Positions 1-64,000 of a stretch of DNA of 64,000 nt are shown here, piece by piece. The notes under the pieces were generated by a model. The model was given only the letters and a program-made list of their open reading frames with translations. It was not told where the DNA came from and did not search any database. Each line of letters begins with the position of its first letter. Position 1 is the stretch's first letter. Source of the stretch: Reinekea thalattae (GTDB taxonomy: Bacteria > Pseudomonadota > Gammaproteobacteria > Pseudomonadales > Natronospirillaceae); contig NZ_VKAD01000001.1 in NCBI RefSeq assembly GCF_008041945.1, positions 1,054,001 through 1,118,000 on the forward strand, given 5' to 3'. Both the position numbers and the translations under genes were made by a program.

Positions 1-399
1 ATTGTTGGCTTTGCAGACCAAGGCCGCGCTGATCGAGTCATCGGTATTGATGCTTCTGGTACCGTTGAGCAAACTCGCTCTCAGGTTCGCCAAATTGTCG
101 ATAATGCTGCTGAATTGGTAGAACTGGGCCGTAAAGTGACTGACGAAGAAATCGTCATCAACCCTGACTACGCCTACCCTGCTTACGGTGTACCAAGCCA
201 TGAAACTAACGAAGCGATTCGTTTAGCGGCTAAAACCGAAGCCATGATGACCGACCCTGTTTACGAAGGTAAGTCGATGCAAGGCATGATCGACCTGATC
301 AAAAAAGGCGACATTCCTGCCGGTTCAAAAGTGCTGTATGTGCATTTGGGTGGCGCACCGGCGTTAAATGGTTACAGCTATACCTACCGTAACGGCTAG
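1..399 (+). CDS. acdS: ACC deaminase / D-cysteine desulfhydrase family, 3' part
   Basis: PLP-dependent enzyme of the tryptophan synthase beta superfamily. ACC deaminase cleaves 1-aminocyclopropane-1-carboxylate to ammonia and 2-oxobutyrate in the cytoplasm. The frame is open from base 1, so the N-terminus and PLP lysine lie outside the window; 132 residues remain. The C-terminus carries [16 protein letters not shown], which holds the Tyr-Glu pair of ACC deaminases, and the ending [11 protein letters not shown], which fits ACC deaminase rather than plain D-cysteine desulfhydrase. A hairpin terminator follows, then an Lrp-type gene in the same direction. Lrp-like AcdR regulators are known partners of acdS, although usually divergent. 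Family assignment is firm; substrate preference for ACC over D-cysteine is likely but unproven from this fragment. Confidence 0.85.
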
Positions 400-419
400 C
401 CAAAGCATCAAAACCCAAG

Positions 420-460
420 AGAAGCTCTCAGTTATAAACACAAAAATGAGAGCTTCTTTC
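420..460 (+). terminator. Hairpin terminator after acdS
   Basis: An 11-bp perfect inverted repeat (AGAAGCTCTCA at 420-430, TGAGAGCTTCT at 447-457) with a 16-nt loop is followed by a short T-rich stretch. It lies 20 bp after the acdS stop codon and would separate acdS from the Lrp-type gene. The loop is long and the T tract short, so strength is uncertain. Confidence 0.55.
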
Positions 461-523
461 ACCCCTCTTTTAGCTTTATCATAGCGACTCTTCTCGCCAC
501 GACAAACGCCTAAAAACTCTGCT

Positions 524-976
524 ATGGATAAAACAGACAAAAAAATCCTAAAACAGCTACAGCAAGATGGCCGTCTCACGAATGCCGAATTGGCTGAGCG
601 CATTAATGTTAGCCCTGCCACTTGCCACCGTAGAACCCAACAGCTGTTTAAAGAGGGCTATATCAAAGATGTTCGCGCTCTGATAAATGCCGAAAAAGTA
701 GAGCGTGGTTCGCTGGTGCTTGTCGGTATTGTGCTCGACCGCTCAACACAACAAAGCTTTGCCGATTTTGAAGCCGCGATAAAGCCACTCAGCTTTATTT
801 TAGATTGCCACCTTGTCGCCGGTGACTTTGATTATTTTTTAAAAATCCGTGTTAAAGACATAGCCGACTTTAACAAATTGCACAGCGACCAATTACTCGC
901 CTTACCGAACGTGCGTCAACTGAGAACTTTTTTTGTCATGAAAGAAGTTCAAGACAACGCACCGTTAGACTTTTAA
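524..976 (+). CDS. Lrp/AsnC family transcriptional regulator
   Basis: DNA-binding regulator of 150 aa, the usual size of the Lrp/AsnC family. Residues about 1-60 form the AsnC-type winged helix with the recognition segment TNAELAERINVSPATCHRR; about 63-140 form the RAM ligand-sensing domain. Proteins of this family assemble as dimers to octamers and respond to amino acids or related small molecules. It sits between acdS and an MFS exporter, all on the plus strand, so it could be an AcdR-type regulator of acdS or of the exporter; this is inference from position. No clear Shine-Dalgarno site precedes the ATG at 524. The gap to the MFS gene is 23 bp, suggesting cotranscription. Confidence 0.88.
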   Translation: MDKTDKKILKQLQQDGRLTNAELAERINVSPATCHRRTQQLFKEGYIKDVRALINAEKVERGSLVLVGIVLDRSTQQSFADFEAAIKPLSFILDCHLVAGDFDYFLKIRVKDIADFNKLHSDQLLALPNVRQLRTFFVMKEVQDNAPLDF

Positions 977-999
977 ACCTGACTAGTGAGATTTTAACA

Positions 1000-2181
1000 G
1001 TGACTACCCAAACCAATACCACACTAAGCCGACCACTGTTGCTTTTAATGGCGGTTGTCGTATCTGCAACCGCGGCAAACCTTTATTACAATCAACCTCT
1101 ATTGCCCTCTATTGGTCTTGCGCTCAATATTAGCGAGCATTATTTAGGCTTCATTCCTTCTGCCACTCAAATTGGTTACGCCGCAGCGATCTTTTTTATT
1201 TCACCGCTAGGCGATCGTTATGAACGAAAAAGCATTATTCGTTACCTTACGGTAATTTTATTTCTTGGCTTGGTAGCAACTTATTTTTCCACCAGTTTAC
1301 TGCCTCTCGTCTTTTTTAGTTTTGTTGTCGGCCTTGGCGCAAACATTACGCAGCAGTTAATTCCGTTGGCTTCGTCATTGGCAACTTCTGAAAACAGAGG
1401 CAAGGTTATTTCAACTATTATGACTGGCTTAACCATCGGAATTTTAATTTCACGTGTTATTAGCGGCAGCATCAGCGAGCATTTTGGCTGGCGATCGGTC
1501 TATCTTTTTGCGGCCGTATTGGCTGCATTTTTTGGTCTACTGTTAATGCGTTACCTGCCTAAAAACAAACCGACCTCGAGCTTACCTTACCCCCAACTGC
1601 TTGGCTCTATGCTAATGCTGTTAAAAAAACATCGCACTCTAAGAGATGCAGCTATCGTCGGTGGGTTGTGGTTTGCTGCTTTTAATGCACTCTGGGCAAC
1701 CTTAGCCATTCATGTCGGTGAATCCCCCTTTCATTACAACGCGCAGCAAGCTGGTTTATTTGGAGTGATTGCCTTAGCCGGCGTCATTGGCGCAAAGGTT
1801 TCTGGCCACTTGGTAGATAAATATGGCTCCGTTCGTTTAATTAGCTTTGGTCTCTTATTGATTTTAACTGGCTTTGTAATATTTGCTCTGTGGCGAGACT
1901 CATTAGCGGGTTTAATTGTAGGTATTATTTTGGTCGACCTCGGCGTGTTTGGCTGCCAAATTCCAAACCAAGTTCGAATATTTTCGATCGACCCTAAAGC
2001 CCAGAGCCGTATCAATGCTATTTACATGCTTTGTTATTACATAGGAGCTGCTGCTGGCTCTGCCATTGGCGTGCATTTTATGGGTATTTCAGGTTGGAGC
2101 GGGCTAAGTTTATTTGGTTTATCTCTGACGCTGATCGCTCTTATATATCATCTGGTGAGAAGCAAACGCCCGATAGCATAA
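1000..2181 (+). CDS. MFS transporter
   Basis: Inner-membrane major facilitator of 393 aa with about 12 hydrophobic segments. Motif A of the family, GDRYERK, is at 71-77 after TM2, and NLYYNQPLL at 27-35 recalls the YnfM/AraJ-like drug or sugar efflux subgroup. The start is GTG at 1000; no in-frame ATG occurs before TM1. It follows the Lrp-type gene by 23 bp and ends before a strong terminator, so the two probably form one unit. An exporter controlled by an Lrp-type regulator often exports an amino acid or derivative, but the substrate cannot be read from sequence. Confidence 0.85.
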   Translation: MTTQTNTTLSRPLLLLMAVVVSATAANLYYNQPLLPSIGLALNISEHYLGFIPSATQIGYAAAIFFISPLGDRYERKSIIRYLTVILFLGLVATYFSTSLLPLVFFSFVVGLGANITQQLIPLASSLATSENRGKVISTIMTGLTIGILISRVISGSISEHFGWRSVYLFAAVLAAFFGLLLMRYLPKNKPTSSLPYPQLLGSMLMLLKKHRTLRDAAIVGGLWFAAFNALWATLAIHVGESPFHYNAQQAGLFGVIALAGVIGAKVSGHLVDKYGSVRLISFGLLLILTGFVIFALWRDSLAGLIVGIILVDLGVFGCQIPNQVRIFSIDPKAQSRINAIYMLCYYIGAAAGSAIGVHFMGISGWSGLSLFGLSLTLIALIYHLVRSKRPIA

Positions 2182-2188
2182 TCAGGCG

Positions 2189-2220
2189 TCTCCCCCTTGA
2201 TTAAGGGGGAGATTTTATTT
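2189..2220 (+). terminator. Intrinsic terminator after MFS gene
   Basis: A 10-bp perfect stem (TCTCCCCCTT at 2189-2198, AAGGGGGAGA at 2203-2212) with a 4-nt loop is followed by TTTTATTT. It starts 8 bp after the MFS stop and lies in the convergent gap with pepN. Confidence 0.85.
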
Positions 2221-2221
2221 A

Positions 2222-4843
2222 TCAGTGAGCTAACGCCTTTTCAACTTTCTCACTCACATCTGGCGAGCGGCCTTGGCTGTCGGCAATCGATTGCAACGCC
2301 TGCTTCATTGCTTCGGCACGTTGACCAGAAAACACTTTCCAGTTTTCTAACGCTGTTACAAATCGTGCCGCGACCTGAGGGTTAATGGCGTCGAGTTGAA
2401 TGATACGCTGCGCGATAAAGTCGTAACCGGAAAAATCTTTTTGATGATACGAGGTAAAGTTATTCATAAAGCCAGCCAACACTGAACGTACTTTATTCGG
2501 GTTGGTGATATCGAAAGCTTCGTGTTGCATCAAGGCTTTAATGGTGTCGATTGTCACGCCTTTAGCACTGGCTTGCAGTAACAACCAGGTTTCAACCATT
2601 TGCGTATCTTCGTGCCAACGCTGATAAAAATCATCCAGCAGATCACTCACTAACGCATCGCTACCATTATCCAACACGGCTTTTAAGCCATTTAAACGAT
2701 CTGTCTGGTTATTGGCTTGCTGATACAGCGCCTTGGCAAAATCTAACGCCGCGGCGTCGCCGGTCTCGGCCCAATAACTCAACGTCAAGGCTTGTAACTC
2801 TCTTCGACCTGCTTGCTCGGCGTTAAACTGATAAGCCTGTTCACTTTGCAGCGACAGAGTTAACTCGGCCCATTCGGCTTTAAAGCTGTTAGCAATGCTT
2901 TGCTTCATTGCTTGGCGCGCGGCAACGAGCGCATCGGCATCAACCTTTTGTTGCAGGCTATCGACCAACAACTGGTAAGACGGCAAGGCTAACATTAAAG
3001 ATTTAATCGCTGGCGATAACGCATTATCGGCGAGACTCGCACGAACAACATCCAACACCAAGCTTGGTGTTTGGTTATCGCCGTTTTTGATCATCGCAAT
3101 CAGAGTATCGAGATAAATTTTTTGTACCGCATCAAAACGGTTATAGGCGTTTTTATCTTTGCTGGCGAGCAACAATAGTTCGGCTTCGGATAATTCAAAC
3201 TCAACACGAACTGGCGCTGAAAAATCGCGGAATAAACTTGCATATGGCTGCTCGGATACGCCACTAAAGGTGACAGTGGTTTGCGCTTCGGTCAGCGTTA
3301 ATACTTGCGTTTGTTGGTTAAAGTCAGCATCGCAATCAATCGCCAACTCGTCACCCTGAGCGTTGAGTAATGCCATTTTAACCGGAATAACCATAGGCAA
3401 TTTTTCACTTTGCCCCGGTGTTGGTTTTTGGCTTTGCGAGAAGCTTAACTGATACTGCTGTTGTTCGGCATCGTAATGCTGACTAACCACAACCGTCGGC
3501 GTACCGGCTTGAGTGTACCAACGCTTAAACTGCGTAAAGTCGTAACCGCTCACCTCTTGCATGCAGGCAACAAAATCATCGGTCGTGGCGGCACAACCAT
3601 CGAAACGTTCAAAGTAAAGATCGCTGCCTTTACGGAATAAGTCTTCACCGATCAGGGTGTTGATCATACCAACCACTTCTGCGCCTTTTTCGTAAATGGT
3701 GACGGTATAGAAGTTATTAATCTCTTGGTATTCTTGCGGCTTAACCGGGTGCGCATTCGGGCCAGAGTCTTCTGGGAACTGAACCGTTTTTAAAAAGCGA
3801 GCATCTTTAATGCGTTTTACGGTGGCGTCGTGCATATCCGAGGTAAAGTGTGCATCGCGGTAAACGGTAAAACCTTCTTTAAGCGATAGCTGGAACCAGT
3901 CGCGGCAGGTAACGCGGTTGCCGCTCCAGTTATGAAAATATTCATGCGCTACAATCGCTTCGATGCGTTCAAAACGATCGTCTGACGATGTCTCTTGGTT
4001 CGCCAACACAGCTGCACTGTTAAAAATATTTAGGCCTTTGTTTTCCATGGCGCCCATATTGAAAAAGTCGCTAGCGACAATCATAAAAATATCTAAATCG
4101 TATTCACGGCCATAACGCTTTTCGTCCCATTTCATTGAACGCTTGAGTGAGTCGAGAGCAAAATCAGTTTTATGGGCGTTGCGTGGTTCGGCAAAAATAC
4201 GCAGCGATATTTCGCGCCCAGAGCAGGTAGTAAAGCTGTCGTCCTTACGTACCAAATCACCGGCAACGGCAGCAAATAGATAAGCGGGTTTTACAAACGG
4301 ATCTTGCCAAGTCGCAAAGTGGCGGCCATTTTCTAGCTCGCCTTCATCGATAGGATTACCATTTGCTAACAGAGTTGGAAAAGAGGCTTTATCGGCTTCG
4401 ATACGCGTAGTGAATGTTGCCATGACATCGGGACGGTCTAGATAAAAAGTAATTTTTCGAAAGCCTTCAGCCTCGCACTGAGTACAATACATGCTGCCGG
4501 ATTTATACAGACCTTCGAGTGAAGTATTGTTTTCTGGATCGATACGAGTCACGGCTTTAAAAATAAACTCTTCGGCAACTGGCTGCACGGTGAGTTTATC
4601 GTCGCTGTATTGATACTGACTAATTTCGGTGTCGTCAAAATGCAGCTGCTTAATCGTTTGCTCAACGCCGTCTAACACCAATGTTGGTAAGCCATCAACG
4701 CGGGCGTTTTTTACCATGGTCAGTTCAGAGCTAACTTCGGTGTAGCCATCAAATATACGGATGACCAACTGAGTATTTTTAATCCAATAGTCCGGCTCTT
4801 TGTACTCTGCTAAACGAATAATACGGGCGCTGCTTTCTTTCAT
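2222..4843 (-). CDS. pepN: Aminopeptidase N (alanyl aminopeptidase, M1 family)
   Basis: Zinc metallopeptidase that removes N-terminal residues from peptides in the cytoplasm; it is the main aminopeptidase in many gammaproteobacteria. The 873-aa length matches E. coli PepN (870 aa). The substrate-anchoring GAMEN motif is at 264-268, and the zinc site HEYFH at 300-304 is followed by the third ligand Glu at 323, the exact HExxH-x18-E spacing of M1 enzymes. The C-terminal half is the helical DUF3458-type region. The ATG at 4843 is preceded by GGAAG. It lies 36 bp after the DUF2797 gene and is the last gene of the nadK-yeaC-DUF2797-pepN run. Confidence 0.97.
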   Translation of the reverse strand: MKESSARIIRLAEYKEPDYWIKNTQLVIRIFDGYTEVSSELTMVKNARVDGLPTLVLDGVEQTIKQLHFDDTEISQYQYSDDKLTVQPVAEEFIFKAVTRIDPENNTSLEGLYKSGSMYCTQCEAEGFRKITFYLDRPDVMATFTTRIEADKASFPTLLANGNPIDEGELENGRHFATWQDPFVKPAYLFAAVAGDLVRKDDSFTTCSGREISLRIFAEPRNAHKTDFALDSLKRSMKWDEKRYGREYDLDIFMIVASDFFNMGAMENKGLNIFNSAAVLANQETSSDDRFERIEAIVAHEYFHNWSGNRVTCRDWFQLSLKEGFTVYRDAHFTSDMHDATVKRIKDARFLKTVQFPEDSGPNAHPVKPQEYQEINNFYTVTIYEKGAEVVGMINTLIGEDLFRKGSDLYFERFDGCAATTDDFVACMQEVSGYDFTQFKRWYTQAGTPTVVVSQHYDAEQQQYQLSFSQSQKPTPGQSEKLPMVIPVKMALLNAQGDELAIDCDADFNQQTQVLTLTEAQTTVTFSGVSEQPYASLFRDFSAPVRVEFELSEAELLLLASKDKNAYNRFDAVQKIYLDTLIAMIKNGDNQTPSLVLDVVRASLADNALSPAIKSLMLALPSYQLLVDSLQQKVDADALVAARQAMKQSIANSFKAEWAELTLSLQSEQAYQFNAEQAGRRELQALTLSYWAETGDAAALDFAKALYQQANNQTDRLNGLKAVLDNGSDALVSDLLDDFYQRWHEDTQMVETWLLLQASAKGVTIDTIKALMQHEAFDITNPNKVRSVLAGFMNNFTSYHQKDFSGYDFIAQRIIQLDAINPQVAARFVTALENWKVFSGQRAEAMKQALQSIADSQGRSPDVSEKVEKALAH

Positions 4844-4879
4844 GTCGCTTCCAATCGATAAAATAAAATTTAAAAAATC

Positions 4880-5815
4880 TTAAGAAAAGTTGACGCTGTA
4901 GCCGCCAAAACGGCGAATATTAATTACGCCACTGTCTAAAATAAGGTACTGGCCTTTAATACCCATAAGCTTACCTTCAACGACATCGGTCTTATCAAGG
5001 TTAAAGCTCTTCACCTTTTCTGGATACTGCTGCACGGGGAATTCAAATTCATAGGCTTCGCCATTAGTAAGTAGCTGCACCGCCACCAAGCCGTGCTCGG
5101 CAATTAAGGCATCTAATTGCGGCTTGGCTAACTCAAATAAACGATCTCTCTCAGAAGCCATATCAAGTACCGTTGGCGCGCCTTTTAACATGGCTTGCCA
5201 ATGGGTTTTATCAGCTACATGCTCTTTAAATGCGACCTCTAACAAGCCTGCTAATTGGCGAGTGGTGACGCGCGCAATGGCGATGGCTTGGGTGGCTCCC
5301 TGATCGATCCAGCGGGTTGGAATTTGGCCACCACGAGTAATGCCTACTTTTATGGCGCTGGAATTAGACAGATAGACATAGTGCGACTGCATGCAGTTAC
5401 GCTCGCCCCATTCTGGCTCGCGGCAAGTACCTTCATGGTAGTGGCACTGTTCGGGTGACATGATGCAGCTGTCGTTTTGCGCCAAGGAAGTAAAATGCTT
5501 ATAACAAAAACCCTGACCAAAACTTTTATTGGTGCGTTCACCACAATGCAAACAATGAATCTCGCCCTGATACTCAAGGCGAATATTTTTGCCAATGTAA
5601 GGGTTTAACGGCACATGAAATTCGCCGACCGGCAAAAAGTAGTCAACCGGCTTACCCTTGTTCGCTCGCGTAATCATTTTACGTAATGTACCGCTGACAA
5701 CCTCAGGAAGTTCATCACTCTCATTTGATTGCGCACTTGAGCTTTGCTCTTGGTTTTTTGTTTCTTCGCTCGCTGCTTCTTCGTTGAGCGAGTCAAATAA
5801 ATCTGGCGTGATCAC
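4880..5815 (-). CDS. DUF2797 family protein
   Basis: A 311-aa protein of the DUF2797 family, function not established. After a low-complexity acidic N-terminus (1-38) come cysteines at 88, 91, 104, 117, 124, 131 and 141 in CxxC-type spacing, likely binding zinc. The following segment YVYLSNSSAIKVGITR (146-161) resembles the start of a GIY-YIG nuclease fold, with a VGITR turn, so a nucleic-acid role is possible; that is inference. The start is GTG at 5815, overlapping the yeaC stop in GTGA, which indicates translational coupling. Confidence 0.8.
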   Translation of the reverse strand: MITPDLFDSLNEEAASEETKNQEQSSSAQSNESDELPEVVSGTLRKMITRANKGKPVDYFLPVGEFHVPLNPYIGKNIRLEYQGEIHCLHCGERTNKSFGQGFCYKHFTSLAQNDSCIMSPEQCHYHEGTCREPEWGERNCMQSHYVYLSNSSAIKVGITRGGQIPTRWIDQGATQAIAIARVTTRQLAGLLEVAFKEHVADKTHWQAMLKGAPTVLDMASERDRLFELAKPQLDALIAEHGLVAVQLLTNGEAYEFEFPVQQYPEKVKSFNLDKTDVVEGKLMGIKGQYLILDSGVINIRRFGGYSVNFS

Positions 5816-6078
5816 TCTTCACCTCCAGTGGGTAAATTGATGGAGTCAATGGTGTCGACCTCATTGGCAGGGCCGCAGCTGTTGCTAGGCAAATAGCCAG
5901 TGCGTTGCTCTACCGGAATCTGTTGCGCGATCTCGTATTTCAATATCGCTTCCAAGCATAAGGCTTTTTGTTCTTTGCTCAGCTCGCCGCCGGTCGGCCA
6001 TCGACCTAATTCAACAGACTCTTTTAAACGCTGATAAATATCCGCTGTCATGTTGCTGGCTAATTCATCAAAGTTCAT
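5812..6078 (-). CDS. yeaC: YeaC/DUF1315 family protein
   Basis: Small 88-aa cytoplasmic protein of the DUF1315 (YeaC) family, found widely in gammaproteobacteria with no assigned function. The core runs from NMTADIYQRLK to the segment around EAILKYE and the ending of the conserved part, EQRTGYLP. The start overlaps the nadK stop by four bases (ATGA) and its stop overlaps the next start (GTGA), so three genes are tightly coupled. It is probably expressed at a level set by nadK translation. Confidence 0.85.
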   Translation of the reverse strand: MNFDELASNMTADIYQRLKESVELGRWPTGGELSKEQKALCLEAILKYEIAQQIPVEQRTGYLPSNSCGPANEVDTIDSINLPTGGEE

Positions 6079-6995
6079 TGTTCCGAGCCTCCATCATTAA
6101 CCTCTAACCGATTACTCCAGCCGAGTTTGGTGCGACAAATTTCAAAATAGTTATAACCTTCTAAATGAATAAGGTTCAGCGTGTGTGGGTACTTACGCAC
6201 GATCAATTCATCGCCATGTTGTAGCTCAACCAATGCCTGAGCATCGAAACTCAAGTGCGGCGGTAAATCGTTTTCGTAGCCCACTTTAATGCACAATTCC
6301 GACTCGGCAGAAACCATCAGCGGTCGGTTGGTTAAACTGTGCGGACACATTGGCACCAACACCATGGCATTCATACTTGGGTGAACCAACGGCCCGCCAG
6401 CACTTAACGCATAAGCCGTTGAGCCGGTCGGTGTAGAAATAATAAGTCCGTCAGAGCGCTGGCTATAAACAAACTGGCCATCAACATTTAGATCGAACTC
6501 GATCATGCGAATCGATTGTCCAGAATGTAAAACCACATCATTAAAAGCACAGTTTTCGGCAACCACATTACCGTCACGAATCACCTGCGCTTGCAGCAAA
6601 AAGCGTTGCTCTAACTTGAAATCACCCTGAATGACTTCACTGACGCGCTGTTCCATTTCTTGCGGCATGATGTCGGTTAAAAAGCCCAGCCGACCGCGGT
6701 TAATGCCGACCATTGGAACATCGTATTGTGCCAGCGCTCTTGCTGCGCCTAAAAAGGTGCCATCACCGCCAATCACAATAATCAGATCAGCCCATTGGCC
6801 AATGCCATCTCGGTCTTTGCCATTACATTGCAGCTCTGGCATGGCCTCTAATAAGCACTGTTCAACACAGTATTCTTTGTCTAATTGTTGCAATAGCAGA
6901 GTCAATCGCTGCACCGATAGCAATACGCTGCGACTGTTGAGACGACCAACAATCCCCACACGTCGAAAGCTACTGGCTAGGGTTTTCGTTTTCAT
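6075..6995 (-). CDS. nadK: NAD kinase
   Basis: Phosphorylates NAD to NADP in the cytoplasm. The 306-aa protein has the family signature GGDGT at 76-80, NRGRLGFLTD at 99-108, the FND motif at 151-153 that recognises NAD, and the glycine-rich TPTGSTAYALSAGGP at 188-202. E. coli NadK is 292 aa, so the length is normal. It is the first gene of a minus-strand unit with yeaC, DUF2797 and pepN; the ATGA overlap with yeaC supports coupling. Confidence 0.97.
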   Translation of the reverse strand: MKTKTLASSFRRVGIVGRLNSRSVLLSVQRLTLLLQQLDKEYCVEQCLLEAMPELQCNGKDRDGIGQWADLIIVIGGDGTFLGAARALAQYDVPMVGINRGRLGFLTDIMPQEMEQRVSEVIQGDFKLEQRFLLQAQVIRDGNVVAENCAFNDVVLHSGQSIRMIEFDLNVDGQFVYSQRSDGLIISTPTGSTAYALSAGGPLVHPSMNAMVLVPMCPHSLTNRPLMVSAESELCIKVGYENDLPPHLSFDAQALVELQHGDELIVRKYPHTLNLIHLEGYNYFEICRTKLGWSNRLEVNDGGSEQ

Positions 6996-7086
6996 TCTAA
7001 GGCCTGTATTGAATAAGGTTTATAGCATATCAAAGCGGCAAGGATTATCGCATCCACCAGCCGCCACGTGTCGATTCACGCTTTGC

Positions 7087-7581
7087 TTAAAAAGGCAGTT
7101 CGTAGGTAAAGGACACCAACTCAGTGCCGGGATTAACCTCGGTCACTGAGGCATTTGAAAGGTGCGAAAAATGCAGACCGATTCGGGTGTCATCGGCAAA
7201 ATTCCATAGCAGCCCTGCGCTGGTTCGCAGTTCAAACCAGTGACCGAGATCGGTGTCACTGCCATCGCCATAAAAATAAACACCCGGCCCAAAAGCAAAG
7301 TGCACCGCTAAGCCAGTATCGCTGTTGGTAAACTTCGAGGTACGAGAAAGCCCTGTATATAAATAGTGTGATGAGGCTCGAGTGCGTAAAACGCCAGCAA
7401 ATGGCTGAAATTGATAACGCGTTAAACCTTGTGAAAACTGGTACTCAAGGCCGTATTGGCTATCTTGGTTTGGTTTGCCAACATCGACCGTACCAATAAA
7501 CACCTTACCAAAGGCCGGGGTTTCCGCCTGAAGCAGGCCACATAGCCCTAGGCTAACTAACATTAACGTGAACTTTTTCAT
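7087..7581 (-). CDS. PagL-like lipid A 3-O-deacylase (acyloxyacyl hydrolase)
   Basis: Outer-membrane beta-barrel enzyme that removes the 3-O acyl chain from lipid A, altering endotoxin and membrane properties. The protein is 164 aa: signal peptide about 1-19 (ends LLQA), then alternating beta-barrel strands. Near the C-terminus it has His140, Ser142 and Glu154, with the same H-x-S and S-to-E spacing (12) as the catalytic triad of Pseudomonas aeruginosa PagL (H149, S151, E163). The final residue is Phe, typical of outer-membrane barrels. I chose the ATG at 7581 over an upstream start because it has GAGGTG ahead of it and begins the signal peptide. It appears monocistronic. Confidence 0.8.
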   Translation of the reverse strand: MKKFTLMLVSLGLCGLLQAETPAFGKVFIGTVDVGKPNQDSQYGLEYQFSQGLTRYQFQPFAGVLRTRASSHYLYTGLSRTSKFTNSDTGLAVHFAFGPGVYFYGDGSDTDLGHWFELRTSAGLLWNFADDTRIGLHFSHLSNASVTEVNPGTELVSFTYELPF

Positions 7582-7954
7582 TAACACCTCAAAAACGGGC
7601 CCATAAAAGTTGATGCAGGAGCATGACCTACGGATTATAAACAGAATATGCACTAACAGACTAATTACCAATAAGCTTAACCGCATAGACAGATTAAAAT
7701 ACAGTCATCTAATGTCCATATCTTGCCGCCATACTGGTGGCATCGTCGCCTGCGAGCCAGACCCGACAGCAACATAAAGAGTTTGGCCGCTGGCTGAGCT
7801 GGGTCACTATTTCAGCCAGCATCGGCTTAGGCAAGCCGCTATACTGCTTGGCTATGCCAAAAAACTGAATTCACAAACGTCAACACCGGTGTCACTCTAA
7901 ATTCCATAGCCAGCTATTCCGCTGCAAGCCGAAAACAAAAGGAGGACAACACTC
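7582..7954. other. Gap between pagL-like gene and yeaD
   Basis: A 373-bp stretch holding the divergent control regions of two genes. From about 7712 to 7868 the plus strand has one open frame of about 50 codons without an ATG start (one possible GTG), which I do not recognise and cannot call a gene. No clear terminator or repeat is present. The Shine-Dalgarno AAAGGAGG at 7938-7945 belongs to yeaD. Confidence 0.4.
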
Positions 7955-8848
7955 ATGACCAATAATCAGCCACAACATAATGACCACCAACTGTCACAAC
8001 ATGTTGCTCTAAGTACTATTAATGAACTGCCAGTACTAAAAATACAAAACCAACAGGCCTCCGCCTGCATTGCTATTCAGGGCGCGCACCTTATTGAATA
8101 TACGCCCACCAACAAGGCCAACGTACTGTTCGTTTCGAATGAAGAGCCCTACATTAAAGGTAAAGCGATTCGTGGCGGCATTCCCATTTGCTGGCCTTGG
8201 TTTGGCGCACACGAGACACTTAGTGATGTTCCGGCTCATGGCTTTGTGCGAGATAAAGACTGGCAATATGAGATTGTCAGTGACAGCTTGGAACGTACCG
8301 ACATACGCTTCAGTTTTACCACCGAAGGCGAACAGGCAGGCTTTGCTTACCCTGCGCGCTGCGAATTATTAGTGAGCATTGGCGAAACTCTCCTAATGAG
8401 CCTGACCACTCACAACACCGGCGACAAACCCTTTGAGATTAGCCAAGCCTTACACAGCTACTTTCAGTGTGCAGACATTCAGGATGTGCGCATTAAAGGT
8501 TTAAAAAACAGCCAGTTTCTTGATCAACTCAGCGACTCGGTTTACGAACTTAAAAAGAGCTTTAAGTTTGAGCAGGAAGTCGATGGCATTGTACTGGATC
8601 GTGGCCAGCCGGTTGAGCTGAAAGGCCTCGGCCAGTCAACGGTGACTCTGATACGCGAAGGCAGCAACTCATTGGTGCTTTGGAACCCATGGATCGAAAA
8701 GTCAAAACGACTCAGCAGTTTTGATGCTCTGGACTATTTGCGCATGGTTTGCGTCGAAGTCACCAATACATCAGAAGACAGCCGACTTGTAAAACCTGGC
8801 AAATCTCATACTCTGTTTATGGAGATCGTTACAGAGCCAAACGCCTAA
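7955..8848 (+). CDS. yeaD: D-hexose-6-phosphate mutarotase (YeaD family)
   Basis: Cytoplasmic aldose-1-epimerase-type enzyme that interconverts the alpha and beta anomers of glucose-6-phosphate and related sugar phosphates. The 297-aa protein has the family hallmark GGIPICWPWFG at 74-84 and the following HGF at 95-97, which are in the active-site region of the galactose mutarotase fold. A near-perfect Shine-Dalgarno AAAGGAGG lies 9 bp before the ATG. The stop codon overlaps the start of the downstream J-domain gene (TAATG), so the two are translated together. Confidence 0.93.
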   Translation: MTNNQPQHNDHQLSQHVALSTINELPVLKIQNQQASACIAIQGAHLIEYTPTNKANVLFVSNEEPYIKGKAIRGGIPICWPWFGAHETLSDVPAHGFVRDKDWQYEIVSDSLERTDIRFSFTTEGEQAGFAYPARCELLVSIGETLLMSLTTHNTGDKPFEISQALHSYFQCADIQDVRIKGLKNSQFLDQLSDSVYELKKSFKFEQEVDGIVLDRGQPVELKGLGQSTVTLIREGSNSLVLWNPWIEKSKRLSSFDALDYLRMVCVEVTNTSEDSRLVKPGKSHTLFMEIVTEPNA

Positions 8849-9432
8849 TGAAGTCACAACAGCAGTCATTAATGCACGCCATACAACAGCTGCTCGGCGA
8901 GCACGGTGAGGGTATATCTGAATACGAGCTGATCAAACGGCTCGACTCAGATTACCCGCATCTTTACCCCAAGCCAGATCTAAGCAATCCGCTGCTGCTA
9001 TTTCAACACCATTTTTATTTACGCCACTGCCTCTATTGCCTACAGCAACAATATCTAGAACAGCAGCAAGGCTATTTGGCGATTGGCCTAAGCCGCATCC
9101 AATTACTGCCTATTCAAGCTGACTCGCAAACACAGCAGTTAGGTCAACACGATGCGCTGGCTGAGTACTATCTCGATATTAATAACCTTGCTGCCGAAAC
9201 CGAACACAGCGTCGAAGCACTGATCGATGGTTTTTGGCGGCAATTAAACGTTCAGCATGAGCGTCCACAAGCGCTAAAAGTGTTAGGTCTAAACGGCGAT
9301 GAAAGCGCTGCTGAACAAAAGCAAATTTATCGCGCACTAAGGCAAAAGCATCATCCTGATAAGGGTGGCGACGCCGAAACCTTTAATGCCATCCAACAGG
9401 CTTGGCAGTGTGTCAGTGGCGCTCGAACCTGA
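8848..9432 (+). CDS. DnaJ-related protein with C-terminal J domain
   Basis: A 194-aa cytoplasmic protein with the arrangement of the gammaproteobacterial DnaJ-related family: an N-terminal helical domain (about 1-130) with a glutamine-rich stretch, then a J domain at about 140-194. The HPD tripeptide that stimulates Hsp70 ATPase is at 169-171, in HHPDKGGD. It lacks the Gly/Phe and zinc-finger regions of true DnaJ, so it probably delivers DnaK to one particular client. The frame is open further upstream, but the ATG at 8848 overlapping the yeaD stop is the natural start. Confidence 0.85.
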   Translation: MKSQQQSLMHAIQQLLGEHGEGISEYELIKRLDSDYPHLYPKPDLSNPLLLFQHHFYLRHCLYCLQQQYLEQQQGYLAIGLSRIQLLPIQADSQTQQLGQHDALAEYYLDINNLAAETEHSVEALIDGFWRQLNVQHERPQALKVLGLNGDESAAEQKQIYRALRQKHHPDKGGDAETFNAIQQAWQCVSGART

Positions 9433-9857
9433 CGAACAGCAGTCAACTAAATAAAGTGCAAAAACGCACTGATATGAACCAGAAAAACACGCCAAGCCCT
9501 AATGCTGGGCAACTTACTAGCGGTTCAATTTGAACCGCTTTAATAATTCAAGAGATATCTGCATTTATCGACAACTTTTATTTAAAATCACCAAAAAAAC
9601 TAAAAAATGCTGCTAAAATTCAGAAAAAACAGACTAAAATTGAAATTTAAGTTTTAAAATAAGCGTCGTCGATACCGTACTTTATGACTATTTTTTAACA
9701 TTTTGTTCATAAATGAATGATATTTTGCGCCGCTGGAGTTATAACTAGATCGGCTAAATGTTGACTGATGAGTTATATTTTTGATCAATATTTACTCTGC
9801 AAGCGTCAACTCAATCTTGTAAAACGACCACTGATATTACGACTAAAGGATTCCGCA
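9433..9857 (+). promoter_or_regulatory. Long AT-rich leader before the 5'-nucleotidase
   Basis: A 425-bp gene-free stretch. Its left part has the inverted repeat described at 9519-9539. From about 9560 to 9730 it is strikingly A/T-rich, with runs such as those around 9580-9660, a composition typical of strong or nucleoid-protein-controlled promoters. AAAGGA at 9845-9850 is the Shine-Dalgarno site of the nucleotidase. I found no clear Pho box. The downstream gene shows the codon bias of a highly expressed gene, which fits a strong promoter here; exact elements are not resolved. Confidence 0.45.
9519..9545 (+). terminator. Perfect inverted repeat, probable terminator of yeaD-dnaJ unit
   Basis: AGCGGTTCAA (9519-9528) and TTGAACCGCT (9530-9539) form a 10-bp palindrome about one central base, followed by TTAATAATTC. 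The T run is interrupted, so this is either a moderate terminator for the upstream unit or a protein-binding palindrome before the nucleotidase promoter. Confidence 0.5.
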
Positions 9858-11693
9858 ATGCTTAGAACAACCTTTGCAACCGCTGCTGCGGCCTCGTTGC
9901 TTGTGACGGGCTGTCAAATGTTTACAGCGACCCCTGAACCGACTCAGCCACTTGAGCTAAAAATTGTCCACATTAACGACCACCACTCACATTTAAGCGC
10001 CAGCTCTGGCGACCTAATCTTAGGCGGTGAAAGCACTCGTGTTTCAGTCGGCGGTTTCCCTGCTGTTGTGACTAAAATTAACGAGCTAACCAACACCAGC
10101 GCTCCTGTCGTGAAAATTCACGCCGGTGACGCCATTACTGGTGATCTGTTCTACACCCTATTTAAAGGCGAAGCAGACGCTGCGCTTATGAACGAAGCTT
10201 GCTTCGACATCTTCACTCTAGGTAACCACGAGTTTGATGATGGCGACGCGGGTCTTGCTCGATTCCTAGACTGGTTAAACAGCGACGCTGACTGCTCAAC
10301 CGACATCATCTCAGCAAACGTACAGCCTAAAGTTGGCGTTTCACCTTTGGCTATGGAAAGCGCGGAAGACTACTTCACGCCTTACACCATTAAAGAATAC
10401 AACGGTGAAAAAGTTGGCTTCATCGGTTTAGACATTGCTCTTAAAACCAAATACTCCTCTAGCCCAGACGCTGACACCAAGTTCTTGGACGAAGCTAAAA
10501 CGGCTCAGAAATACATCAACAAGCTACACAAAATGGGCGTTAACAAGGTTGTTCTTGTTACCCACTACCAGTATGCAAACGACCTTGCTTTAGCCGCTAA
10601 GCTAAAAGGCGCTGACGTAATCATCGGTGGTGACTCTCATACACTTCTAGGTGACTTCGCTTCTCTAGGCCTAGATGCTGCTGGCCCGTTCCCAACTAAC
10701 GTTGTTGGCGCTGACGGCAACATGGTTTGTGTTGCACAAGCATGGCAGTATTCTGCTGTTGTTGGTGAACTAGATGTGACTTGGGACGAAAACGGTGTTG
10801 TTACTAGCTGTGCTGGTACACCTCACCTACTAGTTGCTGACAGCTTCAAGCGTAAAAACGCTGATGGCGACCGTGTTGAATTAACCGGTGCTGCTCGTCA
10901 GGCGGTTTATGCTGACATCGAAAAATCAGCTGAAATCAGCATCGTTAAAGCTGATGCTTCTGCTCAAGCGACTCTAGATTCTTTCTCTGGTCAAGTTGAC
11001 GCGATGAAGGGCGAAGTAATTGGTGCTTCTTCTGCCAACCTTTGTTTAGAGCGTGTTCCTGGTCAAGGTCGTTCTAAATTGTGTGATCGTGCAACCACTG
11101 CAAGCCACGGTGCTGATATTTCTAACATCGTTGCTAAAGCATTCCGCGACATGAGCAAAACATCTGACATCGCTATCCAAAACGGTGGTGGTGTTCGTGT
11201 AGACGTTGCTGAAGGCCCACTAACCATTGGCGACGCCTATACACTGCTTCCTTTCTCTAACACCATTGTTGAACTTGATATGACAGGTGCAGAAATCCAC
11301 GCAGTTCTAGAAGACGCTTTAGAATTCGCAATCATGGAAGGTGGCTCTACCGGTGCTTACCCATACGCTTCTGGCCTACGCTGGAAAGTAGATGCATCTA
11401 AAGCCAAAGGTGAGCGTTTCTACGACATCGAAGTAATGAAGAAAGGCGAAAGCTGGAAAGCACTAGATGCTGACGCTTCATACAAGGTTGCAACTAACGA
11501 CTACATCGCTACCGGCAAAGACGGCTACTTCACCTTTGGTGACGTCTACAACGACGGTCGTGTTGTTAACACTTACCTAGACTACGCACAAAGCTTTGTA
11601 GACTACGTACAAAAAGTTGGCACCATCGATAAACTACCAATGGATGAGTACTCAACTCAGGTATTCATCAACAAAGACGGTGTTAAACAATAA
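9858..11693 (+). CDS. 5'-nucleotidase / 2',3'-cyclic phosphodiesterase family lipoprotein
   Basis: Envelope enzyme of the UshA/NutA type that dephosphorylates nucleotides so that nucleosides and phosphate can be taken up. The 611-aa protein starts with a lipoprotein signal ending VTGC (Cys19). The N-terminal metallophosphatase domain has HINDHHSH at 38-45, HAGD around 88-91 and GNHEFD at 122-127, all metal-binding motifs; the C-terminal 5'-nucleotidase domain occupies about 400-590. The ATG at 9858 has AAAGGA ahead; a longer frame upstream adds a non-signal tail and is rejected. Codon choice is strongly biased, suggesting high expression. A strong terminator follows, so it is monocistronic. 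Confidence 0.93.
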   Translation: MLRTTFATAAAASLLVTGCQMFTATPEPTQPLELKIVHINDHHSHLSASSGDLILGGESTRVSVGGFPAVVTKINELTNTSAPVVKIHAGDAITGDLFYTLFKGEADAALMNEACFDIFTLGNHEFDDGDAGLARFLDWLNSDADCSTDIISANVQPKVGVSPLAMESAEDYFTPYTIKEYNGEKVGFIGLDIALKTKYSSSPDADTKFLDEAKTAQKYINKLHKMGVNKVVLVTHYQYANDLALAAKLKGADVIIGGDSHTLLGDFASLGLDAAGPFPTNVVGADGNMVCVAQAWQYSAVVGELDVTWDENGVVTSCAGTPHLLVADSFKRKNADGDRVELTGAARQAVYADIEKSAEISIVKADASAQATLDSFSGQVDAMKGEVIGASSANLCLERVPGQGRSKLCDRATTASHGADISNIVAKAFRDMSKTSDIAIQNGGGVRVDVAEGPLTIGDAYTLLPFSNTIVELDMTGAEIHAVLEDALEFAIMEGGSTGAYPYASGLRWKVDASKAKGERFYDIEVMKKGESWKALDADASYKVATNDYIATGKDGYFTFGDVYNDGRVVNTYLDYAQSFVDYVQKVGTIDKLPMDEYSTQVFINKDGVKQ

Positions 11694-11730
11694 AAGCTAA
11701 GCAATAAGAGCTAAGCCATAAAAGCTAACT
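11694..11730. repeat. Three degenerate AAGCTAA-type direct repeats
   Basis: Directly after the nucleotidase stop, a unit of about 13-15 bp containing (A/G)AGCTAA occurs three times in a row, at about 11693-11702, 11708-11714 and 11718-11727. The repeats include further TAA triplets. Probably replication slippage; no function seen. Confidence 0.55.
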
Positions 11731-11745
11731 CTATTAGCAAAACCG

Positions 11746-11775
11746 AAAAAGCCGAGCAAATGCTCGGCTTTTTTT
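11746..11775 (+). terminator. Strong intrinsic terminator after 5'-nucleotidase
   Basis: AAAAAGCCGAGC (11746-11757) pairs with GCTCGGCTTTTT after a 4-nt loop, and the T run continues to 11775. Canonical intrinsic terminator. Confidence 0.93.
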
Positions 11776-11877
11776 ATGCCTTCGGCTTTACCATTCAGCC
11801 AAACTAAAACCAATAAGACGGAACCACTGAGCACCTATAGTGTCTGAGAAAAAATAAACAATTGAAGAGCAATCCTA

Positions 11878-12339
11878 ATGTTACGCAAACTACTTATATC
11901 AGTAATCTGTTTGATGACTGCCAATTTTATTTTTGCCGCCCAGCCAGTCAGCACCGGCTATTGGAGCGATACTGCCATTGGTGGCCACGACACTACTGGC
12001 TACTACCAGCCTGGACTTACCGGCAGCAGTAAGGTCGCTCAGGGGACTAAACAGTTTGTCGTACAGTGGCAAGGTGCCGACTGGCAATTTGCCAGCCAAG
12101 CCTCGGCCGATAAATTTGCCGCCGACCCAGAACGCTATGTGCCGCGCTACAACGGCTTTTGCGCCAATGCGCTGAGCCTCGATGAAGGCTTAATTGCCAC
12201 CAGCGGCAAAGTATGGGAGTTTTTTGGCGATGACTTACACCTGTTTTATGCCGAACGCGGCCGCCAGCGCTGGCTCAATGGCGATTGGCAAAGCTATCAA
12301 GCCACAGCAGACTTAGCCTGGCAGGCGCTTTCTCAGTAA
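11878..12339 (+). CDS. Secreted YHS-domain protein
   Basis: A 153-aa protein with signal peptide about 1-20 (ends IFA) and a single YHS domain from about 30 to 110. YHS domains are thought to bind metal; the motif region includes AIGGHDTTGYY (33-43) and the segment around PERYVPRYNGFCANALS, with one conserved Cys. Secreted YHS proteins are common in aquatic gammaproteobacteria and have no proven role, though metal handling is suggested. It stands alone between two strong terminators. Confidence 0.85.
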   Translation: MLRKLLISVICLMTANFIFAAQPVSTGYWSDTAIGGHDTTGYYQPGLTGSSKVAQGTKQFVVQWQGADWQFASQASADKFAADPERYVPRYNGFCANALSLDEGLIATSGKVWEFFGDDLHLFYAERGRQRWLNGDWQSYQATADLAWQALSQ

Positions 12340-12372
12340 TTCAACGCTCGGAAAACGACAAAAAAAGCACAA

Positions 12373-12410
12373 AAAAATACCGCTGAGGTTTTCGCCTCAG
12401 CGGTATTTTT
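12373..12410. terminator. Bidirectional terminator
   Basis: A 16-bp perfect stem (12373-12388 with 12395-12410) built on ATACCGCTGAGG, with a 6-nt loop and A/T tracts on both sides. It ends the YHS gene on the plus strand and could also stop transcripts from the convergent beta-helix gene. Confidence 0.92.
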
Positions 12411-12446
12411 ATTTGCACTGACTCAAATGGAAACGGCCGGTGCTCT

Positions 12447-12521
12447 TAACTCTTCAATCAATTACTAACTCATCAATCGACTACTAACTCTTCAATCAAT
12501 TACTAACTCATCAATCGACTA
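12447..12521. repeat. Four tandem copies of a 19-bp repeat
   Basis: The sequence TAACTCWTCAATCRAYTAC occurs four times head to tail. Two types alternate (TCTTCAATCAATTAC and TCATCAATCGACTAC), so the larger unit is 38 bp, present twice. The array reaches the stop codon of the beta-helix gene, whose TAG is its last triplet on the minus strand. It therefore forms most of that gene's 3' untranslated region, ahead of the shared terminator. Confidence 0.9.
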
Positions 12522-13694
12522 TTTAGTCACACTGCCTTTGTACATTTTCTTGCTGTCGGCAGGGATTCGAGTGTTGTTCGACACCTGAGTGGTATCTTCG
12601 GTGTTATTTTTAACCACCAAATGATCCAAGCTTTTCTCTTTCGTTTCTTCCGAAGAAACCGGCTTGCCTTTAGAGCCTAACGCCAAGGTCAGAGTAATCT
12701 TAGTCTTACCTGCGTATTCATCGTTAAAGGTTAAAACGTTGTCGTGGATGTTGTTATAAAAACCCCAACCCGGCTGTTTGGTGTTTACTTCGAATGCGTT
12801 CTCAAAGTATGGGTTACCGTTCTGGTTGCCTTCGTTGTACGCAACCTCAGCATAGTTACCCTTAAGGTCCATATAGCTCAAACCACCATTTAAGATGTCG
12901 TTCATGCCAGCGGCATCAAAGGTGTTGCCAATAACATAGGCGTAAGAAGAACCTTCTTTAATGTCGATGTGTTCAGCCGTTACATTTGGGCCAATCACAT
13001 TGTTAATAATTTGCGTGTAATCCACTTTTGGATCGTATTCTGAAGAGCTGCTGCCGCCCGGCCATTTTCGATAGTCCGAACCGATGTAGATACCTTCACC
13101 GTACTTAACGTTATACAAGCCAGTGTCGTGAATGTAAGAATTTTTAACAATGTTATATGCGCTGCCGTCACGTAGGTGAATGCCCGCTTGGCCAACATTG
13201 TAAGCTTCGACACCGTCGATAGTAACGTAGTCCGCTTTATCAACCGTAATACCACCACGGGCATTGGTCACCTTAATGTTTTGTACATAGATGTAGGCAA
13301 TATCAACGTCACCGCCATCAATTGCAAAGGCCGTTTTGTTGTTATAGTCGCCACCATCCAAAACAGGCATATTAGAAGCATTCGCCCCAACAACCCAAAT
13401 AGGCTTGTTTTGTGTACCACTGTTCTTCAGTTTAAACAGACCTGGGTAAGTACCCGAAGCAATAACAATCTTGTCACCCGGTGATGCTTTAGAAAGTGCA
13501 CTGGATAACTCTTTAGAATTACTAACATTAACGACGTTCCAAGACACGCTGTCGAAGTCTTGCGTCATTTCGTTGCCAGTTGCAGCATAGTTTTCTGCAT
13601 AGCCAGTTGAGGTATCGACACCCTTTACGACTTCTGCGTGAGCAAATGAGTATGCCAATACCGAACATACCATAACTAAATTCTTAAGCTTCAT
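12519..13694 (-). CDS. Secreted right-handed beta-helix protein, candidate polysaccharide lyase
   Basis: A 391-aa exported protein with a signal peptide at about 1-20 (ends AHA). Residues about 55-330 show repeated beta-helix rungs, with many N/D/G turns and segments such as DYVTIDGVEAYNVGQAGIHL and NNIHDNVLTF. This architecture is shared by pectate lyases, alginate lyases of family PL6 and chondroitinase B, and the segment EHIDIKEGSSYAYVIGNTF is typical of extracellular beta-helix enzymes. I cannot place it in one CAZy family by eye, so the substrate is open (pectin, alginate or similar). No sugar transporter or other lyase is adjacent. The ATG at 13694 is preceded by AAGGAGC. Confidence 0.8.
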   Translation of the reverse strand: MKLKNLVMVCSVLAYSFAHAEVVKGVDTSTGYAENYAATGNEMTQDFDSVSWNVVNVSNSKELSSALSKASPGDKIVIASGTYPGLFKLKNSGTQNKPIWVVGANASNMPVLDGGDYNNKTAFAIDGGDVDIAYIYVQNIKVTNARGGITVDKADYVTIDGVEAYNVGQAGIHLRDGSAYNIVKNSYIHDTGLYNVKYGEGIYIGSDYRKWPGGSSSSEYDPKVDYTQIINNVIGPNVTAEHIDIKEGSSYAYVIGNTFDAAGMNDILNGGLSYMDLKGNYAEVAYNEGNQNGNPYFENAFEVNTKQPGWGFYNNIHDNVLTFNDEYAGKTKITLTLALGSKGKPVSSEETKEKSLDHLVVKNNTEDTTQVSNNTRIPADSKKMYKGSVTK

Positions 13695-13993
13695 ATGAGC
13701 TCCTTATCATTTTGGTAACTGAGAGTGCAGCCCTTCTATAAGGACAGCAGCCTCGTTGTACTCTAGTGCATGTCATGCAAGATAACAAAGCTCGCATCAA
13801 CAAAAACAGACCGCTAGATAGTGCCAATATTAGCATTCACGGCCACAAATACTGAGACTTGAGTCGGCATTTATATATATTGGAGCGAACCGAAACAAAG
13901 CTTTTATATTACGCCAATCGAGTTAAACTGAAGCTCTTTCATTCTTGAACCTTCCTGTTATAGCCTCGCGCTGCGGCGGCTAAAGGTACCACT

Positions 13994-15076
13994 ATGTTAA
14001 TGCTGAAAATTCTCTTAATCTGCATCATTCCGTTATTAACCCTTGGTTATTTAATCAACAACCAACTGATCGCCAAAGAATCGGATTACACACCAGAGCC
14101 GAGCGATCACTTTAGTAACGGTCGCTTTCATAACAGCCAGCATTATTCCGCACACTCCTTTAGAAAGGTGGTTGAAATTTGGTGGCGCTTTTTTACCGAA
14201 AAAAAACGCGACGCCCAACCAAGCCAAGAATTACCAATCAGCGCTGTAACGCCGGAAACGCTGGCGCAGCTGAGCGACGATAAAATACACATCATCAAGC
14301 TCGGCCATTCCAGCCTGTTATTAAAGGTGAAAACAGAATATTGGTTGATCGACCCAGTATTCAGCGAGCGCGCATCGCCCTTTCGCTTTTTTGGACCAAA
14401 ACGTTTTCACCCCACACCGATAACATTGGAACAGCTGCCCACCATTAGCCGCGTACTAATTTCGCATAACCACTACGATCACCTAGACAAAAAAACCATC
14501 CAGTTTTTAGCCAAAAGCACCCACGAGTTTTTTGTGCCACTGGGTGTTGAGGCCGACTTAGAGTCGTGGGGTATTGCTCGAAAAAATATTGTACCGTTTG
14601 ACTGGTGGCAACAGGCAGAAACCGCCAAGGGCAGTGTCACCTTTACGCCAACACAGCATTTTTCTGGTCGCGGTTTAGGCGACAGTAATTCCACTCTGTG
14701 GGGTTCGTGGGTCATTGAAGTAGGTAAACAACGAATCTTTTTTAGCTCAGACTCCGGTTACTTTGAAGGCTTTAAACAGATCGGTGAACGTTACGGCCCG
14801 TTTGATATTACCTTTATTGAAACTGGCGCTTACGACAAAGATTGGCCTAGTATTCACATGACACCAGAACAAAGCGTGCAAGCCCACATTGACGTGCAAG
14901 GAAAGCTAATGGTGCCGATCCACAACAGCACGTTTGATCTCGCCTTTCATGCTTGGTATGAACCGCTCGAACGCGTCATCAGCGCAGCCGAAAGCCAAGC
15001 GGTAGAATTAATCGCCCCTCGTTTTGGCGAAGTGATAGAAATTGGTAACATTAAAACACCAAGCCGTTGGTGGTGA
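13994..15076 (+). CDS. MBL-fold hydrolase, NAPE-PLD-like
   Basis: Metallo-beta-lactamase fold hydrolase of 360 aa with a single N-terminal membrane anchor (about 3-22). Motifs of the NAPE-PLD/UlaG-like branch are present: GHSSLLL at 104-110, the metal site HNHYDHLD at 158-165, the downstream metal-ligand region FSSDSGYFEGF and a late conserved His in MVPIHNSTFDL. NAPE-PLD enzymes hydrolyse N-acyl phosphatidylethanolamine; whether the bacterial member does so is unknown. AAAGG lies upstream of the ATG at 13994. It is followed after 40 bp by a lipoprotein gene, likely in one unit. Confidence 0.83.
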   Translation: MLMLKILLICIIPLLTLGYLINNQLIAKESDYTPEPSDHFSNGRFHNSQHYSAHSFRKVVEIWWRFFTEKKRDAQPSQELPISAVTPETLAQLSDDKIHIIKLGHSSLLLKVKTEYWLIDPVFSERASPFRFFGPKRFHPTPITLEQLPTISRVLISHNHYDHLDKKTIQFLAKSTHEFFVPLGVEADLESWGIARKNIVPFDWWQQAETAKGSVTFTPTQHFSGRGLGDSNSTLWGSWVIEVGKQRIFFSSDSGYFEGFKQIGERYGPFDITFIETGAYDKDWPSIHMTPEQSVQAHIDVQGKLMVPIHNSTFDLAFHAWYEPLERVISAAESQAVELIAPRFGEVIEIGNIKTPSRWW

Positions 15077-15116
15077 GGCACTTACCTAAAAACTCGATAC
15101 TAAGGACTCAATCGAT

Positions 15117-15749
15117 ATGAAGTATTTCATTACCTTTCTAGTCTGCATCAGCTTAGTCTCATGTAGTCAAAACAGCGTTAAGCCACAATCTTCGGGCAAC
15201 ATTAGCGTACCTCTATCGTACAATTATTATACTTTCGATAATCAAAAATCAGCTAATATCCCCAGCGACGACGTAGTTCTTATTTTCCCTATTATTCCAG
15301 GGGACGTGTTCGGAAAACCTACTCAACCGATATTACATATGGCGCCAGTTTTAAAAGGCTCCAATAAATTCACATTAGAGCTGCCCGCTAATGCCGATGA
15401 CCTAGCACTGCCATTGAACAACCCTGATTTGAAGATCGAACCTTCAGATACCAAGCTCATGCGGCTAGCAACCTTTCACATCTACCCTGAGCGTGACAAC
15501 TCAATAGGTGGTGGCGGATTTATAAATAACACGGATAAGAACAACATCATATTGCTGTATTTTTCACAAGCTGCAACACTGAGCGGCGCGGTTAGCAGCT
15601 CCAGCGAGGTGTATTTGTACGACATCAAGGCAACCTCACCAGGCTGGCATTGGATAAACATAGAAGAACAAACTGAAGGTGTTTATCTATTACAAACCTA
15701 CAAAGATAGCATCGAAGATATAGAATTTACTGCCTTAGTTGCCGAGTGA
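15117..15749 (+). CDS. Hypothetical lipoprotein
   Basis: Not recognised by family. The 210-aa protein has a clear lipoprotein signal, with hydrophobic residues 3-14 and lipobox LVSC (Cys16), followed by a polar Ser/Gln linker. The rest is a soluble domain rich in beta-type sequence, with a Gly-rich turn GGGGF in the middle. It should be anchored to the outer or inner membrane on the periplasmic side. Forty bp downstream of the NAPE-PLD-like hydrolase gene, it may be its partner; this is inference from position alone. Confidence 0.65.
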   Translation: MKYFITFLVCISLVSCSQNSVKPQSSGNISVPLSYNYYTFDNQKSANIPSDDVVLIFPIIPGDVFGKPTQPILHMAPVLKGSNKFTLELPANADDLALPLNNPDLKIEPSDTKLMRLATFHIYPERDNSIGGGGFINNTDKNNIILLYFSQAATLSGAVSSSSEVYLYDIKATSPGWHWINIEEQTEGVYLLQTYKDSIEDIEFTALVAE

Positions 15750-15866
15750 GCCAAGGATTCGCAATACCGAACTCAAAGCGCCGCGAACCTGAGATATTCA
15801 TTTATTTTCTGGTACACTAATTTTCTTTAAGCAATAACAGAACAAATATTAACCAATGGAGCCGAT

Positions 15867-16448
15867 ATGAAAAAACTATCCATCTTATCACTAAGTATCT
15901 TACCGCTATTATTCCCTAGCCTCGCGCTTGCGCACGATGTTGCTGGCGGTAATGGCTTTATGGCCGGCTTTAGCCACCCAGTATTAGGTTTTGATCACTT
16001 ACTGGCCATGCTAAGCGTTGGCGTATTAAGCGCTCAACTTGGTGGCCAAGCCATGTGGAAAGTTCCAACAGCCTTTGTTGTGGTTATGCTGTTTGGTGGT
16101 GTATTGGGCATGGCAGGCATGCAGTTATTTTCTGTTGAACAGGCGATTGCCTTTTCTGTGTTCGCGTTAGGTGTTGCCATTGCCGCTGCAAAACAAGCGC
16201 CTTCTATTGTCGCCATGTTGTTTGTCGGCTTTTTTGCTCTGTTTCACGGTAACGCGCATGGCCTTGAAATGCCGCATCTTTCTTCACCAGAACTGTACGC
16301 AACTGGCTTCATCATCGGCACTGCTGCCATTCATGTTGCTGGCGTTGGCATCGGTTTAGTAGCACGTAAATTCAGCGACGGCTCTCAGCTGCTTCGTTAC
16401 GTTGGTGCAGGCATTGCCGGCATCGGCTTCCATCTGTTTGTGATGTAA
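15867..16448 (+). CDS. HupE/UreJ family protein, candidate Ni/Co permease
   Basis: A 193-aa inner-membrane protein with signal-like residues 1-22 (ends LALA) followed by His, as is usual for HupE, and about six transmembrane segments. The family motif FSHPVLGFDHLLAML (35-49) carries the histidines thought to bind nickel or cobalt, and a second motif FHGNAHGLEMP appears in TM4. HupE/UreJ proteins move Ni or Co for hydrogenases, ureases or cobalamin; none of these genes is nearby, so the metal is open. Monocistronic, with a good terminator after it. Confidence 0.9.
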   Translation: MKKLSILSLSILPLLFPSLALAHDVAGGNGFMAGFSHPVLGFDHLLAMLSVGVLSAQLGGQAMWKVPTAFVVVMLFGGVLGMAGMQLFSVEQAIAFSVFALGVAIAAAKQAPSIVAMLFVGFFALFHGNAHGLEMPHLSSPELYATGFIIGTAAIHVAGVGIGLVARKFSDGSQLLRYVGAGIAGIGFHLFVM

Positions 16449-16762
16449 TTAGCGCTTTTTTAGCCGTTAATTAATAGCACTCAATACACGTCACTTTCTC
16501 CAAGTGGCGTGTTTTTTTCCTTCCTTTTTACTCTAAAAAACCGTGCATGAAAATCTCACTCTTACAGTGAACTATCAGCACTTAAAATCTTAATTGCGTT
16601 ATCACTAAGCTCATATTCTTACTTAGATTACTTAAAATTTTTCGGTTTAATAATTAATTATGGTCTACAGGTAAGAATTCACTATTAATTAAAAGGTGAT
16701 AAGCTAAGAAAAATAGCTAATATGAAAGCACGAACAATAGTGTTTACTGGATAAATACTGAC
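16449..16762. other. AT-rich gap after hupE
   Basis: A 314-bp stretch. It holds the hupE terminator at 16486-16518 and then becomes markedly A/T-rich up to the start of the orphan gene at 16763. The shift in composition begins near 16540 and continues through that gene, which may mark the edge of acquired DNA. No direct repeats, tRNA or integrase remnant was seen at the edge. Confidence 0.4.
16486..16518 (+). terminator. Intrinsic terminator after hupE
   Basis: ACACGTCACTT (16486-16496) pairs with AAGTGGCGTGT (16502-16512), with one G-T wobble, followed by a run of T. It lies 37 bp after the hupE stop. Confidence 0.9.
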
Positions 16763-17671
16763 ATGCAAAACCCTTTATCGGAAAAGTCATATGATATAGA
16801 GCATTCCTTGGGAATGTACGCTCTAGACTATTGCGTTATGAATGCAGATGATATTTACGATAAAGAAAAGCTACAGCCTATAAAAGATACCATAAAAAAT
16901 TGCCACATTTATCTTATCGGACTCACTCCTATTATTCATTTAGTTCATGCTGAACAGCAAAGTAATATTTTATTTCTAAAATATAGAGTCGATAAAGAAA
17001 TTCATAGCATTAATGTTTTACTGCCAGAGAAAGTCACTCTCAAATCAGATAACCGTAAGTTTTACATTGAACACCCTAATGGTCAGCGATCCTGGCCAAG
17101 TGATGAGTACATTCAAACAAAGCTATCAAATCAGACAAATTCAGTAAATTTCGAAGTTAAATATATCGGCCAAGCATATGGTAAAAACGGCTCAAGGAAT
17201 GCTATCGACAGACTTAAGAGTCATGAAACCTTACAAAAAATCGCGCTAAAAGGAATACCAGAAGGCTATCATTTAACATTACTGTTATTATCTATACAGC
17301 CAAACAACCAACTGTATACACTTATAAATCCATTTGCTAAAAACAATAAAGATAGCAACGCTAGAATTAACTCAGGTGTTAATAAATTATATAACACAAC
17401 GGAACATGAACGAATAACGCTATATGAAGCTTCTTTAATTCGCTACTTCTCTCCGGAGTTTAATAAAGAGTTTAAAGATAGTTTCCCATGTACAAATTTA
17501 AAAATTTTACAAGATTGCTACGATAAAGATTTTAGTGGGATTATTGCAGAGATATGTATTGACACTCTTCCATTTAAACTATTTACGGAAAAAGTTAAAG
17601 CCAAACTCTACCATATTGCGAAACACGACCTTCATAAAAATAAAAACCGACGTATGTTTTTTAATTTATGA
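16763..17671 (+). CDS. AT-rich orphan protein with GIY-YIG-like features
   Basis: No named family recognised. The 302-aa cytoplasmic protein is visibly more A/T-rich in DNA than its neighbours, suggesting recent acquisition. Residues 131-160 read like the core of a GIY-YIG nuclease: a YIGQ at 134-137, a Gly-rich loop, then Arg150 in RLKSH. Further on, Glu222 in LYEASLIRYF and Asn234 in SPEFNKEF would match the metal-binding Glu and the late Asn of that fold. The first 125 residues are an unknown domain. If the match is right it may be a nuclease of defence or mobile-element type, but nothing else in the neighbourhood supports that. The ATG at 16763 has no strong Shine-Dalgarno site. Confidence 0.6.
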   Translation: MQNPLSEKSYDIEHSLGMYALDYCVMNADDIYDKEKLQPIKDTIKNCHIYLIGLTPIIHLVHAEQQSNILFLKYRVDKEIHSINVLLPEKVTLKSDNRKFYIEHPNGQRSWPSDEYIQTKLSNQTNSVNFEVKYIGQAYGKNGSRNAIDRLKSHETLQKIALKGIPEGYHLTLLLLSIQPNNQLYTLINPFAKNNKDSNARINSGVNKLYNTTEHERITLYEASLIRYFSPEFNKEFKDSFPCTNLKILQDCYDKDFSGIIAEICIDTLPFKLFTEKVKAKLYHIAKHDLHKNKNRRMFFNL

Positions 17672-17813
17672 TAAGTAGCAAGTGAAATCTGATTTTTCTA
17701 CCTAATTGAAAACCACTTAAGACTAATCTCTCGCTGTTATTATTTGCACTGCCTACACACTTTCGCCTAAGCTGAGCCACTCTTAACCACCAAAACGAAT
17801 TCTTGAGGCTCCG

Positions 17814-18214
17814 ATGAAGATCAACTGACTAGCATTCCTGTTTTAGACCAACAAAAGGCGTTGGAGTTTTACACCCAAAAATTGGGCTTTAGCGTGAAGC
17901 AAGATGAGCCGGTTGGTGAGCACCGCTGGTTAACGGTGGTTGCTGAACAGAATGCAGCAACCGTTGAACTGTTGTTGGAGCCAATGGCGTTTGAACCGGC
18001 GCGGGTTTATCAGCAGGCGCTGTTCGATGTGGGAATTCCAATTACCATGTTTGCCAGTGATGATTTAGCTGCCGAGGTGGCGTTATTACGTGAGCGTGGT
18101 GTTGAATTTAAAGGCGAGATAATGGAAATGCCGAACGTTAAGCTGATCCACTTTGAAGATACCTGTGGCAATATTCTTGCCTTGGCAGAGCAAATCGATA
18201 CCGGCAACAGCTAA
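17814..18214 (+). pseudogene. VOC/glyoxalase family gene with a 5' frameshift
   Basis: Dimeric vicinal-oxygen-chelate fold protein related to glyoxalase and fosfomycin-resistance enzymes. From 17825 to the stop at 18214 the frame encodes a normal family member, beginning LTSIPVLDQQKALEFY and including HRWLTVV and the metal-site region FEDTCGNILALAE. The proper start is ATG 17814, which has TGAGG five bases upstream, but that frame reads MKIN and stops at once. Adding one base at 17823-17824 restores a typical start (MKIKLTS). No in-frame ATG exists after the upstream stop, only TTG at 17861 inside the domain. It is a frameshifted gene or a one-base sequence error. Confidence 0.75.
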
Positions 18215-18346
18215 CTTTTGTTTGCAGCTATCGGCATCGCTCAGGTAATGTTATTGAGTTGCTAAAACCTATAGGCTTTCAATGCCTACGCTTAGTAAGC
18301 TTGGTTATTTAGACAATCATTCACCGCATGATATTAGGGTTTATCT

Positions 18347-18742
18347 ATGAGTAAGCTAAATCAGTCTAGCTACAAGGTCTTGGTCGTTGTAGAAAAAATC
18401 GGATTAATCATTATTGCCTTATCAACCATTATCGCAATGGGCGCAGAGATTTGGTCAATGATAAAATCCATGTCCGTTGAGTTGTCTGACCTGTTATTGC
18501 TCTTTATATACCTTGAAGTATTTTCAATGGTGGGGATATATCTAAAATCCGGCAGACTCCCTGTTAGGATGCCTCTTTATATTTCGATTGTCGCGATAGC
18601 GCGCTACATGATTCTTGATATGAAAAACTTAGATACGTTTAGGATGTTAGGGTTTTCTGGCGCTGTGCTTATTATCGCTATTGCCATTCTGGTCATACGC
18701 TATGGTCATTGTAAGTTTCCTTATAATGAAGGCAGCAAATAG
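18347..18742 (+). CDS. psiE: PsiE family phosphate-starvation-inducible membrane protein
   Basis: A 131-aa inner-membrane protein with four hydrophobic segments. The conserved core from LLLLFIYLEVFSMVGIY through KSGRLPVRMPLYISIVAIAR to YMILDMKNLD matches PsiE, an E. coli protein induced by phosphate starvation and by cAMP-CRP control, with unknown function. The length matches E. coli PsiE (136 aa). No convincing Pho box was found in the 130 bp upstream, so phosphate control here is not shown. It stands alone. Confidence 0.9.
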   Translation: MSKLNQSSYKVLVVVEKIGLIIIALSTIIAMGAEIWSMIKSMSVELSDLLLLFIYLEVFSMVGIYLKSGRLPVRMPLYISIVAIARYMILDMKNLDTFRMLGFSGAVLIIAIAILVIRYGHCKFPYNEGSK

Positions 18743-18803
18743 GCAATTAGAAGGCTAAAAATTTTTTAACAAGACAATAACAACTGAGCCAACCAATCGA
18801 TAA

Positions 18804-18823
18804 CTCCCCATTTAATAGGGGAG
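18804..18823. terminator. Weak hairpin between psiE and ricin-type gene
   Basis: CTCCCC (18804-18809) and GGGGAG (18818-18823) form a 6-bp stem with an 8-nt loop in the convergent gap. Neither side has a proper T run directly after it, so termination is only possible. Confidence 0.35.
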
Positions 18824-18909
18824 CTACCGTGTTTTCTTATGCCTTGCTTTGCTTTGATTTGGTCTGTACTGCTCTAACTTGTACAAACTAAAATCACCGC
18901 CAATACTCG

Positions 18910-19458
18910 CTACAAGGAAAGCAGTTCCCATCTTTGGTAATCTTGATTTGCATCGCTGCAAGTTTGCAAGCTGACTGGACGCATGACATGCACTGGCGAA
19001 CCACCACGGCCTTCGCGTTTTTCAGTACTGCTGGCGGTCACGCAAAGTTCTGGATTGGCATCTAAAACTAGATTGCCATCGGTTTGCAATGAAAATTTCT
19101 GACTGTTGCTGTTATCACAGCTGGCGAGCATGAGGTCTGCGCCCTGTTCTAATTCTGTTGCCACCATGCAAACATCAAAGTAATCGATCTTAAATTGCGA
19201 TTCGCTGACTAATTCAGCATCGAAGCCTTGGTCTTCTAAAATCTCACCTCGGTAGTCATAGCAAGTATGCGCCTGCAAGCCACGCTCAACCGGTGCGTTT
19301 TTACCTTGCCCACCGGCAACATCTAAGCAATAGCCACGGCTCTCATCGATATTATCGACTAGGCGAACTTCAACCAGTTCGCTTGCATAGGATGTACTGC
19401 AGACCAGCGCTATGAATGCAGCGCTAAAAAATGTGCGGAGGCTTAAAAATATTTTCAT
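18910..19458 (-). CDS. Secreted ricin-type beta-trefoil protein
   Basis: A 182-aa exported protein with signal peptide about 1-26. The mature part looks like one ricin B-type trefoil: three subdomains with RGYCLDVAGGQG, LMLASCDNSNSQKF and a final QDYQRWELL, the Q-x-W motif of ricin lectins, and paired cysteines in each (CLDV..HTC, CMVA..ASC, CVTA..QTC). Such domains bind galactose or other sugars, often on glycans or enzymes. There is no attached catalytic domain, so it may be a free lectin or adhesin. It is 238 bp downstream of the DUF1566 gene on the same strand; both are secreted. GAGAGA precedes the ATG. Confidence 0.72.
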   Translation of the reverse strand: MKIFLSLRTFFSAAFIALVCSTSYASELVEVRLVDNIDESRGYCLDVAGGQGKNAPVERGLQAHTCYDYRGEILEDQGFDAELVSESQFKIDYFDVCMVATELEQGADLMLASCDNSNSQKFSLQTDGNLVLDANPELCVTASSTEKREGRGGSPVHVMRPVSLQTCSDANQDYQRWELLSL

Positions 19459-19696
19459 TGGTTCTCTCTCTTTTGTGTTGTGAGCTCTAGTTATTTTTGT
19501 TCGTGCTTTTTTATTAGTGAATTTTTTATTAATGGCTGTTTTTTAATAACTATTTTTATTAATAGTGAGTGCAGCCTTGATGCTCAGACTAATAGAATCG
19601 TTATGGTTTTGCTTTCGATTTACAGATTAGTTAATCAACCTAAACAATCGCTTCACATCGAGGCTCCTCACATCACTAATTATTACTGCCTATAAA

Positions 19697-20908
19697 TTAT
19701 TGCGCGTCTCGCACTAGACGCACCCAGTTGTTAATTGAGATATAGTCGCTCGCCATTTCTGAGGCTAACTCGTAATCGCTTGGCTCACCTGTTTTTGGGT
19801 CACTACGTTGTGCGCCTGCACCGTGCCAGTCGTAATATTCGGTCGCGTCTGAGTTTTTCTTGCTCCACGCTTGGCCAAAGGCGACATAAACAGCTGTCCA
19901 TTTAAAATCACCCTGTGTGGTGCTAGTCCAAAAATAGTAGGCATCTTCAACCGAATCGAATGAATCTAGACTGACGTTAAAGACATCGGTATTAATCGCA
20001 GGGAAGCTTTGCTTCTCATAATCAACCAAACTTTGTAACTCTTTTGAGTTCGGTAAACGCCAATCACTGTAGCCTGCCAATTCTGAGTTTTCGGCATACT
20101 CCAAAGCCTCGACCCAGTCCATCGTTTCGCCGCTGTCGTTCTTGGCCCACATTAAACCGGTGGATTGGTCGGTGACGGTTTCATCACCGTTATCAACGTA
20201 GTCCATATCGTAAAGTGTTGTCGTGCTGCGTACGGCTCGAACAAAGCAACCGGGCACAAAGGCGTTAGTTGGCATTTCGGTGCCGTCAAAATACAAACCA
20301 GTCTCGTAAGATTTAATGTGACCATCGGAAAAGTTAAAGCCAAAAGCACCCTGAATGCCGCCGTGCTCGGTAAGGTTTTGCACATCATTTTTCACATAAA
20401 CCGTGCTGGACCAAAACTGACCAGCAAAGGCTAAGCGGTCGTACTGATAATCAAAGTAGTCGGTATCGATATAGGGCTGGCTTTCGCCTTCGTCTTCCGG
20501 CTTGATCAATTCACCATCGAAATTGGCGATGGAATACAGCTCTTTAATAGTGGGTACACGCCAATCGTCGTAACCGGCTAACTCCATATTTTCGACATGC
20601 TCAACCGTGTCGGCCAAGTTACGGCGCGTTGAGTCATATGCTTTCTGCCACATTAGGCCAGTGTTTAAATCGGTAATGGTGCCGTCGCCGTTATCGACAT
20701 AACCTAGTTCGTTGCCTACAACAGAGGCATCCTGGCCGGTATAAAGGCTGGAACTCGACGCCGCCAATACTTTGCCTTCGGTATCGTACTGTTTGCTTTG
20801 CCCAGTATCGGGCAGCAAAGGGCTGTCGGTTGCGGCAAATAATGGCGCACTGATTAAACTGGAGAGCACCATGGCTGGAATTAATAAACCGGCTGCTATT
20901 TTTTTCAT
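19697..20908 (-). CDS. Secreted protein with two DUF1566 (Lcl C-terminal-like) domains
   Basis: A 403-aa exported protein with signal peptide about 1-25 (ends LFA). Two copies of the DUF1566 domain follow, about 70-230 and 235-400. Each opens with VDNGDGT-type and TGLMWQK motifs and continues through ELAGY(D/S)DWR(V/L)P, (I/S)KEL and a late FWSST/FWTST. This module occurs in many secreted and surface proteins of aquatic bacteria, such as Legionella collagen-like protein Lcl, where it binds glycosaminoglycans. A binding or adhesion role is therefore plausible. GAGGTAA stands before the ATG. The divergent gap upstream (20909-21213) is full of short repeats. Confidence 0.82.
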   Translation of the reverse strand: MKKIAAGLLIPAMVLSSLISAPLFAATDSPLLPDTGQSKQYDTEGKVLAASSSSLYTGQDASVVGNELGYVDNGDGTITDLNTGLMWQKAYDSTRRNLADTVEHVENMELAGYDDWRVPTIKELYSIANFDGELIKPEDEGESQPYIDTDYFDYQYDRLAFAGQFWSSTVYVKNDVQNLTEHGGIQGAFGFNFSDGHIKSYETGLYFDGTEMPTNAFVPGCFVRAVRSTTTLYDMDYVDNGDETVTDQSTGLMWAKNDSGETMDWVEALEYAENSELAGYSDWRLPNSKELQSLVDYEKQSFPAINTDVFNVSLDSFDSVEDAYYFWTSTTQGDFKWTAVYVAFGQAWSKKNSDATEYYDWHGAGAQRSDPKTGEPSDYELASEMASDYISINNWVRLVRDAQ

Positions 20909-21213
20909 ATGGCTTACCTCACAACGGTATCAATAAATAGACTCTTCTTTACAAGAGCCTGTTAAGTTGCTGAGTAATTTAGTGCTACGGACGCTATAAA
21001 TCGTCCAATTGGCGTTATTTGGACGCTTTTATTTGTCTGTACTTAGGTTTATCTGTACTTAAACCTGTGTGTACATAGATTGGTCAATTTAAAACAACAG
21101 AAATAAAGCTCGTTGTTAATCGATATAATAAGGAAGAATGTGAAGTCACTTCGTTATAAGCCCAATAGTTTGTGTTATTTTAATCTACCCGTTGTTATGA
21201 AGCTTTAGGTTAT
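20909..21213. promoter_or_regulatory. Divergent control region with nested repeats
   Basis: A 305-bp gap between the DUF1566 gene (minus) and DUF805-like gene (plus). It contains the direct repeat TCTGTACTTA at 21036-21045 and 21052-21061 (16 bp apart), overlapped by an inverted repeat AGGTTTA (21045-21051) / TAAACCT (21060-21066), plus GGACGCT-type repeats near 20989 and 21021. These are candidate operator sites. No promoter hexamers are certain. Confidence 0.45.
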
Positions 21214-21906
21214 ATGGAAACAATATTTGATAGCGTCGATTCAAGGCTAATCAACCTACTTTACGAAGTGGCTTTACTCTGTGCTGCTATTATCACATTA
21301 CTGCTACTGAAGCCCTTTTTAACTAAGCGCTGGATAATAACGATATTGGTGTGCTATGCCATGCAGTCGTTGGCGTATACCTATAACGAGTTTGTGGGTG
21401 ACGATATTAACTATCAAATAATCTCGCTATGGTATCTCTGCTACGAACCTTTATTGAAGGGCTTAATGCTATATTCGGCTTTGATGTGCGCCTTTACACT
21501 ATATGCAAACAGACACACCGCCTTAGCTCAAAAAGGCTTACTGACTTCCGCTCAAGGGCGCTTGTCTCGTAGCCAATATGGCTTATTGGTGGGCGCAACC
21601 TTTGCTCTCAATATTAAAGTCATGTTCTTAGCTTATGAGTATGCAATAGTTAGCTACTATCATTATTTCAACTCATATCATATACGCCTTCAATATGCCG
21701 TCATTACCACGCTACTCTCCCTTGCCACCATATGGCTGACAGCTATTTTTACTATTAAGCGTTGTCACGATTTAAATAAATCTGGCTGGTTTTGCCTGCT
21801 ATGCTTTGTGCCTGTAATTGGGGTTCTACCATCGTTATATCTGTTATTTGTTAAGGGTGATGACTCAGCAAACAACTATGGTGAAAGCTCCTTATTAGCA
21901 TCATAA
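21214..21906 (+). CDS. DUF805-like membrane protein
   Basis: A 230-aa integral membrane protein with about six hydrophobic segments. The C-terminal third has the DUF805 pattern: IKRCHDLNKSGWF (the family's R-hD-x-x-KSGW), a hydrophobic stretch with PVIG, and the closing GDDSANNYG. The N-terminal half (1-100) is an extra membrane region not typical of short DUF805 proteins. Function is unknown for the family. The ATG at 21214 follows TTAGGTTAT. It is followed by an AraC-type regulator gene after 168 bp, which may or may not control it. Confidence 0.65.
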   Translation: METIFDSVDSRLINLLYEVALLCAAIITLLLLKPFLTKRWIITILVCYAMQSLAYTYNEFVGDDINYQIISLWYLCYEPLLKGLMLYSALMCAFTLYANRHTALAQKGLLTSAQGRLSRSQYGLLVGATFALNIKVMFLAYEYAIVSYYHYFNSYHIRLQYAVITTLLSLATIWLTAIFTIKRCHDLNKSGWFCLLCFVPVIGVLPSLYLLFVKGDDSANNYGESSLLAS

Positions 21907-22074
21907 AAACTGCACTAACGACAGATACAAGAACCTGAACAAAAGCAGCTCTGAGTTATAACGGTTGAAACATGAACTCAACAGCCTTAATTCTGAGCTG
22001 CCAATAGGTTTTACAAATAAAGAATTAACCTTAAATATAAACAACAAGCATTGAGTGAAGTCTAGGATTATCAA

Positions 22075-23262
22075 TTGTTAATCAATGAAAACTTAAGTTG
22101 GGAAATCAGCTTGGTGGGCCTTGCTTTAACCGCCTTTACCCTTGCACACCTAATCACCAAACCTCGCCATTATGCAGCCGAATTTTTGTTAGCTGGTTGG
22201 TTATTTTTGCTCAATCTACCCTTTGTACACGCGGCAATGAAGCATTTTTCTATTAATGCTCAGAGCTTTATTTTTTATACCAACCCAACACTAAATTTGT
22301 TGTACGGCCCGCTGCTGTACTTTTATGTCACCTGGTTACTGCGGCCACCAAAACAGACCGCATTATCGGTTATTGTTTGGCATAGTTTGCCCACTCTTAT
22401 TTTATATTTACTGTTTATTAGCTTCTCTGACTTTGTTCCAATGCTGCCATCGCCGGACCGATCAACAGCATTTTTTAACCCAGACAATCAAAGCTTTTTT
22501 GCTCTGCTGTTCAGTTATTTTGGCCTCATTAATGGCGCTGTGTTTTTAGCCTATTCAATTGCCTGCATTAGGCTTTTAAATCGGCACCAAAAAGCTATCG
22601 CCAGTATATTTTCTCAGAACCATACCTTGATCAGCTTGAAATGGGTTTATGCCTTGCCCGGCTTATTCGCGCTATTGGTGTTGCTCAATTTAGGCTATGA
22701 AGGCCTACACGAAAATGCCGACCAACTAGCGGTGCTGAATTTACAGCTGCTGTCGTTTTTGAGTTTTATCGTGCTGTTATGCTTTTTTGGCGTCAAGCAA
22801 AAGCCGCTATACAACCTAAACCCAAACACAGAAAAACCGAGCACTGCTGAACAAACAACAAACCCAGCCCAGCCTGCCGCAACAAACGATGAAGGTTTAA
22901 GCGAGCAAGCCATCGCACAAATTATTGCTGACATGCAGCACTACATGAGCCAGCAACAGCCCTATTTGGACGCTGAATTTTCGGTATACAGTTTGGCGCA
23001 AGCATTGGCACTGCCCAGAAGAACGCTGTCTTTTGTGCTCAATCAAGGCTTGGGGAAAAACTTTTATCAGTACGTTAATGAATTTCGGATAGAAGAAGTC
23101 AAACGACAGTTACAGGCTGACAAGGCAAAAAAACACACGCTATTGGATTTGGCATTTCAGTCGGGGTTTAAATCTAAGTCGAGTTTTAACAGCCTGTTCA
23201 AACAGCATTGCGGCGTGACACCTTCTCAATACCGTAAAGGCTTAGCGGAAACACAGGCTTAA
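22075..23262 (+). CDS. Membrane-anchored AraC family regulator
   Basis: A 395-aa protein with a seven-segment membrane domain (about 8-240), a linker with Pro/Ala/Thr (about 245-290) and a C-terminal AraC DNA-binding domain (about 290-392) with both helix-turn-helix parts: SVYSLAQALALPRRTLSFVLN and LLDLAFQSGFKSKSSFNSLFKQ. This layout suggests a regulator that senses a signal in the membrane and binds nearby DNA. The start is TTG at 22075, with AGGA 7 bp ahead; the nearby ATG at 22085 is out of frame and stops after three codons. Targets are unknown. Confidence 0.85.
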   Translation: MLINENLSWEISLVGLALTAFTLAHLITKPRHYAAEFLLAGWLFLLNLPFVHAAMKHFSINAQSFIFYTNPTLNLLYGPLLYFYVTWLLRPPKQTALSVIVWHSLPTLILYLLFISFSDFVPMLPSPDRSTAFFNPDNQSFFALLFSYFGLINGAVFLAYSIACIRLLNRHQKAIASIFSQNHTLISLKWVYALPGLFALLVLLNLGYEGLHENADQLAVLNLQLLSFLSFIVLLCFFGVKQKPLYNLNPNTEKPSTAEQTTNPAQPAATNDEGLSEQAIAQIIADMQHYMSQQQPYLDAEFSVYSLAQALALPRRTLSFVLNQGLGKNFYQYVNEFRIEEVKRQLQADKAKKHTLLDLAFQSGFKSKSSFNSLFKQHCGVTPSQYRKGLAETQA

Positions 23263-23311
23263 CAAACAGTGCGGGCTTAACGGAAAGTCATAATTTAACA
23301 GAAAATGCTAG

Positions 23312-23641
23312 CTAGTCGTCGGCCTGATCAGACCAAACCCAACGCACCGGCTCGCCAAAATCGTCCAAGATCCACTTTTTTTTCGGTTTGTTGTATTTGG
23401 CTTTAGGTTTTTTAGCTGTAGATTTACGCGCGTCGATTGCCGCGACAACTTCCGGCACAGGCGTGCGCGGCTGAGATTTTTCACTCTCCGTCGACTTAAA
23501 CGGATTGACCCAAGGCTTTTCGCGATCCAGCCCTGTTTGGCCCCGTTCAACTTGATCGATATTGCCGCCGTGCTCAACAAAGTCGCGAACTTGCTTGTCC
23601 AGCTCAGCTTGCATTTCTTTTTTACTTCGGACGGGTTTCAT
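23312..23641 (-). CDS. Small conserved hypothetical protein
   Basis: A 109-aa basic cytoplasmic protein, no named family recognised. The N-terminal segment EMQAELDKQVRDFVEHGG followed by NIDQV resembles the pattern F-(L/V)-x-x-GG-x-(I/V)-x-x-(I/V) also seen in the Pseudomonas RNA-polymerase modulator SutA and in other small gammaproteobacterial proteins; a relation is only a suggestion. The middle is lysine-rich and low in complexity, and the end is acidic and aromatic (WILDDFGEPVRWVWSDQ). An overlapping frame (23308-23580) was judged a shadow. It appears monocistronic. Confidence 0.6.
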   Translation of the reverse strand: MKPVRSKKEMQAELDKQVRDFVEHGGNIDQVERGQTGLDREKPWVNPFKSTESEKSQPRTPVPEVVAAIDARKSTAKKPKAKYNKPKKKWILDDFGEPVRWVWSDQADD

Positions 23642-23839
23642 CTATCTCTCAGTACGTAAAACTAACCACTCAATATAACAGATTTGGGGCGTTTTTCGAG
23701 CGATAGCACAGCAACAGCGGCGATGTTTACAGGAGATTTTAATCTTCTGCCAATAGCGAATGAAACAAACTGCGATAGCTTTTATCGCTCATAGAACATT
23801 CAGCTAAATCATTTTTTATTTTTAATTTCGCACAGGCAT

Positions 23840-23901
23840 AAAAAAGCCCCTTGTGTTGCATGCACATACCAAAGACATGCAATGCTTTAAGGGGCTTTTT
23901 T
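23840..23901 (-). terminator. Terminator after acyltransferase gene
   Basis: AAAAAAGCCCCTT (23840-23852) pairs with AAGGGGCTTTTTT (23889-23901), and an inner repeat TTGCATG/CATGCAA extends the structure into a two-part stem. On the minus strand the T run follows the stem, about 40 bp after the acyltransferase stop. Confidence 0.85.
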
Positions 23902-23939
23902 TAAACCAAGGTTTTTTAAGTAGCGGTCAAACTCGTGGT

Positions 23940-24836
23940 TTAAGCCTGCTCTGCTTTGATTTTGCTGATAAGAGCATCCTTTTCTAACCACACTTCATGC
24001 AACCAGTTTTGGAAGTCTTTTTTATCATCGCGGTTATTCATGTAGTCCATTTCAACAAAGCGCTTAGGGATTTCGATATGGCGCATGTGAACGGTGACTT
24101 TACCAACACGACCACAGGCTAGATCCCAAAAGCTTGGGCGTTCGCCGTGATAAACAATGGTGGTATCGAGCATCGATGAAAAACGCTCACCTAAGGCTTG
24201 AATAGCAAAAGCAATACCACCGGCTTTAGGACGCAATAAATGCTCATAAGGCGGATCCTGCTTGTCATGCTTTTGCTGCGTATAACGAGTACCTTCTAAA
24301 AAGTTAACGATACTGGTTGGCGTATACGAAAAGCGCTTACAGGCTTTTTTGGTTGCCTCTAGGTCATCGTTTGCCTTGGCTGGGTTTTTAGCGATCTCGG
24401 CACGTGAGTGACGCTGCATAAACGGATAATCCATCGCCCACCAGGCTTGGCCAACAATAGGCACACGCAATAATTCTTTTTTAATAAAGAATTTCAAGAA
24501 TGGGATGTTACCGAGCAAAACGTGGAATAAGGCAAAAATATCGACCCAGCTTTGGTGATTAGAAACAATCATGTACCACTGCTGTTTAGAAAGTTCGACT
24601 TCGTTACGTACATCCCAATCGATACGCTGGAATGTCTTTAGCCACTTAAGCACACCGCCAAGCCAAACCGTCGAAACGGCAATAATGGTTGGGCCAACAA
24701 CTTTACGACCAAAGTTTTCTGGCAACAATTTGCGAGCCAAGGCGCACAGCAGCACAAAAATACTTAAAAGGATGGTATAGGCTGCCAAGGCAATCATCGA
24801 GATTACGCCCAACAGATTCTGTAATAAATTCTTCAC
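23940..24836 (-). CDS. YihG-type 1-acylglycerol-3-phosphate acyltransferase
   Basis: Membrane-associated PlsC-family acyltransferase of about 298 aa, with a hydrophobic N-terminus (about 10-65). The catalytic block NHQSWVD (NH-x4-D, near residue 93-99) and the substrate block FLEGTRY are those of the YihG/YihG-like subgroup, which sets the fatty acids placed at the sn-2 position of phospholipids. The start is GTG at 24836 or TTG at 24839; GGAG is 7 bp before the former, so I chose it. It is divergent from the TSUP gene and ends before a clear terminator. Confidence 0.87.
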   Translation of the reverse strand: MKNLLQNLLGVISMIALAAYTILLSIFVLLCALARKLLPENFGRKVVGPTIIAVSTVWLGGVLKWLKTFQRIDWDVRNEVELSKQQWYMIVSNHQSWVDIFALFHVLLGNIPFLKFFIKKELLRVPIVGQAWWAMDYPFMQRHSRAEIAKNPAKANDDLEATKKACKRFSYTPTSIVNFLEGTRYTQQKHDKQDPPYEHLLRPKAGGIAFAIQALGERFSSMLDTTIVYHGERPSFWDLACGRVGKVTVHMRHIEIPKRFVEMDYMNNRDDKKDFQNWLHEVWLEKDALISKIKAEQA

Positions 24837-24980
24837 CAACGAGCTCCGGTTAAATGAACTGGGGTTTTTAACGATTTAGCCTACAAGATGCAAGAGTTTT
24901 TATACAGATGTGCAGCTAAGAAACATTGTCTGTCCTTTAACTCAAAGATAGAATCGATTTTTACCTATAGGATTAGCCCC

Positions 24981-25697
24981 ATGTTTGATCTGTTTTGGTT
25001 TATTACCGCTTTATTACTGCTACTGGGCTGCGCCATTCAAACCGCTTTAGGCTTCGGCATTGCTGTTATCGCCGCACCCATCATTGTGATATTCAGGCCC
25101 GACTGGATTCCTGCCATCCTAACCATAACCGCCTTTAGCCTGACTATTGGTAACGCTTGGAACTTGCGCCACGAGGTTAACTGGCAGCAAATGAGCGTGC
25201 CGATGATCAGCCGCATTCCTGGTACGTTAATTGGCACTTGGCTGCTGACACAGATGGCACATCAAACCTTACAGCTAATGGTTGCCGGCATGGTGTTTTT
25301 TGCTGTTATCGCCACCGCCTTTGCTAAACCCTTTAAAGCCAATACAGTCAATCTTTCTATTGCGGGCTTAGTTTCTGGCTTTACTGGCTCCACTACCGCT
25401 ATTGGCGGCCCACCGATGGCCTTGGTAATGCAGCATGGCAGTGGCAACCAAACGCGCGCTAGCTTGTCTTTATACTTTGCCTACGCAAGCGGCTTATCAC
25501 TGATTAGCCTGCAATTGATGGGCATTATGACCACAGAACTCTGGCTGATAGGCTTATCGTTTATCCCCTTTGTTATCGTGGGCTACTTTTTAGGTGTACG
25601 CTTACGCGGCTGGGTTGACTCTAAATTCCGATCACTGCTACTTATTATGTGCTCGGTTTCTGCAGTCATCGCCATTTATGGCGCTATTAGCCCGTAA
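24981..25697 (+). CDS. TSUP family sulfite/organosulfonate exporter (TauE/SafE-like)
   Basis: A 238-aa inner-membrane protein of about seven or eight segments with the two-fold pattern of TSUP transporters: GFGIAVIAAP in the first half and SGFTGSTTAIGGPPMAL in the second. The family exports sulfite, sulfoacetate or related small anions. The frame is open from 24888, but the ATG at 24981 has AGGA 8 bp ahead and begins the first membrane segment. A DUF1499 gene follows after 75 bp, possibly cotranscribed. The substrate is not known. Confidence 0.85.
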   Translation: MFDLFWFITALLLLLGCAIQTALGFGIAVIAAPIIVIFRPDWIPAILTITAFSLTIGNAWNLRHEVNWQQMSVPMISRIPGTLIGTWLLTQMAHQTLQLMVAGMVFFAVIATAFAKPFKANTVNLSIAGLVSGFTGSTTAIGGPPMALVMQHGSGNQTRASLSLYFAYASGLSLISLQLMGIMTTELWLIGLSFIPFVIVGYFLGVRLRGWVDSKFRSLLLIMCSVSAVIAIYGAISP

Positions 25698-25772
25698 AAC
25701 TCAATGCCGCGTGGCGTCACCAGTGAACAGACTTTATTTATTCATCACACCACACACGGCAGAGGCCATAAT

Positions 25773-26531
25773 ATGAAACTATTAAAAAGACCCAACTGGT
25801 TAGCAAACCTTATTTTACTGGTGAGTATGGGCTGTATTGCTGCCATTATTGCCGCTGTTTTTGGCGTTCGTGATGGCAGTATGGATTTCCGCTCTGCAAC
25901 GGGCATTATTCGCCACGCGCTAGAAGTCGGCGCTGTCGTATTAATCTGCTCAGTTTTAATGTTGGTTTTTGTCCGCGAAACTCGGCTAAAGATGTTAACG
26001 GCTAGCTTACTTATCGCTATACCGATGCTGGGCGCTTACTTACTGCAACCAGCCCCAACACCTAATGCAACTCCGGGTGAGCGACCTGCGCCGTTAAACG
26101 ATATTTCTACCGACACAAGTAACCCGCCGATCTTTGAAGCGGTTGCAGCAATCCGACCAGAAGGCAGCAACACCCTAACCTACCCGGGCGAAAAAGCAGC
26201 AATATTGCAGGCTGAGCGCTTCCCAAGCATTGCGCCAATGGCGACACACCTTTCTGCCGAACAAGCCTACGATGTGGTATTAGAATTGATCGAAAAAAAC
26301 GGCTGGCAATTAATCGAAGCGAACCTGCCAGAAGGTAAAATAGAAGCCGTAGCGGCGACGATAATTTTTAACTTTAAGGACGACATAGTGTTTCGTGTTG
26401 TGCCAACCAACACCGGCAGCATTGTCGATATGCGTTCACACTCACGCGTTGGTCGCGGCGATATGAATGTAAACGGTAATCGCGTCATTGCCTTTATCGA
26501 GAACTTTAACAAGATGGCGGCCAACCGCTAA
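25773..26531 (+). CDS. DUF1499 family protein
   Basis: A 252-aa protein with three N-terminal membrane segments (about 12-30, 45-65, 72-92) and a periplasmic or cytosolic DUF1499 domain at about 120-250, including LTYPGEKAAILQAERFPSI and the conserved RSHSRVGRGDMNVNGNRV. The family has no proven function. The ATG at 25773 follows AGAGG at proper distance; a frame continuing upstream to 25704 lacks this signal. It comes 75 bp after the TSUP gene. Confidence 0.82.
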   Translation: MKLLKRPNWLANLILLVSMGCIAAIIAAVFGVRDGSMDFRSATGIIRHALEVGAVVLICSVLMLVFVRETRLKMLTASLLIAIPMLGAYLLQPAPTPNATPGERPAPLNDISTDTSNPPIFEAVAAIRPEGSNTLTYPGEKAAILQAERFPSIAPMATHLSAEQAYDVVLELIEKNGWQLIEANLPEGKIEAVAATIIFNFKDDIVFRVVPTNTGSIVDMRSHSRVGRGDMNVNGNRVIAFIENFNKMAANR

Positions 26532-26555
26532 AAACCAGCTACCGAATGACAAAAC

Positions 26556-26582
26556 AAACGCACATGAACTTAGTGTGCGTTT
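26556..26582. terminator. Bidirectional terminator between DUF1499 gene and moaE
   Basis: AAACGCACA (26556-26564) and TGTGCGTTT (26574-26582) form a 9-bp stem with a 9-nt loop in the short convergent gap. T or A runs are short on both sides. Confidence 0.65.
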
Positions 26583-26591
26583 TGGTTACAA

Positions 26592-27047
26592 CTACTTCCA
26601 GCGCTGTTTCTGATCAATGTCTTTTTGCTGCGCTTCAACCCAGCGGCTTTCGCCTGTTTCCGATTGTTCTTTTTTCCAAAACGGTGCGTCCGTTTTTAAA
26701 TAATCCATAATAAACTCGGCCGCCTCGAACGCACTTTTGCGATGAGCGCTCGTTGTACCAACAAATACTATTTGGTCACTCGCACCAAGCTTACCAACGC
26801 GATGAATAATACGAATACGATTGATTGGCCATTGCTGACGTGCTTTGTTGGCAATGTCAGTTAAACACTTTTCTGCCATGCCTGGGTAATGCTGCAACTC
26901 TAACTGCACTACCGATTCATTGGCATTAAAATCTCGAACTCGACCAACAAACATTACCACGGCACCGTCGTCAGTATTTTGCTCAGCTAATAAATCGTAT
27001 TCATGCTGAACATTAAAGTCGTCCTCTTGAACCTGAATGACATCCAT
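26592..27047 (-). CDS. moaE: Molybdopterin synthase catalytic subunit MoaE
   Basis: Large subunit of molybdopterin synthase, which transfers sulfur from thiocarboxylated MoaD to precursor Z (cPMP) in the cytoplasm. The 151-aa length matches E. coli MoaE (150 aa). Visible family segments are VMFVGRVRDFN near 31-41, HRVGKLGASDQIVFV, AHRKSAFEA and YLKTDAPFWKKE, the last holding the active-site lysine. It is the last gene of the moa operon, 3 bp after moaD. Confidence 0.97.
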   Translation of the reverse strand: MDVIQVQEDDFNVQHEYDLLAEQNTDDGAVVMFVGRVRDFNANESVVQLELQHYPGMAEKCLTDIANKARQQWPINRIRIIHRVGKLGASDQIVFVGTTSAHRKSAFEAAEFIMDYLKTDAPFWKKEQSETGESRWVEAQQKDIDQKQRWK

Positions 27048-27050
27048 CGA

Positions 27051-27302
27051 CTAACCACCTGTTACCGGCGGGAACAAGGCTATTTCATCGTCAGCATGAA
27101 GCTCACAATCCTCTTGCACCATAGTCTGATTTACCGCGGCCATTAAGTTAGCCTGCTGTAATACCGAGCTGTTTGGGTGTTGTTTTTGCAATGTTGAAAT
27201 AACTGCAGACAATCGCACCGGCTCGTTAAGCTCTAAGAATAATTCGTCAACGCCTAGCTGTTCGCGCAGTTGAGCAAAGACCTTAACCGTTATTTTGATC
27301 AT
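27051..27302 (-). CDS. moaD: Molybdopterin synthase sulfur carrier subunit MoaD
   Basis: Ubiquitin-like sulfur carrier of 83 aa that ends in the required Gly-Gly (PPVTGG), the site of thiocarboxylate formation by MoeB. The start at 27302 overlaps the moaC stop as ATGA and gives the standard length (E. coli 81 aa); a start five codons upstream inside moaC is less likely. No moeB is visible in this window, so the activating enzyme must lie elsewhere. Confidence 0.95.
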
Positions 27303-27778
27303 AACGGATGACTCCATGCACCCGTTTTGCCACCCGTTTTGGTAAGCACTCGCGTGCCTTCAATTCGCATACTGGGGTCTACGGCTTTGCACATATCAAA
27401 CAGCGTCAGCGCAGCAACCGAAGCGGCTGTCAGTGCTTCCATCTCGACGCCGGTTTTACCATCGAGCTTGCAACGCGTTTCAATCCGAACACGCTGCTGC
27501 TCTGGCTGTAATTCTAATTCAACCGCCACCTTAGTTAACATCAATGGATGGCACAGAGGGATTAGCTCTGGCGTTTTTTTTGCGCCCTGAATACCGGCGA
27601 TGCGAGCGGTGCCAAAAATATCACCCTTGTGATGATTGCCTGCTTGAATCAATGCAATGGCTTCAGCGTTCATAACAACATAAGACTCAGCGACCGCTTC
27701 GCGAGTGGTGACTGATTTTTCGGTAACATCGACCATGTTAGCTTTGCCATTACTGGCAACATGACTAAAACCACTCAT
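27299..27778 (-). CDS. moaC: Cyclic pyranopterin monophosphate synthase MoaC
   Basis: Works after MoaA to close the pyranopterin ring of cPMP. The 159-aa protein (E. coli 161 aa) has [17 protein letters not shown] at the N-terminus, [29 protein letters not shown], and the C-terminal DMCKAVD and KTGGKTG motifs with the conserved catalytic Asp and Lys. It overlaps moaB by four bases upstream and moaD by four downstream, so translation is coupled through the operon. Confidence 0.97.
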
Positions 27779-28317
27779 GAACGCGACTCACAAAGTTCAG
27801 TGTTGGTTTTTTTAAGGTGCATAACAAAATTACAAGGGCTGTGGGTTGAGTCAAGTTGCTCTTTAAGAATACCTTCCCAGCCAGTGCGACAAGCACCACT
27901 AGAGCCCGGTAAACAGACGATCAATGTACCGTTAGCTAAACCGGCAAGAGCACGAGACTGTACCGTAGAGGTACCAATTTCTTGGTAAGAAATATGACGA
28001 AACAGTTCGCCAAAACCATCGACGTGTTTTTCGAACAACACCGATACCGCCTCGGGTGTTGAGTCACGTTCGGTAAAGCCGGTACCGCCAGTTAGGATCA
28101 CAACCTGCGTATCGTCGCTGGCAATCCATTTAGACACCTGATAACGCAACTGAAATTTATCGTCTTTTTCGATGCGCTTTTCGCTGATTCGATGGCCCGC
28201 TGCTGTTGCACTTTCGACCAAGTAACGACCTGAGTTGTCGGTTGCTTCGTCGCGCGTATCCGAAACCGTCAGTACCGCGATATTTAATGGCTCAAAGGTT
28301 TTTGCATTATGGCTCAT
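27775..28317 (-). CDS. moaB: Molybdenum cofactor biosynthesis protein MoaB
   Basis: MogA/MoaB-like protein of 180 aa (E. coli MoaB 170 aa) that binds molybdopterin; MoaB may adenylate it before metal insertion, a step carried out by MogA in E. coli. Family segments are [15 protein letters not shown] near the N-terminus, [16 protein letters not shown] in the middle, and [15 protein letters not shown] near the C-terminus. The ATG at 28317 has AGGA 8 bp ahead and fits better than one five codons upstream. No mogA was found, so MoaB may serve both roles. Confidence 0.94.
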
Positions 28318-28849
28318 TACTTTTATCCTCATCTATAAAAGAACGCCATTGCTCTGGCGTATTGATGTTTTCAAACTGTTCTAAGTCTATTTCGTTGCTG
28401 AGTTCTTCGCTGGTAAAGGCATCCATTAATGCCCGAATAGCTCGCGGCCCATCAGGGTCACTCAACCAATCAGCCAATCGCTGGCGTACCACTTCTGGCT
28501 GCTGTATGAGCAGTGGCAATGGCTGTTTTTTAAAACTTGCGACCACGCTGTTTAAACTGGCTCGACGTCTAAGCTCGGTCAAACTGCTCGGTGAAATAAG
28601 TGGCATATCGACAGCGATCACGGACCAGCGAGTTACTTCTGGATGCTTACTTAACGCTGCTTCAATACCTGCCAGCGGCCCCAAAAATCCAGCAAAATTA
28701 TCTGCCACGCTATGCACAACATTAAAACCCGCCTGTTGGAAACGAGCGCTTTGCCACTCTAACAAAGTCTGGTTGTGAAACTTTAATTGCGATTTATCGC
28801 GCCCCATTCGTGAACTGCGACCACCAGACAGTATTAATAGCGCGTCCAT
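28307..28849 (-). CDS. mobA: Molybdenum cofactor guanylyltransferase MobA
   Basis: Joins GMP to molybdopterin, giving the guanine dinucleotide form used by DMSO-reductase-type enzymes. The N-terminus ILSGGRSSRMGRDKSQL holds the nucleotide-binding loop, followed by a LGPLAGIEAAL segment and AVDMPLISP with the metal-binding Asp. The 180-aa length is slightly short against E. coli (194 aa). The gene begins immediately after the moaA stop codon and overlaps the start of moaB by 11 bp. Confidence 0.95.
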   Translation of the reverse strand: MDALLILSGGRSSRMGRDKSQLKFHNQTLLEWQSARFQQAGFNVVHSVADNFAGFLGPLAGIEAALSKHPEVTRWSVIAVDMPLISPSSLTELRRRASLNSVVASFKKQPLPLLIQQPEVVRQRLADWLSDPDGPRAIRALMDAFTSEELSNEIDLEQFENINTPEQWRSFIDEDKSNEP

Positions 28850-29818
28850 CTAACCACCTATCTGGCTTAGGTTTGCCATCGCACCACTGTTGTGATCTTT
28901 CAAATGATGACCGACTTCTTTGCTCGCTAAGTGCTCGCTAACAACCTTGACCAACTCTTCTGTTGCGACGCCCGTTTGCAAGTATGGCCGAATGTCGATG
29001 CCCTGTTCGGCAAATAAACACAGATGTAACTTGCCTAAACTGGAAATTCTTAAACGGTTGCAACTGGCACAAAAATCTTTGCTGTACGGCATAATTAAAC
29101 CAATGCGACCAGCGTAATCTGGATGATAAAACTCTTGCGCAGGCCCTGCGGCAACACCACGAATGACTGGCAGCCAACCTTCGGCTAGCAGACGTGAGCG
29201 AATGGTCTCACCCCGCTGATGGTACTGTCGGAAGAATACCTGCTGATCAGAAGTTTCCATCACTTCAATAAATCGCATGGTCAGTGGATTGGTTTTTAGC
29301 CACTGAAAAACAGGCGTTAAATTGTCATTAACGCCACGCATCAACACAGCATTAACCTTCACTTTTAAACCGCTGTTTTGAGCAACGGTTAGCCCAGCCA
29401 TAATTTCATTGAGGCGATCATGGCCGGTAATTCGGTGGAATTCTTCAGTGTCGAGAGAGTCGATAGACACATTAAGTTGTTTCAAGCCTGCACGCGCCCA
29501 GTCTGCCGCGCGCTTGTGCAGCTTGTAGCCATTGGTCGTCATGGCTAACTGGTCGATGCCGTCGATATGGCTGAGCCGAGTGATAATGTCGTCGATATCT
29601 GGGCGCAACGAAGGCTCGCCTCCGGTGAGACGAATTTTCTGCGTGCCCATCGCAGCAAAGCCTCGACTGGCAGCTTCCAATTCGCTCAGCGATAAAAAGC
29701 TGTCTTCAGGCTTACCTTGGTAACCATTCGGCAGGCAGTAGCTGCAACGAAAGTTACAGACATCAGTCACCGACAGGCGCAAGTAATAGAACCTACGCCC
29801 GAGAGAGTCTTGTAGCAT
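28850..29818 (-). CDS. moaA: GTP 3',8-cyclase MoaA
   Basis: Radical SAM enzyme that makes the first intermediate of molybdenum cofactor from GTP. The 322-aa protein has the radical SAM cluster site at Cys21, Cys25 and Cys28 (CNFRCSYC), a second [4Fe-4S] site at Cys249, Cys252 and Cys266, the SAM-binding LTGGEPSLR, and the C-terminal Gly-Gly essential in this family. It is the first gene of moaA-mobA-moaB-moaC-moaD-moaE and lies directly behind a Moco riboswitch. The start at 29818 is preceded by AAAGGTG, which is part of that RNA. Confidence 0.98.
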   Translation of the reverse strand: MLQDSLGRRFYYLRLSVTDVCNFRCSYCLPNGYQGKPEDSFLSLSELEAASRGFAAMGTQKIRLTGGEPSLRPDIDDIITRLSHIDGIDQLAMTTNGYKLHKRAADWARAGLKQLNVSIDSLDTEEFHRITGHDRLNEIMAGLTVAQNSGLKVKVNAVLMRGVNDNLTPVFQWLKTNPLTMRFIEVMETSDQQVFFRQYHQRGETIRSRLLAEGWLPVIRGVAAGPAQEFYHPDYAGRIGLIMPYSKDFCASCNRLRISSLGKLHLCLFAEQGIDIRPYLQTGVATEELVKVVSEHLASKEVGHHLKDHNSGAMANLSQIGG

Positions 29819-29822
29819 TATT

Positions 29823-29955
29823 CACCTTTCCAAATTCGGGAGGCCTAACCGTTTCCAGCCAAACCCTGTCGCATAAGTGCGAGGTGGATCGTTCCTATCT
29901 ACCCACTAGCTTTAAAGCCATTAGGCAAACGTAGAGCCGAAACACTCGGTGTTGT
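29823..29955 (-). promoter_or_regulatory. Moco (molybdenum cofactor) riboswitch
   Basis: The 5' leader of moaA carries the conserved 3' part of the Moco RNA motif: CCTCCCGAATTTGGAAAGGTG (read on the minus strand), nearly the same as in the E. coli moaA leader, where the final GGAAAGGTG both completes the aptamer and is the ribosome site. A 5' ACACC block near 29950 can pair with the final GGTG to close the first helix. Binding of the cofactor would hide the ribosome site and shut down the operon. The left boundary is approximate. Confidence 0.85.
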
Positions 29956-30013
29956 CGCATTTAAATTAAATGCAGGCTAGATCATACGAGGTTTTCACCC
30001 CGCTATCCAATCC

Positions 30014-30030
30014 GTCATAGGACCTATGAC
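30014..30030. promoter_or_regulatory. Perfect 17-bp palindrome upstream of moaA
   Basis: GTCATAGG-A-CCTATGAC is a perfect inverted repeat around one base, 196 bp upstream of the moaA start and just upstream of the riboswitch. It does not look like the ModE or FNR consensus. It is a candidate operator for an unknown regulator of the Mo operon. Confidence 0.5.
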
Positions 30031-30093
30031 ACCGATTCGCCGGAAAGGTTTATTGAAACAGTGGTTGCTAGAAATAAGAAATGGCGAGATTGA

Positions 30094-30125
30094 AAACAAA
30101 AAGCCCCGAACGGTGTCGGGGCTTT
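30094..30125 (-). terminator. Intrinsic terminator after TonB receptor gene
   Basis: AAAGCCCCGA (30100-30109) pairs with TCGGGGCTTT (30116-30125) with a 6-nt loop. Read on the minus strand the stem is followed by TTTTTGTTTTC. It lies 73 bp after the receptor stop codon. Confidence 0.9.
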
Positions 30126-30197
30126 AGATGTTGGCTACTTTCACTTTTTTAAGAAACACGCCCTATCAAGCGTGGCCTTAAAAACCTTTGGGAAGAC

Positions 30198-32372
30198 TTA
30201 AAATGAGTAAGTTGCATTCGCCATATAGCTTCTCGATTCACCGTAGAAGTTAAATAATAGAGTTGAACCAACGCGTGCATAATATTTTTCATCAAGAATA
30301 TTATTCACTCGGAACGACATTTTTAAGTTCTCACCAATGCTTTTAGATAGTGAAGCATCAACTGTAGCATAAGCAGGTGCAGTAATATCTGTACCGTATA
30401 CTGAGAACTCGCTAACCGCAGTAACACCCGCACCAACGCTGGCATCACGTAACACGGCATTCTCAGAAGTAAAGTTATATTTAGACCAAATGTTTACGCT
30501 ATGCTCAGGCATAAGAGTAAATCGACTGTTATCACTTCCACTAATCGTTTCTGTAGTCATGTAAGTGTAACCGGCTAATATATCCAAAGGACCGTATTGA
30601 CCACTTACTTCAGCCTCAAAACCACGAACTTGCAACTCGCCTGATGCTTCATAAGCATCATCATCATCTTCGTCATAAGCTCGGTTTTTATCAGTTAATT
30701 GGAAAACGGTTAAACGACTATTTAACAAGCCATTAGCGTAACTACCTTTGATACCCGCTTCATACTGCTGACCAACTCGAGGATCAATAAAATCGCCGTT
30801 GTCATCTACTTCAGTTTGCGGATTAAAAACTTGAGAGTAGCTTGCATACAGCGCTTGCGAGTCCGTTAGGTCGTAAACCAAGCCTGCATAAGGCGTAAAG
30901 GCAAAACCATCGGCTTCGTCGGTGCCGGTACTGATTTCGTAGCGACTCATACGCGCACCGGTAATAACAGCTAAATCAGCCACTGGCCGTAAGGTTAATT
31001 TACCGTACACAGCTTGCTCACTTTCTGTAGATTCAGAATCTGACGTATTAGAAAAATCAAACAAACTATTGCTGATTGCTGAAGAATCAAAATCAAAAAC
31101 ATTAAAAGACCCTGCGACAACCGCTGCAGCACTCGTCTGATCGGTATCTTCTTGTTTATGGTCTATACCAACAACAAACTCACTTACATGGCCAAAGGCT
31201 TCAAATGGCTGGCTGTAGCTAGCGTCAATAGCTAAGGCTAGCTGCTCTGCTTCAGCATAGGCGCCGCGTAGCGAATCGAAATCACCATTAGCATCTGCAG
31301 AATCGAATGAATAGGCATACTCATAATCAGCTTCACGACTTGAAGCTCTTGCAGCAACCCGGCCACGACCACCATTGCTAAATTGATGCGTTAGATCTGC
31401 AAAAACATCAAGACTTGATGAAGTAAATTCATTCCAATCAGCACCAATAAAAGTAGATGTATCAACATCAATTAACGAGCCGTCGTCGTAGGTTGGCAAG
31501 CCATTATTTGGCGTTAAATCTTTTGTTTGATAAAGCAACCCGACCGATAGCTCAGTACGATCCGTTAGATCGATCTCTACCGTGCTATATAGGCTCTGGT
31601 TAATATTGTCGTTACCTTCAGTTTGACTAGAGTTATCAACTTGAGAAGCGACGACACGACCTCGCACACTACCACTGTTGTTTAATGCTCCAGATACATC
31701 AGCTTCTGCTTGGTAACGGCCATAACTGCCATAGCCCGCTGTAACTGAGGCTTGGGTTTCTTCTGTTGCACGTTTACGCACTAAGTTCATAATACCGCCT
31801 AACTCACTGGTACTACTAAACAGGCCCGATGGACCACGCATAATTTCAATACGGTCAATTGCAGAAAGCGACGGTAATGAACCCAAAATACTGCTGATCG
31901 GTGCAGGAAGGCCATCAATCAATAAATCATCGTATTCATAACCACGTGAAAAAATCGAAGAACGACCACTATCATTTGTTAGGGTTCGCAAACCTGGTGT
32001 AGCCTTGGTTGCATCATCTAAGTATACAAAGCCGCGATCTTCAATCAGCTCGTTAGTCAGTACAGTAATCGACTGTGGAATATCCTTTAACGATGCCGGT
32101 GTTTTAGTACCAACTGTTGCAGCGTCAACGTTATAACCAGTCAACTCTTCACTAGAGGGGACATCGTAAAGCGCATTACCTTTAATGGTTAGCGTCTCGA
32201 TAGACTCATCACTGCTGGCTTCTTCTGCAAAGCCAATACTGGATAACGGCGCCAATACCAGCGCCATCGATATCGCTTTAATTGACTTACTTAACTTGGT
32301 TTTGCCTGCTACTGGCTGCAATGCTCTGGCTTGAAACGCATTTCCCGTAGAAAAACTTCTGTAATCGGACAT
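30198..32372 (-). CDS. TonB-dependent siderophore receptor
   Basis: Outer-membrane receptor of 724 aa for ferric siderophores, in the FhuE/FpvA/FoxA-like group. A long N-terminal leader with a hydrophobic core (about 33-48, ends GFA) is followed by a TonB box-like ETLTIKG, a plug domain starting KDIPQSITVLT with IMRGPSGLFSSTSELGGIMNLVRK, and a 22-strand barrel ending in aromatic SF. No N-terminal signalling (STN) domain is seen, so it is not of the FecA sigma type. The ATG at 32372 has GAGG ahead; one five codons upstream is less supported. A Fur-like site lies in the promoter region and an AraC regulator is divergent. Confidence 0.92.
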   Translation of the reverse strand: MSDYRSFSTGNAFQARALQPVAGKTKLSKSIKAISMALVLAPLSSIGFAEEASSDESIETLTIKGNALYDVPSSEELTGYNVDAATVGTKTPASLKDIPQSITVLTNELIEDRGFVYLDDATKATPGLRTLTNDSGRSSIFSRGYEYDDLLIDGLPAPISSILGSLPSLSAIDRIEIMRGPSGLFSSTSELGGIMNLVRKRATEETQASVTAGYGSYGRYQAEADVSGALNNSGSVRGRVVASQVDNSSQTEGNDNINQSLYSTVEIDLTDRTELSVGLLYQTKDLTPNNGLPTYDDGSLIDVDTSTFIGADWNEFTSSSLDVFADLTHQFSNGGRGRVAARASSREADYEYAYSFDSADANGDFDSLRGAYAEAEQLALAIDASYSQPFEAFGHVSEFVVGIDHKQEDTDQTSAAAVVAGSFNVFDFDSSAISNSLFDFSNTSDSESTESEQAVYGKLTLRPVADLAVITGARMSRYEISTGTDEADGFAFTPYAGLVYDLTDSQALYASYSQVFNPQTEVDDNGDFIDPRVGQQYEAGIKGSYANGLLNSRLTVFQLTDKNRAYDEDDDDAYEASGELQVRGFEAEVSGQYGPLDILAGYTYMTTETISGSDNSRFTLMPEHSVNIWSKYNFTSENAVLRDASVGAGVTAVSEFSVYGTDITAPAYATVDASLSKSIGENLKMSFRVNNILDEKYYARVGSTLLFNFYGESRSYMANATYSF

Positions 32373-32399
32373 ATGGACCTCTATCACATTGTAAGAAAG

Positions 32400-32437
32400 A
32401 TTCTCATTACCTTAGGTTAATGAGAATTATTTGCATT
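32400..32437. promoter_or_regulatory. Fur-like box within a 28-bp near-perfect inverted repeat
   Basis: Two overlapping signals lie between the receptor and its divergent AraC gene. ATTCTCATTA (32400-32409) and TAATGAGAAT (32418-32427) form a 10-bp inverted repeat around an 8-bp centre. TGAGAAT-T-ATTTGCA (32421-32435) matches the 7-1-7 Fur consensus TGATAAT-N-ATTATCA with three mismatches. Iron-dependent repression of the receptor is likely; the inverted repeat may also be the AraC-type site. Confidence 0.7.
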
Positions 32438-32580
32438 TGTAAAGAATGGCGCCTATTATCCACGAAGGTTTTGCAAACTTCTTATGCAGGTTATTCAAAT
32501 TGCTATGCAAAACCCTCATATATTTTCAATTATCTGCGCTTTGCAAAAGCAGTTTAAGTTTTCTTGAAGGTGCCGAAGTG

Positions 32581-33537
32581 ATGAATCAAAAATACGTTGA
32601 TAGCCATAACGCTTACTCAGCTACAACAAAACCACTCAATCTTTTTTTAAAAAACGCACCGAAAAAAACAACAATTGAACCGAATCTTCCTTCCTTAATG
32701 GAAGGCAATTTCATGCTGGAAAAACAACCTTCCGGTATGGCCTTCCATATGATCAATGCACGTGCGCTCGAAGACTTTGGTTTTAATGACCAGATTGCAC
32801 CTAACTTTAAGATTGCGATATTTTTTGATGAAGATCGCAGCCAATTTAAATTTGGTGAGCACGAAATACCGAGTAAAAGGCCGAATAAATCCGCAACCGT
32901 CATGCATTTTAACGAAGCAACATCTTGCGCTATGCGCGTTAAAACAGGCGCCCAACGTAGCGCCCTATACCTTTCTACTGATCTGGATTGGTTTGAACGA
33001 AATCAACTCGACACTAACCTGATGAAACGCCGGTTAAGTCAGCCTGTTAGCTTTGAGAACTGGACACTGCCTGATAACTTATGGCTGCAAGCCAAACAGA
33101 TGATTCACCTTCAGGATCAAAGTTACATCAGCAAGATGGCCAGAGAAGGTTTTACGCTCTCGTTAATGTCGTCTTGGCTGCAGTTTGTCGGACAAGAAGA
33201 GCAAAACATAACAAAACCTGAAAGCCGAAGAGTGGCGCAATTTAAAGAACTGCTAAATAGCAATGAAGTGTTGGGTATGAGTTTAAATGCCATATGCCAT
33301 CATCTCGGTATGAGTTCGGCAACCTTACAGCGCTATGCAAATGAGCATTTAAAAATGAGTGTTAGCCAATACTTACGTAAACGAAAATTACATTTGGCGA
33401 AAACAGCCTTAACTACAAATGGCTTATCTATAATGGAAGCAGCATTAGTTGCTGGCTATAACCACCCAAGCAACTTCACCACCGCTTTTAAACGAGAGTT
33501 TGGTGTCTGCCCAGCGGACGCTTACCGACTACTTTAA
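32581..33537 (+). CDS. AraC family regulator, PchR-like
   Basis: A 318-aa regulator. The N-terminal part (about 1-210) would sense a ligand, the C-terminal part (about 215-318) is an AraC DNA-binding domain with LNAICHHLGMSSATLQRY and IMEAALVAGYNHPSNFTTAFKREFG. PchR-type proteins bind a ferric siderophore and activate the receptor gene, and the divergent TonB receptor gene suggests the same here. The frame is open from 32446, but the ATG at 32581 follows GAAGG and starts a normal-sized member. No siderophore biosynthesis genes are next to it. Confidence 0.85.
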   Translation: MNQKYVDSHNAYSATTKPLNLFLKNAPKKTTIEPNLPSLMEGNFMLEKQPSGMAFHMINARALEDFGFNDQIAPNFKIAIFFDEDRSQFKFGEHEIPSKRPNKSATVMHFNEATSCAMRVKTGAQRSALYLSTDLDWFERNQLDTNLMKRRLSQPVSFENWTLPDNLWLQAKQMIHLQDQSYISKMAREGFTLSLMSSWLQFVGQEEQNITKPESRRVAQFKELLNSNEVLGMSLNAICHHLGMSSATLQRYANEHLKMSVSQYLRKRKLHLAKTALTTNGLSIMEAALVAGYNHPSNFTTAFKREFGVCPADAYRLL

Positions 33538-33648
33538 GCTATGAAAAATCTCACTACCAAAAACCTGCCTAGTTACCACGAACCTTGTGAGTAAAAATAA
33601 ATATATTCATAGGTAAGTTTGAATAGTACGGAATATTGGCTAGAAATC

Positions 33649-34398
33649 TTAAAGAAGGCTTTGCTGTTGTGGTGTCGGTTTAGCAGGCTTAGAAATTAAT
33701 TCAGAACTTGGCAATTGCCATTCAATAGCGTCCAGCCCCCGTTCAAGTAAAAACCGATTCGCTTTAGAAAAGTGAGCGCTACCAAACCAGCCGCGGTAAG
33801 CCGATAGCGGCGAGGGATGAACCGACTCCAAGACTAAATGGTTTTGGTTGCTAATCAGCTGCTTTTTAGACTTGGCATAACTGCCCCAAAGCATGAAAAC
33901 CACGGGTGAGGTTTGCTCGTTACAGCAGCGAATAACCGCGTCGGTAATTTGCTCCCAACCTTTATCGGCATGACTACCAGCTTGGCCGGCCTCGACAGTG
34001 AGTACAGAATTCAATAACAGAACACCTTGCTGCGCCCAAGGGGATAGATCGCCTGATTGATTTTCTATGTTTAAATCCTGCTGCTGTTCTTTAAAGATGT
34101 TTTTTAAGCTGGGCGGAATGGTGACGCCATCCGGTACAGAAAACGCCAGTCCATTAGCTTGGCCTGCCCCATGATATGGATCTTGCCCCAGAACCACCAC
34201 TCGCACCTGTTCTGACGCGACACTGTTTAATGCCCGAAACCAATGAGATGGTTGCGGATACAGGGTTTTATTAGCTTGCTGCTCTGCTTGTAAAAATTGC
34301 GCTAACTGCGTCAACACTGGCAGCGCCACCCGTTGGCTAAGCTGTTGCTGCCAGGCATCACTTTTTAAGCTTGCAAACAGATAACTGAGTTCAGACAA
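33649..34398 (-). CDS. ung: Uracil-DNA glycosylase
   Basis: Removes uracil from DNA, the first step of base-excision repair. The 249-aa family-1 enzyme has the water-activating GQDPYHG with Asp73, the uracil-binding FMLWGSYAKSK region and the DNA-intercalation motif HPSPLSAYRG near 200. The N-terminal extension and polar C-tail are unremarkable. The start is TTG at 34398, as no in-frame ATG exists after an upstream TAA; it lies 18 bp after apt, on whose translation it may depend. Confidence 0.96.
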   Translation of the reverse strand: MSELSYLFASLKSDAWQQQLSQRVALPVLTQLAQFLQAEQQANKTLYPQPSHWFRALNSVASEQVRVVVLGQDPYHGAGQANGLAFSVPDGVTIPPSLKNIFKEQQQDLNIENQSGDLSPWAQQGVLLLNSVLTVEAGQAGSHADKGWEQITDAVIRCCNEQTSPVVFMLWGSYAKSKKQLISNQNHLVLESVHPSPLSAYRGWFGSAHFSKANRFLLERGLDAIEWQLPSSELISKPAKPTPQQQSLL

Positions 34399-34416
34399 AG
34401 CGGCACCAATTCTCGA

Positions 34417-34947
34417 TTATAAACCGCTATACGAACACAGACTAAAGACATCAAAGCCTTGGTCTTTTAGCGATTGGCTACCGCCAAGGTCTGGCAAATC
34501 AACAATGGCTGCACATTCAACCACTTCGGCACCTAATCGCTTCACCAATTTACATGAGGCGTTCAAGGTACCGCCAGTCGCGATTAGATCATCAATAACT
34601 AAGACTTTATCGCCGGGCTTTAACGCATCAGAATGGATTTGTATTTCCGCCTGACCGTACTCTAGATTGTATGCTTCTTCGATGGTTTCAAACGGTAACT
34701 TGCCCTTTTTGCGTACCGGAATAAAGGCTTTATTAAGCTCGTAAGCGATCGGTGCACCCAAAATAAAGCCGCGCGCATCCAACCCTATAACGCAATCGAT
34801 TTCGGTATTGATATAACGCTGTACAAAGGCGTCGATCAACTGGCGAAAGGCCTGATTATTAGAAAACAGCGTGGTGATATCACGAAATTGCACGCCTGCT
34901 TCTGGCCAGTCGGGAACGGTACGAATATAGGGTTTAGGGTCAAACAT
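34417..34947 (-). CDS. apt: Adenine phosphoribosyltransferase
   Basis: Purine salvage enzyme that forms AMP from adenine and PRPP. The 176-aa protein (E. coli 183 aa) has the PRPP loop [11 protein letters not shown] at 117-127, the N-terminal FRDITTLF and the [15 protein letters not shown] segment with the hood residues. AGGAAA precedes the ATG. It is 18 bp upstream of ung, and the two probably form one unit. Confidence 0.97.
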
Positions 34948-34991
34948 TTACTTTCCTGTTGTTAGTATCAAAAAAGAGCCAAAAAAAGAAC

Positions 34992-35020
34992 CAAAGAAAA
35001 AGGAGCGCAAGGCTCCTTTT
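34992..35020 (-). terminator. Intrinsic terminator after mqo
   Basis: AAAAGGAGC (34998-35006) pairs with GCTCCTTTT (35012-35020) with a 5-nt loop. On the minus strand the stem is followed by TTTTTCTTT. It is about 66 bp after the mqo stop. Confidence 0.8.
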
Positions 35021-35085
35021 GGCATGTGATTATGTAAGTTACTCGACTTTTTGCAACCTTACAGCGGCAATTAGCGCATTAATTA

Positions 35086-36567
35086 TTACGCCTTTTCAGC
35101 CAAATTCAGCGTTTTCAGCGTGTGTTGCCTTACTTTTTGCAACAACGCCTTATCTTCAATTAAAGATTGGCCATAAGAAGGGATCATCTGCTGTAACTTA
35201 TCTTGCCAAGCTTTGCTGGCCATTTTCTCTGGAAAACAGCGTTCGAGCACATCCAACATGGCTGCAGCCGACGTTGACGCACCCGGTGACGCGCCGAGCA
35301 ACGCAGCTAAGCTTTGATCTTCAGCGACAATAACTTCGGTACCGAACTCTAGCTTACCGCCCAACTGAGCATCTTTTTTGATGATCTGCACGCGTTGACC
35401 TGCAATCGCTAAGCTCCAATCACCGTCCTGCGCGGTCGGCATATAATTACGCAATGAGGCCATTCGTTTACGATGGCTCTGCACGGTTTCGCTGATCAGA
35501 TAACGGGTGAGATCTGAATGCCGCAAACCGACGCGAATCAGTGGCCAAAGATTCCCTGGGCGAATCGATTTAATCAGATCTAAAAATGAACCACGCTTTA
35601 AAAATTTAGTGGTAAAGCCTGCAAACGGGCCAAACAGCAAGGCCGGTTCACCATCGATAATCCGCGTATCCAAATGCGGTACCGACATCGGTGGCGCGCC
35701 AATCGCTGCCTTACCATAGACTTTGGCATGATGCTGCTGGACGATTTCTGGCTTTTTACAAACCAGCCATTGGCCGCTGACCGGAAAGCCTCCATAGCCA
35801 GCACCATTACCACTGGCCTGTAATAGAGTTAATGCCGCGCCGCCGCCGCCAATAAAGACAAACTTGGTGTTGATGCTTTTGCGTTCACCGTCTTTACGGT
35901 TTTTGATCGAGACTTGCCAGCCATCAGAGGATTTTTTCAAGCCGGTGACTTCACTGTTCAGCGCCAATTCAAAGCCGTCACTTTGGCTCAAGTTAGCGAT
36001 TAGTTGACTTGTGACCGCACCAAAGTCGATATCCGCTCCATGAGCGATACGCGTCGCGGCAATCGGCTCATCATCATGACGCTCAGCCATGACCAGCGGC
36101 ATCCATTGTTGTAGCGTTTCAGGGTCTTCGCTGTATTCCATTTCGGCAAACAGATGATGCTGAGAAAGCGCCGCATGGCGTTTTTTGAGATATTCAACGT
36201 TGTCCTTGCCCCAAACAAAGCTGATGTGTGGCGTGCGATTAATAAACTGGCTGGGTTCTGGAAACAACGATTGATCGACCAAATAGGACCACAGCTGCAA
36301 CGATAGTTCGAACGAACTGTTAATTTGCAAAGCCTTGCTGATCTCTATTTCACCGCTTTTATTCTGTGGTGTGTAATTTAGCTCGCAATAGGCCGCGTGC
36401 CCGGTACCGGCATTATTCCAGCCGCCGGAGCTTTCTTGCGCGACCTGATCGGCCTGTTCAAGCATCAGTATTCGAGACGATGGATCGAGCTGTTTAAGCA
36501 ACACGCCCAGCGTTGCACTCATAACACCACCACCGACTAATACGACGTCTACTGATTGATCTGACAT
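35086..36567 (-). CDS. mqo: Malate:quinone oxidoreductase
   Basis: Membrane-associated FAD enzyme that oxidises malate to oxaloacetate and passes electrons to quinone, part of the TCA cycle. The 493-aa protein opens with the FAD-binding VVLVGGGVMSATLGVLL, followed by SGGWNNAGTGHAAYCELNYTP, the family signature, and late FAD-contact segments such as LLGASPGASTSAA. The length matches other Mqo proteins (about 500 aa). It is monocistronic. Having Mqo fits Pseudomonas-like metabolism. Confidence 0.97.
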   Translation of the reverse strand: MSDQSVDVVLVGGGVMSATLGVLLKQLDPSSRILMLEQADQVAQESSGGWNNAGTGHAAYCELNYTPQNKSGEIEISKALQINSSFELSLQLWSYLVDQSLFPEPSQFINRTPHISFVWGKDNVEYLKKRHAALSQHHLFAEMEYSEDPETLQQWMPLVMAERHDDEPIAATRIAHGADIDFGAVTSQLIANLSQSDGFELALNSEVTGLKKSSDGWQVSIKNRKDGERKSINTKFVFIGGGGAALTLLQASGNGAGYGGFPVSGQWLVCKKPEIVQQHHAKVYGKAAIGAPPMSVPHLDTRIIDGEPALLFGPFAGFTTKFLKRGSFLDLIKSIRPGNLWPLIRVGLRHSDLTRYLISETVQSHRKRMASLRNYMPTAQDGDWSLAIAGQRVQIIKKDAQLGGKLEFGTEVIVAEDQSLAALLGASPGASTSAAAMLDVLERCFPEKMASKAWQDKLQQMIPSYGQSLIEDKALLQKVRQHTLKTLNLAEKA

Positions 36568-36759
36568 ACAGTCTGCCCCTTGTTGTTATCGCTTTGTTAT
36601 TATCGTTTTAATACTGGATCGATCTCATCCTCTGTTAAGAGTATACGATTTAGGCCAGTTTGCGAGGCTCATACATTGGCACTAATAACGCCTGAAGCCA
36701 GCAATATCAGAGCTATTCGCGCCATTTCGTCACTTATGCTTACGCTACGGTATAGATAT

Positions 36760-37836
36760 CTAATCGATATATAGCCGCTCAACTCTTGGCGACACACGGG
36801 TTAGCAGCTCATAGCCAATGGTGCCAATAACACTGGCAACTTCATCGACAGGCAATTCATCACCCCATAATTGCGCCATATCGCCAATGGCAACATCAGC
36901 AACGTCAGTAACATCAATCATCGTCATATCCATTGAGACACGCCCTGCCGTGGCAACGCGCTGGCCATTGAGCATCACTGGCGTGCCACTGGGCGCATGC
37001 CTTGGATAGCCGTCTGCGTAGCCAATCGCCAACGTAGCAATGACGGAATCGCGCTCAGCCGTCCAGATAAGGCCATAACCAACCGACTCACCCTTACTGA
37101 CGCGACGCAACGCGATTATTGGCGCAGATAAGGTCATGGCAGGCTTTAATTGAATATCCTGCGCCGATAGATCCGCAAATGGCGATGCGCCATACAGCAT
37201 GATTCCGGGACGCACCCAGTCAGCATGAGTTTCTGGCCACTTGATGATCGATGCCGAATTAGCAAAGCTGGCCTGTTCACCCTGCTCTTTGCATTGGCTT
37301 GCTAATGCTAGTTGTGCTTGGGTGATTTCTGGTCGTCGTAGGTCGTCGGCACAGCACATGTGAGTAACAACACCGCCTAACTGAACAGACTCTAATTCAG
37401 CGATTTGCTGACGTATTTGCGGCAATGATGACGCTAAAAAGCCTAATCGGTGCATGCCGGTATCGACTTTAAGCCAGACCTTTATCTGCTCACCCTGCGT
37501 TAATTGACTGAGATGATCTAACTGATCCTGACAATGAATCATACTTTCACAGCCCAACTGAGCCGCTTCAATTAGATGCTCGGCACAGGTAACACCTTCA
37601 AGTAATAGGATAGGTTTAGTCAGGCCCGCGGCTCTAAGCTGACGCGCTTCATCGAAGGTCGCGACTGCGTAACCATCGGCGTCGCTGAATGTATGTGCTG
37701 CCTGAACAGCGCCATGGCCATAGGCATCAGCCTTAACAACGGCCCAAATATTAGATTGCGGTGCGAGCTGTTGCACTCGCTTAAAGTTGTGTCGTAATGC
37801 GCTGTAGCTTATGACGGCTCGGGTGCCTCTACTCAT
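36760..37836 (-). CDS. alr: Alanine racemase
   Basis: PLP-dependent enzyme that makes D-alanine for the cell wall. The 358-aa protein has the PLP lysine at 35 in VVKADAYGHG, and SVGYGLIW with the second catalytic Tyr. The C-terminal part includes GRVSMDMTMIDV and ends IGYELLTRVSPRVERLY, as usual. It lies 126 bp downstream of dnaB, a common neighbourhood (dnaB-alr). The gap between them carries two GTTATAAC sites. Confidence 0.97.
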   Translation of the reverse strand: MSRGTRAVISYSALRHNFKRVQQLAPQSNIWAVVKADAYGHGAVQAAHTFSDADGYAVATFDEARQLRAAGLTKPILLLEGVTCAEHLIEAAQLGCESMIHCQDQLDHLSQLTQGEQIKVWLKVDTGMHRLGFLASSLPQIRQQIAELESVQLGGVVTHMCCADDLRRPEITQAQLALASQCKEQGEQASFANSASIIKWPETHADWVRPGIMLYGASPFADLSAQDIQLKPAMTLSAPIIALRRVSKGESVGYGLIWTAERDSVIATLAIGYADGYPRHAPSGTPVMLNGQRVATAGRVSMDMTMIDVTDVADVAIGDMAQLWGDELPVDEVASVIGTIGYELLTRVSPRVERLYID

Positions 37837-37858
37837 CGACTTTGATCTCTCTATGTAA

Positions 37859-37908
37859 CCGTTATAACGACCTATGAGCGGTTATAACGGCGAATTAACG
37901 GTAGTAAC
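37859..37908. promoter_or_regulatory. Two GTTATAAC palindromes 20 bp apart before alr
   Basis: CCGTTATAAC begins at 37859 and GTTATAACGG ends at 37890, so the pair also forms a 10-bp inverted repeat; each GTTATAAC (37861-37868 and 37881-37888) is itself a palindrome. A further TAACGG-TAG-TAACGG direct repeat follows. Spacing of 20 bp places both on nearly the same DNA face. Candidate operator before alr. Confidence 0.5.
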
Positions 37909-37962
37909 GGTAAATCCAATCGCTAACAAAAACGGTTCGCTTGCAACCATGCAACGCAAGCC

Positions 37963-39366
37963 CTATTCGGCGACATAGTCATTCATATATTCAGGCGCTA
38001 AGTCAGCAAACTTAGAATATTGGCCTTGGAAGGAGAGGTGAACGGTATCTGTCGGGCCATTTCGGTTTTTACCGATAATCACTTCGGCGGTGCCTTTATG
38101 AGGCGAATCTTCGTTATACACCTCGTCTCGATAAATAAACATAATGAGGTCGGCGTCTTGCTCAATAGCGCCGGATTCACGCAAATCGGAAGCGATTGGG
38201 CGCTTGTTTGGTCGTTGCTCAAGAGATCGGTTCAACTGCGACAAAGCAATCACTGGGCAATCGAATTCTTTGGCGATGGCCTTAAGCGTCCGCGAAATTT
38301 CAGAAATCTCATTAGTACGGCCTTCGGTATAGCCTTTAATGGTCATCAGCTGAAGGTAATCGATCATGATCATGCCAATGCTGCCATGTTCTCGTACCAA
38401 ACGGCGCAAGCGCGAGCGAATCTCTGAAGGTGACAGCCCTGCGGTATCGTCGATAAACAGCTTTTTATCTTTTAGCAGATTAATGGCTTTGGCTAATTTG
38501 GGGTAATCGTCTTCGGCCAGTTTACCGGTAATCACGCGACCAAGGTCAATTTTACCTAGAGACGCAAAAGAACGATTTAGCAGCTGCTCGGAAGGCATTT
38601 CTAAACTGAACACCGCAACAACTTTGTCCTGATTCAGAATCGCCTCTTCAACCAGATTCATCGACAGTGTGGTTTTACCCATCGCAGGACGAGCTGCGAC
38701 AATAATTAACTCACCACCTTTAAAGCCCTTGGTGGCTTTATCTAATTGCGAGAAACCAGAAGAAATACCAACGATATCTGAATTCTGTTTGGCCAACTCT
38801 TCAATGCGGGCTAAGGCTTTATCGGCCAGCGGATTAACATGCTCTAGGCCGCCTTGATGCGGTCGATCTTCGGCGATTTTAAATACTGCGCGTTCAGCTT
38901 GGTCAATAATTGAGGCGACTTCTTGGCCGGACGGATCAAACGCTAAACCAGAAATATCGCCAGCGACTTTGATCAGCTGTCGTAAAATGCTGCGCTCTTG
39001 AACGATTTTTGCGTACGCCACCAAATTACTGATGGAGGGAGTATTTTCTGCCAAGGTCATCAGGTAGTTCATACCACCGACGGACTCCAACAGCTTTTCT
39101 TTTTCCAGCAATTCACCCAGAGTAATCACATCCATTGGCGAATTAGCATCGGCCAGAGAAATCATGGCACGATAAATTTGGCGGTGTTCATTGCGATAAA
39201 AGTCATCAGGTAACAGGCTTTCAGAAACACTGTCCCATAAGGCATTGTCGACCATCAGCGCACCCAATAAGGATTGCTCGGCCTCCAACGAATGAGGAGG
39301 TGTTTTTATCTGCTGCAGCTCTGAGTCTTCTGCAAGAAGAATATCGTCATCGAAACTATCCGACAT
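37963..39366 (-). CDS. dnaB: Replicative DNA helicase
   Basis: Hexameric helicase at the replication fork. The 467-aa protein has the N-terminal DnaB domain (about 22-125, with SLEAEQSLLGALM), a linker, and the RecA-like motor domain with Walker A RPAMGKTT at 226-233, Walker B-type IGMIMIDYLQLM and the late SQLNRSLEQRPNKRPIASDLRE loop. The length is normal (E. coli 471 aa) and no intein interrupts the motor. It sits between rplI and alr, as in many gammaproteobacteria. Confidence 0.98.
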   Translation of the reverse strand: MSDSFDDDILLAEDSELQQIKTPPHSLEAEQSLLGALMVDNALWDSVSESLLPDDFYRNEHRQIYRAMISLADANSPMDVITLGELLEKEKLLESVGGMNYLMTLAENTPSISNLVAYAKIVQERSILRQLIKVAGDISGLAFDPSGQEVASIIDQAERAVFKIAEDRPHQGGLEHVNPLADKALARIEELAKQNSDIVGISSGFSQLDKATKGFKGGELIIVAARPAMGKTTLSMNLVEEAILNQDKVVAVFSLEMPSEQLLNRSFASLGKIDLGRVITGKLAEDDYPKLAKAINLLKDKKLFIDDTAGLSPSEIRSRLRRLVREHGSIGMIMIDYLQLMTIKGYTEGRTNEISEISRTLKAIAKEFDCPVIALSQLNRSLEQRPNKRPIASDLRESGAIEQDADLIMFIYRDEVYNEDSPHKGTAEVIIGKNRNGPTDTVHLSFQGQYSKFADLAPEYMNDYVAE

Positions 39367-39513
39367 TCGGCCCTACCTTTACCAATAAAACGATCGTTGA
39401 TTCTAACCAGTTAATCGAATGCTCGCATCTGCTTTTATACTTCAATAAACAAACTAAGCGCTAAAAGCCGACATTATCGTGGCTTGTGGCGACAAAATAA
39501 AATAGACAGCCAT

Positions 39514-39542
39514 AAAAAAACCCAGCATAAATACTGGGTTTT
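39514..39542 (-). terminator. Intrinsic terminator after rplI
   Basis: AAAACCCAG (39517-39525) pairs with CTGGGTTTT (39534-39542) with an 8-nt loop. On the minus strand a run of seven T follows the stem. It separates the rpsF operon from dnaB. Confidence 0.92.
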
Positions 39543-39615
39543 ATCGATCTACTTATGCACTGCAAACAGAATGCTCACAGTGCGAGTTACCTAAGGTTGC
39601 TTAAGCGATTAACGC

Positions 39616-40065
39616 TTAGTCTTCAGCAACAACGATTAGGTGAACAGAAGAGATCACATCAGTGTGCAGTTGCACAGCAATGTTGTATTCGCCAACGGCG
39701 CGAATTGGGCCTTCAGGCATTTTCACCTGAGACTTTTCAATTTCAACGCCAGCAGCAGTGACTAGATCGGCAACATCACGTGGGCCGATAGAACCGAACA
39801 ACTTACCTTCATCACCTGCATTTGCAGCAACAGTTAGCTCTACTTCTGCTAATTGATCTGCTAATGATTGTGCTGCTGATAGTTTTTCAGCTTCTGCTTT
39901 TTCCAACTCAGCTCGGCGCTCTTCAAAGTACTTGGTGTTGTCTTCAGTTGCCAACACAGCCTTGCCGTTTGGAATTAAGTAGTTTCGTGCATAACCGTTT
40001 TTAACGTTAACGGTATCGCCTAAAACACCCATTTTACCAACTTTTTCAAGCAGGATAACTTCCAT
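39616..40065 (-). CDS. rplI: 50S ribosomal protein L9
   Basis: Binds 23S rRNA near the L1 stalk. The 149-aa protein has the N-terminal domain [17 protein letters not shown] followed by [16 protein letters not shown], a long central helix and the C-terminal domain with [15 protein letters not shown]. The length is that of E. coli L9 (149 aa). It is the last gene of the rpsF-rpsR-membrane protein-rplI operon, 10 bp after the membrane gene. Confidence 0.98.
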
Positions 40066-40075
40066 CTCGCTTACC

Positions 40076-40930
40076 TCATTCGTTATCTGATTTTGCCCGT
40101 TCTGGTATCCGAGATCTTAGATCGACAATCGAATCCACAATCACAACCAAAACCAGTAACGGTAATATAAATTGTATGAACAACAGTAAACACACATAAA
40201 ATGCGATTAGCCATTGCACAGCCAAATCCAATTTTTTTAACACCCCATGCACGGTCACTAGGCCGATAAATGCCATGGGGACAAAAAGCAACGATGACAC
40301 ACCCGGATTAACAAACAGCATAATAACCACTGCTGCTAATACCAATACAATCCCTGCTTTTGAGAAACGCAACTGTTGCATTTCTCTACTTAAACCACCT
40401 GGGTTATACAACCCTGCTTGCCAGTATCTGGCCAACAACAACGACAACAGAGCTTCGGTATACTGAGTGCTCATAAAGATGAACCCCACCATACTACGAG
40501 CAACCGCGATAAACTGCTGCTCGACCGGCTCATTTGCGCCGCTCAATAAAACCTGCAACAAGCTTTCTAATAAATCGCCTAACTGCTCACCATAAAAGGT
40601 TTGCGTTAAAACCGACAATACGAAAGCGGCGACAGTGCCCAATATCAGCGTATAAGGCCAGCTGTTAGTAGCTTTTAGCACCGATGCCAAAAGCGTTACA
40701 ACGACCAAGCCCAACATGGACAACGGCACTCCTGACATATACCAAGAGAACAAACCTCCAACCAAAGCCATAACAAGGACTCGAGTACCAAAGGTTATGC
40801 CGTGCCTTAACGTGGTTAAAGCAACTAATGCTGCACTGACAAAGTACAGCATCGGGATTGCAGCGAATACCGCTGCAAGAACCCCAGTATGCAAAGGGCT
40901 TTTCATCGCAAAACGTGCTAAGCCAAGCAT
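40076..40930 (-). CDS. DUF2232-like membrane protein in the ribosomal operon
   Basis: A 284-aa inner-membrane protein with about eight hydrophobic segments and a charged C-terminal tail ([13 protein letters not shown]). In Pseudomonas and relatives an uncharacterised membrane protein occupies the same position between rpsR and rplI, and this looks like its homologue; E. coli has priB in this operon instead. It begins 45 bp after rpsR and ends 10 bp before rplI, so it must be cotranscribed with ribosomal proteins. Function is unknown. Confidence 0.75.
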
Positions 40931-40975
40931 CTCTAGAGCTCTCCTACAATCTAAAAAACTATTGCTAACAAACGC

Positions 40976-41203
40976 TTACTTATGAGCATCTGTGTAAGGC
41001 AATAACGCAAGGTAACGAGCGCGTTTGATAGCTGTTGCTAGCTGGCGCTGATACTTAGCACTGGTACCTGTAATACGGCTAGGTACAATCTTGCCTGTTT
41101 CAGTGATGTAGCCTTTTAATAGTTCTACATCTTTGTAATCGATCTCTGTAATGCCTTCTGCGGTGAAGCGGCAGAATTTACGACGACGGAAAAAACGTGC
41201 CAT
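40976..41203 (-). CDS. rpsR: 30S ribosomal protein S18
   Basis: Small-subunit protein that binds 16S rRNA as a heterodimer with S6. The 75-aa length is standard, and the sequence includes [28 protein letters not shown] and the basic [20 protein letters not shown]. It follows rpsF by 14 bp. Confidence 0.98.
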
Positions 41204-41217
41204 AGTTAATGCTCCTC

Positions 41218-41643
41218 TTATTCTTCAGACGCTGAATCATCAGCGACTTCAGTTACAGCTTCACTTTCAGCTTCTTCACGCGGTGCGAACGCGCCTTGAG
41301 CTTCGTCTTTAGCTTTTTTAGCTTCAACAGACTTCATCATTGGCGATGCTTCAGTTACTGCGGCCTTACGGCGAATAACCATGCTACGCAAGATAGCGTC
41401 GTTGAAACGGAATGTGGTTTTCAACTCATCAACAGTTTCATCGCTAACTTCAACGTTTAGCAAAATGTAGTGAGCTTTGTGTAGGTCTTGGATTGGGAAT
41501 CCCAATTGACGACGGCCCCAATCTTCGTGACGGTGAATAGTACCGCCCGCTTCTGTTACAACGGTTGTATAACGCTCAACCATCGCAGGGACTTGCTCTG
41601 ACTGGTCAGGATGAACCAGCAAAACGATTTCATAATGGCGCAT
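41218..41643 (-). CDS. rpsF: 30S ribosomal protein S6
   Basis: Pairs with S18 on the 30S platform. The 141-aa protein opens [18 protein letters not shown] and has the typical [19 protein letters not shown]. The C-terminus after about residue 100 is an acidic Glu/Ala-rich tail, as in E. coli S6, where glutamates are added by RimK. It is the first gene of the operon, behind a leader that may be autoregulatory. AAGGGAG precedes the ATG. Confidence 0.98.
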
Positions 41644-41690
41644 AAATGCTCCCTTCGGGTTAACAACCTTCTGATCAAATCAGTAAGGTA
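41644..41690 (-). promoter_or_regulatory. Possible S6:S18 autoregulatory leader of rpsF
   Basis: Just before rpsF the minus strand has a hairpin CCTTACTGAT-TTG-ATCAGAAGG (41667-41688, one bulged A) followed by ACCCGAAGGGAGC, where CCC-GAA-GGG can pair and covers the ribosome site. Known S6:S18 leader RNAs put a CCG triplet next to helices near rpsF, and an ACCCG is present here. The match was made by eye and is tentative. Confidence 0.4.
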
Positions 41691-41883
41691 AGGAGTAACG
41701 TAATTCAGCTAGGCTGATTACACTAAGAATCCACTCTTACGAGCAGGCGCGGCATTCTAATGAAAAGCCCTATCAAAATCAATGCTTTGGCCCTATTGTT
41801 AGCACCTAAAGACCTAGCAGTGCCTAAAAACCAAGGCTTTTATCAGCTAAACCAAGAAGGTCCACCAACAAAAGAAGCTGAGC

Positions 41884-42591
41884 CTATGAATCAGCCACAA
41901 ACAGGCTCTGCCATGAGACGGCATCCACCTGTGTCAGCATCGTGCTCAGCTGATCGGCAATGCGGTAATCAAAATCATAAGGGTGAATGGAAAGCCTTGC
42001 AGGCTTGCGCGCAGATGAAAGCGTCAAATTCAGCCAATTCCAGAAACGCAAAAACAAAGCTCTTGGCCGGTTATCAGCTTCAAACCCCAATAGTGGCAGC
42101 TTTTTAAGCTGACCCTGAGGAAAAGACCGAATACCACTGGTGGTTTCATAAGCGCTAAATGGCAACTGGTTTAGGTCAGCAGGTGATAGCTTGCCCATCG
42201 CCCAAGCTGGCGGAACATACATAGTCGGAGCGTTAAAGCCGTGATCCGCAAACCACTGAAAATTGTTATTTAACAGCGTTTTTAACTCATCCCTCGAATA
42301 GGATAAATGCTCACCCGCCGTGCGAGAGATCAACCGACTATGAACAGCGTGATACAGGCCGCCAATCTTAGTAATGCGATGCAACCAGCCATGACCCGCA
42401 AACTCATAGCCTTTCGCCTGCAAGGTATGTAAGCGCTCAATTTGCGAGTCGTCCCATTGCAAGCCCGGTACGATCAATAGCAAAATATTACTGGGCGTAA
42501 ATCGATCCAGATGCTCAGCCAATATCCACTCTACTCGATCCAGCGTTTCCGGCATGACATCATGAATACTGATGACGACATTTTTTCGCAT
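41884..42591 (-). CDS. DUF2334 polysaccharide deacetylase-like protein
   Basis: A 235-aa cytoplasmic protein with the carbohydrate esterase (NodB-like) fold of the DUF2334 family. Metal and catalytic motifs are visible: ISIHDVMPETL at 8-18 with the catalytic Asp, HGWLHR near 68-73 with two His, and the late SIHPYDFDYR. It has no signal peptide, unlike the deacetylase at 52.6 kb. It is the third gene of the sulfotransferase-glycosyltransferase-deacetylase unit and may deacetylate a sugar carried by a lipid or nucleotide; the substrate is unknown. Confidence 0.8.
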   Translation of the reverse strand: MRKNVVISIHDVMPETLDRVEWILAEHLDRFTPSNILLLIVPGLQWDDSQIERLHTLQAKGYEFAGHGWLHRITKIGGLYHAVHSRLISRTAGEHLSYSRDELKTLLNNNFQWFADHGFNAPTMYVPPAWAMGKLSPADLNQLPFSAYETTSGIRSFPQGQLKKLPLLGFEADNRPRALFLRFWNWLNLTLSSARKPARLSIHPYDFDYRIADQLSTMLTQVDAVSWQSLFVADS

Positions 42592-42637
42592 AGTTACCTC
42601 TTGCTTTTTTACAGCCCACCAGCCCTTTTACAAACCA

Positions 42638-43831
42638 CTAGCCACGAATTTTACGATACATCAGTTTCAGGCTACGGCGTGCTGGCACTGGCACTGGCAC
42701 TGGCACTGATCGACTAACCTGCTCGCCTTGCGTGCATTGCAACCAAAGTTCACGATTCCATTGCACATGAGACAGGGCCGCTTGGCGACTGATCGAGCAG
42801 CGGCGATGGATTTCAAACTCACTAAGCGAGTGATATTGCTGCAAGGCATCAGCCAAGGATAAATCCTCATCAACAACAATTAAGCCCTGTTTTAAATCGC
42901 TCCATTCACAAATACCGCAGGCTTCAGATACAAACACCAAACGCTGACGCGCCATGGCTTCCATCGCGACTGTGCCAAAGCTTTCAACCTTGCTTGGTAA
43001 AACCAAGGCATCGTGATCATCAATCAGCTGCACAATACGCTCGCGACCAACCCAGCCTAATAAGGTGACATTCTCCACCCCCGCAGCCAATGCTTCGAGT
43101 GATTTCCGCTCTGGCCCATCACCAGCGATGCTAAATTCGATATCAGGACAAGCTTTCGCTGCTGCAATCACCGCAGGCAGATTTTTCTCGGCCGCCAACC
43201 GACCGACAAACAAGACTCGATTAAGCAGTTTAGGCACACGCTTAACCGGTGTGTGCATTAAATTTTGACCAATCGGCGTACCCATCAGATCAACTTTTTT
43301 AGCGCCCATATTTTTCGCAATATCGACCATCTCTTGGGAATTAGCCAACACCTGGTCAGCCAAACGAAACAAGGCTTTATTGACCACATCAAAATAGGTA
43401 CGGGTAATGCCACCCTGAACGCGATTCCAATAGAGTGAGGCAAGCTTTTCGAACCAAGTATGAAAACCAACAATAACTTTAATACCCTGACGCTTGGCGA
43501 GCATGGCGCCAACCAAACCAAACAGGCCCGGCGTTGGAATAACCACAACCGTCGGTTCAAATGACTTCAATTTACGGCTCAACTGAAAGCCGTTCGGAAA
43601 ACACAGTTTTTGTGTCGAGTCGCCTGGCAACGGCACCATCCAGCAGCCTTGCCATTTTTCGCCACTGATTTCTGGTGACACCAATTCCACTTCATCAACA
43701 TACGGGATTAGGTCATCGATCAAGTCGGCATAATAAGCACCGACACCATTGCGGTGTGGCGCGGCATCAGAAATGACCAATACTCGGGATTCGGGATGGT
43801 TAGTCGTTTTTGTGTCCATCGGAGTCTTCAC
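42638..43831 (-). CDS. Glycosyltransferase family 4-type protein
   Basis: A 397-aa retaining GT-B glycosyltransferase. The N-terminal domain has the acceptor-side HRNGVGAYYADLI, and the C-terminal donor domain has LFVGRLAAEKNL, a GDGPERKSLE motif and the PSKVESFGTVAMEAMA motif with the E-x7-E pair of GT4 enzymes. The C-terminus carries a VP repeat (SVPVPVPVPA) coded by a hexanucleotide repeat. Its start overlaps the sulfotransferase stop in ATGA. The sugar and acceptor are unknown; neighbours suggest a glycolipid. Confidence 0.87.
   Translation of the reverse strand: MKTPMDTKTTNHPESRVLVISDAAPHRNGVGAYYADLIDDLIPYVDEVELVSPEISGEKWQGCWMVPLPGDSTQKLCFPNGFQLSRKLKSFEPTVVVIPTPGLFGLVGAMLAKRQGIKVIVGFHTWFEKLASLYWNRVQGGITRTYFDVVNKALFRLADQVLANSQEMVDIAKNMGAKKVDLMGTPIGQNLMHTPVKRVPKLLNRVLFVGRLAAEKNLPAVIAAAKACPDIEFSIAGDGPERKSLEALAAGVENVTLLGWVGRERIVQLIDDHDALVLPSKVESFGTVAMEAMARQRLVFVSEACGICEWSDLKQGLIVVDEDLSLADALQQYHSLSEFEIHRRCSISRQAALSHVQWNRELWLQCTQGEQVSRSVPVPVPVPARRSLKLMYRKIRG
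42682..42708. repeat. CTGGCA hexanucleotide microsatellite inside the glycosyltransferase gene
   Basis: Four perfect copies of CTGGCA plus a partial fifth (plus-strand reading) encode the Val-Pro repeat at the C-terminus of the glycosyltransferase on the minus strand. Because the unit is six bases, gain or loss changes the protein by Val-Pro pairs without breaking the frame. Confidence 0.92.
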
Positions 43832-44988
43832 CCTATTTCTTTTAAATTGTATGAATGTTTTAGGTACTTCTTAGGAAACAGCCCAATCGCCTGATCAAAC
43901 AAGGCAAAATCGGACCGGTTGTAACTGTGACCACTTTTATAAGCGCGCGCCTTAGCAACTTCTCGCTGCAAAGCTTCTGCAAAGGCAGGCGTCATATCTA
44001 ACTGGCAATGCTGCAATGAGAGCTCAACGACAGCGTTTAAATCCTTGACTAAATCGGCCATCGCAATCGGCAGAACATCGGCTTGCTGCAAAGCTGGTGA
44101 CTCTAAATAGTGGTAATAACCTGCCATCATCTCAATGAGGCGCTGACTGAAGGCATCGGAAATATCGCAGCCGTAAGCCGCTTGCCAAGCAGGATTTAGC
44201 GAACTGATTTGCGATGGCACCGCCGCTTCTGCTTCGCGCTGGCAGACCAAAAAAGACGCCTCATGAAAATGCTCCCTTAAGGTTGCAACCCAGGTTAAAA
44301 AGGATGGGTTCTTGCAAAGGTAACGCTGATCGGCACCATGAAAATACAGGTGCTTTTGAATTAAGCGGCGATAGAACGACATGATCGCTTTACGTGAATT
44401 GGCACTCAGTTGCTGGTCAAACTGACTCAACTGCCAAAAATGCTTTTGCTCAGGGAACAGCAACACCATTAAAAAGCAGGCGTTAATTGGCAGCAGCGCT
44501 ATGAAATCTTCTTCGGCTTCTTGCAAGCCAAGCTTATGCACCGAATGCATGTTCTTAATAAAGGGGATGTTTATTTTCGACAGCGCGCCGTTCAAAGGCT
44601 TTATCAAGCGGCCGATGGTGCTATAAAAGTAGCGCTCGCTGATGCTCGGGGCGAAAACGCACTCCCACATAGTCATGCTGGTTAATTGCTCGTGTTGAGC
44701 AAGTACTCGTTGCAAGTGCGTTGTACCGCTGCGAGGAATACCGGTGACAAAAACAATCTTCGAGGTTTTCTGCTTTCGGTAAGCTCGAAAAAGAATCTCA
44801 TCCAATAGAAAACCAAACCAATGCAGCAGCTGCAAAGCGATAAAGAGAGGCACGACTAGCAAAAAGATCACCAGTCGCCGCAGCAAACTCGCCTGCTTGG
44901 CAACAAAAATAGATCTTATTGACCAACCCAGCATACGAGCCATGTTAAGCAATGCCTGAAGCGCGCCTTTAATCATGCAGTCACTCAT
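43828..44988 (-). CDS. Sulfotransferase family protein
   Basis: Transfers a sulfo group from PAPS to an acceptor such as a sugar or lipid head group. The 386-aa protein has an N-terminal hydrophobic segment (about 40-60) that could anchor it to the membrane, then the PAPS 5'-phosphosulfate loop GIPRSGTT at 83-90, and a 3'-phosphate-binding region around SFLVCQRE further on. It is the first gene of the three-gene unit with a glycosyltransferase and DUF2334 deacetylase. Together they could make a sulfated glycolipid or polysaccharide. Confidence 0.83.
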   Translation of the reverse strand: MSDCMIKGALQALLNMARMLGWSIRSIFVAKQASLLRRLVIFLLVVPLFIALQLLHWFGFLLDEILFRAYRKQKTSKIVFVTGIPRSGTTHLQRVLAQHEQLTSMTMWECVFAPSISERYFYSTIGRLIKPLNGALSKINIPFIKNMHSVHKLGLQEAEEDFIALLPINACFLMVLLFPEQKHFWQLSQFDQQLSANSRKAIMSFYRRLIQKHLYFHGADQRYLCKNPSFLTWVATLREHFHEASFLVCQREAEAAVPSQISSLNPAWQAAYGCDISDAFSQRLIEMMAGYYHYLESPALQQADVLPIAMADLVKDLNAVVELSLQHCQLDMTPAFAEALQREVAKARAYKSGHSYNRSDFALFDQAIGLFPKKYLKHSYNLKEIG

Positions 44989-45222
44989 AATTTGAAACTA
45001 AATTCATCGTAGGTTAAAAAGATGGCATGACAACTTTATGACAGGCAGACTAGCGAACACTGCTCGCGTGGGCCAATAGATCGCTACAACCTTACTTCAG
45101 CTTTGCGTTTGTCATTTGCACTGTGCATTGTAAAGCTGCACAAGATTGATTCTGAGAATCAGAGTAGCGCCATATGAGCGTCGCTAACTTGTTGAAATTA
45201 TTTAAAAAAGACTCAGATATTG

Positions 45223-45250
45223 TTGACAGTAAAATTTTTATGAGGATAAT
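45223..45250 (+). promoter_or_regulatory. Promoter of the tRNA cluster
   Basis: TTGACA at 45223-45228 and GATAAT at 45245-45250 are separated by 16 bp, close to the sigma-70 consensus. A GC-rich discriminator ACGCGTCC follows, typical of stable-RNA promoters under stringent control. Transcription would start 16 to 20 bp before tRNA-Met. Confidence 0.85.
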
Positions 45251-45266
45251 ACGCGTCCGTTATCGG

Positions 45267-45343
45267 GGCTATATAGCTCAGTTGGTTAGAGCACAGCATT
45301 CATAATGCTGGGGTCGCTGGTTCAAGTCCAGCTATAGCCACCA
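45267..45343 (+). tRNA. tRNA-Met (CAT)
   Basis: A complete cloverleaf of 77 nt. The acceptor GGCTATA pairs with TATAGCC, the D arm is GCTC-AGTTGGTTA-GAGC, the anticodon loop TTCATAA has CAT on stem CAGCA/TGCTG, and the T arm is GCTGG-TTCAAGT-CCAGC. CCA is encoded. The D arm matches elongator tRNA-Met better than tRNA-Ile2, which also has CAT, but the T arm resembles that of Ile2, so the identity is likely rather than certain. Confidence 0.88.
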
Positions 45344-45347
45344 TCAT

Positions 45348-45422
45348 TGGTCCGTAGCCAAGCGGTAAGGCAACGGGTTTTGATCCCGTCATGCGCAGGT
45401 TCGAATCCTGCCGGACCAGCCA
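45348..45422 (+). tRNA. tRNA-Gln (TTG), copy 1
   Basis: A complete 75-nt cloverleaf. Acceptor TGGTCCG/CGGACCA, anticodon stem ACGGG/CCCGT with loop TTTTGAT (anticodon TTG), T arm GCAGG-TTCGAAT-CCTGC, encoded CCA. It lies four bases after tRNA-Met and is probably cut from one transcript. Confidence 0.97.
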
Positions 45423-45465
45423 ATTCTCGATAACATCAGCTACTCTTTGTATGATCCTCAGGTAT

Positions 45466-45540
45466 TGGTCCGTAGCCAAGCGGTAAGGCAACGGGTTTTG
45501 ATCCCGTCATGCGCAGGTTCGAATCCTGCCGGACCAGCCA
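45466..45540 (+). tRNA. tRNA-Gln (TTG), copy 2
   Basis: Identical over all 75 nt to copy 1 and separated from it by 43 bp, so this is a tandem duplication kept identical by recent copying or gene conversion. CCA is encoded. Confidence 0.97.
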
Positions 45541-45660
45541 ATTCTACCACTTCATTAACTTAGTCTTGTTTCGCTTAATTTAACTCGCTCCATAGCTCAG
45601 AACTAAAAGATTGATCGGCAATCAGGTAAACTGGATTTTTTTATCTAACAGGGCCTGCCA

Positions 45661-46509
45661 ATGTCTTACCTTATCGATACTTATCAATTATCCAGCCTAC
45701 TCGCAGAATCCCCAGATACGCTTATTTTAGATTGCCAATCCGCCTTAGGTGATCGCAGCCAATCCAAAGCACTCTATGATGCAGGCCATATTCTCGGCGC
45801 TATCCATGTTGATTCCGAAACCGAGTTGTCTGGGCCAATCATTGCTGACAAAACAGGCCGCCATCCACTGCCAAGCCAAGATCAATGGCAGGCGACATTG
45901 CAGCGCTGGGGCGTAACGAAAGACCGCCCTATCATCATATACGATCAAAACAACAGCATGTTTGCAGCCCGCGCTTGGTGGCTATTAATGTGGGCGGGTA
46001 TCAAACAGGCGAAAGTATTAGATGGCGGTCTCGATGCTTGGCGTCACAGCGGCGGCGCGATTTCAACAGAACCGGCGGCTGCGACTCAAACCTCAAACTT
46101 ACAAATTGATGTACACAACTCACTCACTATTGCAGCCGACTCGTTACTGTCGTTGTCTGCCGAACAGGCGTTACTGGATGCTCGCGCACTGCCCAGATAC
46201 CAAGGTTTGGTCGAACCATTAGACAGCAAAGCAGGCCACATACCTGGCGCTATTAATGCCGACTTCAGTAAAAACTTAGACAGCGACAATCGCTTTTTGC
46301 CGCCCGAGCAATTAGCTCAGCGTTTCCAATCGGTCGCCGACAAACCAGTGATTTGCTATTGCGGCTCTGGCGTTACTGCCTGCCACAATATTTTGGCGAT
46401 GACTATTGCCGGAATGAAAATGGCAACACTCTACCCTGGCAGCTGGAGTGAATGGATTGTCGACGACAGCCGCCCTGTGGCAACAGCTATTGAAGGCTCA
46501 CCTCTGTAA
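45661..46509 (+). CDS. sseA: 3-mercaptopyruvate / thiosulfate sulfurtransferase
   Basis: Two-domain rhodanese of 282 aa (E. coli SseA 281 aa) that moves sulfur from mercaptopyruvate or thiosulfate to cyanide or thiols. The inactive N-terminal domain has HILGAIHVD; the C-terminal domain has HIPGAINADF and the active-site loop CGSGVTA with Cys234. CGSGVTA is typical of mercaptopyruvate sulfurtransferases, rather than the CRxGVT of thiosulfate enzymes. It stands alone after the tRNA cluster. Confidence 0.92.
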   Translation: MSYLIDTYQLSSLLAESPDTLILDCQSALGDRSQSKALYDAGHILGAIHVDSETELSGPIIADKTGRHPLPSQDQWQATLQRWGVTKDRPIIIYDQNNSMFAARAWWLLMWAGIKQAKVLDGGLDAWRHSGGAISTEPAAATQTSNLQIDVHNSLTIAADSLLSLSAEQALLDARALPRYQGLVEPLDSKAGHIPGAINADFSKNLDSDNRFLPPEQLAQRFQSVADKPVICYCGSGVTACHNILAMTIAGMKMATLYPGSWSEWIVDDSRPVATAIEGSPL

Positions 46510-46536
46510 ACAGCACTCGGCGTTGCAATAGGCGGT

Positions 46537-47556
46537 TTAGGGTGAGGTGTGGCGAGTGAGCAGACTTACGGCAACCTGCTCTTGCCTTTGCGCCAGTTCA
46601 GGGTTATTGGCTCGCGACTCCAAACACCACAAAACCTTTTCGGCGGTTTCTTTAACACTGTGGTCAATGGTGGTTAACTGATAACTGTATTGCGACGTCA
46701 GTGGAGTGTTATCGAAACCGATAAGGTGAAAGTCCTCTGGCGCATGTTTACCCTGCTCACGCATGCCGTCTAAAAAACCACACGCCATCAATGCGGTGGC
46801 ACAAAATACGCCATCGACCTGTTGACCTGAAGCAACGAGCTGATGCGCTGCCGCACGAGCACCCTCATAACAGTTCTGCTCAGTTTTAATGTTAATCAGC
46901 TGATGCGCTGGCTGCTGATTCCAATCGTGCAACGCTGCTTTAAAATGTTCACCTCGGTCGACGCCAGACCAAGTCGAGTCTTTATAATTTAACCAACCAA
47001 TAGTCTGGCAACCAGCCGACATCAATTGCTGCGCGGCAAGCTGCGCACCCTTTTGATTATCAGAACACACCACGTCGACTTTAGATAAATTAATGGCTCG
47101 GTTAATACCAACCACAGGAATGGACAACTGCAAACATTCTTCGACCAACGCTTCCGGCGGCTGACCTGAGGTGACCACAACGCCCGATACCCGATACTGA
47201 GTAAATCGGCGCAGCGTATCTTCAAGGTCATCATCCTTACGCACTTCTGTAACTAACGCCTGATAACCACGCGACTTTATCTCTGACAATAAAGCTTCCA
47301 ACAACGAGCTTCGAAAAGGATCACTCAGATGGGCAACGACAACACCGATCAGCTGACTGCGTCGCCGATTCAAACCCTGAGCCAAAAAATTTACCTGATA
47401 ACCGAGTTGCTCAGCCGCACGCAATACCTTTGCTTTTGTCTGTTCAGAAATACTGCCATTTTCGGTAAAGGTTCTGGACACAGCCGAACGAGAAACACCC
47501 GCCAAATCGGCAACATCTTGCGCCGTCACCACCGTTTTTGTTTTTTTATTATTCAA
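46537..47556 (-). CDS. LacI family transcriptional regulator
   Basis: A 339-aa repressor-type regulator. The N-terminal LacI helix-turn-helix has TAQDVADLAGVSRSAVSRTF and the hinge segment YQVNFLAQGL, followed by a periplasmic-binding-protein-like sensor domain (about 60-330) with IGVVVAHLSDPF and FHLIGFDNTPL. The start is TTG at 47556 with AGGA 6 bp ahead. It is 52 bp downstream of the metallo-hydrolase gene, on the same strand, and divergent from the ABC importer. It is the likely regulator of both through the palindrome at 48456-48469. The effector is unknown. Confidence 0.92.
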   Translation of the reverse strand: MNNKKTKTVVTAQDVADLAGVSRSAVSRTFTENGSISEQTKAKVLRAAEQLGYQVNFLAQGLNRRRSQLIGVVVAHLSDPFRSSLLEALLSEIKSRGYQALVTEVRKDDDLEDTLRRFTQYRVSGVVVTSGQPPEALVEECLQLSIPVVGINRAINLSKVDVVCSDNQKGAQLAAQQLMSAGCQTIGWLNYKDSTWSGVDRGEHFKAALHDWNQQPAHQLINIKTEQNCYEGARAAAHQLVASGQQVDGVFCATALMACGFLDGMREQGKHAPEDFHLIGFDNTPLTSQYSYQLTTIDHSVKETAEKVLWCLESRANNPELAQRQEQVAVSLLTRHTSP

Positions 47557-47608
47557 GCTTTTTCCTATGAATATCGGTTAGCCATCGAGTTGCGAATGGG
47601 CTTACTAG

Positions 47609-48352
47609 CTACAGACGTGATAAATCCAGCTGTAATCCATCTTCGCTGACAAACTGTTTTTCGTTACCAGCTACTGCTGCGCGTATTTTGTCGACTTCCT
47701 CATCCCAACAATGATACAAGCCTAGTCGATTGATCTGTAACTCTTCTGCTAACTTCTGACAATCGACAAAATCTCCATGTGAGTCATCCGCAGCCAACTC
47801 AGTAAAACAAGCACATTCTTGAAATGCCAAGTCTGCGTCTTTCATCAAAGCTCTGCTGGCTTTGGTCGGCCGACCATCACCGCTGTAAAATAAACGCTGA
47901 TTATCAACCGAAAATAAAATCGCACGATTGCTAATTTCGTGTTGAGTTTCAGCCGTTTGCAACTGCCAACCTTGCCAGCTAAACGAGTCTTCGGTGTCGA
48001 GCCATTGGATTTCAAATGTCGTTGTTTGCTCTGGCCAATAACCTAAGCAAGCAATTGATTGCAATGCGGCGCGATGCTCAGGCTGGCAGATAATGGTGAG
48101 CGGCGCACTACGCTGAAAACTTTTCCAATAATTAATTAACGCTGGCAAACCAGCGCAATGATCGGGGTGAATGTGGCTAAAATAAATCACCTGTATGGCA
48201 TCGAGCGGTAAATTTCGATTAAACAGCGCTCTGGGAATGGTCGGGCCGCAATCCACCAACCACATCTTTCCTGCTGCATCAGTTACCGTGATCGCCGCGG
48301 TATTCTTGCTTTTCGCAAACGCACTGCCTGAACCTAGAACATCAATTTTCAT
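47609..48352 (-). CDS. MBL-fold metallo-hydrolase (RNase Z/PhnP-like branch)
   Basis: A 247-aa cytoplasmic metallo-beta-lactamase fold hydrolase. The metal site is HIHPDH at 60-65, preceded by LGSGSAF at 6-12 and VDCGPTIPR near 33-41; FYSGDGRPT supplies the bridging Asp, and a late His is in LYHCWDEE. This is the RNase Z/PhnP/ElaC-like branch, whose members cleave phosphodiesters or cyclic phosphates. The ATG at 48352 was chosen over an in-frame TTG upstream. Cotranscribed with the LacI gene and divergent from an ABC importer, it may process the imported compound. Confidence 0.8.
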   Translation of the reverse strand: MKIDVLGSGSAFAKSKNTAAITVTDAAGKMWLVDCGPTIPRALFNRNLPLDAIQVIYFSHIHPDHCAGLPALINYWKSFQRSAPLTIICQPEHRAALQSIACLGYWPEQTTTFEIQWLDTEDSFSWQGWQLQTAETQHEISNRAILFSVDNQRLFYSGDGRPTKASRALMKDADLAFQECACFTELAADDSHGDFVDCQKLAEELQINRLGLYHCWDEEVDKIRAAVAGNEKQFVSEDGLQLDLSRL

Positions 48353-48424
48353 ATCGTTAACCAAATTTTTTTCATTTGTTAATTAATTTGTCATAAATCA
48401 AGCTCAAAGTACCTGCCGCAAGAT

Positions 48425-48469
48425 TCGCAAAACGTTGCACGACTTTACTATCGAATGAACACGTGTTCA
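48425..48469. promoter_or_regulatory. Candidate LacI-type operators in the divergent region
   Basis: TGAACACGTGTTCA (48456-48469) is a perfect 14-bp palindrome with a central CG, the form expected of LacI-family operators. A second imperfect site, CGCAAAACGTTGC (48426-48438), resembles the PurR-type pattern and also has a central CG. They lie between the metallo-hydrolase and ABC-importer starts and could control both directions. Confidence 0.65.
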
Positions 48470-48524
48470 ACGATTTTAAAACAGCAGTAACCCAATACAT
48501 TTTTATAGAGTGTTTGATAAACAG

Positions 48525-49538
48525 ATGAAGCGTCTACAGATTCAAGATTTAGCGGCTGGCTACGGCAATAAACAAATTCTATCGGACATTAATTTGTCGG
48601 TTAATGCCGGAGAAATGGTTGCCCTACTGGGCCCTTCTGGCTGCGGTAAGACGACTCTGCTAAACGTTCTTTGTGGCTTTTTACCACATTCAAGTGGTGA
48701 CATTCAGCTTGGCGATCAATCCATCACTGGCCTTTCCGCAGACAAACGAAACATCACCATGGTGTTTCAAAGCTATGCACTCTGGCCTCATCTCAGTGTG
48801 GCGCAAAATGTTGCCTACGGTTTAAAAGTTCGCAAGCAACCAGCGCAAGAAATTGCCTCAAAGGTGAAGGAATTTTTAACGCTGGTGAAGTTACAAGGGC
48901 TCGAAAACGAAAAGGTAACAAACCTTTCAGGCGGCCAACGACAACGAGTCGCTTTAGCTCGTGCGCTTATTATCCAGCCAGATATTTTGGTATTAGATGA
49001 GCCACTATCCAACCTCGACGCCAAGGTGCGCTTGCAGGTTCGTCACGAAATTAAAAGCCTGCAAAAAGAGATTGGTTTTAGCTCTCTGATTGTTACCCAC
49101 GACCAAGAAGAAGCCTTGGTTATGGCCGATCGCATCGCGGTATTAAACAACGGAAAAATCGAACAGCTCGGCTCTTGCGAAGAAATTTTTAACCAACCTA
49201 AAACGCCTTTTGTTGCTGACTTCATGGGCGCAGACAATCAGCTCTCGGTGAATCGCTCCGGCAGCTCTCAGATTATTTATTTTCGCGCCGAGCAGGCTCT
49301 GCTGGAGCCTGGATCTCACAACACTATTGAAGCGACGCTTGCCGATCAAGGCCTTGTAGTTTCTGGTCGAGTACTGCAAAGCGCGTTTTTTGGAAACCAC
49401 TACCAAGTTAGCCTGGAGTGTGATGGTCAACTATTAAGGGCCGTTCATCCATGTGCTTTAGAGCAAGGCGAACAGGTCTTGCTCAAAGTTCCACCCTCGT
49501 CGTTACACATTTTTAACCATTCAATCCCCACAAACTGA
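48525..49538 (+). CDS. ABC importer ATP-binding protein (PotA/FbpC type)
   Basis: Cytoplasmic ATPase of 337 aa. Walker A GPSGCGKTT at 36-44, Q-loop in VFQSYALWPHL, signature LSGGQ at 134-138, Walker B ILVLDEP at 154-160 and the switch His in IVTHDQEEA are all present. The C-terminal part (about 240-335) is a TOBE-like domain, as in transporters of polyamines, iron(III), thiamine or phosphonates. The start may also be GTG at 48510; neither start has a strong Shine-Dalgarno site. It is followed after 16 bp by the binding-protein gene. Confidence 0.88.
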   Translation: MKRLQIQDLAAGYGNKQILSDINLSVNAGEMVALLGPSGCGKTTLLNVLCGFLPHSSGDIQLGDQSITGLSADKRNITMVFQSYALWPHLSVAQNVAYGLKVRKQPAQEIASKVKEFLTLVKLQGLENEKVTNLSGGQRQRVALARALIIQPDILVLDEPLSNLDAKVRLQVRHEIKSLQKEIGFSSLIVTHDQEEALVMADRIAVLNNGKIEQLGSCEEIFNQPKTPFVADFMGADNQLSVNRSGSSQIIYFRAEQALLEPGSHNTIEATLADQGLVVSGRVLQSAFFGNHYQVSLECDGQLLRAVHPCALEQGEQVLLKVPPSSLHIFNHSIPTN

Positions 49539-49554
49539 TATTTAAGGATTCGAC

Positions 49555-50703
49555 ATGTTTTTAAAAAACAAACTGCTGCTAGCTGCCGCCATGAGTACGG
49601 CGTTAACTGCAGGCATCGCACAAGCTGAGACCACATTAAATGTAGTCACCGCTGGTAGTCAAAATATGGTTGATTACGTTAAAACCTATTTGGCGCCAAA
49701 ATTCGAAGCGACTCACCCTGGCGTAACCGTCAATGTCGTGGGTACTGGTCCTGGTGATGCAGGTTCTCACAAAATTTTAGAAAAACTCGCTGCACAACAA
49801 CAAAGCGGCCAAACTGTTTGGGACGTTGACGTTGCTGTTGTTCACCAAAAATTAGGTGGCGACATGGTTAAGCAAAACCTACTTAGCGCTTACCGAGACG
49901 ACATTAAAACTGGCACATTAGTAACCCGTGACAGCGCAGACAATGCTTTAGGTACCGATGTCAGGGGCTACGTCATGCCAATGTTCCACAGCCAAACAGC
50001 GATTGCTTATAACAGCGACTTTATTAAAACGCCGCCGGCATCTTACGACGAATTGGTTAAATGGGTTAAAAAGAACCCTAAAGCATTCGGCTATAACGGT
50101 ATTAAAAACGGTATGTCAGGCTTAGCTTTTGTCGCTGGTTGGATCTACACCTACGGTGACGATGCAGAGACTTTAACAAGCGAGCCTTACAACAGTGAAC
50201 TTAAAGACTCTTGGTCATCTGCCTATAAGAAGCTTAAACGTTTTAACAAAGACGTAACCTTCACGCCTGGTAACGCAGGTACGTTAGACATGCTAAACCG
50301 CGGTGAAATTTTCATGGGCCCAGTTTGGGTAGACATGTTCTACAGCTGGAAAGACCAAGGTAAATTACCTCCATCAATGAAACTTGTGTTGATTGCTCCA
50401 GGCATGCCAGGCCAGCCAATGTATTACGCAGTACCTGCAAAAGCAGCTAACGAGCAACTTGCTAAAGAATTTATCGAGCTTGCAACCAGCCCTGAAGTTC
50501 AAGCTGAAGGTATTGTAAAACGTTTCAACTGGTATCCAGGTATCGATGCAGAACACGTTCAGAAACACCTAACCACTGAAGAGTGGGAAAAACTGTTCAT
50601 CGAAATTACACCTAAGGACCTTGCGGATTACGGCAAGAGCTTCCCAATTGCACCTTACTTTGATGACATCAAAGAAGGTTACGAGCGTCAGGTTTCTAAC
50701 TGA
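49555..50703 (+). CDS. ABC importer periplasmic solute-binding protein
   Basis: A 382-aa periplasmic binding protein of the extracellular solute-binding family 1/PotD-like type, signal peptide about 1-24 (ends AQA). After it come TLNVVTAGSQNMVDYVKTYLAP, the first lobe beginning, and GPVWVDMFYSWKDQGK with several aromatic and acidic residues that may contact ligand. The ligand cannot be read from sequence. AAGGA precedes the ATG. Codon choice suggests high expression, and the strong hairpin after it supports more of this protein than of the permeases. Confidence 0.88.
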   Translation: MFLKNKLLLAAAMSTALTAGIAQAETTLNVVTAGSQNMVDYVKTYLAPKFEATHPGVTVNVVGTGPGDAGSHKILEKLAAQQQSGQTVWDVDVAVVHQKLGGDMVKQNLLSAYRDDIKTGTLVTRDSADNALGTDVRGYVMPMFHSQTAIAYNSDFIKTPPASYDELVKWVKKNPKAFGYNGIKNGMSGLAFVAGWIYTYGDDAETLTSEPYNSELKDSWSSAYKKLKRFNKDVTFTPGNAGTLDMLNRGEIFMGPVWVDMFYSWKDQGKLPPSMKLVLIAPGMPGQPMYYAVPAKAANEQLAKEFIELATSPEVQAEGIVKRFNWYPGIDAEHVQKHLTTEEWEKLFIEITPKDLADYGKSFPIAPYFDDIKEGYERQVSN

Positions 50704-50713
50704 TTAAACGATC

Positions 50714-50752
50714 AAATAATCAAGCGATCTGGTATCGCTTGATTATTTTTTT
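50714..50752 (+). terminator. Strong intrinsic terminator inside the ABC operon
   Basis: AAATAATCAAGCGAT (50714-50728) pairs perfectly over 15 bp with ATCGCTTGATTATTT (50734-50748), 5-nt loop, followed by further T. It lies between the binding-protein stop and first permease start and probably reduces permease expression. Confidence 0.9.
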
Positions 50753-50763
50753 CAGGAACAATC

Positions 50764-51591
50764 ATGCAATCTCATCCCGTCAATAAAGTTTGGTTGGTAC
50801 TGCCTGCAGCATCTCTTGTGGTGCTTCTTTTTTTGTACCCGCTTTCTTTTTCTATTTTTTCTGCCTTGTCGGATGACCAAGGAAAATTCACCTTCGCTCA
50901 TCTGGTCAATGCGTTTGAGCTTTATTCTAAAGACATTTTATTTTCAATTATTATTGTCTTAGCTTCGCTGTTTTTTTTGTGCTTAATATCCGTCACTATC
51001 GCAGCTTTGATCCGTCTATCTCGCTTTAAAAAGCTAACTCAATTACTTGGCTTACTGTATCGATTACCGTTGTTTATCCCACTAATTGTCACCGCACAGA
51101 TGATGCGTACTTTTTTGGCAAAAAATGGCTTGATGAATAACACCCTGATTCAACTCGGACTACTAACGCCAATGGAAACAATGTCGTTTTTAGGTTGGCG
51201 CGGCATAATTATCACCTTTGTCTGGAAACAGTTAGCGCTGGCAACTCTGCTTATTTCTGGCGCCATGGCCGCAATTGATGACAATCAAATACGAGCGGCT
51301 CAAAATTTAGGCGGCAGCCGACTTGGCATTCTGTTTAAAATTATTTTGCCGCAAATAACACCGGCGATTGGCGTTGCCATGGTGCTGTCTGTGGTTAGCA
51401 TGCTGTCCGCTCTATCGGTGCCACTTATGATCGGGACCGGAACACCAACCATGATGACCGCCGATATGTCATTCCGAATTAACTCTTACGGTGACTACCA
51501 TACTGCGAATGCATTAGGCCTTGTTTCCTATCTTTTCTGCGCTGGTTTCGCCTGGTTCTATCTTCGCCAAAACATTAAAGAAAAATCCTAA
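50764..51591 (+). CDS. ABC importer permease 1
   Basis: Inner-membrane permease of 275 aa with about six hydrophobic segments. The ATPase-contact (EAA) loop is near residues 180-200, with AAQNLGGSRLGILFKIILPQ, matching the family pattern EAA-x3-G-x9-I-x-LP. AGGA precedes the ATG at 50764. It is paired with permease 2, whose start lies 20 bp after this stop. Confidence 0.9.
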   Translation: MQSHPVNKVWLVLPAASLVVLLFLYPLSFSIFSALSDDQGKFTFAHLVNAFELYSKDILFSIIIVLASLFFLCLISVTIAALIRLSRFKKLTQLLGLLYRLPLFIPLIVTAQMMRTFLAKNGLMNNTLIQLGLLTPMETMSFLGWRGIIITFVWKQLALATLLISGAMAAIDDNQIRAAQNLGGSRLGILFKIILPQITPAIGVAMVLSVVSMLSALSVPLMIGTGTPTMMTADMSFRINSYGDYHTANALGLVSYLFCAGFAWFYLRQNIKEKS

Positions 51592-51610
51592 TCGCAGCGA
51601 GATTTTCAAC

Positions 51611-52450
51611 ATGATCAATCGTCTACTACAGCGACCTAGTGCCAATAGATTTTCCAGTGAGTTTTTTGCACAGGCTGTTTTTATTGTTTGCCTAGCACTC
51701 TTTTTATTCGGCCCCATCATTAACTTACTGATATGGAGTGTCGCCGAAGTCTGGTACTTCCCTCATAAACTTCCAGCCGAATGGGGGTTTAAATATTGGA
51801 GACAAGTATTCAGCCCATACAGCGATGTGACTGGGTCGATGATATCCAGTGTATTAATTGCGTTAGCGACCGTTGTAGTCTGTTTAGTGGTTTCTATTCC
51901 AGCAGGCTTCGCATTAGCACAAAAATCAATTCCGTTACGTCTGTTTTGGATGCTGTTATTTTTAATACCTCAAGCTTTTCCAAACCTAACGGTTTACATC
52001 AACATTGCAAAAATCTTTTACGACTTCGGTCTTAATGGCAGCTTTATCGGTGTTGTTTTAGTTCATAGCGTACACGGACTGATGTTTTCGGTTTGGATCT
52101 GTGTCGCTGCCTTTTCAGGGATTGACCCTTTGCTGTCACGTGCCTCAATCAATCTGGGGGCAAGCCCGCTGTATACTTTTTTTCATATTATTTTACCCCA
52201 AGCGATCCCCGGTATCGTCGTTGCAGGCATCTTTGTTTTTTTAGAATCTTTGGACGAATTCACCGGTACTTTTTTTGTCGGTACGCCTGAAATCACAACA
52301 CTGCCGTTATTACTTTATACCGCCAGCATGGAAGGAAACTATCAAATTGCGTCCATTACCGCGCTTATCTTACTCGTTCCTTCTGTGGTGTTTGTTTTAA
52401 TTATTCATCGTTTTGTCAGCGCACAGATGCTGTCAAAGATTGGCCAATAG
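51611..52450 (+). CDS. ABC importer permease 2
   Basis: Second inner-membrane permease, 279 aa, about six hydrophobic segments. Its EAA loop is LLSRASINLGASPLYTFFHIILPQ (near 180-203). A frame continues upstream inside permease 1, but the ATG at 51611 lies properly after the permease 1 stop with a GCGAGA-like ribosome site. It closes the four-gene importer; a terminator follows about 70 bp later. Confidence 0.9.
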   Translation: MINRLLQRPSANRFSSEFFAQAVFIVCLALFLFGPIINLLIWSVAEVWYFPHKLPAEWGFKYWRQVFSPYSDVTGSMISSVLIALATVVVCLVVSIPAGFALAQKSIPLRLFWMLLFLIPQAFPNLTVYINIAKIFYDFGLNGSFIGVVLVHSVHGLMFSVWICVAAFSGIDPLLSRASINLGASPLYTFFHIILPQAIPGIVVAGIFVFLESLDEFTGTFFVGTPEITTLPLLLYTASMEGNYQIASITALILLVPSVVFVLIIHRFVSAQMLSKIGQ

Positions 52451-52519
52451 CCTCTTAGGTGTCTACAAGAGTGCCGCTCAGCAGCGCTGTAACTTGAATG
52501 CCAATGCTATAACGATTAC

Positions 52520-52548
52520 ATTCCCCAGCTTACAGCTGGGGAATTTTT
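52520..52548 (+). terminator. Intrinsic terminator after ABC importer
   Basis: ATTCCCCAGCT (52520-52530) pairs with AGCTGGGGAAT (52534-52544), 3-nt loop, followed by TTTT. Canonical. Confidence 0.93.
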
Positions 52549-52620
52549 GCTAACTCGCACTCAATTCCGTCTAGGCTGTTCCATGTTCGCTCTAATCTAT
52601 CCACTGGGAATAACAGCCTC

Positions 52621-53661
52621 ATGCAAAAAAGTATTGTTACTGCGCTAGTGATTTTATTTTCTAGCCTGCTGCTTAATAAAGCTTATGCTGAAAGCAGTTT
52701 TAACATTTTGGTTTATCATCACGTTGCGACAGACACTCCAGCCAGCACATCGGTCAGCCCTGAGCAGTTTCGTCAGCACTTAGAATTAATAAAAAGTAAT
52801 GGCTATCAGGTTGTCGATTTAGCTCAAGCACTAGATACGATCCGCAGTGGCGAGCCGTTAGCAAAACCCTCTATCGCAATCACTTTTGATGATGGATTCA
52901 ATGATATCTATACGCAAGCGTGGCCATTGCTAAAGGAATATAACTTTCCATTTACGGTTTTTGTTTCTACCGATGCAATAGATCAGCAGCTAAACGGAAT
53001 GTTGAGTTGGGATCAGATTCGCGACCTGCACAAGCACGGCGTTACCATTGCTAACCATACGACCGATCATGATTATTTAGTGCGCTATGAAAATTACGAT
53101 CAGGCTTGGCTGGAAAGTATTTCCGAAAAAATCACCACGGCGCAGCAACGATTAGAAACGGAACTGGACAGCGAACTACCGAAGTGGCTTGCTTATCCCT
53201 ATGGTGAATTTAATCAGCCATTACAGCATTTACTTAAGCAATTAGGCTACCTTGGCTTTGCGCAACACTCGGGCGGTGTTTGGCAAGGCAGTGATTTCTT
53301 GGCTATCCCACGTTTCGCAGCGGCGGGTATTTATGCCAACCCAAATACGCTAAAAGTTAAGTTAGCATCGAAACCGATGCCGATCGATAATTCATTGCTC
53401 AGTGATATGGTCACCGATCAAAGCCAACCAACGCTCAAGGCAACGCTGCTCATGCCGGTTGATATGAGCCGATCATTAAATTGCTTCGTCAATGGTCGTG
53501 CACACACAGCTCAGTGGATTTCGGATTTAGAGTTTACACTCACCAGCGATACTGCATTAGAAAAAGGTCGGCACCGTTATAACTGCACTAGCCGCAGTAG
53601 TACGGGGAATTTCTACTATTGGTTTTCGAAGCCCTGGCTGGTACTGCCGAAAGAAGGTTAA
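52621..53661 (+). CDS. Secreted polysaccharide deacetylase (NodB-like)
   Basis: A 346-aa exported carbohydrate esterase 4-type enzyme. Signal peptide about 1-23, then NodB homology domain from about 25 to 230. TFDDGFND at 88-95 carries the catalytic and metal Asp, NHTTDH at 145-150 gives the two metal His, and AYPYGEF follows. The C-terminal 100 residues form an unassigned domain with two cysteines. Related enzymes deacetylate poly-N-acetylglucosamine or chitin fragments. It is preceded by the ABC importer but separated by a terminator, so it is probably independent. Confidence 0.87.
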   Translation: MQKSIVTALVILFSSLLLNKAYAESSFNILVYHHVATDTPASTSVSPEQFRQHLELIKSNGYQVVDLAQALDTIRSGEPLAKPSIAITFDDGFNDIYTQAWPLLKEYNFPFTVFVSTDAIDQQLNGMLSWDQIRDLHKHGVTIANHTTDHDYLVRYENYDQAWLESISEKITTAQQRLETELDSELPKWLAYPYGEFNQPLQHLLKQLGYLGFAQHSGGVWQGSDFLAIPRFAAAGIYANPNTLKVKLASKPMPIDNSLLSDMVTDQSQPTLKATLLMPVDMSRSLNCFVNGRAHTAQWISDLEFTLTSDTALEKGRHRYNCTSRSSTGNFYYWFSKPWLVLPKEG

Positions 53662-53667
53662 TGCATG

Positions 53668-53706
53668 AAACCACATGAGCAGCTTGCAGCAGTCTCGTGT
53701 GGTTTT
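53668..53706 (+). terminator. Terminator after polysaccharide deacetylase
   Basis: AAACCACATGAG (53668-53679) pairs with CTCGTGTGGTTT (53694-53705) with one wobble pair, then TATAG. The T run is short, but position and stem fit. Confidence 0.75.
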
Positions 53707-53765
53707 ATAGCGTCATCATTGTGGTATCAATAGATTTTGCTGTGCAAGAAACACAGCAACGTGGA

Positions 53766-54098
53766 TTAGTCGGGTATTACATAGTCGTGCACAGGAACCC
53801 AGTGGTTACTATCGGGTAAGCGCTCCCACACACTGCCGACTTCAGATTGCTTAACCAACTCTGAAATGCTGGGGTCTAATCGTTCCATACAGTCTAACGG
53901 CGCCACACAGGCTGCATCTTCTTCTTGCAGAAACTCATCGGTCTCTTGGCCGCTGTAAAAGCGAAAGCCAGTATCATTTTTATGCTGGGGCAACTCTTTA
54001 TAAAAAAAACGGATCGGCAAAGGGCGTTCATTAAGAATAAGACTCGATGCCAAACATAGGTGCCCTGCTTTATTGTTGATACAAACTTCATTCATCAT
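53766..54098 (-). CDS. DUF2185 (immunity-like) protein
   Basis: A 110-aa cytoplasmic protein of the DUF2185 family, which includes immunity proteins of polymorphic toxin systems (Imm33-like). The conserved pattern ASSLILNERPLPIRFFYKE, DTGFRFYSGQETDEF, LDPSISELVK and VGSVWERL is present. No toxin gene is adjacent, so it is either a lone housekeeping-type member or an orphan. The start is ATG at 54098 (a second ATG follows directly); no clear Shine-Dalgarno. Confidence 0.75.
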   Translation of the reverse strand: MMNEVCINNKAGHLCLASSLILNERPLPIRFFYKELPQHKNDTGFRFYSGQETDEFLQEEDAACVAPLDCMERLDPSISELVKQSEVGSVWERLPDSNHWVPVHDYVIPD

Positions 54099-54222
54099 CT
54101 TTTACTATCTACCTTAAACAACCAATAACCAAAAGGGCGGCGGATTATAAGTAAACGAGAAAAAAATGCACTGCAAAAATTGAACGATTGGATAACAAAA
54201 AAAACAGGCCCCATAAAATCAA

Positions 54223-54252
54223 TCAGTTACAAATGTTATTTTTTGTAACTGA
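54223..54252 (-). terminator. AT-rich hairpin after DUF3581 gene
   Basis: TCAGTTACAAA (54223-54233) and TTTGTAACTGA (54242-54252) form an 11-bp perfect stem 24 bp after the DUF3581 stop. On the minus strand it is followed by TTGATTTTA, so termination is plausible but weak. Confidence 0.55.
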
Positions 54253-54275
54253 CGAAAACGCCCGCTAAATTGAAC

Positions 54276-55010
54276 TTAACTTTCAGCCAACTGAGCTAAG
54301 TAATGCTCTTTGCGCTGATTAAATTCATCGACCATCGGGCTAAGAATGCCATCATCGAACGGCATTAAACCGCCGACCAGCAGTTTTTTATCACCCTGAC
54401 CAACAACTTGGCCTGCTTCTTTAACATCAAAGATAAAGCGGATCTCGGCACGTTTACCGTCAACATCAAATTGAGTACTCGCCAGCTCAAGCGTTGGCGC
54501 GTTTAAGTCGAGTCGATCGAGCTTAAACGACATACGTTCGTACATTACCAGAGGGCGCTTAGGGTTAAACATCACACCCTTATCTCGCATTAGTGGCACC
54601 ATTAAAAATGGGAAGTTGTAGCCAGAAAAGGACACGTACTGCTTTATGAGTTGCTCTATCACCGCTTCATCGTCGGTATGTTCACCTTCGCGGCTAACCT
54701 CGGTGTAAAGCTTCCCTTCGGGATCCACCAGCGCCAACTGCTGGGCGCTTGGCTGAGTAAACAGCAGCTCAACATCGCGACCCACCATACCAGCAAAATT
54801 AAACTGCATCTGCTGACTTAAGCCTTGCTTGCTTAAGATCAAAGCAAACAATAGGTCGCCGGGAACGCAAAATCGGCGAGCATCGGGGTCATGAATGGGG
54901 TTAAAGTCGCCGGCAATTTCTTTCGCAAAGCGACTGGCCTGCTCTGGGCTGATCGATAAGCTATCGCCGTTTTGATTATAAAACTGGTCAAGAAACACTG
55001 AAAACCTCAC
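54276..55010 (-). CDS. DUF3581 family protein
   Basis: A 244-aa cytoplasmic protein of the gammaproteobacterial DUF3581 family. The N-terminal segment QASRFAKEIAGDFNPIHDPD followed by FCVPGDLLFAL has the hot-dog-fold hydratase look (R-x(4)-GDFNPIH), which suggests binding of an acyl or thioester ligand; this is not proven. The start is taken as GTG at 55010 with AGGT upstream; a second in-frame GTG at 54998 is also possible. It appears monocistronic. Confidence 0.8.
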   Translation of the reverse strand: MRFSVFLDQFYNQNGDSLSISPEQASRFAKEIAGDFNPIHDPDARRFCVPGDLLFALILSKQGLSQQMQFNFAGMVGRDVELLFTQPSAQQLALVDPEGKLYTEVSREGEHTDDEAVIEQLIKQYVSFSGYNFPFLMVPLMRDKGVMFNPKRPLVMYERMSFKLDRLDLNAPTLELASTQFDVDGKRAEIRFIFDVKEAGQVVGQGDKKLLVGGLMPFDDGILSPMVDEFNQRKEHYLAQLAES

Positions 55011-55131
55011 TCATACCTATAGATATTAATCGCTATAGTGTGCCTAGTATATTCATGATTAAAAACGACTCGAATAAGAAAAGATTTGTGCGCTGCGGTA
55101 AAAAGCCACAATGCCATAAGCCGGGTTTAGG

Positions 55132-55168
55132 TGAAGATGCTGTGCAATTAACCGCAGCATCTTCATTT
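55132..55168. other. Long hairpin in the gap after the coiled-coil gene
   Basis: TGAAGATGCTG (55132-55142) and CAGCATCTTCA (55155-55165) form an 11-bp perfect stem with a 12-nt loop. A TTTTAA follows only on the plus strand, where no gene ends, while on the minus strand (where the coiled-coil gene ends 27 bp away) no T run follows. Terminator of an unknown plus-strand RNA or a 3' UTR structure. Confidence 0.45.
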
Positions 55169-55191
55169 TAAGAGCCTCGTTTTTAAAGGCT

Positions 55192-56043
55192 TTAATTTGC
55201 TAAGGCGTCAAGCCTTGCGCTGAGTGCATCTAATTGACTCGCCAAGGCTGTCAGCCTTTTACTGGTCTCTAGACGACTGGCATCAATGGCCTGCAATTGT
55301 CGGCTGTAACTGGCTTGCTCAGCCAACAAATCTTCTTGTGTTAATGTCAAACTGATCAACCGCTCTTCGATGTTGGCCTGTAAAGCACCCTCTAACTTAT
55401 CACTGAGACTGTTCAGCTGTTGCGTCATTGAAGCAAGCTCTTGCTTATTGCTCTGCGTTAACTGCTGTAGCGGTGATAATTGGCCTTTGAGCGACGAAAC
55501 GGCCTGATCACTCGAATTTAACTGATCGGCCAGCTCATCGATGCTTTTTTCGGCGGCATTGACACTGGCTAGCTGACTTTTAAGAGCTGCCTGGTTCTCT
55601 TCAATCCAGTTTTTATTACGCTTATTCGCCACATCCCACAGCTTTCTGATCTCTGACATGTGCACATCGGTGTCGGCTTTGATTGCCTTAAACTGGGCAT
55701 TAATTGCGGTTTCGTTCAACGCGACAGACTCATCGGTTTGATTCAGAGCTCGCTCTAAACTGACAATACGGTCGTCGGCTAACTCTAAACGTTCTTCATA
55801 AGAGGCTTGTAGCTGATGTAATGAATACTGCTGATAGGCCATAAAGATCGCGGCAATCGCAAGAACAACAACGCTGGCGACAAGACCCCATGGCGTTTTA
55901 CTGGGTAAATAGTCATCATCAAAGGGAATGTCATCGACTGGTTCTTTAGGCGGCGGACTTGGTGGGGGCGTGTGACGCTCACGAATATCGTCACGATCCG
56001 GTACCATACTGGGAATAGAACCAACGTTCGGCTTGTCAGACAT
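55192..56043 (-). CDS. Membrane-anchored coiled-coil protein
   Basis: No named family recognised. The 283-aa protein has a proline-rich, acidic cytoplasmic N-terminus (1-45), one transmembrane segment at about 53-70, and a long alpha-helical coiled coil from about 75 to 280 (heptad-type Leu/Ala/Gln patterns). The bulk would lie in the periplasm as a rod. Similar proteins are annotated as hypothetical in pseudomonads. It is between the hybrid kinase and DUF3581 genes, with no shared function evident. AGGAT precedes the ATG. Confidence 0.7.
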   Translation of the reverse strand: MSDKPNVGSIPSMVPDRDDIRERHTPPPSPPPKEPVDDIPFDDDYLPSKTPWGLVASVVVLAIAAIFMAYQQYSLHQLQASYEERLELADDRIVSLERALNQTDESVALNETAINAQFKAIKADTDVHMSEIRKLWDVANKRNKNWIEENQAALKSQLASVNAAEKSIDELADQLNSSDQAVSSLKGQLSPLQQLTQSNKQELASMTQQLNSLSDKLEGALQANIEERLISLTLTQEDLLAEQASYSRQLQAIDASRLETSKRLTALASQLDALSARLDALAN

Positions 56044-56149
56044 CTCTCATATCCTAAGGCTAATTTAGAGCTATTATCTGAGCTTATTCGCCATAGAGCA
56101 ACAGCTGCTTAAAGGCCGTAATGTCAATCCTCGGTATGAGTATCAGCCG

Positions 56150-58447
56150 TTACAGCAACCACTGACTTAAGACCGCTTTCAAGCCGTCTAAACGAACAGG
56201 CTTAGCCATAAAGTCATTCATCCCAGATTGAATGCACTTTAGCCGGTCGACGTCGGTGTCGTTGGCACTGACGGCAATAATAGGAATATCAGAATCCAGT
56301 TCTGGGTTGGCTCTAACCCGCTGAGCGAGTTCGTGGCCACTCATTTCAGGCATCATACAATCCAGCAAAATCAGGTCGACCTTGGATTCACTCAGCTTGT
56401 TCAGAGCCTCTTGACCACTTAAGGCGGTTATTGGCGTTGCCTCTAATTTCTTAACGAAGGCTGATAGGATTTTTAAATTAACGGCCATGTCGTCAACCAC
56501 GAGAATTCGCTTACCCTTGAAAGCGCCCTCTTTAGCCAGTTCTTGATTAGAAACTTCAGTCACCGGAAACGCAACATCAAGGTGTGCGCCGCTGTGTCGA
56601 TTGCTCAATTTCGACTGAGCGCCTATCTCTTGGATCAGCATATGGCTAACCAATGCGCCCATCGATTCACCATTCCAATGATCACTATTGGTACTGTTGT
56701 ACCAGTCAATGATGTCTTCATCGGCAAATCGATTGCTGGCAGTAAGATCTGCAGATAAGTAAGGTTTAGACGCCCGATATTCTAGCCGGAAAGTAATGTA
56801 CATCTGCTTGCAATTAAGAATCTCCATTGCCGCTTCTATAATATTGCGTATCACCTTACTGATATGCAGCCAATCCATTTCTAATATCGTCGGAACCGAA
56901 TCGTCGATTCGCATATCAACCTTAATCTCCGAATTGGCGAAGATATGCTTCCAGTATTCTTGTATACGCATAATTTCGGCGCGGACATTACAGCGCTGAA
57001 TAAAGGGTCGATAGCCTTCAGAAACTAAACTTGAGTAAGTCAGCAGGTTATCGACTTTAAACAACAGCTCGGTCGCCGACAGATCGGTTTGGTCAATAAT
57101 ATCGACCTGCTCTGCAAACTCAGCTTTTTCGGACAACAGCTGTAAATTACCGATCAACACGTGGATCGGCGTTTTCAGTTGGTGTCCCGCAGACAGCAAG
57201 AATGCTTCATTGGATGCATTACTTCTTTCAACCATTTTGAGTGCATCGCTAACCTTAGAGTAAGCCTCGTAAACCTCTTTATTTGATGTTTTTTGAATTT
57301 GCCGTAACCGATAAATCAAAGCAAAAGACAGCACCATTGATTCGGTGGCAACACCAATTTCCGCAAAGCGAATACCTATATAGCTCGGTTCTAAAACGCC
57401 CATCACAATTAGGCTGTACGCAAACATACTGGCCATCATAGGCACCCAGCAGAAAACAAATAACCAAGAGCCTTGCACCTTTTTACGGCAACTCATGATG
57501 CCAACACCAATAACGCTGATGGTTAACAACAGCAAGCTCAATGTCACTAGCAGTGCCGTCAGTGCTTTATCCACGTATAAAAATGGCACGATCAACAAGG
57601 GCGACTGCGCTATCCAGAAGAAATAGCGATCAAAGCGCGGCAAGTGCTGCTTACTACTCAAATAGGAACGCGTGAAATTCAAACCGCCCCAGGTAAAACC
57701 AACATAAGCGAGATAGCCAATATTTTGCTGCAACCAGACCATATCCTGCCAAATATAGGCATAGCCATAGCCGCTATTGAACAGTATCGAAGTCGACATG
57801 CTGACCATATAAATGATGTACCAGCCGTACTCCGGATAACGCGTTCCAAGGTAGACCATTAGGTTGTAGATGGTCATGGCGAAGATGACGCCGTATAAAA
57901 ACAGGATAAAGTTTTCATATAGAGTCAGACGCTCAAACACCGTAACCGGATCACCCAGAATCATCGGTAATAGCATCGGGGACTGACCGCGAGCCTGTAT
58001 CAGGATGCCGTCAGTTTGGTCTTCGGGGATGAGAAAAATGAAACTTCGGTGTTTAATTTGGCGAGCAGCAAAAGGTCGAGTATCACCTGTCTTTGTCACC
58101 AAGGTTGGCTCTAGCCGCCCAGTCTCTTGATTGTGAATCAGGTGATAAAAGTTAACCTGATCAATGTAGGCATTGCCCAGCTCTAGCCATAAGGGAACGC
58201 CGTCGACATAAGCATCGTCTGATAAATAGACCCAGATATGGCTATGTGTCGCACCGTAAGAAGGAATCGATGTTATGTATTCAAATTCACCTAAACGTGA
58301 CAAGACGTCAGACGCTGACAGCGAGCCCGATACATCCTCATACACCTGCAACGAGCGCCAATCAACGACGGTGTTCTCTTCGCCATCTGAAAACGCTTCT
58401 GTAGAGGCTAAGGCATCAATTGAGTAACCTAGCAAACTGTATAGCAT
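56150..58447 (-). CDS. 7TM-DISM hybrid sensor histidine kinase/response regulator
   Basis: A membrane sensor kinase of about 765 aa. An extracellular 7TMR-DISMED2-type domain (about 20-165) is followed by seven transmembrane segments (about 175-385), a HisKA domain with the phospho-accepting His in SAGHQLKTPIH, a weakly conserved ATPase domain and a C-terminal receiver (about 645-765) with ILVVDDMAVN, the phospho-Asp in LILLDCMMPEMSG and a late Lys in FMAKPVR. The usual G-rich ATP-binding boxes are hard to see, so kinase activity may be reduced. The annotated ATG is at 58447, but a better signal peptide results from a CTG at 58480 (see finding). The signal sensed is unknown. Confidence 0.87.
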   Translation of the reverse strand: MLYSLLGYSIDALASTEAFSDGEENTVVDWRSLQVYEDVSGSLSASDVLSRLGEFEYITSIPSYGATHSHIWVYLSDDAYVDGVPLWLELGNAYIDQVNFYHLIHNQETGRLEPTLVTKTGDTRPFAARQIKHRSFIFLIPEDQTDGILIQARGQSPMLLPMILGDPVTVFERLTLYENFILFLYGVIFAMTIYNLMVYLGTRYPEYGWYIIYMVSMSTSILFNSGYGYAYIWQDMVWLQQNIGYLAYVGFTWGGLNFTRSYLSSKQHLPRFDRYFFWIAQSPLLIVPFLYVDKALTALLVTLSLLLLTISVIGVGIMSCRKKVQGSWLFVFCWVPMMASMFAYSLIVMGVLEPSYIGIRFAEIGVATESMVLSFALIYRLRQIQKTSNKEVYEAYSKVSDALKMVERSNASNEAFLLSAGHQLKTPIHVLIGNLQLLSEKAEFAEQVDIIDQTDLSATELLFKVDNLLTYSSLVSEGYRPFIQRCNVRAEIMRIQEYWKHIFANSEIKVDMRIDDSVPTILEMDWLHISKVIRNIIEAAMEILNCKQMYITFRLEYRASKPYLSADLTASNRFADEDIIDWYNSTNSDHWNGESMGALVSHMLIQEIGAQSKLSNRHSGAHLDVAFPVTEVSNQELAKEGAFKGKRILVVDDMAVNLKILSAFVKKLEATPITALSGQEALNKLSESKVDLILLDCMMPEMSGHELAQRVRANPELDSDIPIIAVSANDTDVDRLKCIQSGMNDFMAKPVRLDGLKAVLSQWLL

Positions 58448-58698
58448 CAATCGAAAGATACTATGAAGTAACTTATTCAGAGCGAGACCTTACTTAGAAC
58501 AGGGACAGTAAAATAAAAGTAGTTCAACTTGTTAATTTTACAATCAAGTAAACCGTATCTACCAATAAATAAATAGATAAATAAAAACAACAGCTACATA
58601 CATTTTATGCCTGCGCTCAACGTGGCATACTTATTGGTTAATGTCATCTCGTTACGCTAATTTACTTATAACCCATCACTGAACACGTGGACGCCCTA

Positions 58699-59712
58699 AT
58701 GAATGCACCCAGCCTCTCTGGTTTTCTGTCACTTATCGGTACGGAGTATCAGCTGTTCGACCTCGGCGTACAGGTTCGACGCATACCAAAGAACACGTTA
58801 GAAATATTGGATCACGGTTTCCGATACCCTCAGCCACACCTTGGCTTTGCTTGGCTGGCTATTTTCACGTGGCAAGCCGATGCATTGGAAAGAAACAATC
58901 TATGGTTCTTAAAGCTACCTCTGGACGAACAGGGCTGTTTATTACCTGCAGTGCATGGTGAGTTAGTGCGGCGTCTGTATCAGGCCATTCAAACAAAAGA
59001 CAACGACGAGCGTCGCCGCTTATTAAGCGATCACGGCTTCCAATTTACGCCCGACAACAACAAGATGGCAGCGATGCATTCTGCCGTCACTCATCAACTG
59101 AATTTACCGGCCAGTCCTTACCTAGCGCCCGCGATGGATTATTTTTTACAGACCGAAACCGATATCGACTGGACCAAGCTCGGACTGCAAGGCCTGTCTG
59201 ATTTAGTAGAGCGTTGCCTACCGAAACACGAACAACAACTCATCGATAATCTAGAAAAAATCGAAGACGCACCACTGATTGCGCTGGTCAACCAAATGCA
59301 ACATCGCCGCATCAGTGAGCCAATGGCTCTGGCGTTATGTGACGAAGCCCTGCGCAGAAATATTGATGAACTGACCGAAGCAACACTAAGAGGCATCAGT
59401 CAAGCAGAGAACCTGCCAGCTATTACCGAGCTTTTCCAAACGCAACTAGCAGAGAACTCTATTTCATTAGAAAGTTTATTAATTCTGATTACCTATTATC
59501 CAAAGCTATTTAAAGACATCGACTTTGCCTGCCAGCGCATGACCCAACTGTCTACTCGAGTCGACCGAAAGAGCTTCAGCAAAGTACTGACAAATTTAGC
59601 TATGCAGGATGAACTCGACGGCCTAGTTATCAAAATACTGTCATCCGCTACGCTCACCGAGCCACTGGCCAATGCACTGAGCGATACCATTAAATCGGCG
59701 GCGAAAAAATGA
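58699..59712 (+). CDS. DUF3549 family protein
   Basis: A cytoplasmic protein of 337 aa in the DUF3549 family of gammaproteobacteria, role unknown. The N-terminal conserved part has FLSLIGTEYQLFDLG and FRYPQPHLGFAWLAIF; the remainder is mostly helical. The start at ATG 58699 has GGA 7 bp ahead; a GTG at 58687 is also in frame. Its stop overlaps the ychJ start (ATGA), so the two are coupled. Confidence 0.8.
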   Translation: MNAPSLSGFLSLIGTEYQLFDLGVQVRRIPKNTLEILDHGFRYPQPHLGFAWLAIFTWQADALERNNLWFLKLPLDEQGCLLPAVHGELVRRLYQAIQTKDNDERRRLLSDHGFQFTPDNNKMAAMHSAVTHQLNLPASPYLAPAMDYFLQTETDIDWTKLGLQGLSDLVERCLPKHEQQLIDNLEKIEDAPLIALVNQMQHRRISEPMALALCDEALRRNIDELTEATLRGISQAENLPAITELFQTQLAENSISLESLLILITYYPKLFKDIDFACQRMTQLSTRVDRKSFSKVLTNLAMQDELDGLVIKILSSATLTEPLANALSDTIKSAAKK

Positions 59713-60083
59713 CCTCGAAGAGCCTTTGTTATTGTGGCCACAGCCAAAGCTATGCAGACTGTTGTGGCCGTTATATTGATGCTGGCGCCTATCCTCGCGA
59801 CCCAGAAAGCCTCATGCGCAGTCGCTACAGTGCCTATGCCTGTAAAAATTTATCCTATCTTAAAAAGACATGGCACCCAGATACCTGCCCAGAATTAACT
59901 CAAGCGCAACTAGAACAAACCGAATGGTTAGAGTTAAACGTCATCTCTAGTAAAAATGGCCTCAAAAAAGGTTTTGTCGAATTTGAAGCCTATTACAAAG
60001 AAGGCAACGGCAAAGCCTGCCTAAAAGAGCACTCGATGTTCGTTAAAGTCAAAGGACGATGGCTGTATTACTCTGCTCAGTAG
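59709..60083 (+). CDS. ychJ: YchJ family protein (UPF0225)
   Basis: A 124-aa cytoplasmic protein with an N-terminal SEC-C-type zinc motif (CYCGHSQSYADCCGRYI) and the YchJ core: AYPRDPESLMRSRYSAY near 26-42, and FVEFEAYYKE. E. coli YchJ has a second SEC-C motif at the C-terminus; this one ends without it. SEC-C motifs bind zinc and often contact nucleic acid or ribosome-linked proteins; the function of YchJ is open. It overlaps the DUF3549 gene. Confidence 0.87.
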   Translation: MTSKSLCYCGHSQSYADCCGRYIDAGAYPRDPESLMRSRYSAYACKNLSYLKKTWHPDTCPELTQAQLEQTEWLELNVISSKNGLKKGFVEFEAYYKEGNGKACLKEHSMFVKVKGRWLYYSAQ

Positions 60084-60174
60084 CCTGTAACAGGGGGCTT
60101 AAAAAGCCAAATCATGAACTCCGTCTATATTTATAGGTCTATCTCAAACAACTTAATATGAGGCTTAGACGACG

Positions 60175-60609
60175 TTGCTTTTAACCATTACTCAATACTG
60201 TTCGAAACTTTATAATAAGCCTGTCATTAAAAGCTTAGTTGCGGCTATCGCGGCATTTATTGTTTATGGTGGTTGGGCGGCCTATGCCAATTATGAATTT
60301 GGTACTCAGTACGCTTTGCGTGCGCTGTTCGGGCAAGGCGGCTTCGCCTTTAGCGCAACTTTGCTGTTGACGCTTCTAGCAGAATACCTCTACATCGCTT
60401 TTGGCAAAAACAAACAAGCGCTGGCCAAAGCGTTCTCTATTTGCGTTATGATAAGCGCAACATTGCCTGCAACCATTCACTGGTTAATCGGCACACCTAA
60501 CATTCTACTGTCTATTACGCCTGGCTTTATTTTTGGCTCTGTCTATTTATTTTTATACCTTAGGCTGCTGCACAGAAATACACTCGCACTCAATAAGAGC
60601 CTGACATAA
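60175..60609 (+). CDS. Small hypothetical membrane protein
   Basis: Not recognised. A 144-aa protein with four hydrophobic segments (about 17-37, 53-73, 83-103, 107-127) and a short basic tail. The start is TTG at 60175 with GAGG 11 bp upstream, a wider gap than usual; no in-frame ATG is available. It is 22 bp upstream of moeA on the same strand and may be cotranscribed with it. Confidence 0.6.
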   Translation: MLLTITQYCSKLYNKPVIKSLVAAIAAFIVYGGWAAYANYEFGTQYALRALFGQGGFAFSATLLLTLLAEYLYIAFGKNKQALAKAFSICVMISATLPATIHWLIGTPNILLSITPGFIFGSVYLFLYLRLLHRNTLALNKSLT

Positions 60610-60630
60610 CAGACACCTTGGATTTGAACT

Positions 60631-61860
60631 ATGACATGTGATCAGCAACCCGGACTAATGCCTCTGGAAACAGGCATTAAAGAAATGCTATCGGCCATCA
60701 CACCTTGCCAAACAATCGAACCGATTTCCTTGGCGGATGCCGCTGAACGGGTATTAGCAAAAGATATTCAATCGCCTATAGCTGTACCGAGTTTTGATAA
60801 CTCTGCCATGGACGGTTACGCCATTAATGCAACTGAAAGTACGGCTGAAAGCTTTACCATTCAAGGTCAGTCGATGGCAGGCAGCCCTTATTTAGAAACA
60901 TTAAAAGCCAATCATGCCGTACGCATTATGACCGGCGCTGCAATACCTAACGGGGCCGACACTGTCATTATGCAAGAGTCTGCCGTTCGCCAAGGCGATC
61001 AAGTTACATTTACTCAAATCCCTACTATTGGTAACAATATTCGTAAACGAGGCGAAGACGTCGCTGAAGGTGATACGGTATTGCCTCAAGGCACCCGTTT
61101 AAATGCCGCCAACATGGCGTTACTCGCCAGTGTCGGCAGTGCTGAAATTTCGGTTTATGCGAAAACAAAAGTCGGCCTGATGTCGACTGGTGACGAACTG
61201 AAACAACCCGGCCAAAGTTTGAGTTACGGTGACATTTACGACAGTAACCGTATCGCGGTTAAACAGATGCTGCAAAACTTATCGGTTGAAGTCATCGATT
61301 ACGGCATCATTGCCGATAACGAAGCTGACTTTACACGCGCCTTCAAAAAAGCAGACAGTGAATGTGACTTTGTCATCTCTTCAGGTGGCGTCAGTGTGGG
61401 AGAAGCCGACTATACAAAAACTGTGCTTGAGCAACTTGGTCGTATTGATTTCTGGAAGCTGGCAATAAAACCCGGTAAGCCTTTCGCTTTTGGCCAACTG
61501 CCGAATAGCTATTTTATCGGTTTGCCTGGCAACCCTGTCTCTGCGATTGTCACCATGCACGTTTTAGCCAGCCAAGCGATTCGACAGCATCAACACATTG
61601 GTCATCAACCGATGAAAATGATCAAAGCGCGATCAGCAACAGACTTAAAAAAGGCACCCGGTCGATTAGACTTTCAACGCGGCCATTGGCAATTAAATGC
61701 GCAAGGGGAAGTTAGCGTTGAGCCAGTAGGTCGTCAGCAGGGATCCCATATTTTGCATGGATTAGCTAACGCCAATTGCTATATCGCGCTGGAACAAGAA
61801 CGCTCGAATGTCAGTGCTGGGGAATGGGTCGATATTTGGTTGTTCGATCATCTCATTTAA
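60631..61860 (+). CDS. moeA: Molybdopterin molybdenumtransferase MoeA
   Basis: Inserts molybdate into adenylated molybdopterin to finish the cofactor. The 409-aa protein (E. coli 411 aa) has the N-terminal SFDNSAMDGYAI motif with the catalytic Asp, MTGAAIPNGADTV, the MoCF-domain MSTGDEL and SSGGVSVGEADY loops, and the closing PGRLDFQRG segment. It lies 30 kb away from the moaABCDE-mobA operon on the opposite strand; moeB and mogA are not seen in this window. It is followed by a strong terminator. Confidence 0.97.
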   Translation: MTCDQQPGLMPLETGIKEMLSAITPCQTIEPISLADAAERVLAKDIQSPIAVPSFDNSAMDGYAINATESTAESFTIQGQSMAGSPYLETLKANHAVRIMTGAAIPNGADTVIMQESAVRQGDQVTFTQIPTIGNNIRKRGEDVAEGDTVLPQGTRLNAANMALLASVGSAEISVYAKTKVGLMSTGDELKQPGQSLSYGDIYDSNRIAVKQMLQNLSVEVIDYGIIADNEADFTRAFKKADSECDFVISSGGVSVGEADYTKTVLEQLGRIDFWKLAIKPGKPFAFGQLPNSYFIGLPGNPVSAIVTMHVLASQAIRQHQHIGHQPMKMIKARSATDLKKAPGRLDFQRGHWQLNAQGEVSVEPVGRQQGSHILHGLANANCYIALEQERSNVSAGEWVDIWLFDHLI

Positions 61861-61887
61861 AACCGCAATTGATAAACCGCAGACAAT

Positions 61888-61917
61888 AAAAAAGCCACTT
61901 CATTCGAAGTGGCTTTT
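61888..61917. terminator. Terminator between moeA and phosphoribosyltransferase gene
   Basis: AAAAGCCACTTC (61890-61901) pairs with GAAGTGGCTTTT (61906-61917), 4-nt loop. Both sides have A/T tracts, so it can serve both convergent genes. Confidence 0.9.
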
Positions 61918-61972
61918 AAAACTTTCAACATTAGCACTCAATTCTGAGCGTTAATTCTGCTTTCGAGTCAAA

Positions 61973-62533
61973 CTAGACTAATAAATCTCTAATTTCTTTT
62001 AACTCTTGCTTACCTTCAATCAGCTCATCTGGCGTTAAACCACTTAATTCATGTGGAAATACTAACCAATCATCGCTCGATTTTACGTAATAGTCTGGTT
62101 TCATATCGACCTGAGTATTTTTAGGCTTATACCAAGGGCAAGCCACGCGAATATCATGCGGTGTGTTTTTACGTGACAGCTTTTTAATTTGAGTGATTAA
62201 CGCATCGACACTACGACCAGAATCAAATACATCATCAACGATCAATAGCGAATCTTCTGCGTTGGTATTTTCGATCAAATAATGCAAACCATGAACGCGG
62301 ATTTCTTTCGATTGCTGACCAATGCCATAGTATGAAGAGGTACGAACAGCGATATGATCGGTCTCTATGCCTTTAAAGTCGAAATACTCCTGCACAGAAA
62401 TACCAATGGGCGCACCACCACGCCAAATACCCACAATAAAGTTTGGGCGAAAGCCATCGTCCATAACCTGAGCGGCTAAACGAAACGAGTCTCTTAACAG
62501 CTCGCCGGCGGTAATAAATACTTTATCTGTCAT
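61973..62533 (-). CDS. Hypoxanthine(-guanine) phosphoribosyltransferase-like protein
   Basis: Purine salvage enzyme of the type I PRTase fold, 186 aa. The PRPP loop LLIVDDVFDSGRSVDAL is central, preceded by VGIWRGGAPIG, which supplies the first PPi-binding loop, and a late WLVFPHEL. Gram-negative bacteria use such enzymes to form IMP, GMP or XMP from the free bases. Which base is preferred cannot be read with certainty; related proteins are annotated as hypoxanthine-guanine PRTases. It appears monocistronic. Confidence 0.85.
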   Translation of the reverse strand: MTDKVFITAGELLRDSFRLAAQVMDDGFRPNFIVGIWRGGAPIGISVQEYFDFKGIETDHIAVRTSSYYGIGQQSKEIRVHGLHYLIENTNAEDSLLIVDDVFDSGRSVDALITQIKKLSRKNTPHDIRVACPWYKPKNTQVDMKPDYYVKSSDDWLVFPHELSGLTPDELIEGKQELKEIRDLLV

Positions 62534-62898
62534 GTTCGGAGTTAACCTAGTTCGTCATTATTAAAAAAGGCTGTGGATTATAATTAACCGCCCCAGCTTT
62601 GTCTCAATTAATTGGTTTGTCTGTGAACTTATTGCACCTGATTAGCCTAGGATAGGTGAAAATTGAACAATAGGTCTAATCAACTCAATCGTTGATAGCC
62701 AATCTATTGGTAAAAAACAGTCAAAGAGAGTATTTTGTAATAAAACTACAAAATCACCAAAACCGCTAACACTAAACCTTATGCCATAAAAAAACCGCGC
62801 CAAGGCACGGTTTTTAATCTCGACTCAATCTATTCGCTAGTAGCGAGTCGACTGATGTCGAGGATAGCGGTTTCTAATCTATTAGAAATATAAGCTAA
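62534..62898. other. Gap between phosphoribosyltransferase gene and gapA
   Basis: A 365-bp stretch. It holds the promoter region of the phosphoribosyltransferase gene (minus strand), then the gapA terminator. The 62690-62780 part is A/T-rich with no recognised motif. Confidence 0.5.
62784..62815 (-). terminator. Intrinsic terminator after gapA
   Basis: AAAAACCGCGCC (62790-62801) and GGCACGGTTTTT (62804-62815) form a stem with one mismatch and a tight loop. On the minus strand the stem is followed by seven T. It lies 84 bp after the gapA stop. Confidence 0.85.
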
Positions 62899-63999
<1,101 letters not shown>

Positions 64000-64000
64000 T

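Follow-up and report, generated by a model that had tools for sequence, protein, structure and literature searches.

The window analysed here, a stretch of 64,000 nucleotides from Reinekea thalattae, contains one gene that differs in base composition from everything around it, which raises the question of where such a gene comes from and what its protein does. The open reading frame (ORF) starts with an ATG at 16763, its stop ends at 17671, and it encodes 302 amino acids. Its GC content is 0.323, versus a mean of 0.462 (sd 0.029, z -4.8) for the 57 other ORFs of at least 100 amino acids in the window, the lowest of which stands at 0.389. The GC content at third codon positions is 0.277, versus 0.462 for the same 57 ORFs. 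Only six of 1262 sampled segments of 909 bp are equally AT-rich, and all six overlap this ORF. A previous sequence-only reading, which described the DNA as far more A/T-rich than its surroundings, was right on this point. A 150-bp GC scan gives values of 0.26-0.36 across 16500-17600 and of 0.42-0.53 from 17700. The AT-rich stretch extends from about 16500 to about 17700, and the piece probably acquired around the gene is delimited by composition alone. The features of the locus are the following:

16763..17671 (stop included), + strand: whole gene, encoding a predicted 302-amino-acid GIY-YIG family nuclease, phrog_15714-like (ORF, PHROG match, AF2 model)
16513..17740, no strand: AT-rich segment that probably corresponds to the acquired piece (150-bp GC scan, edges approximate)
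16486..16512, + strand: terminator-like hairpin after hupE, downstream of which the nuclease gene starts (hairpin scan, weak)

The hairpin is a weak feature, as one was observed near the gene and shuffled sequences yield 0.8 on average. The promoter scan found one promoter-like site, versus 6.0 in shuffles, and thus shows no promoter. Nothing convincing was found in the way of terminal repeats or target duplications around the gene, nor was an empty site found: in the relatives covered by the search, the homologues of hupE and of the glyoxalase gene are distant and apart from each other. The host genome carries a single copy of the nuclease gene. Its neighbours are hupE, glyoxalase, psiE, and one gene without assignment; three of these four flanking genes (two per side) match other Pfam families and one matches none, and the locus is not a defence island. 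The tRNA genes of the window, three in number, lie from 45267 onward. The glyoxalase/VOC gene directly downstream (17800-18214) has, by eye, no in-frame ATG where its homologues L096 and L097 start, and its 5' end seems truncated or out of frame; an error in sequencing, gene decay, or damage next to the acquired segment would all fit equally well. Some genes near the locus (12519-13694 and 18910-20908) look secreted: one encodes, as judged by eye, a right-handed-helix-like protein, and Pfam indicates a ricin-type lectin for another and two stretches of Lcl_C for a third.

The gene had been considered an orphan, a view that does not survive wider searches. In PHROGs, phrog_15714 matches the protein over residues 117-300 (E 8.1e-32) and belongs by profile to the same family, with no function on record; what the present analysis contributes beyond this function-less entry is a fold, an active site, and a genomic context. 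Pfam, NCBIfam, and PADLOC give no match to the window protein up to E 10, and neither do phage records up to the same limit. A tblastn search of plasmids with the window protein returned 40 records (E limit 10, the weakest rows being doubtful), with full-length matches in Proteus, Sinorhizobium, Rhizobium, and Acinetobacter, and partial ones in Rhodococcus, Agrobacterium, Priestia, Lactobacillus, and Staphylococcus. Motif scans identified 57 loci on genome contigs and 25 on IMG/VR viral contigs. The family, thus, occurs on genome, plasmid, and viral contigs of hosts from six phyla, mainly Pseudomonadota, with single loci in Actinomycetota, Myxococcota, Planctomycetota, and Bacteroidota, and with Bacillota members on plasmids only. 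No description of it was recognised among open-licence PMC papers. Two of the loci call for a remark. The Proteus mirabilis "plasmid" record L003 (NZ_OL790812.1) measures 4.09 Mb and is chromosome-sized; by eye, its nuclease gene lies beside integrase and phage-like recombination genes, near guaA- and guaB-like genes. In the prophage L002 (4550-6909), a cytosine-methyltransferase-like ORF, a small ORF, and the nuclease gene follow one another upstream of terminase-like genes, again as judged by eye.

The AF2 model of the window protein (pLDDT 91.5, pTM 0.89) allows the chain to be divided as follows:

16763..16900, + strand: N-terminal arm, residues 1-46, with a long strand (12-27) and helices (28-32, 34-45) (DSSP of the AF2 model)
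16901..16933, + strand: first nuclease strand and its end, residues 47-57, with Tyr50 as the GIY equivalent (conservation, truncated model)
16934..17143, + strand: variable, β-rich segment inserted between GIY and YIG, residues 58-127, putative module for recognition or sensing (model, conservation, dN/dS)
17144..17497, + strand: rest of the GIY-YIG core, residues 128-245, with YIG at 134-136, R150, H154, E222, and N234 (conservation, UvrC match, hhalign)
17498..17668, + strand: conserved C-terminal tail, residues 246-302, no fold assigned (conservation)

The strand-strand-helix-helix-strand-helix order of the core is found in the model (strands 47-56 and 129-137, helices 147-152 and 155-163, strand 169-178, helix 214-229), as read from the sequence of predicted elements in DSSP and not from strand-pairing coordinates; a strand (183-188) and a helix (198-211) come in addition. 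When the C-terminal half was modelled without strand 47-57, pLDDT fell from 91.5 to 78 and most of the sheet was lost, so this strand fits as part of the nuclease. The protein had been described as a nuclease joined to an unknown domain of 125 residues. An extra region does exist, but it is mostly internal to the nuclease, since the strand HIYLIG (48-53) precedes most of it: the supposed domain comprises the N-terminal arm, the first nuclease strand with Tyr50, and a β-rich insertion of about 70 residues between GIY and YIG. A GIY-YIG domain typically counts about 100 residues, and restriction endonuclease members carry insertions (PMC1564403, available in part). The present family departs from that typical domain, in which GIY and YIG lie close together.

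The insertion (five strands and one helix in the model) is also the part of the protein that changes most readily, together with the N-terminal arm. Among 31 close rows, no position of residues 58-127 reaches 90% conservation, such positions ending at P56 and restarting at F130. Mean conservation is 0.31 in the insertion and 0.32 in the arm, versus 0.65-0.66 in the three catalytic segments; residues 166-212 stand at 0.39 and the C-terminal tail at 0.52, where K247, H284, H291, R296, F299, and F300 are among the positions that reach at least 90% conservation in the close clade. Whole-gene dN/dS ranges from 0.06 to 0.23 in 11 of 12 pairs (the remaining pair has no synonymous change), which indicates that the gene is kept by selection. 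The insertion has a higher dN/dS than the core in all ten pairs with finite values, some of which share members and some of which are synonymous-saturated, and the arm matches or exceeds the insertion in several pairs. This faster change of insertion and arm is as expected of a recognition module. Structural comparison of the whole chain by VIA-align yielded weak rows that covered the insertion only, mostly ribosomal proteins near Z 3, with Cas12o1 as the best (Z 4.0); they are not taken as kinship, and no known fold was recognised in the insertion.

The catalytic residues can be examined in an alignment (A2) of 74 rows, consisting of the window protein and 73 of the 82 genome- and viral-contig loci; near-copies, fragments, one row with an internal stop, and plasmid rows were left out, and the partial row L038 was retained. 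Y50 is present in 73 of 74 rows (one gap), R150 in 73, and Y134, G136, H154, E222, and N234 in all 74. The scan motifs included E222 (all scans) and H154 (viral contigs), so the conservation of these two is partly by construction; Y50, Y134, R150, and N234 lie outside the motifs. The GIY-YIG order previously noted for YIG (134-136), Arg150, Glu222, and Asn234, thus, rests on near-invariant positions, and with the tyrosine of GIY included, the alignment displays the whole succession (GIY Tyr, YIG, central Arg, C-terminal Glu, Asn). Tyr50 and His154, absent from the earlier list, complete the active site as predicted from these conserved positions. The first glycine of GIY is replaced by His in 64 rows and by Asn in nine, HIYLIG (48-53) being the form in the window protein, and position 52 is Ile in 67 rows and Val in six. 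Y50 and Y134 equivalents are 83-103 residues apart in 72 rows; the two remaining rows, one of them partial, have spacings of 56 and 124.

This layout resembles that of R.Eco29kI (PF09517), whose active-site residues are given as Y49, Y76, R104, H108, E142, and N154 in the available part of its description (PMC1952068). There, the Tyr-Tyr-Arg-His-Glu-Asn site has the same order and equal spacings between Arg and His (4) and between Glu and Asn (12), and the core is likewise extended by insertions, but the tyrosines are 27 residues apart instead of 84 in the window protein.

Relations to known GIY-YIG folds are distant, and single-sequence searches give little. An eight-sequence profile against PDB sequences reached the UvrC GIY-YIG domain at E 0.0034, with an unrelated zinc-finger protein at 0.018, and a 74-row profile reached UvrC at E 0.3 only. 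Over the 74 members, the two most frequent Pfam families are RE_Eco29kI (eight members, best E 0.041) and GIY_YIG_2 (five members, best 0.014); unrelated families reach 0.011, each in one or two members, so these single-member matches are at noise level, and they fall short of the PF09517 cut-off. A search for PF20815 found no member in 150 genomes, nor in the controls. Profile comparison with hhalign, whose figures are single comparisons and not a library search, is more telling. Against 11 Eco29kI-family domains, global alignment gives 88% for residues 126-245 and 78% when the insertion columns are omitted (reversed-column control 0.05%), and 0.07% for the whole profile and the C-terminal half; local alignment gives 47-73% for four profiles (control 0.24%), a signal that rests on the E..N motif. 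Against 20 UvrC domains, the values are weak (20-43% local and 9-18% global; controls 2.3% and 0.3%). For the accepted pair Eco29kI-UvrC, the same method returns 52% locally and 1.3% globally. Against a third set of 29 domains, which we take to be mostly YhbQ-like, the reversed control (5.1%) outscores the real profiles (0.4-0.7%). The Eco29kI family is, therefore, the closest profile of the three GIY-YIG groups compared.

At a limit of E 0.001, Foldseek matched neither the whole chain nor the half chain to any PDB structure, nor the whole chain to any entry of BFVD; the whole-chain searches were uninformative, probably since the insertion breaks up the core. With VIA-align, the model of the C-terminal half matches four of 117 chains at Z 2 or more, all of them UvrC GIY-YIG domains, with modest scores (Z 3.6-3.8 over 63-64 residues, rmsd 2.5-2.6). 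Taken with the AF2 model and the Eco29kI profile comparison, this UvrC match makes the window protein very probably a GIY-YIG nuclease, as had been suggested from its motifs, and fold and profile evidence point towards this family and not to an unrelated fold. UvrC being the sole solved structure matched, a UvrC-like nuclease of cellular repair or recombination, with an odd insertion, has to be considered; it is very improbable, given that two further GIY-YIG genes exist in the host, one of them with a frame of 615 residues, which is the length expected for UvrC, and that the gene under study is AT-rich, mobile, and patchy (three of 390 genomes of the order, its own included).

Mobility is visible at several levels. 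In 88 of 93 loci, the nuclease gene has a higher AT content than the surrounding locus, with a mean GC difference of -9.8 points; a few of the loci are mutual copies. It is absent from all 193 other relatives searched (one of 194 with its own genome). In the tree, the window sequence stands beside Halomonas (67% identity), and families and orders are mixed, for example with Actibacterium beside Sphingopyxis. Twenty-nine pairs of loci share at least 72% DNA identity. Long flanks are common to some of them (e.g., L017/L018, L070/L071, and L088/L089), and others share almost nothing beyond the gene. The copies of Hydrogenophaga (L044) and Advenella (L049), 94.3% identical, have 33 bp in common before the gene and 0 bp after it, with a separate 86-bp match downstream. 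Among Sphingobium (L028), Actibacterium (L030), and Sphingopyxis (L040), identity is 82-88%; the copies share 49-169 bp ahead of the gene and 18-113 bp behind it, and show no other match at E 1e-20 within their 8-kb flanks. For Dechloromonas (L014) and Nitrotoga (L015), 80% identical, the flanks are -27 and 63 bp. Near-bare sharing of the gene between genera, thus, amounts to about three independent cases.

A larger unit is shared in one instance: Pandoraea bronchicola (L062:2942-11439) and Aquitalea palustris (L063:2944-11438) have 8.5 kb in common at 93.6% identity. The piece contains the nuclease gene, QatC and QatD directly upstream (shown in L063), and integrase-like ORFs downstream (split in L062), and looks like a single mobile defence island present in two families. 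Relatives of eight mobile-element seeds (five integrases, a resolvase, a transposase, and an HNH protein) turned up in 17 of 93 loci, a count that includes the five seed loci, and a Pfam integrase occurs in five of 109 neighbours (second half of the neighbour set); mobile-element genes, therefore, lie near some copies but are no fixed partner. Altogether, sequence comparison supports a nuclease gene acquired horizontally and apparently travelling as a single gene. The proposal of acquisition by transfer is, thus, upheld by composition in 88 of 93 loci, patchiness, a mixed tree, and bare-gene sharing, and the relatives show neither ordinary base composition nor vertical inheritance.

Spread of the gene by itself would also be compatible with a selfish, free-standing endonuclease of the homing type, propagating by cutting empty sites. 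GIY-YIG is indeed a homing-endonuclease fold (PMC1564403, in its available part), copies occur on viral contigs and plasmids, and some are common to different genera with little beyond the gene. Nevertheless, this explanation is improbable: the copies have no common neighbour (each Pfam family is found in at most two of 108 and five of 109 of the 217 neighbours), the neighbours are rich in defence genes instead, and the window protein contains no Pfam DNA-binding module.

The neighbour set consists of two ORFs per side of 55 genome-contig loci, or 217 proteins, L024 and L039 (near-copy, cut off) and 79 viral-contig neighbours of the 296 listed having been dropped. At E 1e-10, 128 PADLOC models match among the first 108 neighbours and 92 among the other 109, versus three among 108 control ORFs (60 from the window and 48 around glyoxalase/hupE homologues in relatives); these counts are of models and not of proteins, and one protein can match dozens, which makes the ratio larger than the real effect. 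The control is, moreover, rough (108 of 158 listed ORFs, unmatched for taxon and gene length). When 20 hand-picked neighbours were scanned singly, 12 matched PADLOC, in 10 loci, and eight did not. The first ten scans gave seven matches, namely a retron RT (L022), type IIG (L035 and L038), QatC and QatD (both L063), DdmE (L066), and IetS (L061); the second ten gave five, namely DRT2 (L016), PDC-S53 (L047), PDC-S46 (L053), DdmD (L066), and a partial DolB/PDC-M37B (L020). Cas1 and Cas7 models also matched among the second 109 neighbours (locus not traced). In Pseudoalteromonas (L066:1399-7934), the nuclease gene follows DdmD- and DdmE-like genes, DdmD and DdmE being a plasmid-defence pair. Defence-gene neighbours were, thus, traced in at least 10 of 55 loci, and not for the window copy. 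The earlier expectation of a defence or mobile context finds support in the PADLOC-rich neighbours of relatives and in the plasmid and viral-contig copies; it holds for homologues, which lie near known defence genes, but not for the copy in the window. No Pfam family emerges as a fixed partner, the most frequent occurring in two of 108 and five of 109 neighbour proteins.

Methyltransferases deserve separate attention, as an Eco29kI-like type II restriction enzyme whose methyltransferase is encoded elsewhere in each genome would account for the closest of the three profiles compared. With a strict motif, which missed at least L038 (a type IIG match), methyltransferase-like neighbours occur within four ORFs in seven of 93 loci, and a looser motif gives 11 of 93, with a false match included; this motif scan, thus, shows no conserved methyltransferase partner across the 93 loci. 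The cytosine-methyltransferase-like ORF seen by eye just upstream in prophage L002 speaks for such an enzyme. The low counts at the other loci (7/93 strict, 11/93 looser) speak against it, as does the fact that two of the methyltransferase-like loci match type IIG enzymes, which are complete systems themselves. Transfer of the lone gene would also be expected to kill recipients devoid of the methyltransferase, and the best Pfam match of any member to the Eco29kI family is at E 0.041. A type II enzyme is, for these reasons, highly improbable.

A complete nuclease site, the lack of a conserved methyltransferase, lone transfer, and defence neighbours lead instead to a self-sufficient restriction nuclease. 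An anti-phage or anti-plasmid function exerted by this single gene is likely, as predicted from sequence comparison. Such an enzyme would restrict incoming phage or plasmid DNA on its own. Its catalytic site would be formed by Tyr50 and Tyr134 (the GIY and YIG equivalents), Arg150, His154, Glu222, and Asn234, as in R.Eco29kI, and it would cut DNA with one divalent metal ion, single-metal catalysis being described for GIY-YIG enzymes (PMC11037411, available in part). The target would be recognised by the insertion of about 70 residues, together with the N-terminal arm and the conserved tail. As the gene travels alone, without a conserved methyltransferase, self and non-self would have to be told apart without a methylation partner. 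The most likely trigger would be a base modification carried by invaders and absent from the host chromosome, as for a type IV enzyme. Dependence on modification was reached by elimination and is given a little less than an even chance. G6mATC is an unlikely trigger, as the hosts of the family include Dam-positive genera (presumably Proteus, Vibrio, and Providencia). The proposal as a whole, that is, a stand-alone, horizontally acquired GIY-YIG endonuclease that restricts phage or plasmid DNA recognised by its modification, appears slightly more probable than not. Prediction and comparison support the fold, the active-site layout, lone-gene transfer, purifying selection, and the defence neighbours in relatives; nuclease activity, the defence role, the insertion as a sensor, and modification dependence are what we infer.

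Several known systems offer points of comparison, each through the available part of its published description. CMoRE/PD-T4-3 is a type IV GIY-YIG enzyme for 5hmC and 5ghmC, and like the window protein it is encoded by a single gene, combines a GIY-YIG core with one extra domain, and has no methyltransferase, defence having been shown for CMoRE (PMC12923530). It differs by its GIYxY-YIG motif, the third tyrosine of which is replaced by Ile or Val at position 52 in the present family, and by a separate C-terminal sensor, whereas the extra domain of the window protein lies inside the core (PMC12923530). Ahi29725I and Apa233I, which are wH-GIY-YIG N6-methyladenine-dependent enzymes, are likewise of type IV and add a domain to the GIY-YIG core, but their reader is a winged helix, whereas the insertion of the window protein consists mainly of β-strands in the AF2 model (PMC11037411). 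SNIPE/PD-lambda-1 is likewise an anti-phage GIY-YIG nuclease encoded by one gene, and its recognition region is variable; it has a membrane anchor and carries DUF4041, for which the window protein gives no Pfam match up to E 10 (PMC13190303). Judged from these partial descriptions, neither CMoRE, SNIPE, nor the wH-GIY-YIG enzymes have the architecture of the window protein.

SNIPE also suggests a trigger other than modification. The nuclease could sense a phage protein, a replication structure, or an entry complex, with the insertion as a docking surface; the extra domain of SNIPE, itself a GIY-YIG defence protein, probably binds phage tape-measure proteins (PMC13190303, in its available part). 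Such a role would agree with the insertion and the N-terminal arm being the most variable parts, as expected of an arms-race interface. This alternative is unlikely, as the window protein matches neither DUF4041 nor PADLOC and has no known phage partner.

If the modification-dependent restriction nuclease proposed here is real, it would represent a defence nuclease family spread over six phyla, for which the databases searched (Pfam, NCBIfam, and PADLOC) hold no model matching the window protein, and a second single-gene GIY-YIG architecture beside CMoRE. A broader and distinctly tentative idea is that of a class whose target reader sits within the catalytic sheet itself, inserted where the GIY strand is followed by the YIG strand, in which each insertion would constitute a new specificity, and whose members would move as bare single-gene units without a methyltransferase, reading the modifications of invader DNA. 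If the main proposal holds, exchange of the insertion would offer a direct route to study the evolution of restriction specificity, and the family might supply new readers of modified DNA.
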